Assembly (NCBI GenBank): GCA_000230955.3
Contig: CP007060.1
Span: forward strand, 744,001-808,000
Direction: 5' to 3'
Origin: Halobacterium sp. DL1
GTDB lineage: Archaea; Halobacteriota; Halobacteria; Halobacteriales; Halobacteriaceae
Length of the DNA stretch: 64,000 nucleotides
Position 1 is the stretch's first letter; every line of letters starts with the position of its first letter. Both the position numbers and the translations under genes were made by a program. The notes beneath the pieces were generated by a model, which worked only from the letters and a program-made list of their open reading frames with translations, was not told the origin of the DNA and did no database searches. Shown in pieces: positions 1-64,000 of the stretch.

Positions 1-1
1 T

Positions 2-739
2 AACCTGCTGAACCGCCACGCAATCGTGGAGGCGAACCTTTCCGGGACGGAGAATCCGACCCTCGAGTTCGACTCCTACCAGCGCATCGAGTCGAACTGG
101 GACTACGGCTTCGTCCAGGTGTCGACCGACGGCGGCGAGACCTGGCAGAGCCTCTCGAACGAGCACACCGACGAGTCGGCGGCCGGCGGCGCCCACCCGC
201 GGGTGCAGGCGAACCTCCCCGGGCTGACCGGGAACACCGACGGCTGGCAGGCCCAGTCCTTCGACCTCTCGGCCTACGAGGGCAACGAGAGCGTGCTCGT
301 CTCCTTCCGATACGTCACCGACTGGGCGGTCACAGAGCCCGGCTGGTGGGTGAAGGACGTCTCCGTCGCGGGCGAGTCCGTCTCGACGGACTCTGTCGAG
401 CCCTTCCAGAGCCTCCGGGAGGCGACCGGTGACAACGTCGAGTACCAGTTCACGTTCGTCGGCGTGAAGCACAACGGCAACTACCAGGTCAAACAACTCG
501 ACACCCGGACGTTCGACGACGGCGGTGAGCGTGAACTGAAGCAGTTCCTCCACAACGGCAACTTCGAGCGGGTCGTCGTCGCGAGCACGTGGGCCGGGAA
601 GTCCGGTGAGTCGGGCCGCGTGCCGGTCGGCGTGGAGTTCCAGTTCGCCCACGAGAACGGGAACAACGGCAACAACGGAAACAACGGGAACGGCAACGGA
701 AACAACGGAAACCACGGCAACGGGAACGGGCCCCACTGA
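2..739 (+). CDS. C-terminal part of a secreted immune-inhibitor-A-like protein (5' end outside window)
   Basis: The frame is open to the left edge, so the start lies outside the window; an internal GTG at 26 is probably not the real start. About 245 residues are visible. They form a beta-sandwich-like module with an Asp-box-type motif (STDGGETW) and a GWWVKDVSV motif, the pattern seen next to or within M6 peptidases (immune inhibitor A) and MAM-like domains. The last 30 or so residues are almost only Asn and Gly (repeats of GNN and GNG) ending in GPH, probably a flexible or surface tail. I infer an exported protein, perhaps a peptidase, but the catalytic domain is not in view, so the activity is unproven. 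Confidence 0.7.
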   Translation, partial: NLLNRHAIVEANLSGTENPTLEFDSYQRIESNWDYGFVQVSTDGGETWQSLSNEHTDESAAGGAHPRVQANLPGLTGNTDGWQAQSFDLSAYEGNESVLVSFRYVTDWAVTEPGWWVKDVSVAGESVSTDSVEPFQSLREATGDNVEYQFTFVGVKHNGNYQVKQLDTRTFDDGGERELKQFLHNGNFERVVVASTWAGKSGESGRVPVGVEFQFAHENGNNGNNGNNGNGNGNNGNHGNGNGPH

Positions 740-892
740 CGCGTCCCGTTTCAGCCCGGAACGTTCCGCCACCCGCTGACGGTACCGCCCTTCTTCTTTC
801 GTGTCGACGCCGCGAGCGACGGCCGCATCGCAGTCGGTCGCCGGGTGAGTGGACGGTAACGTTCAACCGGGTCGAGTGCGTTCACGGGCACG

Positions 893-1411
893 ATGAAGAA
901 GACGCCGACCGGCACCGCCGTCGGGGTGGAGGACCCCTACGACCACGCCGGCGTCTGCGACCACGTCACCGGCGACGGGAAGTGCCGGTACGCCTTCGAA
1001 CACGGCGAGCACGACCCCGAGTTCGCGGCCGAGCGCCGCGCCGAGGAGTTCGCCTGCCCCGTGGCGGAGGGCGACTGGGAGTGGGCCGACTGCCCCCACT
1101 ACCGCTGCCGCCAGCACGACCGGGAGTGTGCGCGCTGTGGCCTCGAGGAGCGCCGGCAGGCCCACGCCGACGAGCGACCACTCCTCGAGGAACACCACCT
1201 CGCGTACGACGACGAGGAGGACGTCGGCCACGAGATTACGGTGTTCCTCTGCCGGTGGTGTCACGCGAAGGTCCACGACTCGTGGGCGCGCATCGACGAC
1301 GACGTCGGCCCGGACCCGGAGGCCATCGCGGCCGCCGAGGGCCGGCGCAGTGCCGAGCAGTCCGAACTCTCCTTCGAGTCGGCGGCCGAGCGCTTCGAGC
1401 CCGAGGACTGA
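893..1411 (+). CDS. HNH-like zinc-binding protein, conserved in haloarchaea
   Basis: This 172-residue protein has two Cys-x2-Cys knuckles, CARCG and CRWC, with an EEHHL motif between them and the second followed by HAKVH. That order (CxxC, HH, CxxC, H) resembles an HNH/McrA-type beta-beta-alpha metal site. A further CP-x2-YRC segment lies just before the first knuckle. From memory it matches an uncharacterised haloarchaeal family (DUF7097); I could not check this. The C-terminal 45 residues are acidic. The gene stands alone between the secreted-protein gene and the VOC gene. A nuclease role is only an inference from the motif. Confidence 0.75.
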   Translation: MKKTPTGTAVGVEDPYDHAGVCDHVTGDGKCRYAFEHGEHDPEFAAERRAEEFACPVAEGDWEWADCPHYRCRQHDRECARCGLEERRQAHADERPLLEEHHLAYDDEEDVGHEITVFLCRWCHAKVHDSWARIDDDVGPDPEAIAAAEGRRSAEQSELSFESAAERFEPED

Positions 1412-1478
1412 CGCACCGAGTGCGGGCGCGTGTCGCTGGCACCCCGAGAGCTAACTGTCGAACCGTCCAAGGTGACGT

Positions 1479-1919
1479 ATGAACGAGGACACGCCGTACC
1501 ACCTCGGGCACGTCCACCTCAAGGTCCGGGACCTCGACCGCGCGGTGGCGTTCTACCGCGCGGTGTTCGACCTGACGGTGAACGAGACCCAGGGACGGTT
1601 CGCGTTCCTCACGTGGGGCGACCACCACCACGACGTCGCGCTGCAGGCGGTCGGCGCGGACGCCCCCGACGCGGGCCGGGGCGTCGGCCTCTACCACGCC
1701 GCCATCGAGGTGGACTCCGAGAGCGCGCTGGGAGACGTCTACGACCGCCTCGCCGAACGGGACGTCCCCGTGACGCCCGTCGACCACGGCATCAGCAAGG
1801 CACTCTACTTCTCTGACCCCGCGGGCAACGGGCTGGAGGCATACGTGGACACCCGCGAGGAGCAGGAGCAGTCCGCGTGGGCGGGCGAGAACCGACGCTT
1901 CGACCCGGCGGTGCTGTAG
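1479..1919 (+). CDS. VOC family (glyoxalase/extradiol dioxygenase-like) metalloenzyme
   Basis: This 146-residue protein has the vicinal-oxygen-chelate fold signature. It opens with HLGHVHLKVRDLDRAVAFY, whose first histidine is the usual metal ligand. A second half-module follows with GLYHAAIEV, and the C-terminal YFSDPAGNGLEAY places the usual Glu ligand. The ending DPxGNGLE is typical of catechol-2,3-dioxygenase-like and glyoxalase-like VOC proteins of the CatE group. The substrate cannot be deduced and there is no pathway neighbour. The ATG is preceded by an A/G-rich stretch but no clear Shine-Dalgarno sequence. Confidence 0.85.
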   Translation: MNEDTPYHLGHVHLKVRDLDRAVAFYRAVFDLTVNETQGRFAFLTWGDHHHDVALQAVGADAPDAGRGVGLYHAAIEVDSESALGDVYDRLAERDVPVTPVDHGISKALYFSDPAGNGLEAYVDTREEQEQSAWAGENRRFDPAVL

Positions 1920-2043
1920 CGGTCGTTCCCAGCACGGTTTCTCTGGTCAGCGTGCAGAGCGAAACGGCCGTTCGATGCAGTTAAACTGCTGCTCGGTACG
2001 TATCTCCACAAAACACTTCCCGCGGTCGTTATTTGATTTTGAT

Positions 2044-2622
2044 ATGAATTGGCGGAGTATTGTATTGTCTATTTCCGGAGTACTTCTGCTGTATCTCTCT
2101 GTACGTATGGGTGGTCTCTCGACGGGCTATGGAATCGGGCGACCATCGGTACTCCTCCGCGTCGGGATGGGATACGCAGTACTTGGCATACTGACGGGAA
2201 TTTTGCATCCGACCACCGTCCGGAAGGGAATGTTGAACGCAATGGCGACGATAGCGGTGATCTTCGTCGTCGGTCTCTGTGTGATGTACTACGACTTAGG
2301 TGCCCACCCACCGGTGGGAGGTACCGACCTGACTCTACCCCGGCTGGTCAGCACCCAGATGGAATTACTGCTCGTCACACTCCCCGTTCCCGCAGGATAC
2401 ATCTCGGGAATCCTTCTACGAGAACGAACAATAGTGGAGGCGGCAGGCCTCTTGCTCACTGTGATGGTAGTCGGGTTCGCTGGCGGGACAGGGGTTTCGT
2501 TAGCCCAAGGGAGTGCGCCCGGCTTTACCCAACTCATATTCGGCGGGGCAATTCTCGCTACAACCGTGTTTGCGCTGCTTCCACTGGGCGTGATGAGATG
2601 GCTTGCCCCGAGCAGTAGATAG
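2044..2622 (+). CDS. Hypothetical integral membrane protein, AT-rich
   Basis: The protein has 192 residues from the ATG at 2044. The open frame runs up to 1975, but those codons do not look coding and 2044 starts directly with MNWRSIVLSISGVLL. I see about five or six hydrophobic segments, near residues 7-20, 40-55, 65-85, 110-130, 140-155 and 165-182, and no known motif. Codon use includes ATA, TTG, AGA and TTT, unlike the C/G-ending codons of its neighbours, and the G+C content is visibly lower. This suggests later acquisition or weak codon selection. It is convergent with the ABC operon at 2701. I do not recognise the family. Confidence 0.6.
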   Translation: MNWRSIVLSISGVLLLYLSVRMGGLSTGYGIGRPSVLLRVGMGYAVLGILTGILHPTTVRKGMLNAMATIAVIFVVGLCVMYYDLGAHPPVGGTDLTLPRLVSTQMELLLVTLPVPAGYISGILLRERTIVEAAGLLLTVMVVGFAGGTGVSLAQGSAPGFTQLIFGGAILATTVFALLPLGVMRWLAPSSR

Positions 2623-2670
2623 ATTCGTAGAGCTACCTATCGATTCAATCGTCGCAGTTTCAGCGTAGTA

Positions 2671-2688
2671 CGGAATAGAGAAATTCCG
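2671..2688. other. Short inverted repeat in convergent intergenic region
   Basis: CGGAAT and ATTCCG form 6-bp arms around a 6-nt loop between the convergent ends at 2622 and 2701. It may help end transcription, but no clear T-run follows, so the call is weak. Confidence 0.3.
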
Positions 2689-2700
2689 GTAGCAGCTGTG

Positions 2701-3417
2701 CTACCCGCCCAGGAACCGCTGGCGGACTTCCTCGTTGCCGAGCAACTCCTTGCCGGGCCCGTCGTAGGCGTTCTCGCCGTTGACGAGCACGTAGCCGCGG
2801 TCGCAGCGCCGGAGTGCCTCCTTCGCGTTCTGCTCGACCATCAGCACCGCCGTCCCGCCGTCGTTGATCTCGTCGATGCGGTCGAAGAGGTCGTCGACGA
2901 GGTCCGGGGCGAGGCCCGCGGAGGGCTCGTCGAGCAACAGCAGGTCGGGGTCGCTCATCAGCGCCGACCCCATCGCGAGCATCTGGCGCTGCCCGCCGGA
3001 CATCGTGCCGGCGCGCTGCTGCTGGCGCTCCTCGAGGATGGGGAAGTAGTCGAACACCATCTCGAGGGTGTCCTGCGGGAACTCGTCCTCGGTGAACACG
3101 CCCATCTCCAGGTTCTCGCGGACGGTGAGGCTCGTGAAGATATTCCCCGACTGGGGGACGTACGTGATGCCGCGGTCGATGATCTCAGAGGAGGCGGCGG
3201 CGTGGATGGGTTCTCCGCGGAACGAGATGCTCCCGTCCATGTACGTGGTCAGCCCGAAGACGGACTTCATCGCGGTGGACTTCCCGGCGCCGTTCGGGCC
3301 GACGATGGTGACGTACTCGCCGTCGGCGACGTGCATGTCGACGTCGGTGAGAATCTGCAGGTCGCCGTAGCCGGCGTCCAGGGAGTCGAGTTCGAGCAGC
3401 GGCGTGCGGTCGCTCAC
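2701..3417 (-). CDS. livF: ABC transporter ATP-binding protein, LivF type
   Basis: This is a 238-residue ATPase of the branched-chain amino acid/amide (HAAT) ABC family. Walker A GPNGAGKST is at residues 40-48, the Q-loop glutamine near 89, the signature MSGGQ at 139-143 and Walker B LLLLDE at 159-164. It pairs with LivG at the inner membrane face to power LivH/LivM. It is the last gene of the minus-strand unit. Its GTG start overlaps the stop of livG by 4 nt, which indicates translational coupling. The substrate is not set by this subunit; the hydantoinase genes upstream suggest a cyclic amide or amino acid derivative. Confidence 0.93.
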   Translation of the reverse strand: MSDRTPLLELDSLDAGYGDLQILTDVDMHVADGEYVTIVGPNGAGKSTAMKSVFGLTTYMDGSISFRGEPIHAAASSEIIDRGITYVPQSGNIFTSLTVRENLEMGVFTEDEFPQDTLEMVFDYFPILEERQQQRAGTMSGGQRQMLAMGSALMSDPDLLLLDEPSAGLAPDLVDDLFDRIDEINDGGTAVLMVEQNAKEALRRCDRGYVLVNGENAYDGPGKELLGNEEVRQRFLGG

Positions 3418-4190
3418 TGCGCCTCACCCCCGAGGTACGCCTCGACGACGCGTTCGTCCGACCGGACCTCCTCGGGGTCTCCCGAGGTGAGCACGGCGCC
3501 CTGGTGCATCACGATGACCTCCTGGCAGTACTCCATGATGACGTCGATGTCGTGTTCGATGAAGAGGAACGAGTACCCCTCCGACTCCAGCCGCTGGATG
3601 TGTTCGAGGATCTTGTTCTCCAGCGTCGGGTTGACGCCGGCGAGCGGTTCGTCGAGCAACACGAGGTCGGGTTCCGTGAGCAGCGCCCGCGCGAGTTCGA
3701 GCAGTTTGCGCTGGCCGCCCGAGAGGTCGCCGGCGGGCGAGTCGAGCAGGTGGTCTATCTCGAGGCGCTCGGCCATCTCGACCGCGCGCCGCTGTGCCTC
3801 GGCCTCGTCGGCGTAGTAGTCGCCGCCCCGCGTCCACGTGGTGACGAGGCGCTCGCCGCTCTGGTTCTTCGGCGCGAGCGCGAGGTTCTCCCGGACGGTC
3901 ATCTCGGGGAGTTCGCGGGGAATCTGGAACGTGCGGACGAGTCCCCGTTCGGCGACCGCTGGCGGGCGCTCGCCGGTGATGTCCTCGCCGCGGAAGCGGA
4001 CGGTGCCGCCGTCGGGTTCGAGGAAGCCGGTGATGCAGTCGAACATCGTCGACTTCCCGGCGCCGTTCGGTCCGATGAGGCCCGTGATGCCGGGTTCGAC
4101 GTCGAACGACGCGCCGTCGAGGGCGGTGATGCCGCCGAAGTACCGCTCGACGTCCTCGACCGCGAGGATGGGGTCAGTCACCGCTACCAC
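3414..4190 (-). CDS. livG: ABC transporter ATP-binding protein, LivG type
   Basis: This is a 258-residue ATPase with Walker A GPNGAGKST at residues 40-48, signature LSGGQ at 156-160 and Walker B DLVLLDE at 175-181. The longer stretch between Q-loop and signature (residues 90-150) is typical of LivG rather than LivF. The start is taken as GTG at 4190, which overlaps the end of livM by 17 nt; a second GTG at 4181 is also possible. It forms the nucleotide-binding pair with LivF. Confidence 0.93.
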   Translation of the reverse strand: MVAVTDPILAVEDVERYFGGITALDGASFDVEPGITGLIGPNGAGKSTMFDCITGFLEPDGGTVRFRGEDITGERPPAVAERGLVRTFQIPRELPEMTVRENLALAPKNQSGERLVTTWTRGGDYYADEAEAQRRAVEMAERLEIDHLLDSPAGDLSGGQRKLLELARALLTEPDLVLLDEPLAGVNPTLENKILEHIQRLESEGYSFLFIEHDIDVIMEYCQEVIVMHQGAVLTSGDPEEVRSDERVVEAYLGGEAQ

Positions 4191-5574
4191 CCCCTGGCGT
4201 GACGCCGGTGTCGTAGGTCTGCCGGCCGAGCAGTCCCTCCGAGCGGTAGTAGAGGATGACGATGAGCAGCGCGCCGATGAACATCAGGCGGAGCGCGGCG
4301 AGCTGGGTGGCGTACTCCGCGGGGAAGAAGTCGTTGAGGAACCGCGTGCCCGTGTAGAGCGTCCAGAACACGATGGTTCCCACGATGACTCCACGGTTGT
4401 TCGCGGTGCCGCCGATGATGACCGCACTGAACGCGAAGAACGTGATCTCCGCGGTGAACTGTGACGGGTCGATGAAGCCGATCTGGGTCGCCCAGAGGCC
4501 GCCGGCCGCGCCAGCCAGCGCGGAGCCGAACATCATGCTCTGGACCTTGTAGCGGAACGTCCGCTTGCCCAGCGCCTCCGGCACGCTCTCGTCCTCGCGG
4601 ATGGACCGGAGCACACGCCCGTACGGGCTGTTGACGGTGCGTTCGCACCACCAGTACGCGAGGCCGAGGAAGCCGACGCTCACGAGCAGGACGAACCGGC
4701 CGTAGGTGAACCCGCCGGCGGTCCCGACGGTCGGGTCGAACAGCCAGACGAGGCTAGCGAGGACGCCCGACGGTCCGACCGTGAGCAGCGGCGTGCCGAA
4801 GTACCACAGGGCGAACAGCGCGGCCGCGAACAGCGCCAGCGGCCGGCCGAAGCCGTCGCCGGCGCGGATGCCCTGCGCGAGCACCCAGACGCCGGCGGCG
4901 GCGACGAGCGGCCCGACGAGCACGAGGGCGCCGCCGAGCGTGGCGATGCCGAGGCCCGCGGCGACCAGCACGACGGAGCCGAGCACGTAGGCCGCCGCGC
5001 GTCGGTCGACGGGCCGGAGGTAGCCGCCGACCCGGTAGCCGAGGTAGCCGAGGACGACCACCGACAGCAGCCCGAACACCGCGAGGTTGACGAGGAAGCT
5101 CCCCAGCGAGACGGGGAACACGCCCTCGAGTGGGGCGTAGACGTCGCGGACGCCGAACGGGCCGTTGAACAGCCAGCGCTCGTCGTTGACGACGGCGTGG
5201 AAGATGGTCGCGACGCCGAGCGCGGTGATGGCGAGGTAGTCCTCGCGCAACCGCAGCGTCGGCACGCCGACGGCCAGCGAGACGAGCGCCGCGGCGACCA
5301 TCGCGATACCGAGCGCGAGCAGCCAGCCGAGCAGTCCACCGAGCGGGAGCGCGGAGAGCACCTCGGGGAGCCCGAACCCGCCGATGCCCTGGTAGCCCGA
5401 GGTGCCCGGCGGGATGGTGAGCACGACGGTAACGTAGGCGCCCACCAGGAAGTAGAGGACGTGGCCGAAGTCGACCAGCCCCGTGAACCCGAACTTGATG
5501 TTCAGCCCGAGGCCGAACAGCGTGTAGATGCTGACCACCGTCAGCAGGCTGACGAGGAAGTCCGCGAGCGCCAT
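4174..5574 (-). CDS. livM: ABC transporter permease, LivM type, with enlarged middle
   Basis: This is a 466-residue permease of the branched-chain amino acid/amide class. The N-terminal NIKFGFTGLVDFGHV and the later FIDPSQFTAEITFFAFSAVI match LivM. The coupling segment before the last helices is SPYGRVLRSIREDE. Many LivM proteins have 300-430 residues. Here residues about 175-290 add several hydrophobic segments between the core helices and that coupling loop. Its ATG overlaps the livH stop by one base (TGATG), so the two are coupled. The C-terminus is cytoplasmic-looking and Gly-rich. Confidence 0.9.
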   Translation of the reverse strand: MALADFLVSLLTVVSIYTLFGLGLNIKFGFTGLVDFGHVLYFLVGAYVTVVLTIPPGTSGYQGIGGFGLPEVLSALPLGGLLGWLLALGIAMVAAALVSLAVGVPTLRLREDYLAITALGVATIFHAVVNDERWLFNGPFGVRDVYAPLEGVFPVSLGSFLVNLAVFGLLSVVVLGYLGYRVGGYLRPVDRRAAAYVLGSVVLVAAGLGIATLGGALVLVGPLVAAAGVWVLAQGIRAGDGFGRPLALFAAALFALWYFGTPLLTVGPSGVLASLVWLFDPTVGTAGGFTYGRFVLLVSVGFLGLAYWWCERTVNSPYGRVLRSIREDESVPEALGKRTFRYKVQSMMFGSALAGAAGGLWATQIGFIDPSQFTAEITFFAFSAVIIGGTANNRGVIVGTIVFWTLYTGTRFLNDFFPAEYATQLAALRLMFIGALLIVILYYRSEGLLGRQTYDTGVTPGGGSGD

Positions 5575-6776
5575 CAGGCGTCACCCCACAGGCCCTCGGG
5601 CTTGACGAGCAGCACGGCCACGAGGATGACGAACGCGATGGCGGTGCGGTAGGTGGCGAACCCGGCCGGCAGCAGGTAGACACCGACGTCCATGCTGATG
5701 CCGATGAGGAGGCCGCCCAGCGCGGCCCCGTACGGGGAGTCGATGCCGCCGACGATGACCGCAGCGAACACGGGCAACAGCAGGCTGAACCCCATGTTCG
5801 GGTTGAGATTCGAGGCGTACCAGCCGAGCAGGACGCCCGCGATGGCCGCGAGCACGGCCGCGAGCACCCAGACGACGAGCTGGACGCGGTCGATGTCGAC
5901 GCCGCGGACCCGCGCGAGCGCCTGGTCGTCGGCGGTCGCCCGCATCGCGCGGCCGGTCTTGGTTCGCTTGAGCACGTAGTTCATGCAGAGCATTGTCGCG
6001 ATCATCACGGCGATGATGATGCCGAACTTCCGGCTGTAGCCGACGCGCGTGCTGGCGACGGCGTCGGAGACGGCCAGCGGTGCGCCGCGGGCGAGCAGGG
6101 CGGCCGCCACGAGCGTGACGGCGCCGCTGGCGACGCCCCAGATCCACGGGCTGACGAAGTGGACCTTCTCGAAGCCCTGGTCGCCCGTCCGCCAGCGGTA
6201 GACGGCGACGCCGACGGCGACGGCGACGAGGAGGATTGCAACCACGACTGGCCAGCCGTACCCCCACGCGTCGAGGGTCTGGAGCGCGCCGCCCGCGCGC
6301 TGGTTGATCTCGACCGCGACCCCCTGGCCGGTGAGGTAGAGGTCGGCGTTGAAGTCGACCCGGCTGACGGTGTCGTAGGTGACGTTCTTCGACCCGACGA
6401 GGAACAACACGAGGTTCCGGAGCACGAGCGCGAGTCCCAGGGAGACGATGACCATCGTGATGAGGTCGGCGTCCTTCCCCCGGAACTGCTTGAAGACGAC
6501 CTTCTCGTAGACGCCGCCGAAGACGCCCGCGAGCAGGACGCCGCCGACCGCGGCGAGCGCGAACGGGAGCACGAGCGTGCTCGGGACGAGCGGGAGTTCG
6601 CTGGGGTTGTTCAGCGCCAGCGCGAGGTAGGCGCCGACGGTGAGCATGTCCCCGTGGGCGAAGTTCGGCACCTCGGCGATGCTGTAGACGAGCGAGAGGC
6701 CGAGCGCGCCGGCGGCGATGATGCCGCCGGTCACGATCCCCTGCAGCAGCGCGTTGACGATGCCAGTCTCTACCAT
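5574..6776 (-). CDS. livH: ABC transporter permease, LivH type
   Basis: This is a 400-residue permease starting MVETGIVNALLQGIVTGGI, with the LivH motif AEVPNFAHGDMLTVGAY. The coupling loop is KTGRAMRATADDQALAR, followed by GGIDSPYGAALGGLLIG near the end. A usual LivH has about 290-310 residues. The extra roughly 90 residues lie in the middle (about 130-235) and add two hydrophobic segments, the counterpart of the enlargement in LivM. A 61-nt gap separates it from the MFS gene upstream in the same transcription direction. Confidence 0.92.
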   Translation of the reverse strand: MVETGIVNALLQGIVTGGIIAAGALGLSLVYSIAEVPNFAHGDMLTVGAYLALALNNPSELPLVPSTLVLPFALAAVGGVLLAGVFGGVYEKVVFKQFRGKDADLITMVIVSLGLALVLRNLVLFLVGSKNVTYDTVSRVDFNADLYLTGQGVAVEINQRAGGALQTLDAWGYGWPVVVAILLVAVAVGVAVYRWRTGDQGFEKVHFVSPWIWGVASGAVTLVAAALLARGAPLAVSDAVASTRVGYSRKFGIIIAVMIATMLCMNYVLKRTKTGRAMRATADDQALARVRGVDIDRVQLVVWVLAAVLAAIAGVLLGWYASNLNPNMGFSLLLPVFAAVIVGGIDSPYGAALGGLLIGISMDVGVYLLPAGFATYRTAIAFVILVAVLLVKPEGLWGDA

Positions 6777-6837
6777 GGTCTCCCCCCGCCGGTCTGGCGG
6801 TTCGGCCGCTGTACGCTCGGACGTGTGTACTGTGTTG

Positions 6838-7992
6838 TCATATCGTTTTGGTCGCTGTGTTGGTGGGGGCCGCGCTCACGGCCAGCGCGGCGAGGCCGAG
6901 CAGCACGGCGAGCAGGACGAAGACGGCGCCGTAGCCGCCTGTCGTCGTCCGGACCACGCCCGTCAGCGTCGGGAGCACGACGGCGGCGACGTTGCCGGCG
7001 GCGACGACCACCGCCAGCGCCGCGCCCTGGTGTGGCGTGGCGCCCGCGGCGAGGTTGAACACCGCGCCGAACGGCAGCGAGACGGCGACCATCGCCACGA
7101 GCGGGAACGCGAGTGCGACGAGGCGGACGTCCGCCGTGAGGACGAGGAACGACGCGGCGCCGACGACGGTGGTCGCGCGGACGATTCGTTCGTCCGACAG
7201 CGACCAGCGGCCGGCGACGGTGCCGCCCGCCGCGCGCCCGAGCGTCGCCATCCCGAGCACCGCCGCGTTGAGCGGACCGGTGACCCCGAGGTCGCCGAAG
7301 TACGCCGTGACGAACGTCGAGAGCGTGATGTAGCCGGCGATGATGGCGACGTAACAGAACGCGGCCACGAGCACCGTGCGGTTCCCGAGGACGGTTCGGA
7401 GCGGCGGCCCGCTCCCGTCGCCCTCGCCCGCGGTCCACGTCGCGTGGCGGTACGGCCAGAGCGCGACGACGGCAGGCACGGCCAGTAGCGCGCCGAGCGC
7501 GTGGATGCCGAAGCCGCCGGTCGCCGCGACGATGGGTTCGGCGAGCAGGAAGCCGACGGCGGCGCCCAGCGTGAGCATGCCGCCGTAGACGCCCTGCTGG
7601 CGGGTCGCCTCGGCGCCCGAGTAGAGCCGCGCGATGTGGGTCGCGCCGACGCTCAACAGCAGGCCGCCCGCGAGGCCCCAGACGGTCCGCATCACGAGCG
7701 CTCCCGCGAGCGTCGTCGTGAGGTCGAGGACCACTGCGGCGGCCGCGTGGGCGGCGAGAAGGCTGAGCAGCACCTGCGTGGTCGTCCATCTTGAGACGAG
7801 GCGGTCGGCGACGCCCTGCGCGACGACGAAGGAGACGAGCGCCGCGCTCATCAGCAGGCCGACTGCCGTCAGGCCCGCGTCGTACCGCGTCGCGACGTAG
7901 CCGGGCACCGCGGAGTAGGTGAACGTCACGTAGCCGACGGTGAACACCGCGAGGTGCGGCGCCAACCGGAGGCGACGCGGCTGGTTCGTCAT
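6838..7992 (-). CDS. MFS transporter
   Basis: This 384-residue protein has about 12 hydrophobic segments and the usual MFS A-like loop VADRLVSRWTT after helix 2, as well as a second-half GRAAGGTVAGRWSL. It starts 3 nt after the hyuB stop, inside the liv/hyu unit, so it is probably co-expressed. A unit carrying both an ABC importer and an MFS carrier suggests either a second import route or export of a product. The substrate is unknown. Confidence 0.85.
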   Translation of the reverse strand: MTNQPRRLRLAPHLAVFTVGYVTFTYSAVPGYVATRYDAGLTAVGLLMSAALVSFVVAQGVADRLVSRWTTTQVLLSLLAAHAAAAVVLDLTTTLAGALVMRTVWGLAGGLLLSVGATHIARLYSGAEATRQQGVYGGMLTLGAAVGFLLAEPIVAATGGFGIHALGALLAVPAVVALWPYRHATWTAGEGDGSGPPLRTVLGNRTVLVAAFCYVAIIAGYITLSTFVTAYFGDLGVTGPLNAAVLGMATLGRAAGGTVAGRWSLSDERIVRATTVVGAASFLVLTADVRLVALAFPLVAMVAVSLPFGAVFNLAAGATPHQGAALAVVVAAGNVAAVVLPTLTGVVRTTTGGYGAVFVLLAVLLGLAALAVSAAPTNTATKTI

Positions 7993-7994
7993 TG

Positions 7995-9710
7995 TCAGTC
8001 ACCGTCCGCCCCCTCCTCGAGTGGGTCGACGTCGTGGTGCTCGCGGGCGTACTCCCGGGTTATCTTCCCCAGGCGGAAGTCCCGCAGGACCGCCGCGGGG
8101 TCCCGCTCGTCCGGGTCGCCGAAGCCGCCCGCGCCCGGCGTGCGGACGCTCACGACCGACCCCGGGTCGAGGTCGTGGACGGACTTCTGGGGGAGGCGTT
8201 CCCCCTCGCCGTCGGCGTCGTACGTCTCGCCGTCGAAGTGGTAGGCCGCGCCGAGGCCCCCCGGTTCGCCGCCGGCCAGGCCGTAGGGCGCGTGCTTGTG
8301 GCGCTCGGCGAGCAGGCTGAACCGGGCGGTGTGGTCGCGCACTTCGATGTCTCGCCGGAGGCCGAGACCGCCGCGGAACTCGCCCGCGCCCCCGGAGTCG
8401 GGCCGGTAGGCGTAACGGCGCACCCGCAGCGGGTAGGCCGTCTCCAGCACCTCGGCGGGCGTATTCATCGTGTTCGACATGTGGACGTGCACGCCGTCCA
8501 TGCCGTCCTTGCCCGTGCGGCCGCCGAAGCCGCCGCCCTGGGTCTCGTAGAACGCGTACGGCGTGTCGTCCCGGGGGTCGGTGCCGCCGAACGTGATGTT
8601 GTTCATCGTGCCCTGTCCGGCGGCGGTGACGCGCTCGGGCGCCTCCGTGCCGAACGCGCCGAGCACCACGTCGGTCACGCGCTGTGACGTCTCGAGGTTT
8701 CCGCCGACGACGGCGGCCGGCGGGTTCGGGTCGACAATGCTGCCGTCGGGCGTCTCGATGTCGATAGGTCGGTAGCAGCCGTGGTTCGGCGGGATGTCCG
8801 GGTCCGTCACGCAGCGGATGGCGTAGTACGTCGCCGACGAGGTGACCGCCAGCACGGCGTTGATTGGGCCCTCGGTCTGGTCGGCGGTGCCCGCGAAGTC
8901 GACGGTGACGCTGTCGCCATCGACGGTGACGGCCACCTTCACGGGGAGGTCGGTGTTCCCGCGGCCGTCGTCGTCGAGGACGTCCTCGAACGTGTACGTG
9001 CCGTCGGGGAACGCGTCCAGTTCCGCGCGCATCCGGCGCTCGGAGTAGTCCTTGATCTCGTCGAAGGCCGCGTCGAGTTCGCCGACGCCGTACTTGTCGA
9101 CGAGTTCGTGGACGCGCTCGCGGGCCGTCTCGTTGGCGGCCTCCTGGGCACGCAGGTCGCCGCGGCGCTCGTCGGCGGTCCGGACGTTCAGCAGGATCAT
9201 CTCCATCACGTCCTCGACCACCTCGCCCCGGTCGAACAGTTTGACCGGCGGGATGCGCAGCCCCTCCTGGTATATCTCCGTGGAGTCCGCGGCCACCGAG
9301 CCGGCGGTCGACCCACCGATGTCGGCGTGGTGGGCGCGGTTGGCCGCGTAGGCGACGAGCGTCGGGTCGTCGGCCTCTGGGTCCGCGTAGATTGGCGAGA
9401 CGAGCGTGAGGTCCGGGAGGTGTGCGCCCCCGCGGAACGGGTCGTTGAGGAGGACGGCGTCACCGGGTTCGAGGTCGCCGCCGAACTCGTCGACGGCGGC
9501 CGCGACGGAGAACGGCATCGCGCCGAGGTGGACGGGCATGTTCTCGGCCTGCGAGATCATCTCGCCGTCGGCGTCGAACAGCGCACAGGAGCAGTCACGG
9601 CGCTCCTTGATGTTCGGCGAGTAGCCCGTGCGGATGAGGTTCGCGTTCATCTCCTCGGCGATGGCGACGCAGCCGTTACGGATGACCTCCAGGGTGACCG
9701 AGTCGACCAT
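7995..9710 (-). CDS. hyuB: Hydantoinase/oxoprolinase family protein, B subunit
   Basis: This 571-residue protein belongs to the HyuB/N-methylhydantoinase B family. Early segments EEMNANLIRTGYSPNIKERRDCSCALFDADG and PGDAVLLNDPFRGGAHLPDL (given here in part) and the glycine-rich QGGGFGGRTGKDG, and the C-terminal RTPGAGGFGDP, are hallmarks of the family. With HyuA it catalyses ATP-dependent opening of hydantoin or 5-oxoproline rings, or carboxylation in acetone-carboxylase relatives. No gamma subunit of acetone carboxylase is present, which favours ring opening. It overlaps hyuA by one base (TGATG). Confidence 0.9.
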   Translation of the reverse strand: MVDSVTLEVIRNGCVAIAEEMNANLIRTGYSPNIKERRDCSCALFDADGEMISQAENMPVHLGAMPFSVAAAVDEFGGDLEPGDAVLLNDPFRGGAHLPDLTLVSPIYADPEADDPTLVAYAANRAHHADIGGSTAGSVAADSTEIYQEGLRIPPVKLFDRGEVVEDVMEMILLNVRTADERRGDLRAQEAANETARERVHELVDKYGVGELDAAFDEIKDYSERRMRAELDAFPDGTYTFEDVLDDDGRGNTDLPVKVAVTVDGDSVTVDFAGTADQTEGPINAVLAVTSSATYYAIRCVTDPDIPPNHGCYRPIDIETPDGSIVDPNPPAAVVGGNLETSQRVTDVVLGAFGTEAPERVTAAGQGTMNNITFGGTDPRDDTPYAFYETQGGGFGGRTGKDGMDGVHVHMSNTMNTPAEVLETAYPLRVRRYAYRPDSGGAGEFRGGLGLRRDIEVRDHTARFSLLAERHKHAPYGLAGGEPGGLGAAYHFDGETYDADGEGERLPQKSVHDLDPGSVVSVRTPGAGGFGDPDERDPAAVLRDFRLGKITREYAREHHDVDPLEEGADGD

Positions 9711-11767
9711 CAGCGGCCACCCCCGGTCTCGACGACGAGGTTGCCGTACTCGTCCACCTCGGCGGTCTGGCCGGGGTGGACGACGACGGTGCTCTCCTTC
9801 CCCTCGACGACCGCCGGCCCGTCGAAGGTGGCGTCCGCGGGCAGCGTCCCGCGGTCGTATATCTCGGTGTCGTGGGGCTCACCGTCGTAGGTCACGGTGC
9901 GAGTCTCGCGAATCGCGTCTTCTACCGTGCCCTCCGTGGTCGGCGGCGCGAGTTCCGGGGTCTCCACGAGGCCGCGGGCGCGCAGGCGCAGGGTCACGAG
10001 CTCGACCGGTTCGTCGGGGTCGGCGTGCCCGTAGCGGCGCTCGTGGCGCTCGTGGAACCGCTCGACGACCGCGTCGAGGGTCGCCTCGTCGACCTCGCCC
10101 TCCGAAACCGGCACCGAAATCTCGAACGACTGGCCGACGTAGCGGAGGTCCGCGGTGCGGTCGAAGCGGCGGTCCGCGGGCGCGACGTCCTCCTCGGCGA
10201 GGCGCCCGTCGCCCTGCTCGTGGAGGTCCGCGAACGTCTCGCGGAGCGTCGCCGGCGACAGCTCCTCCCACTGCCGGACGCGAGAGACGCTGTAGTCGTA
10301 CAGCACGTCGCTGATGAGCAGACCGAGCGCGGAGAGCACGCCCGCGGTCTGCGGGACGATGACCTTCGGGATGTCGAGGTCGGCGGCGAGCCGGCAGGCG
10401 TGCAGCGGCCCCGCGCCGCCGAACGCGACGAGCGCGAAGTCACGCGGGTCGTAGCCGCGCTCGACGGAGACGACGCGGAGCGCGCGCTGCATGTTCGCGT
10501 TCGCCACGTCGAGGACGCCCTGCGCGGCCTCCTGTGGGTCCATGCCGAGTTCGTCGCCGAGTCGCTCGTCGAAGGCGTCCCGGACGTCGTCGACCTCCAC
10601 GTCGAGTTCCCCGGAGAGGAACCGGTCGGGGTCGAGGCGCCCGAGCAGCAGGTGGGCGTCCGTGGTCGTCGGTTCGGTGCCGCCGCGGCCGTAGGAGATG
10701 GGGCCGGGGTCGGCGCCCGCCGAGCGCGGGCCGACGCGGAGCGCGCCGCCCTCGTCCACCCACGCGATGGAGCCGCCGCCGGAGCCGACCGTGTGGATGT
10801 CGATCATCGGAACGCCGACCGCGTAGTCGCCGACGGTGACGTCCGTCGAGACGAGCGGCTCGCCGCCCTCGACGAGCGAGACGTCGCAGGACGTGCCGCC
10901 CATGTCCATCGTGATGATGTCCTCGACGCCGCAGCGTTCGGCGACGTAGGTGGCACCCTGGACACCGCCGGCGGGCCCCGAGAGGAGCGTGTTCACCGGG
11001 CGTCCGCGCGCGGCGTCGGCGGTGATGAGGCCGCCGTTGGACTGCATGATCTTCAGTTCCGCGCCCACGTCGTTGTCGCGGACCTGGGCCTCGAGGTTGC
11101 CGATGTAGCTGTCCATGACGGGTTTGAGCGCGGCGTTCAGCGCCGTCGTCAGCGTTCGCTCGTACTCGCGAATTTCCGGGAGCACGTCGCTGGACAGCGA
11201 GTAGGAGACGTCGAGTCCCGCCTCGCGGAGCAGTTCGGCGACGCGCTGCTCGTGGTCGCCGTTCTCGAAGGCGAACAGCAGCGAGATAGCGACGCTGTCG
11301 ACGTCCGTGTCGGCGATGGTGTCGGCGAGGTCGCTGGCGTGGCCCTCGTCGAGTTCGCGGAGCACGTTCCCGCGCTCGTCGAGGCGGCCGGGAACCTCGA
11401 AGCGGCGGTCGCGGGGGACGATGGGCGCCGGCTTCTCGGCGTCGAAGTCGTAGATGTCGGGGCGGTTCTGCCGGGCGATCTCGAGGACGTCGCGGAACCC
11501 CTCGGTGGTGACGAGCGCGGTGTCCGCCCACGTCCCCTCGAGGACCGCATTCGTCGCGACCGTCGTGCCGTGGCTGAGGAAGCCCACGTCGTCGAAGGCG
11601 AACGCGGCCTCCTCGCGGCTCTTCTCCAGGCCGTTGACGACGCCCTCTTCGGGCGCGCCCGGCGTCGACGGCGTCTTGGTCACGTGGACGTCGCCGTCTC
11701 GGACGGTGACGATGTCCGTGAACGTGCCGCCGATGTCGACGCCGACCCGTACGTCGTCCGCGCTCAC
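9710..11767 (-). CDS. hyuA: Hydantoinase/oxoprolinase family protein, A subunit
   Basis: This 685-residue protein belongs to the HyuA/N-methylhydantoinase A family. It starts with VGVDIGGTFTDIV, the phosphate-binding motif of the ASKHA-type ATPase fold, and has TTVATNAVLEG near residue 70, the second-domain DMGGTSCDVSLV and the late ALVAFGGAGPLHAC. The length matches the family (about 650-700). It probably acts as a cytoplasmic complex with HyuB. It follows the binding-protein gene by 84 nt. The exact substrate (hydantoin, 5-oxoproline or another amide) cannot be told from sequence. Confidence 0.92.
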   Translation of the reverse strand: MSADDVRVGVDIGGTFTDIVTVRDGDVHVTKTPSTPGAPEEGVVNGLEKSREEAAFAFDDVGFLSHGTTVATNAVLEGTWADTALVTTEGFRDVLEIARQNRPDIYDFDAEKPAPIVPRDRRFEVPGRLDERGNVLRELDEGHASDLADTIADTDVDSVAISLLFAFENGDHEQRVAELLREAGLDVSYSLSSDVLPEIREYERTLTTALNAALKPVMDSYIGNLEAQVRDNDVGAELKIMQSNGGLITADAARGRPVNTLLSGPAGGVQGATYVAERCGVEDIITMDMGGTSCDVSLVEGGEPLVSTDVTVGDYAVGVPMIDIHTVGSGGGSIAWVDEGGALRVGPRSAGADPGPISYGRGGTEPTTTDAHLLLGRLDPDRFLSGELDVEVDDVRDAFDERLGDELGMDPQEAAQGVLDVANANMQRALRVVSVERGYDPRDFALVAFGGAGPLHACRLAADLDIPKVIVPQTAGVLSALGLLISDVLYDYSVSRVRQWEELSPATLRETFADLHEQGDGRLAEEDVAPADRRFDRTADLRYVGQSFEISVPVSEGEVDEATLDAVVERFHERHERRYGHADPDEPVELVTLRLRARGLVETPELAPPTTEGTVEDAIRETRTVTYDGEPHDTEIYDRGTLPADATFDGPAVVEGKESTVVVHPGQTAEVDEYGNLVVETGGGR

Positions 11768-11851
11768 GGCTCGTGCCCCCGTGGTGGTCTGTCCTGCGAC
11801 GCGACTACTGACTGGTGTGAGATTACAAACATGAATGCGGGGTGTGGCCGT

Positions 11852-13120
11852 TCAGACGAGTTCGCTCGCCGGAATCGTCTCCTGGTCCTCGAAGGAGCCG
11901 TCGACGACCTGAACGACGACCATGTCGCTGGCCACGTCGCCGTTCTCGTCGTAGTTCACGTTCCCGCTCGGACCGGAGTAGTCGATGTCGGAGCCGTTGT
12001 CGAGTGCGTCGACGCCGGCCTGGAACTCGCCGTAGCCGACCGCCTCGCCCTCCGGGTTGGTCACGGGCCGCATCTGCTCCTTGACGTCGGGGGACGCGAC
12101 GCTGCCCGCGCTGTGGGCGGCGAGCGCCCACGACATCAGCGCGTCGTAGGAGTTCCAGGAGTACGGCGAGAACAGCTGCGAGTCGGGGTACGCCGACTCG
12201 TAGTCGTCGACGAAGCTCTGGGTGTCGCCGCCGCTCGGCGGCTTCGTGCGGACGCCGTACATGCCGTTCATCACTTCTTCGCCGACGTTCTCGATGACGT
12301 CGCTGGAGAGCAGGCTGGTGTGGAGCACCCAGTTGCCGCCGTAGCCGCCCTCGTACCACTGCGAGAGGATGGTCGTCCCGCTCTCGGGGTAGCCCGCGAG
12401 CGCGACGTAGTCGGGGTCGTCGGCGAACAGTTCCTCGAGGGACTGCTGGTAGGAGGAGGCGCCGGACTCGTAGCCCACCTTCGCGGTCACTTCGCCGTCG
12501 AAGGACTCCTCGAAGACGTCCGCGAGCGCCGAGCCGAAGTCGTTGTTGACGTAGAGCACGGCCGCGGAACTCGCGTCGTTGTTCTGCGCGATACGTGACA
12601 TCACTCGCGCGACGAACCGGTCGTTGGTACGGGTCCGCCAGACGTAATCGTCGTCGTCGAGCGTGCTGATGACGGGCGACGAGGACGCCGGCGTCACGTG
12701 CAGTACCTCGTTGGGCACGGTCACCGACTCCGCGATGCTGATGGTCACGCCCGAGGAGACCGCGCCGAACACCGCGTCGACGCCGGTCGTGTCGACGAGC
12801 TTGGTCGCGGCGTTGACGCCCTGGGTGGACGCCGAGTTGGAGTCCTCGAAGTGGAGCTCCACGTTCATGCCGTTCGGGCCACCAGCGTTGTTGATGTCCT
12901 CCCGTGCCAGTTCGAAGCCGTTCTGCATCGGCCCCCCGAAGTCGCTGAGGTCTCCGCTGAACGGCACGACGACGCCGACGTCGACGGTGCCGCCACCGCC
13001 GCCGCCACCGCCCTGGAGGTCCTCGAGGCAACCCGCCAGTCCGGCGGTGCCGAGGGCACCGGCGGCGCGCAGGAACCGTCTCCGTTTCAACCGATCACTG
13101 AACGAGCTGTCCTGTGACAT
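11852..13120 (-). CDS. Tat-exported lipoprotein, amino acid/amide ABC substrate-binding protein (LivK-like)
   Basis: This 422-residue protein has the twin-arginine motif RRRFLR (residues 13-18) and a lipobox LAGC with the lipid-attached Cys31, followed by a Gly-rich linker. The remainder is a type I periplasmic-binding fold: VDVGVVVPFSGDLSDFGG, then QNGFELAREDIN and a central AVFGAVSSGVT. This is the extracytoplasmic receptor for LivHMGF and the first gene of the unit. A TATA box sits about 26 nt upstream of the ATG, and inverted and direct repeats lie around it, so it is likely the controlled promoter of the pathway. Confidence 0.92.
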   Translation of the reverse strand: MSQDSSFSDRLKRRRFLRAAGALGTAGLAGCLEDLQGGGGGGGGTVDVGVVVPFSGDLSDFGGPMQNGFELAREDINNAGGPNGMNVELHFEDSNSASTQGVNAATKLVDTTGVDAVFGAVSSGVTISIAESVTVPNEVLHVTPASSSPVISTLDDDDYVWRTRTNDRFVARVMSRIAQNNDASSAAVLYVNNDFGSALADVFEESFDGEVTAKVGYESGASSYQQSLEELFADDPDYVALAGYPESGTTILSQWYEGGYGGNWVLHTSLLSSDVIENVGEEVMNGMYGVRTKPPSGGDTQSFVDDYESAYPDSQLFSPYSWNSYDALMSWALAAHSAGSVASPDVKEQMRPVTNPEGEAVGYGEFQAGVDALDNGSDIDYSGPSGNVNYDENGDVASDMVVVQVVDGSFEDQETIPASELV

Positions 13121-13133
13121 AGTGTAACACTAT
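13119..13133. promoter_or_regulatory. Perfect inverted repeat over the livK-like start codon (candidate operator)
   Basis: ATAGTGT and ACACTAT form perfect 7-bp arms around a single base. The site overlaps the ATG and the predicted transcription start of the binding-protein gene, where a bound repressor would block RNA polymerase. Function is inferred. Confidence 0.5.
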
Positions 13134-13142
13134 CATCCGGGG

Positions 13143-13149
13143 TATATAT
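13143..13149 (-). promoter_or_regulatory. TATA box of the binding-protein/hydantoinase operon
   Basis: The sequence TATATA is centred about 26 nt upstream of the ATG at 13120, the spacing of a leaderless archaeal promoter. Confidence 0.55.
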
Positions 13150-13155
13150 TCGTGG

Positions 13156-13214
13156 TTGTGAACCGTGTGCACGGTTGCTGCGGTTCTTGTGAACGAATAC
13201 GCGGTCGTGTGAAC
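13156..13214. promoter_or_regulatory. Three GTTCACA direct repeats upstream of the operon promoter
   Basis: TGTGAAC (GTTCACA on the transcribed strand) occurs at 13157-13163, 13188-13194 and 13208-13214. The spacings are 31 and 20 bp, close to three and two helical turns. A further inverted repeat, AACCGTG-TG-CACGGTT, spans 13161-13176. The array lies between the regulator gene and the promoter it may control. Confidence 0.45.
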
Positions 13215-13249
13215 AGTCGGCCGCGGTTGGTCGGGGGGTCGAACCCGGC

Positions 13250-13792
13250 TCAGGGCTTCTCGGTCAGCAGCACCTTCGCGACCCCTTCCTCCATCTCCAC
13301 GTCGAAGGGGAGGTGGGCGACACTCCGCGCGATGAACCGCGTCATGAACCAGCGGATGTCCGCCGAGGGGAAGACGATGTGGTAGGTGTTCTCCGTCGTC
13401 CGTCGGACCGTTAGGAACCCGCAGAGCGCCAGCCACTCCAGGAGGTCCTCCAGGGAGTCGAAGCGGTCGCGGTACTCCTCCGCGTGGTAGTCCGACACCT
13501 GGTCGGTGTCCTCGATGAACGCCTGCTTGGGTTCGCCGTCGTCCTGGACGTGTTCGAGGAAGCAGTGGAGGAAGTCGATGTCGAGGAGGACGTGCTCGCC
13601 ACCCGCGAGCATCTTGTAGTACTCCTCGAGGGTCTCGGAACTGTCCGTGCTGGCGGCCTCGTAGTTCGCGGCGTAGAACGTCAGGGCCCGCCGCACCAGT
13701 TCGCTCTGGGAGCGGTCGGTCTTCTTCGCGAGGTCGTCGAGGGCCTCCCGAGCCTCCCCGTCGAGGGAGACTGTCAGCCGGTCTGAACTCAT
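13250..13792 (-). CDS. Ribbon-helix-helix (CopG/Arc-type) transcriptional regulator
   Basis: The ATG at 13792 gives 180 residues; the longer upstream frame is a shadow of other genes. The first 45 residues are a ribbon-helix-helix DNA-binding domain: RLTVSLDGEAREALDDLA, then SQSELVRRALTFY. The remaining 130 residues look like a sensor or oligomerisation domain with no motif I know. A TATA-like TTTTACTA lies about 27 nt upstream. Placed directly upstream of the livK-hyu-liv unit in the same orientation, it is the best candidate for the pathway regulator. Confidence 0.85.
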   Translation of the reverse strand: MSSDRLTVSLDGEAREALDDLAKKTDRSQSELVRRALTFYAANYEAASTDSSETLEEYYKMLAGGEHVLLDIDFLHCFLEHVQDDGEPKQAFIEDTDQVSDYHAEEYRDRFDSLEDLLEWLALCGFLTVRRTTENTYHIVFPSADIRWFMTRFIARSVAHLPFDVEMEEGVAKVLLTEKP

Positions 13793-13992
13793 TGAGGTGG
13801 TGTAGCATGCCGAGGTAGTAAAACCCCGTCGCCTCCAGCGGCCGCGTTCCCCCGAAATCCACGACGCTCCGGCCGAGCCGTGGCGTGCCGCGTCCGTCCC
13901 GATCTCCGACCGACCACCGGACCCAGGTCGACAGAACGCGGGAATGCAGCCCGGAGGCGCCCGAAATCGGGTTTCACGAGCGAACGGTTGGG

Positions 13993-14000
13993 TTTTTAGG
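13993..14000 (+). promoter_or_regulatory. Probable TATA box for guaA subunit gene
   Basis: TTTTTAGG is centred about 27 nt before the ATG at 14024, consistent with a leaderless transcript. Confidence 0.45.
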
Positions 14001-14023
14001 CACCTACCGTCTATTCCGCTATC

Positions 14024-14575
14024 ATGACCCGCATCCTCGTCGTCGACAACCACGGGCAGTTCACCCACCTGGAGCACAGGCTGCTCCGGGACATGGACGG
14101 GGTGGACGCCGAGCTCGTGGCGAACACGACGCCTCCCGAGGACCTCGACGCGGACGGCCTCGTACTCTCCGGCGGCCCCGACATGGCCGACATCGGTCGC
14201 TGTCCCGACTACCTCGACCTCGACATCCCCGTCTTCGGCATCTGTCTCGGCATGCAGATCATCGCGGCCGAACTCGGCGGCCGCGTCGAGTCCGGCGACT
14301 ACGGCGGCTACGCCGACGTGAACGTCAGGATCCTCGACGAGGACGACCCGCTGCTCGGGTCGCTCGCGCCCGACACCCGCGTCTGGGCGAGCCACGCCGA
14401 CGAGGTCGTCGAACTGCCCGAGGGGTTCACGCGCACCGCCGAGAGCGACATCTGCGGCGTCGAAGCGATGTCGGACACCGACCGCGACCTCTACGGCGTG
14501 CAGTTCCACCCCGAGGTCGCCCACACGGAGGAGGGCGAGGCGGTGTTCGAGAACTTCCTCCGTATCTGCGAGTAG
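14024..14575 (+). CDS. guaAA: GMP synthase, glutamine amidotransferase subunit A
   Basis: This 183-residue protein is a class I glutaminase. The nucleophile Cys74 lies in GICLGMQ, with His162 and Glu164 in FHPEV, and the oxyanion SGGPD is near residue 49. The length matches archaeal two-subunit GMP synthases, where this subunit feeds ammonia to a separate ATP-pyrophosphatase subunit that converts XMP to GMP; that partner gene is not in the window. The next gene starts 3 nt downstream, so the two are probably co-transcribed. Confidence 0.93.
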   Translation: MTRILVVDNHGQFTHLEHRLLRDMDGVDAELVANTTPPEDLDADGLVLSGGPDMADIGRCPDYLDLDIPVFGICLGMQIIAAELGGRVESGDYGGYADVNVRILDEDDPLLGSLAPDTRVWASHADEVVELPEGFTRTAESDICGVEAMSDTDRDLYGVQFHPEVAHTEEGEAVFENFLRICE

Positions 14576-14578
14576 GCC

Positions 14579-16444
14579 ATGACTGAGACCCAGGGCGAAC
14601 TGGCCAGCCTCTCGAAGTACATCTTCCGCGCGCCGCGGTGGTACACCAGCGTCGCGCTCTCGCTGGTCATCGCTGCCCTCGCCGGCATCGCGGCCTTCGA
14701 CAGCCAGTACGTCCTGGAGGACGCCTGGCAGGGCGTCTTCTTCATCGCCGTGCCGACCATCGTCGCCAGCCTCGCGACGACGCCGGTCGACCGGTTCTTC
14801 GGCGGCCAGTTGACGTACAACCGCTCCTCGCTGCTCGCGGTGGCCTGCGAGGTGCTCGTGGTCATCGTGCTCGTGACCGCGGGGGTCATCGCCGTGCTCG
14901 TCCCCCGGTTCGGGCAGAACTTCGTCTTCGACTCGCTCATCGCGGCGCTCGCGCTCGTGTTCGCCGTCCGCTTCCTCGTCGTCCTCGCGGTGTCTCGGAA
15001 CTCGCCCATCGTCGCCGCTATCCCCGCCAGCATCCAGACCGCGACGGGGGGCGTCCTCCTGTTCGTCTACAGCGGGACGATGAACTTCCTCACCGGGGGC
15101 GGCCCCCTCGTGGGCGCCTACCTCTCGCGGCCGAGTCGCGCACCCCCCGAGATCCAGTACGCGTTCGCGCCGCAGGACTTCCTGCTGCTCGTGCTGATGA
15201 CGACGCTGTACGGCCTGACGGCGTACGCGTTCGTCGTCATCGTCGACCGCCCGTGGAAGCGCAGCCTCGGCGTGAGCGTCCTCGACTTCATCCGCGGGTT
15301 CATCGGCCACATCGCGGAGGGAACTCGGGAACTGGAGGACTTCTTCGAACAGATCGGCGAGGAGGCAGTCGTCCCGGTCACCGTCCTCTCGTTCCGCCGG
15401 ACGAGCGACGAGACGGAGAAGGCCCGCTTCGTCCTGCCGATGATCCACCCCGGCCCGATGGGCGAGATCGGCGGCGGCAACCTCCCCCAGCGCGTCGCGG
15501 AGACGTCGACGGGGCTGGCGTTCCCACCCCACGCGACCGCTGGCCACGACTTCAACCTCGTCACCGAGCGGGAGGTGGACACGCTCATCGAGACAGCCGA
15601 GCGTGCCTTCGAGAAGATCGAGTACACCGAGCAGGCGACCGACTCGGTCCGCGTCCAGGAGGGCGACGCGAAACTCCTCGGACAGGCTGTCGACGACCGC
15701 GCTCTCATCGTCTCCACGTACGCCCCCGAGTTCGCAGACGACGTCGAGTACGCGGTCGGCCTGTCGGCGGCGGCCGAGGCCCGCGTCGAGGGGATGGACG
15801 ACGTGCTACTCGCGGACGCGCACAACTGCAACAACGGCCTCGACGGCGACGACCTCGGCCACGTCTACCCCGGCAGCAAGCGCTCGTTCGACATGATCCA
15901 GGCCGCGGGCGAGGTCGCGCGCCGGATTCGGGACGCCCCCGACCGCGACATGCGCCTCGGCACAGCGTGGGACCGCACGACGTGGCGCCCCACCGACGGC
16001 ATCGGGCCGCTCGGCGTGCGCGTCGCCGTCCTCGAGACGGGCGACCAGCGCACCGCCTACGTCCTCGTCGACGGCAACAACATGGAACCGGGCCTCCGCG
16101 AGCAGTTGATCGACGCGCTCGACGCTGTCGACCACGCCGAGGTGATGACGACGGACACCCACATCGTGAACACCGTCGAGTCCTCGAACCAGGTCGGCGC
16201 CGCCCTCGACTGGGACGAACTCACGGCCCTCGTCAGCGAACTCACCGAGGAGGCCATCGAGGACCTCGAACCCGTCGAGGGCGGGATGGCCAGCGAGCGC
16301 GCGGAGGTCACCGTATTCGGCAACGACCGGACGGAGACACTCGCCAGCCACGCTAACGCCGTTATCGCCATGAGCGGCGCGATAGCCGTCCTGGCGGTGC
16401 TAGCGACGGTCACGATCAGCGTCCTCATCTTCTTCCTGACCTGA
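14579..16444 (+). CDS. DUF2070 family membrane protein
   Basis: This 621-residue protein has an N-terminal half with about seven hydrophobic segments (to about residue 220). A large soluble domain follows, with conserved-looking stretches VLPMIHPGPMGEIGGGNLP, LADAHNCNN and LVDGNNMEPGLREQ. A last hydrophobic helix near 600-620 ends the protein. The arrangement and length match the archaeal DUF2070 family, whose function is unknown. The histidine, aspartate and asparagine clusters in the soluble domain look like a metal-dependent active site, which is my inference. Confidence 0.85.
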   Translation: MTETQGELASLSKYIFRAPRWYTSVALSLVIAALAGIAAFDSQYVLEDAWQGVFFIAVPTIVASLATTPVDRFFGGQLTYNRSSLLAVACEVLVVIVLVTAGVIAVLVPRFGQNFVFDSLIAALALVFAVRFLVVLAVSRNSPIVAAIPASIQTATGGVLLFVYSGTMNFLTGGGPLVGAYLSRPSRAPPEIQYAFAPQDFLLLVLMTTLYGLTAYAFVVIVDRPWKRSLGVSVLDFIRGFIGHIAEGTRELEDFFEQIGEEAVVPVTVLSFRRTSDETEKARFVLPMIHPGPMGEIGGGNLPQRVAETSTGLAFPPHATAGHDFNLVTEREVDTLIETAERAFEKIEYTEQATDSVRVQEGDAKLLGQAVDDRALIVSTYAPEFADDVEYAVGLSAAAEARVEGMDDVLLADAHNCNNGLDGDDLGHVYPGSKRSFDMIQAAGEVARRIRDAPDRDMRLGTAWDRTTWRPTDGIGPLGVRVAVLETGDQRTAYVLVDGNNMEPGLREQLIDALDAVDHAEVMTTDTHIVNTVESSNQVGAALDWDELTALVSELTEEAIEDLEPVEGGMASERAEVTVFGNDRTETLASHANAVIAMSGAIAVLAVLATVTISVLIFFLT

Positions 16445-16509
16445 GCCGTGGGGATTCCGCACCTTTCTGCTCCGTTTACTGCTATCGGAGCGACTCTCGA
16501 CACTCGTGA

Positions 16510-16684
16510 CACCACCTCGAAAGCCCCGAGTGGCTGAACCGTCCGCGCCTCGCTGCGCTCCTCCTCGCTCGTTTCACTCGCTCCTGCGGTGCTTACGTCG
16601 CCGGGGCCGGGTTCAGCCACCCGCCCCTTTCAGTCCAGCCCGATACCGGCTGGTACACTGGCGAGTGGGACTTTCGAGGTGGTG
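16510..16684. repeat. Nested inverted-repeat (foldback) element in convergent intergenic region
   Basis: This region between the stops at 16444 and 16751 holds no gene. Outer arms at 16510-16523 and 16671-16684 are perfect 14-bp inverted repeats (CACCACCTCGAAAG). Inner arms at 16530-16540 and 16610-16620 are perfect 11-bp inverted repeats (GTGGCTGAACC). The loop is rich in CGCTCGC-like motifs. The structure resembles a miniature foldback element or a large bidirectional terminator. I see no clear target duplication. Confidence 0.6.
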
Positions 16685-16750
16685 TTGGTAACGCTGACCA
16701 GTAGAATTACAGAAGCAACTAGGAACCGTGGCGAACGGGAGAAGACGAAC

Positions 16751-17023
16751 TCAGTTCTCGTTCGCGAACAGGTCGTCGACCGCGCCCTGTGCGGCGAGGG
16801 CGGCATCGTCGACGACCTGTTCGAGGTCGGCATCTGCGTCGGACGCGTCGAGGTAGACGTCCACCTCGAGCACGCCGTCCTCGAACGTCACGGTGATGTC
16901 GAGGTCGTCCACGTCGCTCGTCTTCAGTCGGTTGAAGACGAGTCCTTCGGCGGCCTCGGCGGCCGTCTCGACGACCTCCTCGTCGGTCGGCTCCGCGTCG
17001 GTCCGCTCTTCGTCGGTCGCCAT
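16751..17023 (-). CDS. DUF3194 family protein
   Basis: This 90-residue acidic protein is encoded directly downstream of prefoldin beta (3-nt gap). That position and the pattern FNRLKTSDVDDLDITVTFEDGVLEVDVYL (given in part) match the archaeal DUF3194 family, a small alpha/beta protein of unknown role that is regularly paired with the prefoldin beta gene. A role in protein folding or quality control is suggested only by the context. Confidence 0.85.
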   Translation of the reverse strand: MATDEERTDAEPTDEEVVETAAEAAEGLVFNRLKTSDVDDLDITVTFEDGVLEVDVYLDASDADADLEQVVDDAALAAQGAVDDLFANEN

Positions 17024-17026
17024 CCC

Positions 17027-17401
17027 TTACGCGCTCGGACCGCCCATGGCGCCGCCGGCGCCGCCGAGCATGTTCTGGAGCTCCTCCTGGAGGCTCTCGA
17101 ACTGCTCCTGGACGCGCTCCTCCTGCTTCTGGAGGGTCTCGACGCGGATCTCGAGGTCGTCGACCTTCTCCTCGAGGTCCTCGTTGGCGTCGTCGTAGTC
17201 GGTCTCCACGAGGAGCTCGCCGACCTCGCGGTACATCGTGGTGCCGCTGTCGATGTCTTCGAGGGCGTCGAGTGCGGTCTGGGCTTCCGAGAGCTGACTC
17301 TCGGCCTGCTGCTTCTGGGCCGCGACAGTCTGGGCCTTCTCCTGAAGGTCCTGAAGCTGTTCGAGTTTCTCCTGTGCCTCGGGCGGAAGATTACCCTGCA
17401 T
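17027..17401 (-). CDS. pfdB: Prefoldin subunit beta
   Basis: This 124-residue protein consists of two long coiled-coil helices (residues about 8-45 and 75-115) joined by a beta-hairpin linker with the motif [13 protein letters not shown]. It begins [17 protein letters not shown]. Prefoldin beta forms a hexamer with alpha subunits and passes unfolded proteins to the thermosome. The C-terminus is Gly/Met/Ala-rich ([12 protein letters not shown]). A TATA-like A/T stretch lies about 27 nt upstream of its ATG. Confidence 0.93.
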
Positions 17402-17490
17402 ACGCGAAGAGAGACGACCCCTACAGAAAAACCCCCGCTTTGTGGTCTCGGGCGGCGTGGCCCGCGCGACGCCCCACTGACCCGGCGCAG

Positions 17491-17742
17491 TTACCGGCTT
17501 TCGCCCGCCGCAGTTGCCGCGCGTTCCGCTACCTCCACGAGCGTCAGCCAGGTATTGTTCCCCGCGCGGAGTGCGGTGAGGTCCGTCGCGTCCACCGTCA
17601 CGGTGACGGTCTCGTCGTCGCGCTTGACGGTCGCTTCGCTACGGTCTCCCTCGATGTCGCCCGCCTCGACGGCCACGCTGCGCTCGACAGTTCGTGCGAG
17701 AGCGGCCGAGTCGTAGTCGAAAACCAGCTCCGTGGAGTGCAC
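17491..17742 (-). CDS. pcc1: KEOPS complex subunit Pcc1
   Basis: This 83-residue protein has the alpha/beta pattern of Pcc1: a first strand with [19 protein letters not shown], a central [26 protein letters not shown] and a final helix. Pcc1 dimerises in the KEOPS complex, which makes the t6A modification of tRNA. It follows rpoP with a 2-nt gap, the usual archaeal order of L37Ae, RpoP and Pcc1. Confidence 0.85.
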
Positions 17743-17744
17743 CG

Positions 17745-17879
17745 TTACTCGACGTGGACTTCCTTCACGTCGCGGCTCCGCTCCTTCAGGAGGACGCGGT
17801 GGCCGCAGTAGGGACAGCGCACGCCGCCGTATTCGTCGAGCTCGACGTCTCGCTTACAGCGGGAGCACTTGTACGCCAT
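17745..17879 (-). CDS. rpoP: DNA-directed RNA polymerase subunit P (Rpb12-like)
   Basis: This 44-residue zinc ribbon starts [14 protein letters not shown]. Cys5, Cys8, Cys22 and Cys25 bind zinc, and the core [14 protein letters not shown] is diagnostic of RpoP. The start is the ATG at 17879, not the longer frame. It helps assemble the large polymerase subunits. It lies one base from the L37Ae gene, in one operon. Confidence 0.93.
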
Positions 17880-17880
17880 C

Positions 17881-18198
17881 TTACTCCTCGGTCTCTTCGG
17901 TGTCGACGTCGTCGAGGTCGACAGACTCCTCGCTCTCGCCGAGCGCCGCGCGAATCGAGCGCGAGACGGTCTTGCCACCCGGCGTCTGCGGGCGGTACGC
18001 GCCGCCGGCGTACTTGTAGTTGCACTTGGCACACTGCCAGATGCCCGTCCCCTGCCGCGAGACGTTCGCAGCGCCGCAGTCGGGGCAGACGTGGTCGTCG
18101 TTCATGTCGTCCTCGATCTCGGAAACCCGGCGGCGAGAGACGCGGCCGTAGCGCGCGCCGAATCGGCCGGCACTCCCGGTGGAGCCCTTCTTAGCCAT
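17881..18198 (-). CDS. rpl37ae: 50S ribosomal protein L37Ae
   Basis: The ATG at 18198 gives 105 residues starting [18 protein letters not shown]. Zinc-binding Cys38, Cys41, Cys56 and Cys59 lie in CPDC and CAKC, and the [15 protein letters not shown] stretch is typical. A negatively charged tail ([18 protein letters not shown]) extends the usual length of about 90, as in other haloarchaea. A TATA-like element near 18224-18231 lies about 30 nt upstream. It heads the L37Ae-rpoP-pcc1 operon. Confidence 0.93.
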
Positions 18199-18243
18199 AG
18201 TGACCGACACTATCGTCGTCGCGCACATAAACGCTACGAGTCG

Positions 18244-18440
18244 CGTGTCCGACCGGAGGGAGGACACGGACCGAACGAGCGGGGAGTGAAACGACCCGCG
18301 AGGAGCGCGAGCGAGCGAAGCGAGCCCACGTCACTGCGAACGGCGACTGGCGGAGAGCCGTGAGCCGCGTAGCGCGCCGAAGGCGGGCCACGTTCCTGCG
18401 AGCGGTGACCGCAGGGAGCCGTGAGGAGCGTGGCCGAACC
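18244..18440. repeat. GAGCG/CGAGC-rich intergenic repeat with two diverged tandem copies
   Basis: The gene-free stretch 18199-18453 contains a 7-bp inverted repeat (CGTGTCC at 18244-18250, GGACACG at 18262-18268) and a GCGAGCGAGCGAAGCGAGC run. Two imperfect copies of about 50 bp follow, each starting near CCACGT and containing GAGCCGTGAG. Similar motifs occur in other gaps of this window. No coding potential is evident. Confidence 0.5.
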
Positions 18441-18453
18441 CAGAACCTCCGCC

Positions 18454-19176
18454 CTACTCCCGCAGGTCCGTCTCGCCGAGCGCCTCGTTGAGGTCTGTGC
18501 GCACCCGCTCGCCGGTATCGCGGTCCATCGCTGTGGTGACGACGCGGTTCTCCTGGACGCTGGAGCCGTCGCGCACGAGCAGTCGGAGGTTGCCGTTGTC
18601 GTCGGCGCGAGTGACCTTCGCGCGGACGCCCGTCCGGGAGCCCGAGCCGCCGGCGTCGATGGGGCCGGGAATCACCTTCTTCACGTTCGGGTGGCCGGCC
18701 ACCGTACGAATCGCTCGTTGGCCGTCCCGGTTCCCGATGACCGTCGAGTGGCGACCGCCGATTTTCTCCCCGGCGGGGGCGTCCACCACATCCAGCGAGC
18801 GTTCGCCGCGGCGCTCGAGGACGCTCTCGACGGGGTCCTCGCTGGGCACGCGGAACACCTCGTAGCGGAGGTCCGCGCGCACCGCGGAGATGACGTCGTG
18901 GTCGCCCGCGACGAACACCTCCTCCGGGCGCTTTCGTCTGATTTCGTCGGCGACGCGGCCCGCGAAGTTCCGCAGTTCGACGACGCCCGCCTCGCCGCCC
19001 TCCTCGGGGACGGTTGCGATGTCCGTGCGACCGACCACGCTCTCCTCGTCGAGGAACGTGAGCGTGGCGTGGTCGCGGTCGCAGGCGGCGACGACGGTGT
19101 CGCAATTGGCGGTGTCACAGACCAGGCAGTAGTCGCCCGGCTTCTCCAGTGGCGTTCCACACCGCCCACACTCCAT
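18454..19176 (-). CDS. DUF2103 family zinc-binding protein
   Basis: The ATG at 19176 gives 240 residues; the first in-frame codons upstream are not needed. The N-terminus is a zinc ribbon: MECGRCG, then YCLVC. The C-terminal half carries the DUF2103-like block with GGRHSTVIGNRDGQRAIRTV and VKKVIPGPIDAGG. The family is of unknown function. A middle section, AGDHDVISAVRADLRYEVFRVPSEDPVESVL (given in part), looks like an alpha/beta domain. A TATA-like element lies about 27 nt upstream. Confidence 0.75.
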   Translation of the reverse strand: MECGRCGTPLEKPGDYCLVCDTANCDTVVAACDRDHATLTFLDEESVVGRTDIATVPEEGGEAGVVELRNFAGRVADEIRRKRPEEVFVAGDHDVISAVRADLRYEVFRVPSEDPVESVLERRGERSLDVVDAPAGEKIGGRHSTVIGNRDGQRAIRTVAGHPNVKKVIPGPIDAGGSGSRTGVRAKVTRADDNGNLRLLVRDGSSVQENRVVTTAMDRDTGERVRTDLNEALGETDLRE

Positions 19177-19270
19177 ACGTGGAGGGAGTCGGTCGGCGCG
19201 CAAAAGGCCGGTGTTTCGCCCCGATGTCCGCAACGCTGGCGGACGGGGCCGCTGTCGTCGCCGACCACGC

Positions 19271-20359
19271 TCAGCCGTCAGCGCTCCAGCGGACGTCGGC
19301 GTCGCCGTCGAGGTTACCGGTTACCCAGAGGCTGTCCTGCCAGAGCACGTCGACGTCGCTCGCCGCGATACCGCTGTCGACTTCGAACAACAGGACGCCC
19401 TCGCGGCGAACGCCACCCTGCACGTCGCCGCCCTCGAAGGCCGTGTAACCCTCCGCCTGGAGTGCGCCAATCCGAAACACGTTTGCCACCTGCTGGTCGG
19501 CGAACAGTACCTCCCAGGAGTCCGTCTGGTCGGGGATAGTCTGCGGTTCGTCGCTCGTGTTCGCGGCTCCGACGGGGACTACGAGGAACTGGTCGCGGTT
19601 CTGGGGTACCTGGTCCCCCATCTGGTCGTACAGCGTTCCTTCGGACACGGTTACCTCGACACCGTTGGAGACCCGCGCGGTCTCGCCGTAGGCCAGCGAC
19701 ACCTGGCCGTCGACTTCGTCGACGAACTCTCCCGTCCCACCGTCGCCGCCTCCGCTGTCACTGCCGCCGTCACCTCCACCGCCAGCGTCTCCGCCTGCTG
19801 GAGCGCCCCCGCGCCAGGACTGCCGTTTCGCCCGGGCGATGCTCTCGGTGCGAGCAACGTGTGAGATACACCCGACCGTACTCGTACAGTCGGCGAATCC
19901 GACGGCGCCGACGCAGTTCACGTCTCTGAAGATGGCGCCCGTGAAACCGTCGTAGCCCGCGATGACGGCCTCGCTCGCCAGGTCGAGGTCCATCGTCCGT
20001 CCTTCGCCGACCTGGCCGACGAAGTCGGCGGCGAGCTCCTCGTAGAGGCCCACTGCTTCGGCTTCTGTTTCTCGGCCGGCCGCAGCGGACGTCGCGACCC
20101 AGAAGTTGCTCCCGTCGTCGCTGACGTTCCGCTGGAACGTCACGCTGACGTCGAGCACGTCTCCCTCCTCCACCTGGCCTTGCGTCCAACCGTTTTCGGG
20201 GAGCAGGGTCGCGTCCAGAAGCAACTCTTCGGAACTCTCGAACTCGATTGGCTCACTCTCCTGGATCGAGTTCGACCTGTTCTCCGCGACCGCGTACCCA
20301 CTGCCGACCGTCGCAGCCAGCGCTGCACCGGTCAGCTGGAGCATCTTGCGTCGTTGCAT
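19271..20359 (-). CDS. Secreted protein with DUF4352-like C-terminal domain
   Basis: This 362-residue protein begins MQRRKMLQLTGAALAATVGSGYAVA, an export signal with a short twin-arginine-like start but no lipobox. Residues about 35-150 are a domain of unknown type. A Gly/Asp-rich linker follows (about 178-210). The C-terminal 150 residues resemble the DUF4352/telomeric-repeat-factor-2-like beta-sandwich: GVEVTVSEGTLYDQ, then NRDQFLVVPVGAANTSDEPQ. The gene is isolated and function is unknown. Confidence 0.7.
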   Translation of the reverse strand: MQRRKMLQLTGAALAATVGSGYAVAENRSNSIQESEPIEFESSEELLLDATLLPENGWTQGQVEEGDVLDVSVTFQRNVSDDGSNFWVATSAAAGRETEAEAVGLYEELAADFVGQVGEGRTMDLDLASEAVIAGYDGFTGAIFRDVNCVGAVGFADCTSTVGCISHVARTESIARAKRQSWRGGAPAGGDAGGGGDGGSDSGGGDGGTGEFVDEVDGQVSLAYGETARVSNGVEVTVSEGTLYDQMGDQVPQNRDQFLVVPVGAANTSDEPQTIPDQTDSWEVLFADQQVANVFRIGALQAEGYTAFEGGDVQGGVRREGVLLFEVDSGIAASDVDVLWQDSLWVTGNLDGDADVRWSADG

Positions 20360-20375
20360 GCCAACGCCGAGGTTG

Positions 20376-20412
20376 TATTATAGAACTGACAAACGTTCTG
20401 ACAACCTGTCAG
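20376..20412 (-). promoter_or_regulatory. Promoter region with operator-like inverted repeat
   Basis: TATTATA (20376-20382) is a probable TATA box for the secreted-protein gene starting at 20359. Just upstream is CTGACA-ACC-TGTCAG (20398-20412), a perfect 6-bp inverted repeat, and TGACAA occurs three times nearby. A regulator site is inferred. Confidence 0.45.
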
Positions 20413-20493
20413 TCACGTAGTTGACAACGGGGCCCAGTTACCGACACCGAACGTAGCAATGAGAGCACTCGGCGGCCATCGACGGAGTTGCTC

Positions 20494-21798
20494 CTACAGT
20501 TCCAGCGGACTCGTCTTCAGGTACTCCCGGAGCACGACCGTCGCGTAACTCCCGGAGGGGAGCGAGAACTCAAAGGTCAGCGGGTCGCGCTCGACGGTGA
20601 GGTCGGGACGGAGCAGCACCGCACGCCGGGTCCCCTGCGAGTCGAAGTCGCCGGGGAGGTCGAAGTCCCCCGGTTCGAGGTCGAGGTCGGCGAGCACCGA
20701 GCGCGCTATCTCGCCGGGTTCGCCCTCGGCGAACTCGGTCTCGGTGCCGACGAGCGGCGCGGTGACGAACGCCCGGCCGCGCTCGCAGTGCCGCGCCATC
20801 ACGTCGACCCGCGACTCGGTCACGCGCTGCTCTCGCCCCGGGTCCGGGCGCGCGACGCCGTCGGGCGCGTCGGACTCCGCAAACCACACTACGTCGCCGG
20901 CCACCGGCTCGTGGAACGGGAGGCCGCGGGCCATGCGCTCGGAGAGCATCCGGTTGAACGCGTACGACTGCGCGGCGTTGACGAACAGGCGCTGGAGGTT
21001 CGACGGGAACGTCTCGACGGCGTCCCGGAAGCTCCCGCCGTCTGCGAGTTCGTGGAGCATCGTGCGCTCGTAGCGCAGTCGCCCGGGGAACTCGTCGAGC
21101 GCGCCCGCCCAGTCCCGGGTATCTTCGACGTACTCCCGCGCCCGCTGGGAGTCGGCGGGTTCGTACTCCGTCGGGCGGCCGAGGTAGGCCATCGCCGCGC
21201 CCTCCCAGTCGTCGCGCAGGATGGCGAGGCCGACCTCGTGGGTGATGGGGCGCTTGCTGCCGAAGCGCTGCTGGCCGAAGTAGTTGGGTGTGGCGACCGC
21301 TCCACTCCCGAAATCGCGGAGGTCCTCGGTCACGCCGTCGGCCTTTCCGGGGTTCTCGGGGTCGCGCACGACGACGCGGAACTCGTTGCCCGCGAGGTCG
21401 CCGAACTGGAGGCCGCGGCCCGCGCGCCCGACGACCTTGACGTCCGCGTTGCGCACCTCGGGGACGTCCGCGGCGTCGAGGTCCCGGATGGCGAACAGCT
21501 GCGTGGTGACGGCGTGGCGGTCCTTCGTCCCCGCCCAGGTGACGCGCTCGCGGCTCATCCCGACGGCGTTCGCGAACGACCGGGCGAAGTCGTTCGTGTC
21601 CCAGCCCGTGAGCGTCGCGCGAACCACGAGCCACGGGTAGTCGCCCGTGTCGCCGTCCGCCGGCTGGACGTCGAACTCCTCGATCTCGGTGACGCGGAAG
21701 TCCCCGGGGGCGTCGCGGAGGCGGCCGCCGGTGCCGTCGGCGTCGCTCGCGTAGTACTCCATGCCGACGGCGCGTTCGAGTTCGTGGGCCTCGCGCAT
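20494..21798 (-). CDS. truD: tRNA pseudouridine(13) synthase TruD
   Basis: This 434-residue protein has the TruD catalytic motif GTKDRHAVT with the nucleophile Asp93. The N-terminal [12 protein letters not shown] and the later [19 protein letters not shown] are also diagnostic. The protein is long, as are other archaeal and eukaryotic members, because of the inserted TRUD domain. It makes pseudouridine 13 in tRNA. The adjacent carotenoid oxygenase gene is divergent. Confidence 0.93.
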
Positions 21799-21881
21799 TC
21801 CTCCTCTACTCCGGGGGCCGGCGGCTTAACGCGGGCGGTTCGCCGCCACGGCTATGCGCCCGCCAGCCGTACACCACCAGA

Positions 21882-23351
21882 ATGGCGGACTACCGCCTCG
21901 GCTTCGAGTCCTGTGACACGGAGTACGCGGGCGTCGACCTGCCGGTGGAGGGGTCGATTCCGAACTGGCTCGACGGCACCCTCCTGCGGAACGGACCGGG
22001 GAAGTTTGAATCGGGTGAGCCGCGCAGCGCATCACCGAACGAGCGAGCACAACCCACCGAGAGTCGCGAGCAGGGCGGCGAGCGGTTGGCCCACTGGTTC
22101 GATGGCCTCGCGCTCCTCCGGAAGTTCGCGGTCTGTGACGGCACCGTCACCTACACCAACCGCTTCCTGCGGACCAGGGAGTACCGCTCGGTCGTCGAGG
22201 GCGACGGCCTCGGCGCGGGTCAGTTCGGGACGGACGCGAGCCGCGGCATTCTGTCGCGGCTGAAGGCGGCCGTCCTCCCGGAGTCGACGGACAACGCGAA
22301 CGTGAACGTGATGCGCGCTGGCGACGCCTTCCTCGCGCTCACGGAGGTCCCCGAGCGGGTCGCCTTCGACCCCGGAACGCTCGAAACCGAGGGGTCGTGG
22401 TCGTTCGACGACGACCACGACGGGCACATGGCCTGCGCCCATCCGGTCGTCGACCCCGAGACGGGTGCGACGTTCAACCTCACGGTGAGCTTCGGCCGGG
22501 ACACCGATTACGTGGTCACGCGCCTCCCCGCGGGTGAGACTGCCAGGGAGGTCGTCGGTACCGTCTCGCTCTCCGACGCCGTCTACGTCCACAGTTTCGC
22601 GCTCACGCCAGAGCACGTCGTTATTGTGGCCTGCCCGCTCGTCGTAGACGTGCTCGGGTTGCTCAGGCCGGGCGGTCACGACACGTTCCTCGACGCGCTG
22701 GACTGGCACCCCGAGCGGCCCGCGCGGTTCGTTGTCCTCTCCCGGGAGACCGGCGACGTGGTGTCCGCGCCGACGGCGCCCCCGTTCTTCACGTTCCACC
22801 ACGTCAACGCGTTCCGGCGCGGCGACGACCTGGTCGTGGACCTCGTCGCGTTCCCGGACGCGAGCGTCCTCACCGACCTCACGCTGTCGGCCCTCGACGC
22901 GGGGTCGGTGACCCAGCTCGACGGCGACCTGCGGCGCTACCGCGTGCCCCTCGACGGTGACCGGACGACCCACGAGACGCTCGAGTCTGGCGGTCTCTCG
23001 CTCCCACGATTCGACGAACGGCGGCGCGGCCGCCCCTACCGGTACGTCTACGCGAACCGGGCCGGGGACGACGGCAGGGCGCCGAACCACCTCGTCCGCG
23101 TCGACTGCCGGACCGGGGAGACCCGCGTCTGGGCGGCGGCCGACGCGTTCTGTGGCGAACCCGTCGTCGTCCCCCGGCCCGGCGGCGAGGAGGGCGACGG
23201 CGTCGTGCTCTCCGTCGTTCTCGACACCGAGCGCGAGCAGTCATTCCTGCTGGTGCTCGACGCCGATTCGTTCGAGGAGGTGGCGCGAGCGTGGACGCCC
23301 CACGTGCTCCCGTTCGACTTCCACGGGCAGTTCTTCCGCGGAATCCAGTGA
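21882..23351 (+). CDS. Carotenoid oxygenase (RPE65/BCO family)
   Basis: This 489-residue protein has four candidate iron-binding histidines: His187 (ACAHP), His237 (YVHSF), His306 or His307 (FHHVNAF) and His481 (DFHGQF). Opening DGTLLRNGPGKFE and HWFDGLALL are family hallmarks. Such enzymes cleave carotenoid double bonds with oxygen, for example to give retinal for bacteriorhodopsin-type pigments, although that specific product is not shown here. Residues about 44-70, between GKFE and HWFDG, are a Ser/Glu/Arg/Pro-rich insertion encoded by repeat-like DNA. Most homologues I recall have only a few residues there. Confidence 0.9.
   Translation: MADYRLGFESCDTEYAGVDLPVEGSIPNWLDGTLLRNGPGKFESGEPRSASPNERAQPTESREQGGERLAHWFDGLALLRKFAVCDGTVTYTNRFLRTREYRSVVEGDGLGAGQFGTDASRGILSRLKAAVLPESTDNANVNVMRAGDAFLALTEVPERVAFDPGTLETEGSWSFDDDHDGHMACAHPVVDPETGATFNLTVSFGRDTDYVVTRLPAGETAREVVGTVSLSDAVYVHSFALTPEHVVIVACPLVVDVLGLLRPGGHDTFLDALDWHPERPARFVVLSRETGDVVSAPTAPPFFTFHHVNAFRRGDDLVVDLVAFPDASVLTDLTLSALDAGSVTQLDGDLRRYRVPLDGDRTTHETLESGGLSLPRFDERRRGRPYRYVYANRAGDDGRAPNHLVRVDCRTGETRVWAAADAFCGEPVVVPRPGGEEGDGVVLSVVLDTEREQSFLLVLDADSFEEVARAWTPHVLPFDFHGQFFRGIQ
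22010..22082. repeat. Copy of dispersed repeat inside the carotenoid oxygenase gene
   Basis: GGTGAGCCGCGCAGCGCATC, then GAACGAGCGAGC, resembles the intergenic repeats (compare GTGAGCCGCGTAGCGC near 18360). It stays in frame and encodes about 20-24 extra residues between two family motifs. Confidence 0.5.
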
Positions 23352-23352
23352 C

Positions 23353-23691
23353 TCAGAACAGCGAGAGGTCGCCGGTGACCTGGTCGACGTCCGCGTCCGG
23401 CGCGGGGCCGACGGCGACCGCGGTAGGCGTTCCTGGTTCGAGCTGCGTACGACCCGCGTCCTCGATAACTCCTGACGGGAGGCCGCGCTGTTTGGCCTCC
23501 TCCGCGACGGCGTACAGTTCCCGCTCGCCGCTCACCTTCACCACGGCCTTCATCTGGCCCTCGGCCTTCCAGCGGCGCTTGACGTTCTCGTCGGCGTACT
23601 CGTAGGCCTTCAGGGAGGCGTGGGCGACCTGGGCGGCGAGCTTCCCCTGCCCCATCCCGATGTCGGTGCGGGCGGCGATGACCTGCTTCAT
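23353..23691 (-). CDS. pth2: Peptidyl-tRNA hydrolase, Pth2 type
   Basis: This 112-residue protein starts [27 protein letters not shown], the Pth2 active-site region with the conserved Lys, Gln and His. Later [19 protein letters not shown] and the nucleotide-like TAVAVGPAP match the family. It releases peptides from peptidyl-tRNA. The gene is convergent with the carotenoid oxygenase with only 1 nt between stops. A TATA-like element lies about 27 nt upstream. Confidence 0.93.
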
Positions 23692-23748
23692 GGTCGTCGT
23701 GACGGGTGCGCCGGACTAAGGCCTGCCCATCGGCACGCGAGTCTGAAA

Positions 23749-23756
23749 CCTTTAGG
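23749..23756 (+). promoter_or_regulatory. Probable TATA box for dcd
   Basis: CCTTTAGG is centred about 28 nt before the ATG at 23780, as expected for a leaderless transcript. Confidence 0.4.
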
Positions 23757-23779
23757 CGGGCGGGGACCCACGAGTCGGT

Positions 23780-24367
23780 ATGATACTCTCCGACCGCGAC
23801 ATCCTCTCCTGCCTGGCCGACGGGAGCCTCGTCGTGGAACCGCTCGACGACGTCGACCTGCAGGTCCAGCCCGCGAGCGTCGACGTCCGCCTCGGGCGGC
23901 GCTTCCTCGAGTTCGAGCGCGCGAACGTCCCATGCATCCACCCGAACCGCGAGGAGGAGGTCGAGGACTACGTCCACGAGACGGTCGTCGAGGACGGCGA
24001 GGAGTTCATCCTCCACCCCGGCGACTTCGTGCTCGGAACGACGAAGGAGCGCGTCGAGGTGCCGCCGGACCTCGTCGCGCAGGTCGAGGGCCGGTCGTCG
24101 CTCGGCCGCCTCGCCGTGGTCGTCCACGCCACGGCAGGCTTCATCGACCCCGGATTCAAGGGGAAGGTGACGCTCGAACTCTCGAACCTCGGGAAGGTGC
24201 CCGTGGCGCTCACGCCGGACATGCGCATCAGCCAGCTCGTGTTCACGGAGCTGTCGAGCACCGCGGAGCGGCCGTACGGCGCCGGGCGCGGCTCGAAGTA
24301 CCAGGACCAGGACGGCCCGCAGGCCTCCCGGATCCGCGGGGACCGGGAGTTCGGTGGCGACCAATGA
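23780..24367 (+). CDS. dcd: dCTP deaminase
   Basis: This 195-residue protein has the dCTP deaminase/dUTPase-fold motifs. The N-terminal [10 protein letters not shown], the [25 protein letters not shown] block with the catalytic Glu and substrate-binding residues, and a C-terminal [11 protein letters not shown] are all present. It converts dCTP to dUTP for dTMP synthesis. Its stop overlaps the next gene by 4 nt (ATGA), so the regulator gene is translated with it. Confidence 0.93.
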
Positions 24368-25266
24368 AGTTCGTGGAGGAGGTCGTCGTCGAGGAGTTCC
24401 TGCCGACGTTCCGGTCCCTGCTCGCGGCGGACCTGCGGGAGCGCGGCCTCACCCAGCACGAGGTGGCCGAACTCCTCGGCGTCAGCCAGTCCGCGGTCTC
24501 GAAGTACGCCCACGGCGAGGTCACGGTCAACGACGCCGTCGCGGACGACGAGCGCGTGCAGGACACCGTCGAGCGCGTCGGCGAGGGACTGGCCAGCGGT
24601 GACGTCTCGCAAGTGCAAGCGCTCGTCGAGGCGGAGGTCCTCGTCCGACGGCTCTCCACGCGCGGCGACGTGCTCGCGGACCTCCACGAGGCGGCGATGC
24701 CCGCGCTCGCGGACTACGATGGCGAGCTCCGCGTCCACGACCCCGACAGCGAGGTCAGGGTGCGCGAGCGCGTGCTCTCCTCCGTCCGCCGGGGCATCCG
24801 GACGCTCGAACACACCGGCGGCTTCACGACGCTCATCCCCGCCGTCGGCTCGAACCTCGTGGAGTGCACGCCCGACGCGACGGGCGTCGAGGACGTCGCA
24901 GGCGTCCCCGGCCGGATTCTGGACGTCATGGGGCGCACGGAGATTCCCGCCGACCCCGAGTTCGGCGTCAGTGTCCACGTCGCGTCGGTTCTGCTGGCGG
25001 CCCGCGGCGCCGGCAGCGACGCCACGGCGTGCCTGAACGTCAGGTACGACGGAGAAATCGTCGACGCACTGGAGGCCGCGGGCTACCGCACGGCCGAGTT
25101 CGACCCGGATGGCGACTCCACGACGGCGGCGATACGCGACGCCGTCGCGACGGCCCCGGACGCCGACGTGCTCTACCAGACCGGCGGCTTCGGTGTCGAA
25201 CCCATCGTCTACCTGCTCGCCGACGGCGCGCCCGCGGCGGCGAAGATGGCGCGAGAACTACTGTAG
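24364..25266 (+). CDS. thiR: ThiR-type regulator: helix-turn-helix plus ThiN-like domain
   Basis: This 300-residue protein starts at the ATG overlapping dcd. Residues about 25-50 form an XRE-like helix-turn-helix ([20 protein letters not shown]). The C-terminal 170 residues are a ThiN/thiamine-phosphate-synthase-like domain: [29 protein letters not shown] (given in part), then CLNVRYD and [10 protein letters not shown]. This architecture is that of the archaeal thiamine repressor ThiR, in which the ThiN-like domain senses thiamine phosphates. Here it sits by dcd rather than thiamine genes, so the regulated targets are elsewhere. It ends convergent with the next gene, overlapping by 9 nt. Confidence 0.85.
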
Positions 25267-26001
25267 GTCGCCGTCTCGGATGGCCCGTTCGGCGGCGTCC
25301 AGCGCCGCCTCGCGGTCGAACGCAGCGACTATCTCCTCCAGCTCCTCCCGCGATTTCCCACGCAATTCGCGGGCGTGTCGCGTGATGTTCGGCACCGCGC
25401 GAACCACGTTGTCCACGATGGGGACCGCGGCGCTCTGTGCCGACCGGGAGAGCGGGTTCAGGTCGATTACGAGTTCGGTCTTCCCCATCGCCGCGAGCGC
25501 CTCCGCGCGGTCGCCGTCCTCCAGGGGGACGAGCACGACGTCAGCCTCGTAGATGCCGTCGGCGTCGACCTTCGCGCGCTCGTGTTCGAGGCCGGGGATG
25601 CGGGCGTCGGCCGCCAGCCCCTTCACGTCCTCGGCGCCGTGTTCGCGGAGGTAGTCCGCGATGGCGTCCATGCGCTCCGCTGTTCGGTTGAACAGGTTCA
25701 CCTCCAGTGCCGCCCCGGTCGACTCGGCGAGTTCGACCATCTCTCCCGGGACGAGCGCCGCGACGTTCCCGTTGACGGAGAGCACCGGGTGGTCGGCGAG
25801 CAGGAGGTGGGCGGCAGCCACGCGCTCGGCCTCGTCCGCGGAGGAGATGGTCTGTTCGCCGAGCAGGTAGTCGTAGGCCTCCCCGCGGCCCTGCGCGACG
25901 AGGCCCTGCTTGCTCGTGATGCCGGCCTCGACACCGGCCTCGATGCGGTGGCGGGTCACCAGGGATTCGTGGCGCGGGTGGTCCGCCGGAATCTCGGTCA
26001 T
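25258..26001 (-). CDS. 4-phosphopantoate--beta-alanine ligase (phosphopantothenate synthetase)
   Basis: This 247-residue protein matches the archaeal phosphopantothenate synthetase family (DUF137): HPRHESLVTRHRIEAGVEAG (a 20-residue start block), NGNVAALVPGE, EVNLFNRTAER, and the late IDLNPLSRSAQSA. It joins 4-phosphopantoate to beta-alanine in the archaeal CoA pathway. The pantoate kinase gene lies directly upstream in the same direction (52-nt gap), so the pair makes 4-phosphopantothenate from pantoate. A TATA-like element about 27 nt upstream indicates its own promoter. Confidence 0.92.
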   Translation of the reverse strand: MTEIPADHPRHESLVTRHRIEAGVEAGITSKQGLVAQGRGEAYDYLLGEQTISSADEAERVAAAHLLLADHPVLSVNGNVAALVPGEMVELAESTGAALEVNLFNRTAERMDAIADYLREHGAEDVKGLAADARIPGLEHERAKVDADGIYEADVVLVPLEDGDRAEALAAMGKTELVIDLNPLSRSAQSAAVPIVDNVVRAVPNITRHARELRGKSREELEEIVAAFDREAALDAAERAIRDGDLQ

Positions 26002-26053
26002 ACTCCGAGGTCACGGCCGGTCAGCAAAAATCGCCCGCTCTCGGGGCGAGTCC

Positions 26054-26884
26054 TCACCGCTCCAGTCGCGCACCGGCGGGGTGGATGCGGCAGGCCGCGG
26101 CGTCGTAGCCCGCGTCCGAGAGCCCCGTGCCGAGCGCGAACACCGTCCGCCCGAGCATCGCCATCGCCGCCTCCCCGCCCGCATCAGTGACCGCGTCGAC
26201 CGCTTCGGCCACCTGGCCGTCGAGCAGGGCCGCATCGCGGGCGAACCGCCGGGACGCTGCGAAGAACTCCGAGAGCGTCGGGTCCGCGCGCACGTCGACG
26301 AGCGCCCGCTCGCCCGCCTCGTCGAGGCGGTCCGTCTCGTCGCCGATGACCTCGCTCGTGGAGAGCGGGCCGAAGGAGGCGTACTCCACGCGCCCCGCCG
26401 CCGGGACGCCGTCGAGCGCGCCGAACGCCGGCGCGCCGGGTTCGACGCGGATGGGAACGCCGCCCCGCGCCTGCGCGACCACGTCGCCGAGTCCCGTGCC
26501 AGCCTCCACTTCGGCCGCGTGCGCGACGCCCACCAGGTCGTTCTCCGAGCGTCCCCGTCCGAAGGCGTGGTTCGCGGCGAGCGCTGTCCCGAGCGCCATC
26601 GCGCCGGAGACGCCGAAGCCGGCGCCCAGCGGGAGGTCGGTCTCCGCGGACACCGCTGCTGACGCGTCCAGCGCGTCCAGCACTCGCGTGACGCTCTCCA
26701 CGTCGAGTTCCCGGCCGTTCAGCCGGACCGTCGTCTCGTCGGCCGGTTCGACCCGCGTCCTCACGCCGTCCGACAGCGTCAGGCCGGCGCCACGCGACCC
26801 CGCCCGCAGCGGGTCCTCGGCCCGGTGGACGCTGAACAGCCCCGTGACGTGACCCGGCACGAACGCAACACCGTCGTCGCTCAT
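26054..26884 (-). CDS. Pantoate kinase (GHMP family)
   Basis: This 276-residue GHMP kinase has the ATP-binding motif PLGAGFGVSGA (residues 85-95) and the N-terminal VAFVPGHVTGLFSVH characteristic of archaeal pantoate kinases. It phosphorylates pantoate as the first archaeal-specific step to CoA; the next enzyme is encoded just downstream. A TATA-like CCTTAATTC (26908-26916) sits about 27 nt upstream. Confidence 0.92.
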   Translation of the reverse strand: MSDDGVAFVPGHVTGLFSVHRAEDPLRAGSRGAGLTLSDGVRTRVEPADETTVRLNGRELDVESVTRVLDALDASAAVSAETDLPLGAGFGVSGAMALGTALAANHAFGRGRSENDLVGVAHAAEVEAGTGLGDVVAQARGGVPIRVEPGAPAFGALDGVPAAGRVEYASFGPLSTSEVIGDETDRLDEAGERALVDVRADPTLSEFFAASRRFARDAALLDGQVAEAVDAVTDAGGEAAMAMLGRTVFALGTGLSDAGYDAAACRIHPAGARLER

Positions 26885-26922
26885 CGTCTCCCACTCGGGA
26901 GCGGGGTGAATTAAGGGTTGTA

Positions 26923-27513
26923 CTATTCGCTCGGTCGGTCGTCGGGGTCCGGCTTGTCCCAGTCGTCCTTCTCGAACTCCGTCTCGTCGGCGAGCGTCAC
27001 GCCCGCTCGCGGGTGCTGGTCGGCGTCAGCGACCAGCGTCCCGTCCGCCCGCAGGTCCTTCAGTTCCTGCCTGGCGTCCTCGCGGCTCCGGTCGCTGAGG
27101 ACGGCCGCCGCCTCCAGCAGGTCGTCCTTCGAGACGCCCGAGGACGCCGCGCTGTTCGGCGGGTGCTCCGTCTCGTTGATCACCTGAACGTACTTCGCCA
27201 GAGAGTCCCCGGGGGCGAGTCTCTCGTGCCACTCCGGCGGGTAGCCGCTCACCCGCCCGTCGCCGACCTCGTACAGCGCCGCCTGTTCCGCCCCCTCGCG
27301 GTCGTCCGCGAGGTGGTCCTCGAGTTCCCTGCGCATCTCCGCGGCGTCCACGGAGCCCTCCGCGTCCAGTTCGTCGACGTAGTCCTCCACGACCGAGCGG
27401 GGAACCCCCTGCCCCGTGCCGTGGTGTTTCTCGACGAGCTTGACGAGCTTCCCGGCGAGCAGCTTGTCGCCCCGGTTGGCCGCCTCCTCGATGACTGGGT
27501 CGTCGTGCTCCAT
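26923..27513 (-). CDS. Conserved-looking haloarchaeal hypothetical protein
   Basis: This 196-residue protein is strongly acidic and has no membrane segment. It contains predicted helices with DDPVIEEAANRGDKLLAGKLVKLVEKHH and a later block, KDDLLEAAAVLSDRSREDARQELKDL (both shown in part), that could be a winged-helix or UBA-like fold. I do not recognise a family. The ATG at 27513 is preceded by a TATA-like A/T stretch near 27537. It lies between the CoA genes and a reductase, with no functional clue. Confidence 0.5.
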   Translation of the reverse strand: MEHDDPVIEEAANRGDKLLAGKLVKLVEKHHGTGQGVPRSVVEDYVDELDAEGSVDAAEMRRELEDHLADDREGAEQAALYEVGDGRVSGYPPEWHERLAPGDSLAKYVQVINETEHPPNSAASSGVSKDDLLEAAAVLSDRSREDARQELKDLRADGTLVADADQHPRAGVTLADETEFEKDDWDKPDPDDRPSE

Positions 27514-27579
27514 ATCGGCGCTACGTCGCGCCCACTGAAAAGCCGCTAGTCGCCCTGTAGCTAGCTGGTCGCTACCGCG

Positions 27580-28971
27580 TCAGATTCCGGTCGGCGCCAC
27601 GTCGCAGGCGTCCCGGAACGCCCCCTGGACGACCTCCGAGAGCGCCGGGTGGACGTGGATGGTCTCGGCGATTCCACGGGCGTCCGCGCCCGCCGCAACG
27701 GCCGTGCTCACCTCGTGGATGAGCGTCGAGGCATCCGGGCCTACGACGTGGACGCCCAGCACCTCGTCGTCCTGGCCGACGAGGACCTTCGCGAAGCCGT
27801 GGTCGGCCTGCATCGCGGACCCCAGCGGGACGTCGTCGTACTCACGGGTACCGACGGTGTACGCTACCCCCTCGTCGAGTTTCGATTCCGGCTTTCCCAG
27901 GCTCGCCAGCTGCGGGGAGCCGAAGATGGCGTGGGCCATTCCGGGGTACTCCACGGGCTCGTGGTTCCCGCGGATGGCGTTCTCGACGACGTACTCGCCC
28001 TCCTTGTCGCCGGAGTGTTTGAACATGTAGTTGCCCGCGACGTCGCCGATGGCCCAGACCCCGTCGACGGACGTCTCGAGGTAGTCGTCGGTTTCCACGA
28101 ACCCCTTCTCGTCCGTCTCGATGCCCGCGGCGTCCACGTCCCACGTGTCGGAGTTGGGCTGCCGGCCTGTGGCGACGAGCACCTCGTCGCCGCGCACGGA
28201 GATCTCCTCGCCGTCCTCGGACTCCGCACTGACGACCACCTCGCCGGAGTCCGCAGCGAGTTCGGACGCACTGTAGCCGAGGCGGAGGTCGTGGCGATCC
28301 CGGTAGGCGTCGGTGAGGCGCTCGGCGGCGTCCCGGTCCTCGTGGTGGACGAGCAGGTCGCCGTGCCCGACGACGGTGACGTCGGTCCCCATCTGGCCGA
28401 AGAAGTGCGCCAGTTCGACGGCGATGTAGCCGCCGCCGACCACGACGAGTCGGTCCGGGCGCTCCTCGAGGCGGAGCGCCTCGTCGCTCGTGAGGAAGTC
28501 AACCTTGTCGGTGCCGTCGATGCTGTCCGGAACTCGGGGTCGTGAACCGCCAGCGAGCACGATGCGGTCGCTCGTCAGCCGTTCGGTGCCGTCCCCGGTG
28601 TCGACTTCGACGGCGTGCTCGTCGACGAACCGGCCCTCCGTCTGGTAGAACGTCAGCCGGTCGTGCTCGCGGGCCTGTTCGGCTTTCGCCTCGGCCTCCT
28701 CGGTGACCGTCTCGGTGACGTTCTGCACGATGTCAGCGAACGCGATGTCGTTCAGCGTCGCGTCCACGCCGAACTCGTCGGCCCGCCGCACCGTCTCGAC
28801 GATGTCCGCGTGGTGGATGAGCCGCTTCGAGGGGTTGCAGCCCCGGTTCAGACAGGTCCCGCCGAGTTTGTCGCGTTCGACGATAGCCACGTCGAGGCCC
28901 TCCTCGACGGCCGCGCTCGCGACGACGTTCCCCGTCCCACCGCCGAGCACGATGAGGTCGAACTCCGGCAT
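27580..28971 (-). CDS. Class I flavin disulfide reductase (mycothione/bis-gamma-glutamylcystine reductase-like)
   Basis: The ATG at 28971 gives 463 residues. The open frame beyond it to 30318 is antisense to another gene and is rejected. It has an FAD-binding LIVLGGGTGN, redox-active Cys40 and Cys45 in GGTCLNRGCNP, a second nucleotide-binding LVVVGGGYIAVELAHFF and the His-441 HPALSE proton-shuttle motif. The family includes dihydrolipoyl dehydrogenase, mercuric reductase, mycothione reductase and the haloarchaeal bis-gamma-glutamylcystine reductase. The GGGTGN start and the NPSKR after Cys45 fit the last two better than dihydrolipoyl dehydrogenase, and no lipoamide complex genes are nearby. 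The exact substrate is unproven. Confidence 0.85.
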   Translation of the reverse strand: MPEFDLIVLGGGTGNVVASAAVEEGLDVAIVERDKLGGTCLNRGCNPSKRLIHHADIVETVRRADEFGVDATLNDIAFADIVQNVTETVTEEAEAKAEQAREHDRLTFYQTEGRFVDEHAVEVDTGDGTERLTSDRIVLAGGSRPRVPDSIDGTDKVDFLTSDEALRLEERPDRLVVVGGGYIAVELAHFFGQMGTDVTVVGHGDLLVHHEDRDAAERLTDAYRDRHDLRLGYSASELAADSGEVVVSAESEDGEEISVRGDEVLVATGRQPNSDTWDVDAAGIETDEKGFVETDDYLETSVDGVWAIGDVAGNYMFKHSGDKEGEYVVENAIRGNHEPVEYPGMAHAIFGSPQLASLGKPESKLDEGVAYTVGTREYDDVPLGSAMQADHGFAKVLVGQDDEVLGVHVVGPDASTLIHEVSTAVAAGADARGIAETIHVHPALSEVVQGAFRDACDVAPTGI

Positions 28972-29133
28972 ACCTAGTTCGTGGGGACTCCGGCGAAAAA
29001 GCGTAGTGGCGAGGTGGTGGTTCGACGGTCGAGCGCTCCCGTCGACAAGGTCCACGGCTTGCCCGCGTGACTCGGTCGGACTCGCCGAGTAGCTGTCAGG
29101 TAGACTTACACTGGACACTCGACAACTGTCTGT

Positions 29134-30312
29134 ATGACCCGAGACCGGACGGTGTTGCTCGCGGGCCTGGGGGGCGTGGGGTACGAGGCGCTGCAGATTC
29201 TCTGTGGCGACCCGGTCGTCGACGAGGTCGTCGCGACGGACGTCCTCGCCGGCGTCGGTCAGACGAGGACGAACACGGCCCGGTACCAGGCGCTCCAGCG
29301 CGGTCGGAACCCGAACGTGGAGTTCGAGACGCTGGACCTCCTGGACGTCGACGCGACCGCCGCGCTGCTGGAGGACGTCGAGCCGGACGTCGTCCTGACG
29401 GCCGCGACGCTGCTCCGCTACTCGCCGTTCGAGGAACTCCCCGACGAGCAGCGCGAGAAACTCATCGGGTTCACGTCGACCGGCCCGGGCTACGCCTGCA
29501 TCGTCCCCGGACAGATTCCCCTCGCCTACAACCTGCTGCGAGCGACCGAGAAAGCCGACGTTCGGGAACCGGCCGTTGTGAACGTCTCCATGCCCGACGT
29601 CGTCAACCCCGCGCTGGCGGGAGCCGGCTACGAACCCCTCGTCGGCTCCGGGAACGTCGGCCACCTCGTCCCGCCGATCGAGCGCGTCGCGAGCGAGATC
29701 TACGACGTGCCGATGCCGGCGGTCTCGGCGTACGTCGTCGCCGGCCACTCGATCATTCACCCGATGCTGTTCTACGGGCACACCGGCGACGTACCGTTCT
29801 ACGTGAAGGTGCTCGTCGACGGGAAAGACGTCACCGAGGAGATCGACCTCGACGCGGAGTTCCAGTCCCGGAACCTCCCGTTCCCGAGCGAGCCGTCCGC
29901 CCGCGAAATCAGCATCATGACGGGAACCCACTCGGCGAGAATCGTCCGCGCGGTGCTCTCGGACGCAGGGACCCTGACGCACGCTCCCGGCCCGAACGGG
30001 ATGGAAGGCGGCTACCCGGTCCGCCTGGACCGCGACGGCGCAACCGTCGTCCTCCCGGACGGGATTTCGCTGCAGGAAGCGGAAGCGTTGAACCGGGAGA
30101 GCCTCCGCTACGACGGCGTGCAACGCATCGAGAGTGACGGCACGATAGTCTTCACGGACACCGCCCGGGACGCCATGGGCGACGTGCTCGGTGTCGACGT
30201 GCCGCGGGTCCATCCCGACGACGCACTCGACGTGACTGCGGAGATAATCCAGGGGTACCGGGACGTCGCCGCGGACTGCGGCATCGAACCGAAGCTCTCG
30301 GTCCACTGGTAG
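29134..30312 (+). CDS. Saccharopine dehydrogenase-like NAD(P)-binding protein
   Basis: This 392-residue protein has a Rossmann motif GLGGVGYEALQIL at residues 11-23 and a first domain that resembles saccharopine dehydrogenase-type NADP-binding proteins. The central region has PGYACIVPGQIPLAYNLLR and SGNVGHLVPPIERV and the later GHSIIHPMLFYGHTGDVPFYVKV. I know no close characterised relative and no substrate can be assigned. A TATA-like GACTTAC lies about 28 nt upstream of the ATG. It is divergent from the disulfide reductase gene. Confidence 0.7.
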   Translation: MTRDRTVLLAGLGGVGYEALQILCGDPVVDEVVATDVLAGVGQTRTNTARYQALQRGRNPNVEFETLDLLDVDATAALLEDVEPDVVLTAATLLRYSPFEELPDEQREKLIGFTSTGPGYACIVPGQIPLAYNLLRATEKADVREPAVVNVSMPDVVNPALAGAGYEPLVGSGNVGHLVPPIERVASEIYDVPMPAVSAYVVAGHSIIHPMLFYGHTGDVPFYVKVLVDGKDVTEEIDLDAEFQSRNLPFPSEPSAREISIMTGTHSARIVRAVLSDAGTLTHAPGPNGMEGGYPVRLDRDGATVVLPDGISLQEAEALNRESLRYDGVQRIESDGTIVFTDTARDAMGDVLGVDVPRVHPDDALDVTAEIIQGYRDVAADCGIEPKLSVHW

Positions 30313-30397
30313 GCCCAACGGACGCGGCTCCGGGGAGCGGATCAGCTACGGTAGTTCTGCAATAGTAAAGCAGTCTCCTCGCTCCCAGAGAAGTCGC

Positions 30398-31702
30398 CTA
30401 GGGGCTCAGACGCTGGCGGTCACGCGGGAAGAGGACGGCTTCCCGGATGTTGTCGAGGTCGAGCATCGTCATCACGAGGCGTTCGACGCCGTACGCCCAG
30501 CCGGCGTGGGGCGGCATCCCGTACTTGAACATCTTCGTGTAGTAGTCGAACTGGTCGGGGTCGAGGCCCTGCTGCTCGAAGCCGGCGACGAGTTCGGGGT
30601 AGCGGTGTTCGCGCTGCCCGCCGGAGACGAGTTCCATGCGCGGGTGCATCAGGTCGAACCCTTTCGAGAGGTCGGGGTCGTCGTCGTAGTTCTGGATGTA
30701 GAACGGCTTGATCTCCGCGGGCCAATCGGTGACGAAGTAGTGGCCGCCGACGTCGTCGCCGAGCGCCTTCTCGCCCTCGGTAGGGAGGTCGTCGCCCCAG
30801 ACCAGCTGCTCGTCGAGTTCACCCGTCGCATTGATGCGCTCGATGGCCTCCTCGTAGGTGAGCCGCGGGAAGTCGTCGGTGGGCGCCTCGAACTCCTCGG
30901 CGAGGCCTAGAATCTCGAGCTGGTCCTGGCAGTTCTCCTCGACGGCCTCGTAGGCCGCGCGGAGCGTGCCCTCGCAGACGTCCATCGCCTCCTCGTGGTC
31001 GATGAACGCGGACTCGAAGTCGATCATCGTGGCCTCGTTGAGGTGGCGGGGCGTGTTGTGCTCCTCGGCGCGGAAGATCGGGCCGATTTCGAAGACGCGC
31101 TCGAGGCCGGAGCCGACCATCAGCTGCTTGAACAGCTGCGGGCTCTGGTTCATGAACGCCTCGCGGCCGAAGTACGTGATGGGGAAGAGTTCGGTGCCGC
31201 CCTCCGTCCCGGTGGCGACGATCTTCGGCGTGTTGATCTCCGTGGAGCCGACCGACCGGAAGTACTCACGGACCGCGCGCAGCACTTCGGCGCGGATGTC
31301 GAAGACGGCCTTCGTCTCGTCGGTCCGCACGTCGAGCGTGCGGTTGTCGAGGCGCGTCGAGAGGTCGGCGTCGACCTTCCCGGAGGGGTCTAGCGGGAGC
31401 TGGGGGTCGGCCTCGGCGAGCACCTCGATGCTCTCGGGGACGACCTCGACGCCCGTCGGCGCGCGGTCCTCCTCCTCGACGTCGCCCGTGACCGAGACGA
31501 CGGACTCGCGGTGGACGTTCAGCCCGGTCTCGACGAGGTCGTCGTCCATCTCGTCCTTCTCGAACTTGACCTGGATCTTCCCGGACTTGTCCCGGAGGAT
31601 GAGGAACGCGATGCCGCCGAGGTCCCTGACTTCGTGGACCCAGCCGGCGACCGTCGCGTGGTCGCCCGGTTCGGCGTCCGCCGTGTACGTACGAGATTCC
31701 AT
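30398..31702 (-). CDS. aspS: Aspartyl-tRNA synthetase (archaeal type)
   Basis: The ATG at 31702 gives 434 residues (an upstream in-frame ATG at 31741 would only add a poor leader). There is an N-terminal OB-fold ([19 protein letters not shown]), class II motif 2 ([19 protein letters not shown]) and motif 3 ([11 protein letters not shown]). The absence of a GAD insertion is typical of the archaeal/eukaryotic form. It charges tRNA-Asp and, in archaea lacking asparaginyl-tRNA synthetase, may also charge tRNA-Asn. A TATA-like GTTTAAG lies 28 nt upstream. Confidence 0.93.
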
Positions 31703-31726
31703 GCCTCCCGATTCACGAGGACTGGC

Positions 31727-31733
31727 CTTAAAC
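31727..31733 (-). promoter_or_regulatory. Probable TATA box for aspS
   Basis: GTTTAAG on the minus strand is centred about 28 nt upstream of the ATG at 31702, giving a leaderless transcript. Confidence 0.45.
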
Positions 31734-31789
31734 GACTTCATTTCCGGCGTGGAGCGGGCGGCCCGCGCGCCCGACCAACGGGAGGGCGC

Positions 31790-31935
31790 GGTTCGAGCGA
31801 GCGGGGAGAGCGTGGCCGAACGCGGTGAGGCCACGAGAACGCGAACGCCGTCTCCGTGAGCAGCGCGAGCGGACGCCCGGAAGCGTAGCGCTCTTCGGTC
31901 GACCAACGGAAGCTGTGAGCGAAACGAATCGCGAG
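31790..31935. repeat. Intergenic GAGCG-rich dispersed repeat
   Basis: The gap 31703-31954 holds the aspS promoter and then a GAGCGAGCG-rich segment in which GACCAACGG recurs (31773, 31901). Its composition matches the repeats near 18.3, 43.1 and 45.9 kb. No coding potential is evident. Confidence 0.45.
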
Positions 31936-31954
31936 CCGCCCCCGGCCCGGGGAC

Positions 31955-33214
31955 TCAGTCGTGTGGCTGGGTCAGCCCCGGGGCCGGGTCCTTCTCGCCG
32001 GCGTCGTGGAGGTGGCAGGCCGCGGGGTGGCCGGTGCCGGTCTCCTGTAGTTCGGGTTCCCGCTGCTCGCAGACCGTCGCGAACGCTTCGCGGAGTCGGT
32101 CGGCCGCGGCGTCCACGTCGCCGGCCACCGCGTCGTCGACAGCCGCCGCGAGCACTGCCTCCGCGTCGGGGTCCGGGAGCGCCCGCGGGAGGTCGAACTC
32201 GGCCCGGACGTCTGTCCCGTCGTCCAGGGCCTCGGCGTCCACGTCACCGTTCTCGGCGGCCAGCCGGAAGTCCAGCACCTGCCGGAACGAGCCCTCCGGG
32301 AAGTCGTACGCCGCCGGCGGGACGACGTGCGGGCAGCGCGGGTGGAACGAGCAGCCAGCGGGCGGGTTCGACGGGTCGGGAACGTCGCCGGTGAGTTCGA
32401 CGGCGTCCCCGCGCTTGCGGGGGTCCGGGTCGGGAATCGACGCCAGCAGCGCCTCCGTGTACGGGTGCTGGGGGTTCTCGAACAGCTCCTCGGTCGGCCC
32501 CATCTCGACCATCTCGCCGAGGTACATCACGCCGACGCGGTCACACACCTGCCGCACGACGCCGAGGTCGTGGCTGATGAGCAGCATCGACAGGTCGAGT
32601 TCCGCCTGCAGGTCGTCGAGCAGCGAGAGAATCTCGGCCTGCACGCTCACGTCGAGCGCGCTCACCGGCTCGTCAGCGACCAGCAGGTCGGGGTTGAGGA
32701 TGAGCGCCCGGGCGAGCGCGATGCGCTGTTTCTGTCCGCCGGAGAACTCGTGAGGATAGCGGTCGGCGTCGTTCGCCGAGAGGCCGACGCGCTCCAGCAG
32801 GTCGGCGACGATCTCCTGTTGGCGCTCCTCGTCGCGGAGGCCGTGGATGCCCAGCGGCTCCGCGACGGACTCGCCGACGGTCATCCGCGGGTCGAACGCA
32901 GAGTTTGGGTCCTGGAACACCATCTGGGCGCGCCGCCGGAACTCCGTCTCATCGTCGTCGCCGTACTCCGTGATGTCCTCGCCCTCGAAGTACACCTCGC
33001 CGCCGGTCGGCTCCTCGAGGCGGAGCAGGCTGGTCGCCGTCGTCGACTTCCCGCAGCCCGACTCACCGACGAGGCCGACCGTCTCGCCCTCGCGGACCTC
33101 GAAGCTCACGCCGTCGACGGCCTTCACGTGGCCGGTGACGCGGCGCAGAATCCCCGAACGCACGGGGTAGTGTTTCTCCAGGTCCCGCACAGAGAGGATG
33201 GCGTCGTCAGTCAT
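31955..33214 (-). CDS. dppF: Dipeptide/oligopeptide ABC transporter ATP-binding protein (DppF/OppF type)
   Basis: This 419-residue ATPase has Walker A GESGCGKST at 50-58, a FSGGQKQRI signature, Walker B LLVADEP (with A for L/I/V) and the C-terminal oligo_HPY Cys pattern CSFHPRCPH. In the usual protein that pattern ends about 30 residues later with a second Cys block. Here an acidic insertion of about 80 residues (DVDAEALDDGTDVRAEF and onward) separates it from CEQREPELQETG and ACHL. It overlaps the dppD gene by 8 nt. It energises the permeases encoded next to it. Confidence 0.9.
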   Translation of the reverse strand: MTDDAILSVRDLEKHYPVRSGILRRVTGHVKAVDGVSFEVREGETVGLVGESGCGKSTTATSLLRLEEPTGGEVYFEGEDITEYGDDDETEFRRRAQMVFQDPNSAFDPRMTVGESVAEPLGIHGLRDEERQQEIVADLLERVGLSANDADRYPHEFSGGQKQRIALARALILNPDLLVADEPVSALDVSVQAEILSLLDDLQAELDLSMLLISHDLGVVRQVCDRVGVMYLGEMVEMGPTEELFENPQHPYTEALLASIPDPDPRKRGDAVELTGDVPDPSNPPAGCSFHPRCPHVVPPAAYDFPEGSFRQVLDFRLAAENGDVDAEALDDGTDVRAEFDLPRALPDPDAEAVLAAAVDDAVAGDVDAAADRLREAFATVCEQREPELQETGTGHPAACHLHDAGEKDPAPGLTQPHD

Positions 33215-34211
33215 CGTCCACCTCCATGGCCCGCGGCACCTCGTGGTCCGACCCGTACAGCACGCAGGAGACGTCGTGCTCGCCGCCGACGTCCTCGAAG
33301 GCAGGCTGGTCGCCCTCCTCGCAAGCGGGTTCGGCGTGAGGACAGCGCGGGTGGAACCGACAGCCCTCCGGCGGGTCCGTCGGGTCCGGGAGGGTGCCGC
33401 CGATGGTCTCCAGCGCCCGCCCGCGACCGGGCAGGCAGTTGAGCAGCGCCTTCGTGTACGGGTGCGAGGGGTTCTCGAACACCTGGTAGACGTCGCCCGT
33501 CTCCATCACCTTCCCCGCGTACATCACGACGACGCGGTCGGCTATCTCCGCGACGACGCCGAGGTCGTGGGTGACGAACACCATCGCCATCCCGCGCTCG
33601 TCCTGCAGGTCGTCGAGCAGGCGCAGCACCTGGGCCTGGATGGTGACGTCGAGCGCAGTGGTCGGTTCGTCGGCGATGAGGAGGTCGGGGTCGCAGGCGA
33701 GCGCCATCGCGATGACGACGCGCTGTTTCATCCCGCCGGAGAACTGGTGGGGGTAGTCGTCGATGCGCTCCTCGACGTCGCCGATGCCGACGCGGTCGAG
33801 CAGCTCGATGGCGCGCTCGCGGGCGACGGACTTCGGCACGTCGCGGTGGAGGCGGATGGCCTCGACCAGCTGGTCACCGACGGTGTAGACTGGGTCGAGG
33901 GCGCCCTGGGGGTTCTGGAAGACGTGGCCGATGCGGCAGCCGCGGTACGCCTCGAGCTCCCTCGAGGAGAGGGCCGCGAGGTTCTCGCCGTCGAAGTCCA
34001 CCTCGCCGCCCGTGATCTCCCCGGGCGGCGTCGGGATGAGCTTCGTGATGGACTCGCAGGCGACCGTCTTGCCCGAACCCGACTCGCCGACGAGACAGAC
34101 CGTCTCGCCGGGTTCGACGTCGAAGCTCACGCCGTCGACGGCGCGGACGGTCCCGTCCTCGGTGTCGAACTGGATGTGCAGGTCGCGGACGGAGAGCAGC
34201 GGGTCCCCCAT
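33207..34211 (-). CDS. dppD: Dipeptide/oligopeptide ABC transporter ATP-binding protein (DppD/OppD type)
   Basis: This 334-residue ATPase has Walker A GESGSGKT (42-49), signature FSGGMKQRV, Walker B LLIADEP and a C-terminal CRFHPRCPHAEPACE pattern typical of the oligo_HPY domain. It begins immediately after the dppC stop (34212) in the minus-strand operon dppC-dppD-dppF. Confidence 0.92.
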   Translation of the reverse strand: MGDPLLSVRDLHIQFDTEDGTVRAVDGVSFDVEPGETVCLVGESGSGKTVACESITKLIPTPPGEITGGEVDFDGENLAALSSRELEAYRGCRIGHVFQNPQGALDPVYTVGDQLVEAIRLHRDVPKSVARERAIELLDRVGIGDVEERIDDYPHQFSGGMKQRVVIAMALACDPDLLIADEPTTALDVTIQAQVLRLLDDLQDERGMAMVFVTHDLGVVAEIADRVVVMYAGKVMETGDVYQVFENPSHPYTKALLNCLPGRGRALETIGGTLPDPTDPPEGCRFHPRCPHAEPACEEGDQPAFEDVGGEHDVSCVLYGSDHEVPRAMEVDDD

Positions 34212-35384
34212 CTACGCCACCCCCTCGTGCGGGTCGAGTACGTCGCGGACGACGTCCCCGAAGACGTTGAACGAGAGCACAGTGAGCACCAGGAACGCGG
34301 TGACGCCGGCGGCGACCCACCACCCCATCCCGAACGGCGGGAGCGACCGCCGGAGGATGCCGCCCAGCGAGCGCAGCCGGACGGTGTTCAACTGGAGGTA
34401 CGCCAGCAGCACCTGCACGAGGATGAGCAGTGGAATCTGGCGGGTGAGCGCGGTGACGACCGTCGCCGTCGAGTTCGGGACCAGGTGTCGCCTGATGACG
34501 TGGAGGTCGCTCGCGCCGGCGCTCCGGGCGGCCCGGACGTAGCCCGACTCCCGGCGCTCGAGGGTCTCGCTGCGGACGAGGCGGGCGATGCCGCCCCAGT
34601 TCAGCAGGCCGAAGATGAGCGCGAGGGTGAACAGTCCCTTCCCGAGGTACATCGTCGCGACGATGATGTAGACGACGATGGCGGGGATGGTCTGCTGGAC
34701 GTCGACGTACCGCATCAGCACGTCGTCGACCCAGCCGCCGAAGTAGCCGGCTGTGGTGCCGACCGCGGTCGCGACGACGACCATGATCATCGCGGCGGCG
34801 ATGGAGAGTTTCAGCGCGATGTGCGCGCCGTACATGATGACGTTCACCATGTCCTCGCCGACGCTCGTGGTGCCCAGCGGGTACTGCCAGGAACCGTGGC
34901 AGACGCCCTCGGTCACCCGACCGACGCAGTCGACGCCAGCGTTGCTGGCGATGCCGATGCTCGTGAACACGGGCGGCTGGTAGTCGGCGTAGAAGTCGAC
35001 CCGTGGCATTCCGAGGAGTTCCGGGCCGACGAGCCCGAGCACGCCGAACGCAGCGATCCAGGCGGCGCTCGCGACCCCGGCGGGCCGCCGGAGGAACGCC
35101 CGGACCGTGCCGCTGGACTGGTCGGCGTTGGCGGCTAACGGGACGACGGCGTACCGGACGAACAGGACGCACGTGAGGAAGAACAGCCAGTCCATCCGGT
35201 TCAGGATCCACGTGTCGACGATGGCACCCGACACCATCGTGTAGTCGTAGACGAAGAGGGCGGCGAGGCCGGCGAGCGCCGCGACGAAGCCGACCGTCCG
35301 CGGTCTGACGTCGAGGGCACTCCTCTGTCGGTCACTCCAGTCGATACTGGTGAACAGCGGGGACTCGTGCTGCTTGGAGGGCAT
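34212..35384 (-). CDS. dppC: Dipeptide/oligopeptide ABC transporter permease (DppC type)
   Basis: This 390-residue permease has a binding-protein-dependent transport core (MetI-like) in its second half, with the EAA-like loop ESGYVRAARSAGASDLHVIRRH. It is longer than the usual 290-300 residues because two extra hydrophobic segments lie before the core (residues about 35-75). The gene is divergent from the DppB-type permeases. No substrate-binding protein gene is in this locus. Confidence 0.9.
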   Translation of the reverse strand: MPSKQHESPLFTSIDWSDRQRSALDVRPRTVGFVAALAGLAALFVYDYTMVSGAIVDTWILNRMDWLFFLTCVLFVRYAVVPLAANADQSSGTVRAFLRRPAGVASAAWIAAFGVLGLVGPELLGMPRVDFYADYQPPVFTSIGIASNAGVDCVGRVTEGVCHGSWQYPLGTTSVGEDMVNVIMYGAHIALKLSIAAAMIMVVVATAVGTTAGYFGGWVDDVLMRYVDVQQTIPAIVVYIIVATMYLGKGLFTLALIFGLLNWGGIARLVRSETLERRESGYVRAARSAGASDLHVIRRHLVPNSTATVVTALTRQIPLLILVQVLLAYLQLNTVRLRSLGGILRRSLPPFGMGWWVAAGVTAFLVLTVLSFNVFGDVVRDVLDPHEGVA

Positions 35385-35416
35385 GCGTGAGCTCGTTCAG
35401 TCGGTTTGAAACAAAC

Positions 35417-35426
35417 TTTTATAAAA
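35417..35426. promoter_or_regulatory. Palindromic TATA box shared by divergent promoters
   Basis: TTTTATAAAA is a perfect 10-bp palindrome between dppC (start 35384) and the plus-strand reading frames. It is about 37 nt upstream of the dppC ATG and 32 nt upstream of an ATG at 35454, so one box could serve both directions. Confidence 0.45.
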
Positions 35427-35453
35427 CTTTGCGGAGGATGCGCACACGAAGCG

Positions 35454-35534
35454 ATGCTGCCCGCCCTCCACCACCGAGCCGCACCGCCCTCCAGACCGAA
35501 CTCCGCGACGACCACCGCAAGGTGGTCACCGTGA
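35454..35534 (+). other. Short upstream ORF coupled to the first DppB-type permease
   Basis: An ATG at 35454 opens a 26-codon frame whose TGA stop overlaps the permease GTG start by 4 nt (GTGA). The ATG lies about 32 nt after the palindromic TATA box. A similar arrangement precedes the second permease. It may be a leader peptide or a coincidental frame. Confidence 0.35.
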
Positions 35535-36544
35535 GCTTCTCGACGTACGTCGCGCGCCGGACGCTGTTCGCGCTGCTCGCCGTCTACCTCGTCGTGACGG
35601 CGACGTTCGGCGTCGTCGCGCTCACGCCGAACACCGACCTCGGCGGCGAGATCGGGACCGCAGTGTACTACGACCGGATCTCGGCCGAGGAACGCCAGGA
35701 ACTCAAGCAGTCGTACCTGGAGGAGCGCAACCTCGACCGCTCGCTCTCGGACCGCTACGTCGACTGGCTCGTCGGCCTCTCTACACTCGACTGGGGGTAC
35801 TCCTTCGAGTACGACAAACCCATCTCGAATCTACTGATACCGGCGATACAGCGCACGGCGCTGTACACGATACCGTCGTTCGCGTTCGCCGTTCTGCTCG
35901 GCACTGCGCTCGGCGCGCTCTCCGGGGCGCGCCGTGGTATCCCGGACGGAACCGTCCGTCTCCTCGGGTACGCCACTGTCGGCATCCCCGCGTTCATGGG
36001 TGCGTTCGTGTTCCTGGAGCCGTTCGTCGGTGACGTCGAGTGGCTACGGCTCCTCACCTGGGAGAACACGACGGCGTTCACGATACAGGGGGAACCGATG
36101 AACCCCAACCGTGGACTGTGGCCGCCCTCGAAGCCGCTCCGGTTCCTGGTTCCCGCGGGTGTGTTTGCCGTGGCGCTGGTGGGGTGGCAGCTCCGGTACG
36201 GCCGAGTCGCCTACCTCGAACAGGCCAGCGAGGAGTTCGTAAAACTCCACCGCGCGAAAGGTGCCGGCTGGTTGCGGGTCGCACGCCACGTGCTGCGGAA
36301 CGCGGCGGTGCCCATCGTGTCGGCGTCGCTGTCCGAACTGCTCGTGGTCGTCCTGGTGAACATCTACGTCATCGAGACGGTGTTCGGCATCCAGGGCGTC
36401 GCGGCGTACAACATGATTGCCGTACGCACCCGTGATATGGCGCTCATAATCGGGACGTCGCTGGTGCTCGCAGTGGGTGGTATTCTGGCGAGTTACGTCC
36501 AGGACCTGCTGTACGGTTACCTGAACCCACGGATTCGAGCGTAG
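35531..36544 (+). CDS. dppB: DppB-type ABC permease, copy 1
   Basis: This 337-residue permease starts at GTG 35531, which aligns with the start of its paralogue at 36639 (VSFSTYVARRTLF against MSFASYVGRRTLF). A longer frame from 35387 is open, but the extra 48 residues look like leader. About six transmembrane segments follow, with the coupling loop KLHRAKGAGWLRVARHVLRNAAVP. The gene is adjacent to dppC-D-F in the opposite direction. It is closely related to the next gene, both in protein and in a long almost identical DNA stretch. Confidence 0.88.
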   Translation: MSFSTYVARRTLFALLAVYLVVTATFGVVALTPNTDLGGEIGTAVYYDRISAEERQELKQSYLEERNLDRSLSDRYVDWLVGLSTLDWGYSFEYDKPISNLLIPAIQRTALYTIPSFAFAVLLGTALGALSGARRGIPDGTVRLLGYATVGIPAFMGAFVFLEPFVGDVEWLRLLTWENTTAFTIQGEPMNPNRGLWPPSKPLRFLVPAGVFAVALVGWQLRYGRVAYLEQASEEFVKLHRAKGAGWLRVARHVLRNAAVPIVSASLSELLVVVLVNIYVIETVFGIQGVAAYNMIAVRTRDMALIIGTSLVLAVGGILASYVQDLLYGYLNPRIRA

Positions 36545-36560
36545 CGACCCTCGCTCCCTA

Positions 36561-36642
36561 ACGTTTATTCTCGTTCACTTTCACTACTCGCGTGCTAATG
36601 CCCTCCACACTGCCCGCCCACGGTAGCGGTGGTCCTCCATGA
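36561..36642 (+). other. Promoter and short upstream ORF before the second permease
   Basis: ACGTTTATTC (36561-36570) is TATA-like. An ATG at 36598 about 31 nt later opens a 14-codon frame whose TGA stop overlaps the permease ATG by 4 nt (ATGA). This mirrors the arrangement of the first permease. Confidence 0.35.
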
Positions 36643-37652
36643 GTTTCGCGTCGTACGTCGGCCGGAGGACGCTGTTCGCACTGTTCACGATCTACCTCGT
36701 CGTGACGGCGACGTTCGCCGTCGTCGCGCTCACGCCGGACACGCAGATCGGCGCGATGAAGGGAAGCATGCAACGCGCCGGCGTCTCGTCGGACGTCATC
36801 GAAGAACGCGTCCAGGCGTACAAGGAAGCCCGCGGCCTCGACGACCCGCTGCACGTCCGGTACGCCGACTGGCTCGTCGACGTCAGCACGCTGAACTTCG
36901 GGCGGGCGCACTCGATGAACGCCCAGACCGCCGCGGTGCTGTGGCCAGCCATCCAGCGCACCGCCCTCTACACGATACCCGCGCTCGCGTTCGCACTGGT
37001 CCTCGGGACGCTGTTCGGCGGTCTTTCGGGGTCGCTCTCCGGGAGCGTCCCCGACTGGGCCGTCCGCGTGGTCGGCTACGGCGCCGTCGGCGTGCCCGCG
37101 TTCATGACGGCGTACGTGCTGCTGGAGCCGTTCGCCTCTAGCTTCGAGTGGGTTCGTCTGCTCACCTGGAAGCACACGCCCTTCGACAGCCTGGGGCGGG
37201 TCGCCCTCCCCAACCACGGGCTCTGGCCGCCGTCGGAGCCGCTCCGGTTCCTGGTTCCCGCCGCGGTGTTCGCCGTGGCGCTGCTCGGCTGGCAGGTGCG
37301 GTACGTGCGGACATCGTACCTCGACCGCGCCGGCCAGGAGTCGGTGAAACTGCTGCGAGCGAAGGGCGCGGGGCGGCTGAAGATCGCCCGTCACGTGCTG
37401 CGGAACGCGGCGGTGCCCATCGTGTCGGCGTCGCTGTCCGAACTGCTCGTGGTCGTCCTGCTGAACATCTACATCATCGAGACGGTGTTCGGCATCGAGG
37501 GCGTCGCCGCGCTCAACATGATCGGCGTCCGGCAGCGGGAGATGTCGCTCATAATCGGGACGTCGCTCGTCCTGGCAGTCGGCGGCGTGCTGGCGAGTTA
37601 CGTCCAGGACCTCCTGTACGGCTATCTCGACCCACGGATTGGCACCGAGTGA
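36639..37652 (+). CDS. dppB: DppB-type ABC permease, copy 2
   Basis: This 337-residue permease is closely similar to copy 1. The last 120 residues, including NAAVPIVSASLSELLVVVLLN, are nearly identical. The middle has about six transmembrane segments and the coupling loop KLLRAKGAGRLKIARHVLRNAA. It may form a different heterodimer with DppC. The three tandem permeases presumably come from local duplication. Confidence 0.88.
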   Translation: MSFASYVGRRTLFALFTIYLVVTATFAVVALTPDTQIGAMKGSMQRAGVSSDVIEERVQAYKEARGLDDPLHVRYADWLVDVSTLNFGRAHSMNAQTAAVLWPAIQRTALYTIPALAFALVLGTLFGGLSGSLSGSVPDWAVRVVGYGAVGVPAFMTAYVLLEPFASSFEWVRLLTWKHTPFDSLGRVALPNHGLWPPSEPLRFLVPAAVFAVALLGWQVRYVRTSYLDRAGQESVKLLRAKGAGRLKIARHVLRNAAVPIVSASLSELLVVVLLNIYIIETVFGIEGVAALNMIGVRQREMSLIIGTSLVLAVGGVLASYVQDLLYGYLDPRIGTE

Positions 37653-38661
37653 CGACCCTGGGGAATTAGTTCCGCGGGTCGAGCGCGTCGCGGGCCGCGG
37701 CCTCTTCGCGGTGTTCGCCGCGTTCCTCGTCGTCTCCATCACGTTCGGCGTCGTCGTCTCCATGCCGAACGTGCAACTCGGCGCCGAGATAGCGAGCGCG
37801 CAACGGAGCGGCGCGACCGACGCACAGATACAGCATCTCCGCGAGGAGTTCTGGGAGCAGCGCGGCGGGAAGACCGGCGCGCTCGACCGCTACGTCGACC
37901 GGATGACCGGCATCGCCACCCTCGACTGGGGGGAGTCCTACGAGCTCCAGCGGCCGGTCACGGACGTGCTCGCCCAGCGACTCCAGTACACCCTGGCGTA
38001 CGTCGTCCCTGGCGTCCTGGGTGCCTTCCTGGTGGGGTCGCTGGTGGGCGTGGCGAGCGGGTTGCGGCGGAACACCGGTTTCGACAGGGCGGCCCGGCTG
38101 GGCGCGTATCTGCTGATGGGGCTGCCGGCGTTCTGGGTCGTCCACTTCCTCGACACGAAGTACCGCTGGACGATGCCGTGGCTCGAGCCGACCCTCCACG
38201 CGTTCGGGGCGTCGGTGCGCATCCCGCTCGTCTGGTCGTTCGACCACCCGCTCCGGTACGCCTGGCCGACGCTCGTGCTCTCCATCGGGCTCGCCGCCGG
38301 CCTCCTCCAGCACTCGCGGGCGGAGTCCCTCGAGTACGAGCGGGCTGAGTTCGTGAAACTGCTGCGCGCGAAGGGCGCGGGGCGGCTCCGGGTCGCGCGA
38401 CACGTCGTCCGGAACGCCGCCATCCCGATTCTCACGCTGTCGTTCGTGGAGGTGCTCGGCGTGTTGATGCTCAACGTCTACATCATCGAGGCCGTCTTCA
38501 ACATCCCAGGGCTGGGCGCCATCAGCCTGTTCGCCATCAAGAACCAGGACCTCCCGCTCATCATCGGCTCCACGCTCGTGCTGGTGTTCATCGGCATCGG
38601 CGGCAACTTCCTACAGGACCTGCTGTACGGCTACCTAGACCCGTCGATACGCGAGGACTGA
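37639..38661 (+). CDS. dppB: DppB-type ABC permease, copy 3
   Basis: This 340-residue permease is more diverged. It keeps the coupling loop KLLRAKGAGRLRVARHVVRNAAIP and the C-terminal FLQDLLYGYLDPSIR. The reading frame opens at a TTG (37639) inside the end of copy 2, overlapping by 14 nt; I see no ATG or GTG in the correct place. It starts with residues PSDDPGELVPRVERVAGRGLF, then the first membrane segment. It is probably translated by coupling with copy 2. Confidence 0.82.
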   Translation: MAPSDDPGELVPRVERVAGRGLFAVFAAFLVVSITFGVVVSMPNVQLGAEIASAQRSGATDAQIQHLREEFWEQRGGKTGALDRYVDRMTGIATLDWGESYELQRPVTDVLAQRLQYTLAYVVPGVLGAFLVGSLVGVASGLRRNTGFDRAARLGAYLLMGLPAFWVVHFLDTKYRWTMPWLEPTLHAFGASVRIPLVWSFDHPLRYAWPTLVLSIGLAAGLLQHSRAESLEYERAEFVKLLRAKGAGRLRVARHVVRNAAIPILTLSFVEVLGVLMLNVYIIEAVFNIPGLGAISLFAIKNQDLPLIIGSTLVLVFIGIGGNFLQDLLYGYLDPSIRED

Positions 38662-38670
38662 GCGATCCAC

Positions 38671-39381
38671 CTATCGGTCCGCGTGGGCGTCCTGGACGCC
38701 CTCGACGGTCCGGCGGACGGCGTCGACGCCCTCCTCGTGGAGCAGGTCTCCGACGACGATCGTGTCGGCGTGCTCGCCCATCTGGTAGGCCGCGTCGTAG
38801 TCGCCGATGCCACCGCCGTAGAACAGCGTCGCGTCGTCGAGCGCGTCGGCGGCCGCCGCGACCACGTCCGGCTCGCCGAGCATCCCAGAGTACTCGACGT
38901 AGACGATCTCCTGGCCGAACAGCCGGTCGGCGACCGCCGCGTACGCGGCCACGTCGTCGGCGCCGAGGTCGCAGTCGGCCTCCGTGTACTCCGCGACGCT
39001 CGCCTCCGGGTTCAACACGATGTACGCCTCCGTCGTGGTGCGCTCCCAGTCCAGGTCCGCGATGCGAACCCACTCCTTGTGGGCGCCCGTAATCCAGAAG
39101 GGGTCGCCGGCGTTCAGCACGACCGGCACGAGGTAGCCGTCCAGCGCGTCGTCGTCGACGACGACGGCCGGGTTCGACGGCTCCTGGTAGAGCGGAACGT
39201 CGTGTTTTCGGCAGGCGTCGATGACCCGCTGCATCTTCTCGGTCGTCACGTCCAGCGTGCCGCCGACCTCGATGGCGTCGGTGCCCGTCTCGCAGACGTC
39301 GTCGAACGTCTCGCCGTCGACGAGCGACTTGTCCGGGTCCACCTTCAGCACGTGGTCCCAGTCCTCCCACGGGGTAGTCAT
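38671..39381 (-). CDS. Phosphoglycerol geranylgeranyltransferase (GGGP synthase)
   Basis: The ATG at 39381 gives 236 residues with the GGGP/PcrB TIM-barrel pattern: [32 protein letters not shown] and the phosphate-binding [10 protein letters not shown]. It makes geranylgeranylglyceryl phosphate, the first ether bond of archaeal lipids. It is convergent with permease copy 3. The start is supported by alignment with the family and not by the longer frame. Confidence 0.92.
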
Positions 39382-39493
39382 GGTCCCCGATTTCAAACGT
39401 GCGGCCAAAACCCCTTCGGTGCGGCGAGTAGTGCCTCGATGTGGGCGGCGCTACCGCTGGGACGGCGCTACCGGCGGAGAATGGAGGCGAGAC

Positions 39494-40456
39494 CTAGCCT
39501 TGGATGCCCATCGCCTCGATCTGCTCCTGGTACCGGTTCCGGATGGTGACTTCGGTCACCTGCGCGACGTCCGCTACCTCGCGCTGGGTCTTCTTCTCGT
39601 TGCAGAGCAGGGACGCGGCGTAGATCGCTGCCGCCGCGTAGCCGGTCGGGGACTTTCCGGAGAGCAGCCCCTTCTCGGCAGTAGTCTCGATGATCTCGTT
39701 GGCTTTCGACTGCACTTCTTCGGAGAGTTCGAGTTCCGAGCAGAACCGCGGCACGTACTTCTTGGGGTCGACGGGCTTCATCTCGAGCCCGAGCTCCTGG
39801 GAGATGTAGCGGTAGGTGCGACCGATCTCCTTGCGCTCGACCCGCGACACCTCGGAGATCTCCTCGAGGCTCCGCGGGATGCCCTCCTTGCGGCACGCTG
39901 CGTACAGCGCGCTGGTGGCGACGCCCTCGATGGAGCGCCCGCGGATGAGGTCTTCTTTCAGTGCGCGTCGGTAGATGACGGACGCGACCTCGCGGACGGA
40001 CCGCGGCACGCCGAGCGCCGAGGCCATCCGGTCGATCTCGGAGAGCGCGAACTGCAGGTTGCGCTCGCCGGCGTCCTTCGTGCGGATGCGCTCCTGCCAC
40101 TTCCGCAGGCGGTGCATCTGCGACCGCTTCTTCGAGGAGATGGACCGGCCGTAGGCGTCCTTGTCCTTCCAGTCGATGGTGGTCGTGAGACCCTTGTCGT
40201 GCATCGTCTGGGTGGTCGGGGCGCCGACCCGGGACTTCTCCTGTCGTTCCTGGTGGTTGAACGCTCGCCACTCTGGACCGGGGTCGATCTGCTCCTCCTC
40301 GACGACGAGGCCGCAGTCTTCGCAGACCAGTTCCGCGCGGTCCGAACTCTTCACGAGGTTGTCAGAGCTGCACTCCGGGCACTCCCGTACCCCCTCCTCA
40401 GACTCCTCCTGCTCTGTCGCTGTTTCTCGCTCCCGCTGGCGAGTGGACCGTGTCAT
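39494..40456 (-). CDS. tfb: Transcription initiation factor IIB (TFB)
   Basis: This 320-residue protein has an N-terminal zinc ribbon (Cys26, Cys29, Cys45, Cys48 in CPEC and CEDCG), the B-finger/linker, and two cyclin-like repeats (residues about 130-215 and 225-315). [16 protein letters not shown] and [20 protein letters not shown] are typical. TFB recruits RNA polymerase to TBP-bound promoters. Haloarchaea usually carry several paralogues, so this may be one of a set. Two TATA-like boxes lie upstream. Confidence 0.93.
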
Positions 40457-40462
40457 CGCACT

Positions 40463-40492
40463 TTTATATTAGCGGTGCGCAAACATTTAAAT
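40463..40492 (-). promoter_or_regulatory. TFB gene promoter
   Basis: ATTTAAAT at 40485-40492 is centred 32 nt upstream of the TFB ATG (40456). A second A/T box, TTATATT, is at 40463-40469. The better spacing for a leaderless start is the first. Confidence 0.5.
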
Positions 40493-40573
40493 CCGTTGCC
40501 CGTATTGGTCCGGAACTCGAACGACAGAATGCGAGTTAGAGAGCGATTATACGTCGAATTCGGGGCTTAGACG

Positions 40574-40610
40574 GTTTATATCGCCGAATACCGAATAGTA
40601 ACCCATATAC
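40574..40610 (+). promoter_or_regulatory. rnhA promoter with two TATA-like boxes
   Basis: CATATAC (40604-40610) lies 28 nt upstream of the rnhA ATG (40635), while GTTTATAT (40574-40581) lies further up. CGAATA is repeated between them. Possible dual control is inferred. Confidence 0.4.
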
Positions 40611-40634
40611 GGGGCGCGAGGTGACGTCGAATCA

Positions 40635-41231
40635 ATGCCGGTTGTGGAATGCGACGTCGAGGACGCGCGCGCACGACTCGCCGACGCGGGCGCGTCGTTC
40701 AGCGAGGGGAACTCCGAGTACGAGCAGTGGCACGCCGACCTCGGGGAGGCCCACGCCGTCGCCTACGAGGACAAACTCGTCGTCCAGGGGAAGAGCCCGA
40801 CCGACATCACCGCCGTCGTCGAACCCGAACGCGGCGGCCGCGTCCACGTCTACTTCGACGGCGCGTGCCGCGGCAACCCGGGCCCGTCCGCGGTCGGCTG
40901 GGTGCTCGTCTCCGGGGACGGCATCGTCGCCGAGGACGGGGAGACCATCGGGCGCGCCACCAACAACCAGGCCGAGTACGAGGCGCTGCTCGCGGGCCTC
41001 CAGGCTGCCGACCAGTTCGGCTTCGACGAGGTGGAGGTCCGGGGTGACTCACAGCTCATCGTCAAGCAGGTGAAGGGCGCGTGGGACACCAACGACCCGG
41101 ATCTCCGGGAGAAACGCGTCGCGGTCCGGGAGCTACTCGAGCGCTTCGACGACTGGTCGCTGACCCACGTGCCGCGGGAGGTAAACGACCGCGCGGACGA
41201 ACTAGCCAACGAGGCCCTCGACAATGACTGA
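40635..41231 (+). CDS. rnhA: Ribonuclease HI with N-terminal extension
   Basis: This 198-residue protein has the RNase HI active site: Asp75 (DGACRGNPG), Glu114 (NNQAEYEAL), Asp138 (GDSQLI) and Asp188 (NDRADELAN). It cleaves RNA in RNA-DNA hybrids. Residues 1-68 form an extra N-terminal domain found in haloarchaeal RNase HI. The next gene overlaps by 8 nt, and the pair is conserved in haloarchaea. Confidence 0.92.
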   Translation: MPVVECDVEDARARLADAGASFSEGNSEYEQWHADLGEAHAVAYEDKLVVQGKSPTDITAVVEPERGGRVHVYFDGACRGNPGPSAVGWVLVSGDGIVAEDGETIGRATNNQAEYEALLAGLQAADQFGFDEVEVRGDSQLIVKQVKGAWDTNDPDLREKRVAVRELLERFDDWSLTHVPREVNDRADELANEALDND

Positions 41232-41769
41232 CCTCCCCGACGACGTCGTGACCGAAGCCGAGCGGCTCACCCGACTGACCCGGAACGCGGTCGACGACGA
41301 CGCCGCGGCGGCCTACCGTGAACGCCGGGACGACCTGCTCGACGAGCACGGGTTCGCCGCGCGCGTCCGCGACGACGACCACACGCTCGTCTGCTACCCG
41401 GTCGACTGGCTCGACGACGACGGACAGGTGAAGATCGCAGACGTCGAGGACACGGACCGTGCGGCGGAGGTGTCCCTCGCCGGGCCGGGCGAACAGGGCG
41501 ACTACGAGGCCGCCGCCGAGCGCAACGCGGAACTCGTCGGGCTGGTTCGCGTGGAACACGGCGAGGTCCACGGCGAGAACGCGGCTGCGTTCGCGACGTT
41601 CATGAACAACCACTACGCGCGACCGATGGACACCGCCTCCGAGCGCGAGCGCGCGGAGTTCCTCGCGGAGTTCTTCCCGCGGAACGCGTGGCCGACCGAA
41701 GAACAGCGCGAGGCCGTCGAGCAGTCGCTGTCGTACGTCATCGACGTTGCCGAGGATGGCGGTCGCTGA
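41224..41769 (+). CDS. Conserved haloarchaeal rnhA-operon protein
   Basis: This 181-residue acidic protein is encoded immediately after rnhA, overlapping it by 8 nt, and is known in haloarchaeal annotation as the rnhA operon protein (possibly DUF7108, from memory). An alpha-helical start (RLTRLTRNAVDDDAAAAYRERR) is followed by FAARVRDDDHTLVCYPVDWL. No catalytic motif is seen. Co-conservation with RNase HI suggests a linked role in nucleic acid metabolism, which is inference. Confidence 0.75.
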   Translation: MTDLPDDVVTEAERLTRLTRNAVDDDAAAAYRERRDDLLDEHGFAARVRDDDHTLVCYPVDWLDDDGQVKIADVEDTDRAAEVSLAGPGEQGDYEAAAERNAELVGLVRVEHGEVHGENAAAFATFMNNHYARPMDTASERERAEFLAEFFPRNAWPTEEQREAVEQSLSYVIDVAEDGGR

Positions 41770-41808
41770 GGAGCGTCGCACTCGAAGAAAACCGTGCCGC
41801 GGTGTGCC

Positions 41809-42159
41809 TCAGTTGGTCTCGACGATGTCGCTGACGCGCTCCTTGCGCTCCTCGTCGACGAGGAACTTCGAGAGCGCCCACTCCAGGTCGTCGACGACTG
41901 CCTCGAAGCCGTCGTCCGTGAGTGCGTACTCGTTGGTGCGCTTGTCGAGTTCCGACTTCTCGACGAGCCCCTTGTTGACGAGGTCGTCGAGGTTCGGGTA
42001 GAGTCGCCCGTGGTTGACTTCCTGCCCGTAGTACTCCTCCAGTTCCCGCTTGATAGCGAGCCCGTAGCGGGCTTCCTCGGCGAGAACGGTCAGGATGTTT
42101 TTCTGGAACGCAGTCAGGTCCCGCACGTCTGTGCGCGTGGCGGGTTGTGCCTCTGACAT
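41809..42159 (-). CDS. PadR family transcriptional regulator
   Basis: The ATG at 42159 gives 116 residues. The winged-helix core has TAFQKNILTVLAEEARYGLAIKRELEEYY (given in part), NHGRLYPNLDDLVNKGLVEKS and the wing KRTNEYALTDDG, typical of PadR. It probably binds DNA as a dimer. The gene is isolated and divergent from pyrophosphatase. A TATA box, TATTTAAA (42182-42189), is about 27 nt upstream, so it is transcribed without a leader. Confidence 0.87.
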   Translation of the reverse strand: MSEAQPATRTDVRDLTAFQKNILTVLAEEARYGLAIKRELEEYYGQEVNHGRLYPNLDDLVNKGLVEKSELDKRTNEYALTDDGFEAVVDDLEWALSKFLVDEERKERVSDIVETN

Positions 42160-42181
42160 ACCAACGCAAATGTCACCCATC

Positions 42182-42189
42182 TATTTAAA
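42182..42189 (-). promoter_or_regulatory. TATA box of the PadR gene
   Basis: TTTAAATA on the minus strand is centred about 27 nt upstream of the ATG at 42159. Confidence 0.5.
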
Positions 42190-42272
42190 CACTTCTCAAT
42201 ACACAGCCGATTCTTCGGTTCGGACCGCAATACGAAAGCTCTTTTTCGGCCCAGGGTGCACCTACGAACACT

Positions 42273-42806
42273 ATGACGAACCTCTGGGAAGACCTCGAGA
42301 CGGGCCCCGACGCACCCGACGTCATCTACGCCGTCGTCGAGTGCCTGAAAGGCGAGCGCAACAAGTACGAGTACGACAAGGACGTCCCCGGCGTGGTGCT
42401 GGACCGCGTCCTCCACAGCAACGTCCACTACCCCTCGGACTACGGGTTCATCCCGCAGTCCTACTACGACGACGAGGACCCCTTCGACGTGCTCGTGCTC
42501 GTCGAGGACCAGACGTTCCCCGGCTGCATCATCGAGGCCCGTCCGGTCGCGCTGATGAAGATGGACGACGACGGCGAGCAGGACGACAAGGTCATCGCGG
42601 TGCCCGACGAGGACCCCCGCTACGACCACGTCAACGACCTCGCGGACATCCCACAGCAGACCCTCGACGAGATCGAGGAGTTCTTCGAGACGTACAAGAA
42701 CCTCGAAGCGGGCAAGGAGGTCGAGACCCAGGGCTTCGAGGACGCGGCGGCCGCCAAGGACGCCATCGAGCACGCCCAGGACCTCTACTCCGAGCACTTC
42801 GAGTAA
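42273..42806 (+). CDS. ppa: Inorganic pyrophosphatase
   Basis: This 177-residue family I pyrophosphatase carries the metal-binding signature DEDPFDVLV (Asp67, Asp69, Asp72) and the NKYEYDKD and SDYGFIPQSYY blocks. It hydrolyses the pyrophosphate released by biosynthesis. A T-rich stretch about 27 nt upstream (42243-42248) may be the TATA element. Confidence 0.93.
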   Translation: MTNLWEDLETGPDAPDVIYAVVECLKGERNKYEYDKDVPGVVLDRVLHSNVHYPSDYGFIPQSYYDDEDPFDVLVLVEDQTFPGCIIEARPVALMKMDDDGEQDDKVIAVPDEDPRYDHVNDLADIPQQTLDEIEEFFETYKNLEAGKEVETQGFEDAAAAKDAIEHAQDLYSEHFE

Positions 42807-42841
42807 CCCGGAGCGCGACCGCCCGATTACCGCGGCGAATG

Positions 42842-42898
42842 CTCCGGGTCGACCCCATGTGTTATGCGCATGGGTAATTACTTCCGGGTGTCGACCCT
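42842..42898. promoter_or_regulatory. Repeats upstream of a 39-residue ORF
   Basis: CCCATG and CATGGG (42854-42859, 42869-42874) form an inverted repeat. The motif TCCGGGTCGACC occurs at 42843 and again, with two extra bases, at 42882. An A/T element (GTAATTA, 42874-42880) lies between. A regulatory region is inferred. Confidence 0.4.
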
Positions 42899-42911
42899 AC
42901 CTAGGAGTGTG

Positions 42912-43031
42912 ATGGCTGCCAACCGCTCCGACACCAGCCGCGCCGAGTTCGGGATGCACCACGTCACCGTCGTGCCGACGAACTTCGACACCGACGACGA
43001 GGACGAACCCGCTCAGCGGTCCTCTCGGTAG
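42912..43031 (+). CDS. Putative 39-residue small protein
   Basis: An ATG at 42912 opens 39 codons ending at the TAG 43029-43031. The product begins MAANRSDTSRAEFG, with a central MHHVTVVPTNFDTDDEDE and an acidic patch. A purine-rich GGAG lies 4 nt before the ATG. The codons are G/C-ending as in real genes here, but the length makes chance possible. The start and any conservation need a protein search. Confidence 0.4.
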   Translation: MAANRSDTSRAEFGMHHVTVVPTNFDTDDEDEPAQRSSR

Positions 43032-43281
43032 TCTCCCAGTCGCCACTCGTTACTCGGCAGTTCCGTGACTCTGCGTAGCCACGCAGTTCGCGGTTCAGTC
43101 CGTTCACCGCTCACTCTTCCCGAGACACTTCGCAGCGCTCAGCGTCTCGCGGCTCGCGGGTCGTTCCACTCCCCGATCGCCAGTTTCGAGGACTCCCTTC
43201 GGTCGTCCTCGCGGCTCACGGCTCTCTTCGGTCGCCGTTCGCGGATTCCGAGGAAGTTCGCTGTGCTCACTTCCTCGCACG
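43032..43281. repeat. Gene-free repeat-rich intergenic region
   Basis: About 250 bases without a supported gene. They hold CTCGCGGCTC-type motifs repeated several times and a hairpin (GAGGAAGT at 43250-43257, ACTTCCTC at 43269-43276). The composition resembles the other GAGCG/CTCGC repeats of the window. Confidence 0.45.
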
Positions 43282-43320
43282 GGACAAGGTTCTTAACCAT
43301 CCGCAGTGACTCTCGGGCAC

Positions 43321-44430
43321 ATGCTCTCCGAGGTCGGCTCGGCCCCGCTCCCAACCATCGCGTTCGTCGCCATCACGCTGATCGTCGGGGGTGCGGGGGT
43401 GTACGCCGTCAGCTCCGTCCTCCGCCGCCGTCGCGCGGACGCCCGCAGCGAGGACTTCGAACAGCTCCGTGACACCATCGCCGGGCTCGAGTCCGTCGCG
43501 CTCGTCGTTCCCGAGAACCCGAGCGTGGACGCGCTCGCCGCCGCCATCGGCCTCCGCGAACTCTGCAAGGAGTGGGGTGTCTCCGCGCGCGTCTTCGCCG
43601 AGGGGCGAGTCACCAGCGACGACGCCAAGGCGTTCTGCAACCTCTTCAACCTCAGTCTCGACGTCGCCGACGACCCCCTCGACGACTACGACGGTGCGGT
43701 CGCGGTGGGTGGGGGCGGCACCGTTCCCTCCTTCGCCAACCGCCCGCCCGTCGTGGCCGTCGTGCGCCACCGCCCGGCGGCCGTCGACCACCCGCTCGTC
43801 ATCGCCGGCAACGACGCCGGCGCCACCTCCACCATCGTCGCGCGGTTCATCGAACGCGCCGACCGCACGCCCGAGCAAGATGTCGCCACTGCGCTCCTCT
43901 ACGGCATCCGCGCCGGCACCCGGGAGTTCCGGCGCGTCCGGTCCCGCGAGGACTTCCAGGCCGCGAGCTTCCTTCAGGAGTTCGCCGACCAGGGGACCAT
44001 CGACGCGCTCCGCGCGCCCGGCATGAGCGGGGAGACGTTCGACGTCATCGGCGAGGCCATCGCCAACCGCGAGCGCCGAGCGAGTTTCGCCGTCACGAAC
44101 GTCGGCAGCGTCCCCGCGGTCAGTTCCCTCGAGGAGGCCGCGGACACCCTGCTCCGCCTCGACGGCGTCTCCTCCGCGGCGGCGTTCGGCGTCCACGAGG
44201 ACACGGTCGTGACCGCCTGCCGCGCAGAGGACGTCCGGACCAGCTCGCTCGACGTGCTCTCCACGGCGTTCGACCAGACTGAAGCACTCGGCGGCGACGC
44301 CGACGCCGCGACTGCCCGCGTCCCGCTGGGCCTGTTCAGCCGTGTGAGCGCGGACCAGCAGCCGACCCTCGACGAACTCATCGACGCGAGCACCCGGAAG
44401 GCGCTGTTCGCCTCCTTCGAGCAGGCCTGA
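43321..44430 (+). CDS. Membrane-anchored DHH/DHHA1-like protein with degenerate active site
   Basis: The ATG at 43321 (preferred to GTG 43306 because a TATA-like TTCTTAAC sits 27 nt upstream) gives 369 residues. Residues about 8-33 form one transmembrane helix followed by Arg-rich RRRRADARS. The rest has the DHH phosphoesterase layout (NPSVDALAAAIGL, then LVIAGNDAGATSTIVARFIE) and a DHHA1-like C-terminus. The usual metal-binding triad is not intact: the position of the DHH motif reads RHRP, and the first motif lacks its leading histidine. Loss of activity is likely; a sensor or scaffold role is possible. Confidence 0.75.
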   Translation: MLSEVGSAPLPTIAFVAITLIVGGAGVYAVSSVLRRRRADARSEDFEQLRDTIAGLESVALVVPENPSVDALAAAIGLRELCKEWGVSARVFAEGRVTSDDAKAFCNLFNLSLDVADDPLDDYDGAVAVGGGGTVPSFANRPPVVAVVRHRPAAVDHPLVIAGNDAGATSTIVARFIERADRTPEQDVATALLYGIRAGTREFRRVRSREDFQAASFLQEFADQGTIDALRAPGMSGETFDVIGEAIANRERRASFAVTNVGSVPAVSSLEEAADTLLRLDGVSSAAAFGVHEDTVVTACRAEDVRTSSLDVLSTAFDQTEALGGDADAATARVPLGLFSRVSADQQPTLDELIDASTRKALFASFEQA

Positions 44431-44495
44431 CCGGGTACCGACCTATCTGGCCGCCAAGACCAACGCTTTAGTGCGACAACGGCGACTCGGGAGGT

Positions 44496-45854
44496 ATGGG
44501 TCTGTTCGACCGACTCCGCGGCAGTGACGACGCGCGAGTCGCCTTCGTCGGTATCGACGGCGTCCCGTACAGCCTCGTCCGCGACGAACCCGAGACGTTC
44601 CCGAACCTCCACGACGTGCTCGACGAGGGGTCCGGTGGCGCCATCGACAGCATCGTGCCCCCCGAATCCAGCGCGTGCTGGCCGTCGCTGACGACCGGCG
44701 TCAACCCCGGAGAGACGGGCGTCTACGGCTTCCAGGACCGCGAAGTCGGGAGCTACGAGACGTACGTGCCGATGGGTCGGGACGTGCAGGCGACCCGGCT
44801 CTGGGACCGCGTCACCGACGCCGGTCGGGACGCCACCGTCCTGAACGTGCCTGTGACGTTCCCGCCCCAGCGCAACATCCAGCGCATGGTCTCCGGGTTC
44901 CTCTCACCGGACATCGAGAAGGCCGCCCACCCCGAGGACGTCGCGACCTACCTGGAGTCCATCGACTACCGCATCGACACGAACGCGAAACTCGGCCACG
45001 ACGAGGACAAGACCGAGTTCCTCGAGAACGCCCACGAGACCATCGACGCGCGCCAGGAGGCGTTCCTGCACTACGCGGAGGAAGACGACTGGGACCTCTT
45101 CTTCGGCGTGTTCATGACGACCGACCGCGTCAACCACTTCCTCTTCGACGACTACGAACGGGACGGCGAGTACCACGAGGAGTTCCTCGAGTTCTACGAG
45201 AAGGTCGACCGCTACATCGGCGAACTCCGCGACGCGCTCCCCGAGGACGTCACCCTCGTCGTCGCCTCCGACCACGGGTTCACCAGCGAGGACTACGAGG
45301 TCCACCTGAACTCCTGGCTGGAGGAGGAGGGGTGGCTCTCCTTCGAGGACGACGACCACGACAGCCTCGACGACATCGACGACGACACGAAGGCGTACTC
45401 GTTCATCCCAGGTCGCTTCTACATCAACCTCGAGGACCGCGAACCCCGCGGGAGCGTCTCCGAAGACGACTACGAGTCGGTCCGCGCGGAACTGAAGGAG
45501 AAACTCGAATCGCTCGAAGGGCCCGACGGCGAGAAGGTCGTCGACCGCGTCGTCGAGGGCGAGGACGCCTTCGAGGGCGCCCACGACGAGATCGCGCCGG
45601 ACCTCGTCGCCATCCCGAACCACGGCTTCGACCTGAAGGCGGGCTTCAAGGGCAGCGACGACGTGTTCAGCGTCGGCCCGCGCACGGGGATGCACTCCTT
45701 CGAGAACGCCACGCTCGTCGCCGACAACCCGGACGTCGAGGTGCCCGAGGGGACGGACCTCTACGACATCGCGCCGACCCTCCTTGACCTGCTCGACGTG
45801 CAGTACGACGCCCGCGAGTTCGACGGTGCGAGTCTCGTGCAGGCCGACGACTGA
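44496..45854 (+). CDS. Alkaline phosphatase superfamily protein (type I phosphodiesterase/nucleotide pyrophosphatase)
   Basis: This 452-residue protein has the superfamily metal and nucleophile regions: FVGIDGVPYS near residue 20, PPESSACWPSLTTG with the likely nucleophile Ser, and VASDHGF with metal-binding Asp/His. A final GMHSFENATLV and NPDVEVPEGTDLYDIAPTLL complete the fold. It hydrolyses a phosphomonoester or phosphodiester, but the substrate is unknown. No signal peptide is present, so it is probably cytoplasmic. A TATA-like CTTTAG lies 27 nt upstream. Confidence 0.88.
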   Translation: MGLFDRLRGSDDARVAFVGIDGVPYSLVRDEPETFPNLHDVLDEGSGGAIDSIVPPESSACWPSLTTGVNPGETGVYGFQDREVGSYETYVPMGRDVQATRLWDRVTDAGRDATVLNVPVTFPPQRNIQRMVSGFLSPDIEKAAHPEDVATYLESIDYRIDTNAKLGHDEDKTEFLENAHETIDARQEAFLHYAEEDDWDLFFGVFMTTDRVNHFLFDDYERDGEYHEEFLEFYEKVDRYIGELRDALPEDVTLVVASDHGFTSEDYEVHLNSWLEEEGWLSFEDDDHDSLDDIDDDTKAYSFIPGRFYINLEDREPRGSVSEDDYESVRAELKEKLESLEGPDGEKVVDRVVEGEDAFEGAHDEIAPDLVAIPNHGFDLKAGFKGSDDVFSVGPRTGMHSFENATLVADNPDVEVPEGTDLYDIAPTLLDLLDVQYDAREFDGASLVQADD

Positions 45855-45920
45855 CGACGGGCTGACGAGCGCTATTCTGCGACTTCGTGCAGCATTCGCC
45901 GAGCGTAGCGAGGCGATTCA

Positions 45921-45952
45921 CTGCGCGAGCGGAGCGAGCGCAGGTCGTTTTT
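45921..45952 (+). terminator. Probable terminator of the phosphatase gene
   Basis: CTGCGC and GCGCAG arms (45921-45926, 45938-45943) are followed by a T-run at 45948-45952. The stem is GAGCG-rich. A second T-run at 45961-45965 may add to termination. Confidence 0.4.
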
Positions 45953-46008
45953 AGCGTAGCTTTTTGCGAGGAGTGGTGGGCGAGCGAAGCGAGCGCACCC
46001 GACGAAGT

Positions 46009-46013
46009 AAAAA
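46009..46013 (-). terminator. Probable terminator T-run of cetZ
   Basis: Five A residues (T on the transcribed strand) lie 7-11 nt past the cetZ stop at 46020. Archaeal termination often uses such T-runs. Confidence 0.4.
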
Positions 46014-46019
46014 GGTACC

Positions 46020-47093
46020 TTAGAAGAGGCCGTCCAGTTCCTCGTTCTGGAAGTTCTCCGTGACGTGCTCCCGGTCGACCTCCTCGCTGGCGGCCTTCGC
46101 GCGCTCCATGAACTGCTGGATGCGCTCGGAGCGGGCGATGCCAGAGAGGAGCACGAGCACGGCGATGTTGTCGGAGTCGATAGGGAAGTCGCCGCCGCGG
46201 ACCTGCATGCTTCTGGTCTCGTCCTCGACCCACGAGCGCGCCTTCTCCACGCCCTTCCGGGGGACGCGGTCGCTCTCGCCGGCGGCGATGACGAGCGCCG
46301 CGCCTGCTTCGGTCGTCTCGGGGACGCTCATGCCGGAGAGGAGGGCTTTCCGCGTGGTGGAGGTGACGACGTTGATGTTCTCGCCGGCATCCGGTGCTGC
46401 CTCGGCAGTGGCGAACCCGAGCGCGGACATGTCCCCCGATTTGAGGGTGTTGATGACCTCGCTGGAGTCGACGACGCTCTCACCGACGCCCTCGATGCCC
46501 TCGCCGGCGGCGAGCAGGATGCCGATGCGGCGCGCGATGCGCTCGTTGATGGCGTCGTACGCTTCGGTGACGCTCTGCCCGGTCTTGCGCCAGGCGTCGT
46601 TGTCGACGAGCAGCGTCGAGTCGGCCTCGCGCACGAGCGTCTTCAGCGAGCGGCCCGCGTTGGCCTGGTAGATACCGCCCTCGTCGCGCCCGGGGAGGAT
46701 GCCGAGCGCGTAGACGGGGACGTCGTAGATGCGTTTGAGCTCTTTGACGAGGACGGGCGCCCCGCCAGACCCGGTGCCGCCGCCGAGGCCAGCGATGACG
46801 AAGATGGCCTCGGTTCGTGGGTCGACGACGCCGTCGAGGCCACCCATTACCTCGCGGATGTCGCTCTGCATGACCTCCGCGCCGAGCTCGTTGTCGGCGC
46901 CGACGCCGTGGCCCTTCACCCGGTCCTGACCGATCAGCATCGTGTCGATGTCGAGCCCCTCGAGGTCCGTCTCGGCCGTGTTGATGGCGAACGCTGAACG
47001 TATCGATTCGTAGCCCGCTCGCCGGTCTTCCGCCAGGAGGGCCTCCGCGACCTTCCCGCCGGCTTGACCGACGCCAATCAGGGCGGCTTTCAT
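46020..47093 (-). CDS. cetZ: CetZ tubulin/FtsZ family cytoskeletal protein
   Basis: The ATG at 47093 gives 357 residues. The start is MKAALIGVGQAGGKVAE, and the GTP-binding tubulin signature GGGTGSGG begins at residue 104. The second half has the tubulin C-terminal-domain pattern and ends NEELDGLF. CetZ proteins are haloarchaeal GTPases that polymerise and control cell shape and motility. The gene is divergent from the pilus-type cluster. Which paralogue this is cannot be told from the sequence alone. Confidence 0.92.
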   Translation of the reverse strand: MKAALIGVGQAGGKVAEALLAEDRRAGYESIRSAFAINTAETDLEGLDIDTMLIGQDRVKGHGVGADNELGAEVMQSDIREVMGGLDGVVDPRTEAIFVIAGLGGGTGSGGAPVLVKELKRIYDVPVYALGILPGRDEGGIYQANAGRSLKTLVREADSTLLVDNDAWRKTGQSVTEAYDAINERIARRIGILLAAGEGIEGVGESVVDSSEVINTLKSGDMSALGFATAEAAPDAGENINVVTSTTRKALLSGMSVPETTEAGAALVIAAGESDRVPRKGVEKARSWVEDETRSMQVRGGDFPIDSDNIAVLVLLSGIARSERIQQFMERAKAASEEVDREHVTENFQNEELDGLF

Positions 47094-47169
47094 ACGATAC
47101 GCCTCACAGCCCTCCTGCATCAACGTTGCGCCCGGAGGACTAAGTACCAGAACGGGACCACCCTGGGCC

Positions 47170-47598
47170 ATGTCCGAGGAGGAACTCGAAGCCCGACTGC
47201 AGGCGGTCGAACGCGCGCTCACGGACGACGACGTCGGCGTCGCCGAACTGTCGGACGCGGCCGCGGTCCACCGCCGTCTCGACGACGTCGAGGCCCGCCT
47301 CGACACGCTCGCAGAGCGCGTGGACGCACTCGACGCCACCGTCCAGTCGCTGCACGGCTACGTCGGCGAACTGGAACACGTCAACGATCGAGTCGAGCGC
47401 CGCGCCGACGCCGCACGCGCAGCGGTCGAACGACTCGACGGCGGTCAGCACAGCCACGCTCGGCAGCCGACTGCCCGGCAGACGACTGCGGATTCGGAGT
47501 CCCGGAATCACTCGGGAACCGACACCCAACCGTCGGACGAACCTCCTGAACCCTCTCCCGAGGAGTCCCTGCTCGACCGGGTCCGGGACTCGTTGTGA
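47170..47598 (+). CDS. Coiled-coil protein opening the pilus-type cluster (DUF7310-like)
   Basis: This 142-residue protein has a long heptad-repeat region (residues about 5-90), with ELEARLQAVERAL and RLDDVEARLDTLAERVDAL, and a polar, Pro/Ser/Thr-rich tail. It has no signal or membrane segment. A TATA-like CTAAGTAC lies about 27 nt upstream, so it may begin the main transcript. The downstream gene overlaps by 4 nt (GTGA). From memory the family is DUF7310, linked with pilus genes; its function is not known. Confidence 0.7.
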   Translation: MSEEELEARLQAVERALTDDDVGVAELSDAAAVHRRLDDVEARLDTLAERVDALDATVQSLHGYVGELEHVNDRVERRADAARAAVERLDGGQHSHARQPTARQTTADSESRNHSGTDTQPSDEPPEPSPEESLLDRVRDSL

Positions 47599-48065
47599 TT
47601 GTCCGGGTGGCGCTCGCCGCGGTCGTCTCGCTGGCGCTGCTCGCGGCCGCAGTCCCCGCAGTCGAGCACGCCACGAGGACTCGGGACGCTGCGACCGTCG
47701 ACGCGAGCGCGGACCGTGTCGTGGATGCGGTGACGGCGCTCTACCGCAGGAACGACCCGGTGGCGTCGATAGCGAGCGCACCGCGCCGGACGCTCGAACT
47801 CGACCTACCGGAGGGGACGACCTTCGAACTCAGAACCGACCCGCCACGGCTCGTGACCAGCCTCGGCGCCGGCCCCGAACACCGGCACTCGCTTCCGATC
47901 CGGGTCGCGGTGTGTGGCGACGATTCGGAACTTCGCGGTCCCACCACGCTCGCGTACGTCCGCGGCCCGGAGGGCCCCGTGGTGGTGGCGACGCGAGGGT
48001 TTATCCGAGGAGGCGGAACCAACCCGCCCCATGCGTGCGCTCTTCGAACGCTTCGGGTCGGCTGA
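47595..48065 (+). CDS. Small protein with N-terminal membrane segment (DUF7311-like)
   Basis: This 156-residue protein starts at GTG 47595, overlapping the coiled-coil gene. Residues about 3-23 form a hydrophobic helix (VRVALAAVVSLALLAAAVPAV), after which the chain is probably extracytoplasmic, with two late cysteines (VCGDD, HACAL). The 35-nt overlap with the following ATPase gene suggests coordinated translation. No known motif; family name DUF7311 is from memory. Confidence 0.7.
   Translation: MIVRVALAAVVSLALLAAAVPAVEHATRTRDAATVDASADRVVDAVTALYRRNDPVASIASAPRRTLELDLPEGTTFELRTDPPRLVTSLGAGPEHRHSLPIRVAVCGDDSELRGPTTLAYVRGPEGPVVVATRGFIRGGGTNPPHACALRTLRVG
48000..48004 (+). promoter_or_regulatory. 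Possible internal promoter before the ATPase gene
   Basis: TTTAT lies inside the preceding gene, 29 nt upstream of the ATPase ATG at 48031, the same spacing as other start-proximal boxes in this window. Confidence 0.35.
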
Positions 48066-49830
48066 GGAGTCAGCCTGTGGTTGTGCGGTCGACCACGAGG
48101 ACGGCGTGCTTCGCGTGGACGCCACCGACTGCGACGGCGGCGGCGCCCTCACCGAGGAACCGGCCTGCCGCGCCACGGCCGCCACCGCTGCTCGCCGGTT
48201 CGACCCGCGGCGTATCGTCGTCGACGCCGCGGGGTTCCAGCGGGCGTACGACGAACGCGCGGCCGCACTGTTCACCGCCGCCGGTCGCTTCGCCGCTCGC
48301 GTCGCGGACCGGGAGGAACGGCTGGCCACCCGCGCGACAACAGACCCGCTCGCCGCGGCCGCGGAGGCCAGCGGTCGCGCCGGCCCCGTCGCCGACGTGG
48401 CCGCCGAGACGGGGTTCGCCGCCGTCGCGGGGGACCTCCCGGCGTACGACTCGCTTCGGCCCAGAGTGGGGCCCGCGCTCGCCGACGCTCGCATCGAACT
48501 GACGCCCCCACCCGACGGCCGTCTCCGCGACACCCGCGCGCTCGAAACTGGAGCGACTGTCCGCGAGTACGACGTCCCCGACGGGCTCCCCGTCTACCAC
48601 CTCGTTCCATCGGAGTACGAACTCGACCCGGACGACTGGCGACTCCTCGCCGACGCTCGACGGAAACTCGCGGACGGCTCGGTTCCGGACGGCGAAGACG
48701 CTCCGGGGCGCGCGGTCCGGGCAGTCGTGGGCGAACACCGCGAACCACTCGCCGACGCGCTCAACAAGCACACGCGGGGATTCGGCGTCCTCGAGGACTG
48801 CTTCGGCGACCCGCGGGTGAGTGACGTCTACGCGAGCGCGCCGGTCGTCGACGGTTCGCTGCGGGTCACCATTGACGACGAGACGGCACGGACGAACGTC
48901 CACTTCACGCCGTCGGGTGTGGCGCGTCTCGCCTCCCGCCTCCGTGCCGAGAGCGGACGACCGTTCTCGCGGGCGAACCCGACACTCGACACCGCCGTCG
49001 AGGGACTTGGGACGGCGGGCAGCGTCCGCGTCGCGGGTGTCACGGACCCGGTGAGCGACGGCACCGGGTTCGCGTTCCGCGCCCACGACGCCGACCCGTT
49101 CCGTCTTCCAAACCTGGTCGCCAACGACACGCTCACCCCGCGGCTCGCCGGCTTCCTCGACGAAGCGGTCTCGCGCGGCGCGTCAGTGCTGTTCGCCGGT
49201 GCGCGGGGCGCCGGGAAGACGACGCTGCTCGGCGCGACCCTCTGGTCGCTCGCGCCCGCCGTCCGCGTGGTCACCATCGAGGACACGCCCGAACTCCCGG
49301 TTCGCGCGCTCCGGGCTGACGGTCGGGACGTGCAGGCGCTGTACGCCAGCGAGGACAGCGCGGGCGCCGACGTCTCGATGACCGACGCGCTCCGCACCGC
49401 GCTCCGACTCGGCGACGGCGCCATCGCAGTTGGCGAGGTTCGCGGCGAGGAGGCCCGCGTGCTCTACGAGGCGATGCGAGTCGGGTCGAGTGACGCCGCA
49501 GTCCTCGGGACGATTCACGGCGACGGCGCTGGGGCGGTCCGCGAGCGCGTCGTCTCTGACCTCGGCGTCGCCCACTCCTCGTTCGCCGCCACGGACCTCG
49601 TGGTGACCGTCGCCGAGACCGCGTCTGGTCGTCGCGTGACGCGGGTCGAGGAGGTGACCGAGGACGGCGCTCCCGCGCTCTACGAGGACGACGGGAAGGG
49701 CCCCGAACCGACGGGGCGCATCGCCCGGGGGAACAGCGCCGTCGTCGCGTCGCTGGCCGACCCCGGCGAGACGTACGCCGATGTGCGCGAGGCGCTCTCC
49801 AGTCGTGCCGTCGCGGCGCCAGACTCGTGA
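48031..49830 (+). CDS. pilB: Type II/IV secretion (PilB/TadA-type) ATPase
   Basis: The ATG at 48031 gives 599 residues; the open frame upstream to 47914 is shared with the overlapping gene. The C-terminal half is the secretion ATPase with Walker A GARGAGKTTL (from residue 390), VTIEDTPEL, Walker B-like AIAVGEVRGEEA (Glu469) and GTIHGDG. A distinct N-terminal segment holds Cys16, Cys18, Cys34 and Cys46, a possible small zinc site. Such ATPases drive assembly of pili or archaella. The platform protein follows with a 4-nt overlap (GTGA). Confidence 0.9.
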   Translation: MRALFERFGSAEESACGCAVDHEDGVLRVDATDCDGGGALTEEPACRATAATAARRFDPRRIVVDAAGFQRAYDERAAALFTAAGRFAARVADREERLATRATTDPLAAAAEASGRAGPVADVAAETGFAAVAGDLPAYDSLRPRVGPALADARIELTPPPDGRLRDTRALETGATVREYDVPDGLPVYHLVPSEYELDPDDWRLLADARRKLADGSVPDGEDAPGRAVRAVVGEHREPLADALNKHTRGFGVLEDCFGDPRVSDVYASAPVVDGSLRVTIDDETARTNVHFTPSGVARLASRLRAESGRPFSRANPTLDTAVEGLGTAGSVRVAGVTDPVSDGTGFAFRAHDADPFRLPNLVANDTLTPRLAGFLDEAVSRGASVLFAGARGAGKTTLLGATLWSLAPAVRVVTIEDTPELPVRALRADGRDVQALYASEDSAGADVSMTDALRTALRLGDGAIAVGEVRGEEARVLYEAMRVGSSDAAVLGTIHGDGAGAVRERVVSDLGVAHSSFAATDLVVTVAETASGRRVTRVEEVTEDGAPALYEDDGKGPEPTGRIARGNSAVVASLADPGETYADVREALSSRAVAAPDS

Positions 49831-51404
49831 CAGTTCCCCACAATGAGCGACGCGCTGCAACGGTCGGTGCCGTGGCAGTCGCCCTCGCGTTCGTGGCGGG
49901 TACCATCGCCCCCTACGTCGGTGCTACCGTCGCCGTTATCGGGGTCGCCGTCGCCGTCGCGCTGGTGTACGGCCCGCACCTGCGAGCGGTGGCTCGCCGT
50001 TCGCGAACGCTCGGCGCCGCGCCCGACGTCGTCTGTCTCGTGGTCCTGTCAATCCGTCTCGAACCCGCGCTCGAACGGGCCACGCGGTTCGCCGCGTCAG
50101 AGGGCTCGGGGCGACTCGCGGACAGTCTCGCTGCCCACGTCCGAGAGGCGCGCGGCAGGCCTGCGGCGGGGTTCGACTCGTTCGCGTCCACGTGGGCCGA
50201 CCACCTACCGTCCCTGCGGCGCGCGGCCGCGCTCGCAGACGCCGCCGTCGAGGCACCCGCTGGTGACAGAGAACGGCTCCTCGACCGGGCGATCGCCGTC
50301 GTCGTCTCCGGCACTCGCGAGCGCACGAGCGAGTACGCCGACGCCGTCCACGGACCAACCACGGCGGTGTACGCGTTCGGCGTCGTTTTGCCCCTCGCGC
50401 TCGTCGGCGTCGTGCCGGCCGCCGCGAGCGCCGGACTCCCGTTGACGGTCGGCGCCTTCGCGCTCGTCTACGGCGTCGTCCTCCCGGTCGCCGTCCTGGC
50501 CGCCGTCAGCTGGGTCCTCGCCCGCCGCCCGGTCGCGTTTCCGCCCGCGACGGTCCCCGCTAATCATCCCGCGTTGGCTGGTCGAACTCGGAATGCCGCA
50601 GTTGCGGCGGCCGTCGGCGTAGCTGCGGCCGTCGTGGCCGCCCGGTTCCTGCCGCCCTGGTCGCTCCCCGTTCTCCTGGTGGGTTGGCCGCTCGGCGGCG
50701 CGCTCGTCTACTGGTTCCGGCCCGCCTGCGAGGTGCGCGAGGACGCCCGGGGCCTGGAGGACGGTCTCGCTGACGCGCTCTCTGTGCTCGGCCACCGGAT
50801 TCGGAGAGGGGAATCGGTCGAGGCGGCCGTCACCGCTGTCGGAGACACGCTCGCTGGACCGACGGGCGATGTGTTCGTCGCCGCGGCGCGCCGGATGCGA
50901 CGACTCCGCGTCGGCGTCGAAGCGGCGTTCCTCGGTGAACACGGTCCACTCACTCGCGTTCCCAGCGAACGCTCGCACGCCGCCGTCGCGCTTCTCGTCC
51001 ACGCGGCCGACGCCGGTCCGGCCGGCGGTCGCGTTCTCGTCGACGTCGCCGGACTGTTCGACGACCTCGCGTCGCTGGACCGGGACGTCCGGCGCCAGTT
51101 CGCCGCGACGACGCGCACGCTCCGGCACACCGCGCTCGTGTACGCGCCGCTCGTCGCCGGCGTGACAGTCGCGCTCGCCGGCCGTGTGAGCGGCCTCGAC
51201 GGAGCGTCCGCACTTCCACAGGCGGCCCTGGCGCTCGCCGTCGGCTGCTACGTGCTGTGGCTCGCCGCCGTCCTCCCCGCGCTCGCGGTCGGCCTGGACC
51301 GCGGCCTCGACCGGGCGCTCGTCGGCTACCACGCTGGCGTTTCGCTCGCGGCCGCGGCCGCCGTCTACCCGGTGACGGCGATGGCCGCGACTCGCGTCCT
51401 CTAG
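49827..51404 (+). CDS. pilC: Membrane platform protein (PilC/TadC, T2SSF type)
   Basis: This 525-residue protein starts at GTG 49827. It is made of several hydrophobic helices and two copies of the type II secretion F domain: the first near 60-190 (ALERATRFAASEGSGRLADSL), the second near 300-440 (GLADALSVLGHRIRRGESVEAAV). It forms the inner-membrane base for the ATPase. The pairing ATPase then platform is the core of archaeal type IV pili systems. Confidence 0.88.
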   Translation: MTVPHNERRAATVGAVAVALAFVAGTIAPYVGATVAVIGVAVAVALVYGPHLRAVARRSRTLGAAPDVVCLVVLSIRLEPALERATRFAASEGSGRLADSLAAHVREARGRPAAGFDSFASTWADHLPSLRRAAALADAAVEAPAGDRERLLDRAIAVVVSGTRERTSEYADAVHGPTTAVYAFGVVLPLALVGVVPAAASAGLPLTVGAFALVYGVVLPVAVLAAVSWVLARRPVAFPPATVPANHPALAGRTRNAAVAAAVGVAAAVVAARFLPPWSLPVLLVGWPLGGALVYWFRPACEVREDARGLEDGLADALSVLGHRIRRGESVEAAVTAVGDTLAGPTGDVFVAAARRMRRLRVGVEAAFLGEHGPLTRVPSERSHAAVALLVHAADAGPAGGRVLVDVAGLFDDLASLDRDVRRQFAATTRTLRHTALVYAPLVAGVTVALAGRVSGLDGASALPQAALALAVGCYVLWLAAVLPALAVGLDRGLDRALVGYHAGVSLAAAAAVYPVTAMAATRVL

Positions 51405-51412
51405 CTTTAAAC
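51405..51412 (+). promoter_or_regulatory. Internal TATA box within the pilus-type cluster
   Basis: CTTTAAAC sits just after the platform gene and about 28 nt before the ATG at 51437, so the last four genes may have their own leaderless transcript. Confidence 0.5.
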
Positions 51413-51436
51413 GGGAGAACGAGACCATCCCGTGCC

Positions 51437-51907
51437 ATGCTCGATGTACCCGCCGACGTGCCGCCGCTACTGGTCGCGCTCTCGCTCGCCAGCACTGCCC
51501 TGCTCGGCGTCGTGTTTGCCACGAGTCCCGCGCCCTCGCCGCGCGAAGCACCGCTGGCCGACACCGTCGACACCGTCGCGGCGGCCGACACGCCCGGCGT
51601 CGAGACCAGAGCCGTCGACGTCCCTCAGATTCGAATCGAGAGCCAAGAACTCGCAGTCAGTGGGCCGGGCGGGACTTCCCACGCGTCGTTCGCCTACGGT
51701 CCGGTCGTCCCCGTACACGCCGACACGCCGCTGTGGCGCGTCCTGCGCGGCACGCCTCCCGACGAGGTCTTCGAGAGTCAGTTCGCGTTCGCCAACGCCG
51801 CCGCTGCAGCGTCCACGCGGGACGCGCAGTGGCGCCGCGGTGTCGACCGACTGACCGTCCGTCGCGTCAACTGGGGTGGTGTCGATGTCACGCTCGTCGG
51901 CGCGTAG
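51437..51907 (+). CDS. Pilus-cluster protein with N-terminal membrane helix (DUF7283-like)
   Basis: This 156-residue protein has one hydrophobic segment at residues about 9-28 (PPLLVALSLASTALLGVVFA). The rest, VDVPQIRIESQELAVSGPGG and FAYGPVVPVHADTPLWRVL, is predicted to lie outside. I see no known motif. The ATG is chosen because a TATA-like box is correctly spaced. The 23-nt overlap with the next gene suggests coupled translation. DUF7283 is a recollection. Confidence 0.68.
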   Translation: MLDVPADVPPLLVALSLASTALLGVVFATSPAPSPREAPLADTVDTVAAADTPGVETRAVDVPQIRIESQELAVSGPGGTSHASFAYGPVVPVHADTPLWRVLRGTPPDEVFESQFAFANAAAAASTRDAQWRRGVDRLTVRRVNWGGVDVTLVGA

Positions 51908-52277
51908 GGCCCAGGTCGAGCCACTGCCCGCGCTCGTCGCGGTCGCCGTGCTCTGTCTCGCGGTCGGCGCGTACGCGTCGGTCCGCGCGGGCGTCGCTCC
52001 CGTCGGCGGCAGCGGTCCACCCGCCGACGCGGTGCTGTCGGAGACGGTCGACGCAGCCACCGACTCGGGGTCGGTCGTCGTCACTCCGAGGGCCCTCAGG
52101 GTCGTCGCGCCGCCGGGCTACGAGGCCACTGTCACCGTGACGGTAGGCGACCAGTCGTGGACCGCGGGCGCGAGTGACCCGCCACCGGACGCCGCGACGG
52201 CGAGCAGACGCGTTCCCGTCCGGATCACACCGGGAGAGGTCAACCCGGGTCGCCTCGACGTGGAGGTGTGGTCGTGA
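51885..52277 (+). CDS. Pilin/TadE-like small protein (DUF7285-like)
   Basis: The ATG at 51885 gives 130 residues. A basic start (SRSSARRAQVEP) precedes a hydrophobic helix (ALVAVAVLCLAVGAYASV), the layout of pilin- or TadE-like proteins. The remainder is a small beta-rich domain (TVTVTVGDQSW). A GTG at 51876 in the same frame is an alternative start. The gene overlaps both neighbours. Confidence 0.65.
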   Translation: MSRSSARRAQVEPLPALVAVAVLCLAVGAYASVRAGVAPVGGSGPPADAVLSETVDAATDSGSVVVTPRALRVVAPPGYEATVTVTVGDQSWTAGASDPPPDAATASRRVPVRITPGEVNPGRLDVEVWS

Positions 52278-52729
52278 GTCGCGCCATCAGCACGGTGCTC
52301 GACGTCTCGCTCGCGCTCCTGCTCGTGAGCGCGGCCGTCGTCGCACTGGTGACAATTCCCGGCGGCGACCGTCGGCCACCAGACCCCGATGCGGCCGCGC
52401 GCACCGTTCTCGCCAGTACGGCGACCGCGACGTACGGCCCGCCCGAGGACCGGCGGTCAGTCTCCGGGCGCGTCTCGACGCTCGTCGGGCAGGCCGCGGT
52501 CGCCGCCGACCGTGGGACCGACCCGGCGTTCGTCGACGCGGTCGAGGGCGCCGTCCACTACGTCCTCGTGCGGACGGACGGGAACGTGGAGCTCTTCGCA
52601 CGGGCCGGCGACTCGACCGTCCGGGTCGGCCCCAGGCCGCCAGTGAGTGCGTCCGTCGCGGCCGTCACGCACGAGGTCGACCTGCGGAACACGACTGCGA
52701 CGGTCACCGTCCGGACGTGGTCGCGATGA
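52274..52729 (+). CDS. Pilin-like protein with class III-like N-terminus (DUF7284-like)
   Basis: This 151-residue protein starts at GTG 52274 with SRAISTVLDVSLALLLVSAAV, strongly reminiscent of the haloarchaeal pilin start RAISPVIGVILLVAL. The basic residue before a long hydrophobic helix fits processing by the prepilin peptidase, but the exact site is not certain. The following domain (HYVLVRTDGNVELFARAGDS) is probably outside. It overlaps the previous gene by 4 nt (GTGA). Confidence 0.68.
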   Translation: MSRAISTVLDVSLALLLVSAAVVALVTIPGGDRRPPDPDAAARTVLASTATATYGPPEDRRSVSGRVSTLVGQAAVAADRGTDPAFVDAVEGAVHYVLVRTDGNVELFARAGDSTVRVGPRPPVSASVAAVTHEVDLRNTTATVTVRTWSR

Positions 52730-55683
52730 ACTTCGCGGACGACGAGCGCGCTCGCGTCCCGTTCGCGCTGGTCGGTGTCGTGCTGCTGGTCACCAGCGCC
52801 ACCGCCGCGGCCGCGCTCGCCGCCCACGACCCGGCGCCCGACCGCACTCGCGGCGACCGGGCCGCCGACCGGGTCGAGACTGGAGCGGACGTCGCGCTCG
52901 CTAGCGCGACCCGGACCGCGCTCTCGGCGGCCGCACGCGACCCCGTCGTCGTCACTGCTGGCACACGGTACGGGGCCGCTATCGACCCCGAGAATGCGTT
53001 CCGTGAGTCGCTCTCACTCAGGGTGTACGCCCGAACCGAGCGCGCCCTGCGGACCGTCGACGCGACCGCTGGCGACGTCACCGCGTCGGTCTCTCTCCCA
53101 CGCGTCCAGACGACGGGGGACGCCGAGCGCGCCATCGACGCCGTGGCCGTCGAACGCGTGAACGAATCGGTCGTCCGCGTGACGGTCACCGGTGTCGGCG
53201 TCGTGCTCCGGCGGGACGGTGACGTCGTCTCCCGGTCGCGAACGAACGTCTCCACCTCGGTCCACAGCTCCGTCCTCGCGCTCCACGACCGCGTCCAACG
53301 CTTCGAGACGATGCTCGACCGGGACGCCTTCGACGGTCCGGGCCTCGACCGCCGCGTCACCGACCTGCTCCACCGCGTCGTCTGGCTCCGCGGCCCGCTC
53401 CAGTACGCCGGTCTCCCGGTCTCGAACGTGCTCGCGAACCGGCACGTCGAACTCGCGACGAACCGCGCGCTGCTCTCGCTCCAGGACACCGCGCTCGGCC
53501 GGAGCGACCACGCGGGAGACGAGGCCTACCGTCGGGCGCGGAGTCGAGTCGGCCTCCGTGACGTGGTCGCGGCCGTGGAAACGGACGCGACTGACCGCGC
53601 TACGGGCGTTCTCACTCGGTCGGGAGCGCCTGAGGGGCCGGTGAAGGTCGGTCTCTCCACTGCGACCGACGCCGCCAGAGCGGCAGGACAGGTCGTCCCC
53701 GTCGGCGTGAACGTCACCGCTGACCGGGCGTTCGTCTCGTTCGTCGACGGCGAGTCCCCACAGACGCTCGCTGGCACGCTCCGGGACGCGTACACCACGA
53801 CCGTACGACGGTCCGTCGACGTCACGCGACTCGACACGACCACCACGCAGTCCGGCAGCGTGCCCGAGAACTGGACGCTCGACGCCACAAACCGGGAGTC
53901 ACACACTCGCGTGGCCGGGAGGGTCGAGGGTGGCGATGGGCGGGCGACGAGTGGCCGCACCATCTCGACGCACGGCCGCCGCGTCGTCGTCACCGAGCGA
54001 ACGACCCGTCGCTACGTCGACGGGAACGACGAGCAAACTGTCGTCGAGACGCGGCGCGAGACGTACCGCGTCACCGTCGTGCTTGAGTACGAGGTGACGC
54101 CGCCACCACGTACGCCATACTCCGAGCGCGCGGAATCCATCCTCGACGCCTCGGCAAGCGGCGTCAGCGAACGCGTTCACGACCGCATCGCGGCGTGTGC
54201 GACGGACGTCCTGCTTGCGGACACGAGCGTCGAGTCGCTCGCCCGCCGCGCCATCGACGAGGACATCCACACGCAGGAGCGCCACGTCCACCCGCGCGTT
54301 CCTCGCTCGGTCCGGGAGCGAGCGTACGGGGCAGTGGCACGCCTCCGAGAGCGCGCCCGTAACGTGACGGAGAACGTGTCGACTCACGCGCTGGCGAACG
54401 GTCGCGTCCCGGTAGACTCCCTCCGCTCGCGGGTCGTCGGCCTCAACGACGCAGCGCCTTCCTACGACTCGCTGTCCGACCGCGCAGTCGCCGCAGCCAG
54501 CGAGGCGTATCTCGCGCGGGTCGACGCTCGCCTCATGGAGCGCCGCGCAGACGGTGCACTCTCCGACGTGGGCGAACAACTCGGCGACCGCGGCCTCGAA
54601 TCGCCACCAGACGCCCGGGCTACCGACGCCGACGCCGGCCCCGTCGCCGCCGTAGACGGCGCGCCGACGTACCTGACGCTCGCCGAAGTCACGCCGGCGA
54701 TGGCGCCCGACGTCGAGCACGCCTTCCACCCGCTCGCCGCCCGGAACGTCAACTGGTTCACCGTCCCCCACGGCGACGCGGCCCAGGCGGTGCTCTCCCG
54801 GGCGCTACCGGACCCCCCGGAGACGGCGCGACTCGGCACCGCGGGGCAGGCGCTCCACTCCGCCAACCGGACGCTCGCCTCCGCCAGCAACCGGACGCTC
54901 CGACAGCGACGCGACGCCCTGCAGTCCGCCGTCGAGGAGGGCGTGTCCTCAGCCGCTCTCGCATATCGTGGCGTGCTCGCGGCGTCGAACCTCGCGTTCA
55001 CCGAGGCGGAGCGACGCCGTGCGACGCGGTCGGCGCTCGCCCGCTGGGGGAGCCTCGACACCCGGGCGAGAGCGATAGCCAACGGCTCGGCGGCCCGGGC
55101 CGTCGCCACCGAAGCCGCCCGGATCGCCGACGCCGACGGCGTCAAGCGCGACCGATTGGCGGCCCTTCTCCGGTCGGAAGCTCCGAAAATCGCTCAGCGA
55201 GGCGCGGTCCGCGTCGAGTCGGGTCTGGTGTCGGACGCCGTCCAGTCGACGCGCCACGTCGGCCGCCTCGTCGCCGAGAACGCACTCTCGGAGGCCGGCG
55301 CCGCGACGGCCGAGCGCGTGGCCAGGCGCCTCGGCGCCGCCGACGTCGGGGCGGTGCCGGCCGGCCTGCCGCTGGCGCCCGTCCCCGGGTTCTGGTACGC
55401 GACGGCGAACGCGTGGTCCGTCTCGATTCGGGGGGAGTGGGCCCGGTTCGCCGTGCACGCCGCGGGCGGGTCACCGACCGGCCCGGGCAACGGGACCGCG
55501 TACGTTCGCGAGTCTGAACCGGTCGCGTTCGACGTGAACGGGGACGGCCGACCGGACCGCGTCGGCCGGAACGAGCGCCTCGCCTTCGAGGTCGAGGCGA
55601 CGGTCGGCGTGGTCGTGCCCGCCGGGCCTCGCGGCGTCGGCGACGTGGGCGGTGACGCCGACGAGCAGTCGGCCGGCTGGTGA
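52726..55683 (+). CDS. Large pilus-cluster protein with single N-terminal membrane helix (DUF7286-like)
   Basis: The ATG at 52726 gives 985 residues. A hydrophobic helix at residues 11-33 (VPFALVGVVLLVTSATAAAAL) follows the positively charged DDERAR, and the rest, nearly 950 residues, is likely outside. It is mainly alpha/beta with many Arg/Thr/Ser and no recognised domain. The C-terminal third contains AAGGSPTGPGNGTAYVRESEPV. It is the last and largest gene of the cluster and could be an adhesin, minor pilin or assembly factor. The ATG overlaps the previous gene by 4 nt (ATGA). Confidence 0.7.
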   Translation: MNFADDERARVPFALVGVVLLVTSATAAAALAAHDPAPDRTRGDRAADRVETGADVALASATRTALSAAARDPVVVTAGTRYGAAIDPENAFRESLSLRVYARTERALRTVDATAGDVTASVSLPRVQTTGDAERAIDAVAVERVNESVVRVTVTGVGVVLRRDGDVVSRSRTNVSTSVHSSVLALHDRVQRFETMLDRDAFDGPGLDRRVTDLLHRVVWLRGPLQYAGLPVSNVLANRHVELATNRALLSLQDTALGRSDHAGDEAYRRARSRVGLRDVVAAVETDATDRATGVLTRSGAPEGPVKVGLSTATDAARAAGQVVPVGVNVTADRAFVSFVDGESPQTLAGTLRDAYTTTVRRSVDVTRLDTTTTQSGSVPENWTLDATNRESHTRVAGRVEGGDGRATSGRTISTHGRRVVVTERTTRRYVDGNDEQTVVETRRETYRVTVVLEYEVTPPPRTPYSERAESILDASASGVSERVHDRIAACATDVLLADTSVESLARRAIDEDIHTQERHVHPRVPRSVRERAYGAVARLRERARNVTENVSTHALANGRVPVDSLRSRVVGLNDAAPSYDSLSDRAVAAASEAYLARVDARLMERRADGALSDVGEQLGDRGLESPPDARATDADAGPVAAVDGAPTYLTLAEVTPAMAPDVEHAFHPLAARNVNWFTVPHGDAAQAVLSRALPDPPETARLGTAGQALHSANRTLASASNRTLRQRRDALQSAVEEGVSSAALAYRGVLAASNLAFTEAERRRATRSALARWGSLDTRARAIANGSAARAVATEAARIADADGVKRDRLAALLRSEAPKIAQRGAVRVESGLVSDAVQSTRHVGRLVAENALSEAGAATAERVARRLGAADVGAVPAGLPLAPVPGFWYATANAWSVSIRGEWARFAVHAAGGSPTGPGNGTAYVRESEPVAFDVNGDGRPDRVGRNERLAFEVEATVGVVVPAGPRGVGDVGGDADEQSAGW

Positions 55684-55722
55684 GTCGTAGCCTCCTTGAA
55701 GGCTGGGTGCCTACGTGGGGGC

Positions 55723-56154
55723 GTGCTAACCGACGACATCGCCGATCCGGACGCGGTGACCCCCGAAGAACTGCGTGCGGACTACCTGTCGACACTCCGG
55801 GACGTCGTCGAGTCGGGCGGCGTCGACGCCGTCGCCGAGCAGTCCGGCGTCTCGACCGAGCGACTCGACGCGCTGGTCGCGGGGGAGTCGCTGACGTTCA
55901 CCCTCGAGGAGGCGGCGGGAATCCTCGGAACGAGCGACGACTGGCCGGCCGCCGAGGACATCCTCCTCGAGGTCCGGGACCACGTGATGCTCCAGATGAG
56001 CTCCGCCGTGATGGACGTGGACGCGCTCGCGGCCGGCCTCGACGGCGACCTCGACCCGAAGGAGATACAGCAGAAGATCGAGGGGCGACAGCCGATGACG
56101 CTCGCGGAGTACGCCCGCATCTACCGCCACATCGCCAGCGAGAACCCGTACTGA
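55723..56154 (+). CDS. DUF5791-like haloarchaeal protein
   Basis: This 143-residue protein starts at GTG 55723. Its start LTDDIADPDAVTPEELRADY and the helical SGVSTERLDALVAGESLTF resemble the haloarchaeal DUF5791 family (from memory). The middle has a helix-turn-helix-like pattern, and the end, DLDPKEIQQKIEGRQPMTLAEYARIY (given in part), is also helical. Function is unknown. It overlaps the next gene by one base (TGATG). Confidence 0.7.
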   Translation: MLTDDIADPDAVTPEELRADYLSTLRDVVESGGVDAVAEQSGVSTERLDALVAGESLTFTLEEAAGILGTSDDWPAAEDILLEVRDHVMLQMSSAVMDVDALAAGLDGDLDPKEIQQKIEGRQPMTLAEYARIYRHIASENPY

Positions 56155-57047
56155 TGGACGTCGCCGTACTCGGCTGTGGCTACGTGGGCCTCGAACTCTG
56201 CCGGCAGCTGACGGTGGGGGGCCACGACACGGTCGGCGTCCGGCGCTCCCCAGACGGCATCGACGCCATCCTGGAGGCGGGCTTCGAGGCGGTCCGCGCG
56301 GACGTCACCGACGCCGACTCCCTGGCCACGATTCCGGACGTCGACGCCGTCGTCTTCGCGGCGAGCTCCGGCGGCCGCGGGGCCGACGCGGCGCGCGAGG
56401 TGTACGTGGACGGACTGCGGACCGCGGTCGAACAGTTCGGCTCTCGGGAGAACCCGCCCGACCAGTTCGTCTACACGTCCAGCACGGGCGTCTACGGCGA
56501 CCACGGCGGCGACTGGGTGGATGAGGAGACGGCCCTAGACCCGACGACAGAGAAGACGACGGTGCTCGCGGAGGCCGAGCGGGTCGCGCTCGAAGAGGGG
56601 TCGGCGGCGGGGATGGACCCGACCGTCGTGCGGTTCGCGGGGTTGTACGGTCCGGACCGCTACCGGCTGACGCGCTACCTCGACGGGCCGGTGACCGAGG
56701 GCTACCTGAACATGGTCCACCGCACGGACGCCGCCGGGGTCGTCCGCTTCGCGCTCACCGACGCGGACGAGGACGTGCTGCTCGCGGTGGACGACGAACC
56801 GGTGTCGAAGTGGGCGTTCGCGGACTGGCTCGCCGACGAGTGCGGCGTCTCCCGGCCCGACAAACAGACCGTCGAGGAGCGCCTGGACGAGGGCGACCTC
56901 TCGACGCCAGCCGAGCGCCGCCTGCGCACGAGCAAGCGCTGCTCGAACGATCGACTCCGCGAGCTGGGCTACGGCTTCTCCTACCCGACGTACCGGGAGG
57001 GCTACCGGCCCGCCATCGAGTCGTTCCGTCGCGGGGAGTACAAGTGA
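56154..57047 (+). CDS. NAD-dependent epimerase/dehydratase family (SDR) protein
   Basis: The ATG at 56154 gives 297 residues. It has a Rossmann start MDVAVLGCGYVGLEL and the catalytic-like Thr/Ser-Tyr region YTSSTGVYGDHGG. VRFAGLYGPDRYRL follows. The pattern fits the atypical YeeZ-like SDR group. The Lys of a Tyr-x3-Lys pair is not evident in the usual place. The substrate is unknown. The cluster with DUF5791 and an aldo/keto reductase may be one unit. Confidence 0.8.
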   Translation: MDVAVLGCGYVGLELCRQLTVGGHDTVGVRRSPDGIDAILEAGFEAVRADVTDADSLATIPDVDAVVFAASSGGRGADAAREVYVDGLRTAVEQFGSRENPPDQFVYTSSTGVYGDHGGDWVDEETALDPTTEKTTVLAEAERVALEEGSAAGMDPTVVRFAGLYGPDRYRLTRYLDGPVTEGYLNMVHRTDAAGVVRFALTDADEDVLLAVDDEPVSKWAFADWLADECGVSRPDKQTVEERLDEGDLSTPAERRLRTSKRCSNDRLRELGYGFSYPTYREGYRPAIESFRRGEYK

Positions 57048-57067
57048 GCGGCGGGGCAACGTGAGGT

Positions 57068-58156
57068 ATGGCCACCGCAGACGCGACGTTCCGGTACAAG
57101 GAGCGGTTCGGCGAGGGGATGGCGCGGACGTACTTCCGCCGCGTCGGCGACCGCGCGGTCTCCAGCGTCGGCCTCGGAACCTACCTCGGCGACCCGACCG
57201 ACGCGGTGGACGAGGCGATGGGGGAGACGGTGCGGGCGGCTGTCGAGTCCGGCTGTAACGTCGTGGACACTGCCATCAACTACCGCCACCAGCGCAGCGA
57301 GCGCGTCGTCGGCCGGGCGCTCGCGGACGCCGACGTGGACCGAGAGGCAGTCTTCGTCTCCACGAAGGGCGGCTTCGTCCCCTTCGACGGTGAGCGACCC
57401 GAGAACCCGGGGGAGTACGTTCGTTCGGAGTACGTCGACACGGGCATCGTCGACCGCGAGGACCTCGCCCACGGCAGCCACGCCGTCGCGCCCGGCTACA
57501 TCGAGGACCAGGTCGACCGGTCGCTGCGCAACCTCGACGTCGACACCATCGACCTCTACTACGTCCACAACCCCGAGACGCAACTCGACGAGCGGTCCGC
57601 CGACGAACTGTACGACCAGCTAGAGGCCACCTTCGAGCGCCTGGAGGAGCGGGCGGCCGCGGGGGACATCCGGCACTACGGCGTGGCGACGTGGGACGCG
57701 TTCCGCGTGCCCCGCGACCACGAGCGCTACCTCGACCTCGGCGAACTCATCTCCCGGGCGCGAGGGGCGGCGAAGTCGGTCGGGAACACGGCGACGCATC
57801 TCCGCGCGGTGCAGGTGCCGTTCAACGTCTACATGGCCGACGCGTTCACCTGCGATGCGCAGTCGGGGCCGGAGGGTGACCAGAGCGTGCTGTGGTTCGC
57901 CCACGAGGCGGGGCTCAACGTGTTCACGTCCGCGAGTCTCGCGCAGGGCGAGGTGGTTCAGGGGATCCCCGACGCCGTCGACGCGAAGCTCTCGGGAGAG
58001 ACGGCTGCCCAGCGCGGCCTCAACTTCGCGCGGAGCGCGCCAGGCGTCACGTCGGCGCTCGCGGGCACGACGAACCCGGACCACGTCCGCGAGAACGTCG
58101 CCGCTGGCGCCGTCGAACCGCTGGGTGCGGACGCCTTCGACGCCGTCTTCGAGTAG
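57068..58156 (+). CDS. Aldo/keto reductase family protein
   Basis: This 362-residue protein has the AKR barrel. Asp/Tyr of the active site lie in NVVDTAINYR, Lys in VFVSTKGGF, and His in LYYVHNPE. The C-terminal PGVTSALAGTTNPDHVREN is the NADPH-binding end. It starts 21 nt after the SDR gene. An NADPH-dependent carbonyl reduction is likely, but the substrate is unknown. Confidence 0.88.
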   Translation: MATADATFRYKERFGEGMARTYFRRVGDRAVSSVGLGTYLGDPTDAVDEAMGETVRAAVESGCNVVDTAINYRHQRSERVVGRALADADVDREAVFVSTKGGFVPFDGERPENPGEYVRSEYVDTGIVDREDLAHGSHAVAPGYIEDQVDRSLRNLDVDTIDLYYVHNPETQLDERSADELYDQLEATFERLEERAAAGDIRHYGVATWDAFRVPRDHERYLDLGELISRARGAAKSVGNTATHLRAVQVPFNVYMADAFTCDAQSGPEGDQSVLWFAHEAGLNVFTSASLAQGEVVQGIPDAVDAKLSGETAAQRGLNFARSAPGVTSALAGTTNPDHVRENVAAGAVEPLGADAFDAVFE

Positions 58157-58157
58157 C

Positions 58158-58325
58158 TCAGCGGAGCTGTTTCCACTCGCGACCGCAGTCGGGGCAGGCC
58201 CGCCGCCAGCCGACGCCGCCCCGGTCACGGGTGGTCAACTGCCTGTTGCAGTCCTCACACACCAGTCGCTCGTACGTGTCCTTCCGCACCGCACCGGAGC
58301 GTAGCGCCTTGGTCACCGAACTCAT
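58158..58325 (-). CDS. Small zinc-finger protein (HVO_0758-like)
   Basis: The ATG at 58325 gives 55 residues with two CxxC knuckles: VCEDCNRQL and CPDCGREWKQLR. The length, the N-terminal MSSVTKALRSGAVRKDTYERLVC and the ending GREWKQLR resemble the haloarchaeal HVO_0758-type zinc-finger microproteins. The adjacent AKR stop is 1 nt away and convergent. Function is unknown. A TATA-like GTTTACTG lies about 31 nt upstream. Confidence 0.75.
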   Translation of the reverse strand: MSSVTKALRSGAVRKDTYERLVCEDCNRQLTTRDRGGVGWRRACPDCGREWKQLR

Positions 58326-58432
58326 GGCACATCGTTGCCCACACAGTACCTTCAGTAAACGCCGGCTAACACCCGGGATACGGCCCGCTCCGGAACCACA
58401 ACTGTTGAGGCGTCGGCCCGTCAACTCCGGCC

Positions 58433-59632
58433 GTGTCCACTCCGTCAGCCGGGAGCGACGCGGGGCGCGTCCGCCTGTTCGGGTCGCTGCTCGCGCTCGT
58501 GTTCCTCGTGAACTTCGGGCGCGTCGTCTTCGCGCCGCTCGTCGCACCCCTCGAGTCGGAGTTCATGGCGAGCGAAGCGGCCGTCGGCCTCGTCGCGACG
58601 CTGGCGTGGCTCGGCAGCGCGCTCCCGCGCCTGCCGACGGGCTACCTGCTGACGCGCGTCGAGCGCCACCGGGTCGTCCTCGGGACGGGCCTCCTGCTCG
58701 CCGTCTCCTCGCTGGGGATGACGTTCGCGCCCACCATCGAGTTCGTGATGCTCGGCGCGCTGCTCGTCGGCCTCGCCTCGGGGGCGTACTTCGTCGCGGC
58801 GAACCCCCTCATCAGCGAACTGTTCCCCCAGCGCGTCGGCCGCGTCGTCGGCGTCCACGGCACCGCCTCGCAGCTAGCGGCCGTCGTCGCGCCCGTGCTC
58901 GTGGGGCTGTTGCTCGCGCGCTACGACTGGCGCGCGCCGTTCTGGCTGCTCTCCGCGGCCGCCCTCGTCGTCACCGCCGTCATCTACGTCTTCGCGGGGC
59001 GCGCTGACCTGCCGGAGGCCGGGAACGCCGACCGCAACCTGCTCGGCGCCATCCGCCGCCAGTACCGCATCGTCCTGCTCGGCGTCGTCGTCGTCGGCAC
59101 CGCCGGCTTCGTCTGGAACGGCTTCTTCAACTTCTACATCAAGTACCTCACTAGCACGAAGGACGTCTCCGCGGGGACGGCCCAGACGCTGCTCACCGTC
59201 GTGTTCGCGGCCGGTGTCCCCGCGTTCTGGTACACCGGCCGCCTCGCCGACCGCTTCCGCCACGTCCCACTGATGCTGACGGTGCTCGGCGGCTTCGTCC
59301 TCTCCCTGCTGGCGATGACCGTCGTCGAGAGCGTGGTCGGCGTGGCGCTCGTCTCGTTCGTGCTCGGCTACGCCATCCACAGCCTCTTCCCGGCCATCGA
59401 CACGTTCCTGCTCGACAGCCTCCCGGACGCCGACCGCGCCAGCGCGTACGCCGGCTACAGCGGGGCGATGATGGTCGCGCAGGCGTTCGGGAGCGTCGTC
59501 GTCGGCACGCTGCTCGGGATGGAGTACGGCTACGACCTCGTCTTCCGCGTCGGCGCCCTCGGTGTCGGCGTGCTCCTCGTCGGCCTGGTCGTCCTCTACC
59601 GGGCCGACCGCCTGCCCGCTGGCGCAAGCTAG
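58433..59632 (+). CDS. MFS transporter
   Basis: This 399-residue protein starts at GTG 58433 and has about 12 hydrophobic segments. The motif-A-like loop LPTGYLLTRVERHRV follows helix 2 and a matching GRLADRFRHVP lies in the second half. The function is transport of an unidentified small molecule. The next gene, a glycosyltransferase, starts 26 nt downstream. Confidence 0.85.
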   Translation: MSTPSAGSDAGRVRLFGSLLALVFLVNFGRVVFAPLVAPLESEFMASEAAVGLVATLAWLGSALPRLPTGYLLTRVERHRVVLGTGLLLAVSSLGMTFAPTIEFVMLGALLVGLASGAYFVAANPLISELFPQRVGRVVGVHGTASQLAAVVAPVLVGLLLARYDWRAPFWLLSAAALVVTAVIYVFAGRADLPEAGNADRNLLGAIRRQYRIVLLGVVVVGTAGFVWNGFFNFYIKYLTSTKDVSAGTAQTLLTVVFAAGVPAFWYTGRLADRFRHVPLMLTVLGGFVLSLLAMTVVESVVGVALVSFVLGYAIHSLFPAIDTFLLDSLPDADRASAYAGYSGAMMVAQAFGSVVVGTLLGMEYGYDLVFRVGALGVGVLLVGLVVLYRADRLPAGAS

Positions 59633-59658
59633 TTGGGACGCGCGTCCACAGACGGTGT

Positions 59659-60744
59659 ATGGACTACACGCAGGAGCGCGTGGCGACGCTCCACGACTAC
59701 GGGGGTGCCAACCCGGCCGCGCCGACGGACCGCGCCGCCGTGGTGGTGCCGATGACGGACCGGGAGTACGCCGGTCTCGCCCCCGAGCGCGTCTTCTCGG
59801 AGCTGGAGACCGTCGACCCCGCGGAGGTCGTGGTGCCGCTGCGCGCGCCCGCCGAGCGCGTCCCCGAGTTCCGGGCGTGGCTCGACGGATTCGACGTCGA
59901 CCTCACCGTGCTCTGGTGTGACGGCCCGCGCGTCGAATCGCTGCTCGCGGAGGCGGACCTCGACGGCGCGCGCGGGAAGGGCCGGGACGTCTGGCTGGCG
60001 CTCGGCGTCGCCGCCGACAACGACTACGTGGTCGTCCACGACGCAGACACGACGACGTACGAGGCCCGCGACGTCCGCAAACTCCTGTTCCCGCTCTCGG
60101 CGGGCTTCGAGTTCTCGAAGGGCTACTACGCCCGCGTGGAGAACGACCGGCTGTACGGCCGGCTGTTCCGCCTGTTCTACGAGCCACTCGTGGCCGCCCT
60201 GGACGACGCCCACGACCACGAGGTGCTGTCGTTCCTCGGCGCGTTCCGCTACGCGCTCGCCGGGGAGTGCGCGATGACCGGCGACGTCGCCCGCGGGCTC
60301 CGCGTGCAGCGCAAGTGGGGTCTCGAGGTCGGGACGCTCGGTGAGGCGTTCCGCCTCGCGGGGACCGAGGGCGCTGCGCAGGTGGACCTCGGGCGCTACG
60401 AGCACGACCACCGCGCTGTCTCCGGACCGACCGGACTCTCAGAGATGAGCGAGGGCGTCGGGAGCGCGCTGTTCCGCGCGCTCGAGGACGCCGGCGTGGA
60501 CGTCGAGTACGACACGCTGCCCGAGCGCTACCTGGACCACGCCGAACGGTTCGTGCGGGCCTACGGCGCCGACGCCGCGTTCAACGACCTGGACTACGAC
60601 GCCGCGGACGAGCGACAACAGACCGAGACGTACGCCGGGGCCATCGACGCGCCCGGTCCGGATACCCGCCTGCCGGCCTGGGAGGACGCGCCCCTCGACC
60701 CCGACGAGGTCGCGGCGGCCGCCGCGGCGGACGCGGAGGATTGA
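59659..60744 (+). CDS. Glycosyltransferase family protein, glucosyl-3-phosphoglycerate synthase-like
   Basis: This 361-residue protein has a GT-A nucleotide-sugar fold with the metal-binding DxD-like VVHDADTTTYEARDVRKLL (given in part), and GKGRDVWLALG before it. The later AGECAMTGDVARGLRVQRKWGLEVGTLGE (given in part) resembles GpgS and mannosyl-3-phosphoglycerate synthases, which make osmolyte or glycolipid precursors. The Ala/Asp-rich C-terminus is haloarchaeal. The exact sugar is not determined. Confidence 0.78.
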   Translation: MDYTQERVATLHDYGGANPAAPTDRAAVVVPMTDREYAGLAPERVFSELETVDPAEVVVPLRAPAERVPEFRAWLDGFDVDLTVLWCDGPRVESLLAEADLDGARGKGRDVWLALGVAADNDYVVVHDADTTTYEARDVRKLLFPLSAGFEFSKGYYARVENDRLYGRLFRLFYEPLVAALDDAHDHEVLSFLGAFRYALAGECAMTGDVARGLRVQRKWGLEVGTLGEAFRLAGTEGAAQVDLGRYEHDHRAVSGPTGLSEMSEGVGSALFRALEDAGVDVEYDTLPERYLDHAERFVRAYGADAAFNDLDYDAADERQQTETYAGAIDAPGPDTRLPAWEDAPLDPDEVAAAAAADAED

Positions 60745-60769
60745 AGCCACGCGGGCGACACCCCAGTCC

Positions 60770-61207
60770 ATGGACGGCGACGAACTCGCGGGCATCGCGG
60801 ACCTCTTCGGCGGGCTGACCCGCGAGGAACTCGACGACGCACTCGACGAACTGGCGTTCAAACGCGGCGAGGATGTCGCGGACGGCGACGCGGACGTGGA
60901 GGCGGCGCTCCGGGACTACTACCTCGTGGCAGTCGAGCACGACGATGAGGCGCTGCTCGCGCCCGGCCCAGTGGCGTTCCCCGAGCTCCCCGAGAACGCC
61001 GCCGACCTCCCGCACATCATGGACGTCGAGCGACGGCGCATCGACCGCGAGGCGCTCGCCGACGCGGTCAGGGAGCGACTGGAAGCCGACGCCGCCGGGG
61101 CCGACGACGAGCGCGCCCGCTACCTCGTCGACGTGACCTACGACGCGGAGGCGTGGGCGCCCGTCGAACTCGAGGCGGTCCGGCAACGATTGACCGGCGA
61201 CGCGTGA
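60770..61207 (+). CDS. Conserved haloarchaeal hypothetical protein (DUF7109-like)
   Basis: This 145-residue acidic protein is encoded between the glycosyltransferase and the NUDIX gene, 25 nt after the former. It has helical segments (LAGIADLFGGLTREELDDAL, then RRIDREALADAVRERLEADA) and LLAPGPVAFPELPENAADLPHI in between (given in part). There is no signal or motif that I recognise. From memory, DUF7109. A role linked to its neighbours is possible. Confidence 0.65.
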   Translation: MDGDELAGIADLFGGLTREELDDALDELAFKRGEDVADGDADVEAALRDYYLVAVEHDDEALLAPGPVAFPELPENAADLPHIMDVERRRIDREALADAVRERLEADAAGADDERARYLVDVTYDAEAWAPVELEAVRQRLTGDA

Positions 61208-61237
61208 GTTAAGGGCGTCGCGTCCGTCTCCGCCACC

Positions 61238-61831
61238 ATGGACCTCTCGCGGGTGGCCGCCCACCGTCCGAAGCAGATCACGGACGAGGAGCGGGACGCG
61301 GCGGTGCTCGTCCCCGTCGTCGAGCGCGAGGCGGGCCCCGCGCTGCTGTTCACGATGCGCGCCGACCACCTCGGCGAACACCCCGGCCAGATGAGTTTCC
61401 CGGGTGGCGGCCGGGAGCCAAGCGACGCGGACCTCCGGGAGACGGCGGCCCGCGAGGCCGACGAGGAGATCGGTCTGCGCCGCGAGGAGCTCTCCTTCGT
61501 CGGGCAACTGGACGACATCAGCACCGTCAGCAGCTACGCCGTGACGCCGTTCGTCGGCCGCGTCCCGGACCGCGACTACGTTCCCGACGAGCGCGAGGTC
61601 GACGAGGTCGTCGTGCTCCCGATATCGGGGCTCACGGAGCCGGCGAACTACGAACTCGAGAAGCGCCGCCACCCGTCGTACGGCGAGGCGCTCGTCCACT
61701 TCTTCCACGTCAACGACTACACCGTCTGGGGGGCCACCGGCCGCATGCTCGTGCAGTTCCTCGAACTCGCCTGCGACTGGACGCCGCCCGACCGCGACCC
61801 GGACGTCGTCGAGATGGACCCGGACGTGTAG
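61238..61831 (+). CDS. NUDIX hydrolase, CoA pyrophosphatase-like
   Basis: This 197-residue protein has the NUDIX box GGREPSDADLRETAAREADEEIGL (given in part) and upstream LLFTMRADHLGEHPGQMSFPGG, whose HxGQxxFPGG is the CoA-diphosphatase signature. Such enzymes split CoA into phosphopantetheine and 3',5'-ADP. A TATA-like AGTTAAGG lies about 28 nt upstream. The window also holds two CoA-synthesis genes, but far away. Confidence 0.87.
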   Translation: MDLSRVAAHRPKQITDEERDAAVLVPVVEREAGPALLFTMRADHLGEHPGQMSFPGGGREPSDADLRETAAREADEEIGLRREELSFVGQLDDISTVSSYAVTPFVGRVPDRDYVPDEREVDEVVVLPISGLTEPANYELEKRRHPSYGEALVHFFHVNDYTVWGATGRMLVQFLELACDWTPPDRDPDVVEMDPDV

Positions 61832-61869
61832 GAAACACGCTGAAGGTGACACGGCCCCAATAGCCGCCG

Positions 61870-63495
61870 ATGTCCGACTCGCCGACCGTCGCAGTACTCG
61901 GGGGAGGAATCGGCGGCCTGACCGCGGCCCACGAGCTCGCCGAGCGCGGCTTCGACGTGACCGTCTACGAGGCCAACGACCGCGTCGGCGGGAAGGCCCG
62001 CTCCATCCCGATATCGGACGACGAGGCGGGGCTGCTGGGCGAGCACGGCTTCCGCTTCTTCCCCGCCTACTACCGCAACGTCGTGGACACGATGGAGCGC
62101 ATCCCGGACGGTGACGGGACCGTCGCGGACCACCTTGTCGCGACCAGCGAGACGCTCGTCGCGGGGACCGGTGACCTCGCGGTCCGCGCGTCCACGGAGC
62201 GCCCGTCGACGCCCCGCGAGTGGTTGGACGCCTTCCGGCCCCAGATCGCGGGCGGCTCCGTGCCGCGCCACGAGATAGCCCACTTCCTCTCGCGGCTCGC
62301 CGTGTTGCTGACGAGCTGCCGGGAGCGCCGCGAGGACGAGTTCGAGCGCACGTCGTGGTGGGAGTTCATCGACGCCGCGGAGATGTCCCCCGCGTACCAG
62401 AAACACCTCGCGGCGTCCACGCAGGCGCTGGTCGCGCTCCGGCCGGAGGTGGGGAGCGCGCGCACCGTCGGCACCATCTACCTCCAGTTGCTGTTCGGCC
62501 AGTTCGACCCCGACAGGCCCGCCGAGCGCGTGCTCGACGGCCCGACGAGCGAGGTGTGGTTCGACCCGTGGGTCGCGTACCTCCGCGACCTGGGCGTCTC
62601 CATCGAACTCGAGGCCCCCGTCACGGCCATCGAGAGCGACGGCGAGCGGGTGACCGGCGCCGTGGTGGACGGCGAGCGCGTCACCGCGGACTACTACGTC
62701 GCCGCGCTCCCCGTGGAGGTGATGCGGCGCCTCGTCACGCCCGACCTGCGCCGCGCCGCGCCCTCCCTGGCGGGCGTCGACCACGTCGAGACCGCGTGGA
62801 TGAACGGCGTCCAGTTCTACCTCGACCGCGACGTCCCCATCGTGGGCGGACACGCCGTCTACGTCGACTCGCCGTGGGCGCTCACGTCCATCAGCCAGCG
62901 CCAGTTCTGGGTCGACCACGACCCCGTCGCGCGCTCCGGCGGCGAGGTCGAGGGCGTGCTCTCCGTCATCGCCTCCGACTGGGACACCCCCGGCGTGCTG
63001 TACGGCAAGCCCGCCAGGGAGTGCACGCGCGAGGAGGTCGTCGAGGAGATCTGGGCGCAGGTGCAGTCCCACCTCGGCCCCGAGGAACTTCCCGACGAGG
63101 CCCGCGTCTCGCACTTCCTCGACCCGGCGCTCGGGCAGGGAGAGGGCGGACTGACGAACGACGCGCCGCTGGTCATCAACACGGTGGGGAGCCTCCGCCA
63201 CCGGCCCGAGGCCGGGACGGAGGCCGAGAACTTCGTGCTCGCGGCCGACTACGTGCGCGTCGAGACGGACCTGGCGACGATGGAGGCCGCCAACGAGGCC
63301 GGCCGCCGAGCCGCCAACGCGGTCCTCTCCCGGTCCCGCGTGCACGCCCGCCCCTGTGAGGTGTGGGGGCTGGACGAACCCGCCGTCTTCGACCCGCTGA
63401 AGCGCCAGGACAGGCTCCGCTACGAACTCGGCCTCCCCCATCCCGGCGAGGTGGGCCACGACGCCTGGGCGGTTCTCAACTCGCTGCGGCCGTAA
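61870..63495 (+). CDS. FAD-dependent oxidoreductase, phytoene-desaturase-like
   Basis: This 541-residue protein has the FAD-binding start VAVLGGGIGGLTAAHELAERG and the following YEANDRVGGKARS typical of amine-oxidase/phytoene-desaturase flavoproteins. GEHGFRFFPAYYRNV and a C-terminal AADYVRVETDLATMEAANEAG complete the pattern. It is a membrane-associated or cytoplasmic dehydrogenase; a carotenoid or isoprenoid substrate is possible but not shown. The ATG is 38 nt after the NUDIX stop. Confidence 0.82.
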   Translation: MSDSPTVAVLGGGIGGLTAAHELAERGFDVTVYEANDRVGGKARSIPISDDEAGLLGEHGFRFFPAYYRNVVDTMERIPDGDGTVADHLVATSETLVAGTGDLAVRASTERPSTPREWLDAFRPQIAGGSVPRHEIAHFLSRLAVLLTSCRERREDEFERTSWWEFIDAAEMSPAYQKHLAASTQALVALRPEVGSARTVGTIYLQLLFGQFDPDRPAERVLDGPTSEVWFDPWVAYLRDLGVSIELEAPVTAIESDGERVTGAVVDGERVTADYYVAALPVEVMRRLVTPDLRRAAPSLAGVDHVETAWMNGVQFYLDRDVPIVGGHAVYVDSPWALTSISQRQFWVDHDPVARSGGEVEGVLSVIASDWDTPGVLYGKPARECTREEVVEEIWAQVQSHLGPEELPDEARVSHFLDPALGQGEGGLTNDAPLVINTVGSLRHRPEAGTEAENFVLAADYVRVETDLATMEAANEAGRRAANAVLSRSRVHARPCEVWGLDEPAVFDPLKRQDRLRYELGLPHPGEVGHDAWAVLNSLRP

Positions 63496-63541
63496 TTCGC
63501 GATGGCGACAGCCTTTTGCCGGTCTGTCCGGTAGCCGGGGT

Positions 63542-63583
63542 ATGGTCGCAGAGACGATGGATCGAGTTCCGCTACTGTACTGA
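63542..63583 (+). other. Possible 13-residue leader ORF
   Basis: A 13-codon frame (MVAETMDRVPLLY) starts 27 nt after a TATA-like CTTTTGCC near 63512. It precedes the gene at 63620. Short enough to be chance. Confidence 0.25.
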
Positions 63584-63619
63584 GAGTCAACTGCGTCTCG
63601 CGGCCCGGGGTGAACTGTC

Positions 63620-64000
63620 GTGTTGAGAAGCGACAGCCACGCCGCGGTCGCGGGCGTCGACGCCGTCGCGCTGAAACCCGCCGAGACTGACTACCGACGC
63701 ATCCCGGAGCTCCACGAGGCGCTCGACACGGTTGTCATCGACTACGAGGGCCACGAGCACCTCCCGGAGTTCGACGCCGTCGCGGACCTCGCGAACGGCG
63801 ACCGCGAGGTTCGGCTCACGACGCCCGTCCGCGCGGACGGCTTCGACCCTCTCGGAGACGACTCGCTGGCCACCGAACTCCCCGAGCACGTCGGTCGCGT
63901 GGTCGTCGCCGGCCACGGCGCCTACCTCTCCGAGGCCGAGGCCGAGCGCGCGGTCGCTCCCCGGTTCGGCGCCGCCGTGACGGCCGACGCGGACGCCTGG
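63620..64000 (+). CDS. Conserved haloarchaeal protein, 3' end outside window (DUF7388-like)
   Basis: The frame starts at GTG 63620 (a TGA lies in frame at 63611) and is open to the window end, giving at least 127 residues. It reads LRSDSHAAVAGVDAVALKPAE, then VVIDYEGHEHLPEFDAV, TTPVRADGFDPLGDDSL and VVVAGHGAYL. The alternation of strands and helices suggests a TIM-barrel or Rossmann-like fold. From memory this matches DUF7388. Function is unknown. Confidence 0.7.
   Translation, partial: MLRSDSHAAVAGVDAVALKPAETDYRRIPELHEALDTVVIDYEGHEHLPEFDAVADLANGDREVRLTTPVRADGFDPLGDDSLATELPEHVGRVVVAGHGAYLSEAEAERAVAPRFGAAVTADADAW

Follow-up and report, generated by a model that had tools for sequence, protein, structure and literature searches.

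A Dpp/Opp-type transporter locus in Halobacterium with three tandem DppB-type permeases, one DppC-type permease and no adjacent binding protein gene

Transporter genes between aspS and GGGPS

The window, that is, the whole 64,000-nucleotide stretch of the Halobacterium sp. DL1 genome (3.16 Mb, grouped with 12 others in the single genus Halobacterium) that was analysed, carries six transporter genes in the order <F <D <C | B1> B2> B3>, all with open reading frames. The reverse strand encodes a DppF-like ATP-binding subunit (F; 31955-33214; Walker A GESGCGKS, signature FSGGQ) and a DppD-like one (D; 33207-34211; Walker A GESGSGKT, signature FSGGM), both with an intact H-loop and an oligo_HPY match, followed by a DppC-type permease (C; 34212-35384) with a haloarchaeal N-terminal extension of ~110 residues for which two extra long helices are predicted. 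Opposite this single C stand three intact BPD_transp_1 permeases in tandem on the forward strand, as the initial annotation had proposed: B1 (35531-36544, GTG start), B2 (36639-37652), whose nearest relative is the single B of H. bonnevillei, and B3 (37639-38661, TTG start), which overlaps the end of B2 by 14 nt. The divergent intergenic stretch of 146 bp contains the near-palindromic, TATA-like element ttttataaaa (35417-35426, no strand assigned), a candidate promoter judging from sequence only; a scan for sigma-70 promoters, a model that does not cover archaeal ones, returned zero sites. On either side lie reverse-strand genes that we take, from their proteins, to be aspS (30401-31738) and the gene for geranylgeranylglyceryl phosphate synthase, GGGPS (38671-39408).

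Two different permeases of the BPD_transp_1 family and two ATPases with Walker A, signature and H-loop motifs and oligo_HPY place the locus among Dpp/Opp-type importers such as E. coli DppABCDF and M. tuberculosis OppABCD and DppABCD, with which it shares the family and fold of B and C. It differs from them in lacking a cognate SBP_bac_5 substrate-binding protein (SBP), in having B divergent from C-D-F, in holding up to three B genes per C and in the extra N-terminal helices on C. None of the named NCBIfam permease equivalogs (DppB, OppB, NikB, SapB and others) reached its curated cut-off: the best matches were Opp2B for the B genes (133-150 bits against 350) and Opp4C for C (176 bits against 350), and the SapB profile scored 48.8 against 432 bits, so that membership of SapB/SapC is not indicated. 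Structure prediction gave B2 a mean pLDDT of 83.8, with values under 50 confined to residues 179-195, and C a mean of 76.8; both models had Opp/Dpp permease chains as their top structural matches. C also carries cysteines at residues 153 and 162, in the loop leading into the second core helix, and both are invariant in 19 aligned C proteins, SBP-carrying and SBP-less alike; the pair is a possible extracellular disulfide.

Binding protein survey and permease trees

No SBP_bac_5-like protein was found near the locus, the sole match in the window being one of 24 bits at 11855-13129. The genome encodes five SBP_bac_5 proteins, and all five lie beside other, complete transporters with a B and C of their own. 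Similarly, these proteins have their own permeases close by in G141 (2/2), G107 (4/4), G064 (3/3) and H. bonnevillei (G160; 4/5). A divergent SBP_bac_5 protein (L286) sits on a short, 9-kb contig of G160 that shows no permease match, and partial matches similar to it occur in Halobacterium genomes with and without the SBP-less locus.

The initial annotation had remarked on one C facing three B genes with no binding protein gene nearby, which is correct and reflects a property of a whole lineage, not of this locus alone. In 120 stretches from relatives, taken from among the best matches and not from all of them, none of 83 divergent C genes (69 genomes) had an SBP_bac_5-type protein within 1.5 kb of B, whereas 35 of 41 co-directional C genes in the same stretches had one near B; an earlier, smaller set gave absence in 43/43 divergent and presence in 34/38 co-directional cases. 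The search used a profile HMM iterated from the five SBPs of the window genome, for which the 35 co-directional matches serve as a positive control. Because the loci were picked for their relationship to the window's C and B2, the 83/83 describes the SBP-less clade only. The survey comprised 125 C genes, one of them without a B in range, and six that were co-directional or without B had no SBP within 1.5 kb (L215, L259, L153, L194, L248 and L251); in L215 an SBP lies ~1.2 kb away on the other strand, where the survey rule missed it, and L259 is located at the start of its fetched stretch. Counts of B were limited to 2 kb from C, which gives two for the window and for L264, where the true number is three; B sequences of 600 bases or fewer were dropped from the survey and rows shorter than 200 residues from the tree.

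In the C tree (84 rows), the SBP-less proteins form one clade with an SH-aLRT of 99, and the SBP label changes once. Canonical SBP cassettes fall outside this clade, and loss of the SBP is thus the derived state. The label changes twice in the B tree (91 rows), one change being due either to the mislabelled L228, whose SBP label there comes only from an adjacent canonical cassette, or to L231, which is placed on the SBP side of the B tree by a weak branch (37) and on the SBP-less side of the C tree. The nearest outgroup in the C tree is formed by co-directional haloarchaeal SBP-B-C-D-F cassettes, which have the same N-extended C and cysteine pair but differ in having the SBP directly before B and conserved outer loops. 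Since these SBP-carrying relatives have the same extension, we rejected the N-terminal extension of C as a substitute for the SBP. An all-against-all comparison of neighbouring open reading frames found no conserved non-SBP partner gene across genera in divergent loci; the clusters they had in common were the syntenic flank of five Halobacterium loci and small groups of close relatives. Likewise, Pfam searches of 10 neighbouring frames, from 139 candidates, detected no SBP family.

The permeases of the SBP-less clade are relaxed in their outer parts and retain the ATPase-coupling region. At matched overall identity, loop 166-205 of B, by far its most variable part, is 0.15 identical in the SBP-less clade against 0.42 in SBP-carrying relatives, and residues 336-352 of C, before its last helix, are 0.39 identical against 0.62, while the EAA region keeps 0.62 against 0.59 in B and 0.64 against 0.52 in C. 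Judging from topology, the relaxed segments would face the SBP. The scoop region of B, which according to PMC12136057 contacts DppA in the E. coli DppB, shows no lower conservation in the SBP-less clade (0.36 against 0.32); loss of the scoop motif was not seen, which argues against a clean loss of the SBP contact.

Conversion among the B genes and history of the site

B1 and B2 are 73.3% identical in DNA and 64.5% in protein. The initial annotation had singled out a nearly identical stretch in them at about 36290-36395 and 37393-37497 and had suggested recent duplication or gene conversion. The tract spans 36287-36400 in B1 and 37392-37505 in B2 (both on the forward strand, at a constant offset of 1105) and covers codons 252-289 of B1, counted from 0, which encode the end of the EAA loop and TM5; its first 69 bp (36287-36355 and 37392-37460) are the longest identical run of the pair. 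Within it, 35 consecutive same-residue codons have no silent difference, whereas over the whole gene pair 62 of 208 such codons carry one (permutation p = 0.0002), a sharp local drop rather than uniform divergence. When B1 and B2 were each compared with the single B of H. bonnevillei, the longest runs were 8 and 12 codons (p = 0.53 and 0.46). A three-way comparison with this orthologue gave informative sites of 19:2:1 inside the tract, 19/22 favouring B1 with B2, and of 96:134:82 outside it, where only 96/312 do. Silent divergence is thus lost sharply within the tract, in conflict with the tree outside it, as ectopic conversion would have it. Given zero silent divergence in the tract and no drop against the H. 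bonnevillei orthologue, gene conversion of the ordinary kind between old paralogues is supported. Such a mechanism is unsurprising, since haloarchaea are polyploid and, as PMC8223754 reports for Haloferax volcanii, convert efficiently and without selection; there, however, conversion runs between genome copies in long tracts, and here between paralogues over ~0.1 kb.

That the identical tract reflects chance or codon constraint is very improbable: it does sit where the gene is best conserved, and the longest runs in between-genome pairs are often found there as well (38/91), but the run test counts silent changes only, the comparisons with H. bonnevillei show no run, and p < 0.005 was reached by none of 91 between-genome pairs of the SBP-less B family against 2 of 10 within-genome pairs, B1/B2 among them. 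By this within-genome excess (4/10 against 4/91 at p < 0.05), conversion recurs between B paralogues of the family. A fixed hotspot is not supported: the pooled test of silent rates inside and outside gave p = 0.07, with 2/10 pairs below the 5th percentile, and B2 codons 235-305 contain the longest run in 7/10 within-genome pairs but also in the 38/91 between-genome pairs mentioned above. Orphan B genes, unaccompanied by C, D or F, were seen far from the main locus in G141 (L155, 7793-8746) and G064 (L157, 8822-9790), and the former has a silent-identical run of 55 codons with the C-adjacent B of its own genome.

Recent duplication of B1 and B2 is not supported. Even without the tract columns, B2 and the H. 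bonnevillei B pair up (98/97) and B1 branches outside that pair, so the copies are not mutual closest relatives; forcing B1 and B2 together gave a p-AU of 0.024, a moderate rather than overwhelming rejection. B3 groups with B genes of three other Halobacterium genomes, G141, G064 and G107 (100/99), where each faces a C' of its own, and by this grouping it is an old paralogue and the orthologue of those genes. The C' genes form a separate clade (100), apart from the window's C, and are missing from the window.

The content of the site varies within the genus. H. bonnevillei has one B there; G141 and G064 read <B <B3 C'> <B C D F, with one TAG inside the C' match of G064, and G107 reads <B3 C' D F. 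The aspS side is visible in G160, G141, G049 and six empty sites, and only the GGGPS side in G064 and G107. In the six Halobacterium genomes without the transporter, aspS directly adjoins GGGPS, with ~30-55 bp between the protein matches. A scar of the locus was seen in the sister genome G049, whose aspS is 96% identical (L160, 8369-9150): F and D are intact, C is internally deleted, B1 and B2 are gone and a degenerate scrap of B3 is left. Given this varied B and C content, permease genes have been gained and lost in the aspS-GGGPS interval around a D-F pair that is stable, and the window's three B to one C is one state of this site.

Possible operation without a binding protein

More than one B also occurs elsewhere, with two at L164, L262 and L281 and three at L264, and genes for the ATPases are not always at hand. 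In G203 (L264, 6847-11600), one C faces three tandem B genes with no adjacent ATPases. Since 31 of the 83 divergent C loci have no neighbouring ATPase gene, the ATPases may serve B-C pairs elsewhere in the genome. Among 30 genomes with such ATPase-less loci, 10 hold another sampled divergent locus that has ATPases, and in G049 the intact D and F stand beside the wrecked C, with a B|C pair without ATPases elsewhere in the genome.

We arrive, at about even confidence, at the following reading: a haloarchaeal Dpp/Opp-type clade, in which B is transcribed away from C-D-F, lost its SBP once and works without one, with interchangeable B proteins and perhaps as an exporter. C, D and F would form the constant core, and because C needs one B-type partner for the transmembrane dimer, B1, B2 or B3 would pair with it in turn, giving three translocators with different outer loops and channels on one common motor. 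Recombination in the conserved EAA/TM5 part would keep the interface of the B proteins alike. Least certain is that it works without any SBP; transport would then most likely be outward, or of substrate from the membrane or cytoplasm, by analogy with SapBCDF and putrescine. SapBCDF of E. coli and P. mirabilis, which PMC12772348 names as exporting putrescine without SapA, belongs to the same subunit family, and this family can therefore export; the P. mirabilis operon, however, contains sapA according to the same source, whereas no SBP gene is nearby here, and the window permeases lie far below the SapB cut-off. A full version, in which one C-D-F motor exports with a specificity set by a changing set of B proteins, conversion keeping their motor-facing segment uniform while their outer faces diversify, is possible but tentative. 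As to the order of readings, we favour export, only slightly ahead of an SBP-free importer, with a borrowed SBP in third place.

For an importer whose substrate binds directly in the B/C cavity, different B proteins conferring different specificity, the variable outer loop of B, the multiplication of B copies beside one C and the overall importer fold would all be in keeping, but no precedent in the Dpp/Opp family was found in the literature searched and the E. coli translocator alone is inactive. We regard this possibility as open to doubt. According to PMC12136057, DppBCDF of E. coli shows ATPase activity only when DppA is present, so that an SBP-free member must be coupled differently; altered ATPase coupling would, by this analogy, be needed. 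Rather unlikely is an importer that borrows an SBP encoded elsewhere, be it an SBP_bac_5 protein, such as that of a canonical cassette acting in trans, or a lipoprotein of some other family. In P. aeruginosa, five SBPs (DppA1-A5) work with DppBCDF (PMC4206461), the scoop region is kept here and one of the five G160 SBPs has no permease match on its 9-kb contig; against this, all five SBP_bac_5 proteins of the window genome belong to other complete cassettes, the two of G141 are both taken, the outer loops of B and C are relaxed and no neighbour family is conserved. Finally, it is quite improbable that the extra B copies and absent SBP mark the decay of an unneeded transporter, as the deleted C, missing B1 and B2 and B3 scrap of G049 and the empty site in six other Halobacterium genomes might suggest, given six open genes with intact motor motifs in the window and an SBP-less clade with a conserved core in 69 sampled genomes.

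Dependence on a binding protein is what defines type I ABC importers. No description of SBP-less or multi-B haloarchaeal Dpp loci was found in the open-licence papers searched, which does not prove that there is none. The absent SBP is a larger finding than the conversion tract and, together with the multi-B layout, marks a variant of a known transporter type; annotation of SBP-less loci as 'dipeptide importers' is not justified. From a large natural clade without an SBP one could learn which elements of the translocator serve the binding protein alone, and such a clade would be a direct test of whether the peptide family can run without an SBP or in reverse, and the shifting numbers of B and C genes at one site would amount to a natural experiment on subunit exchange in ABC transporters.
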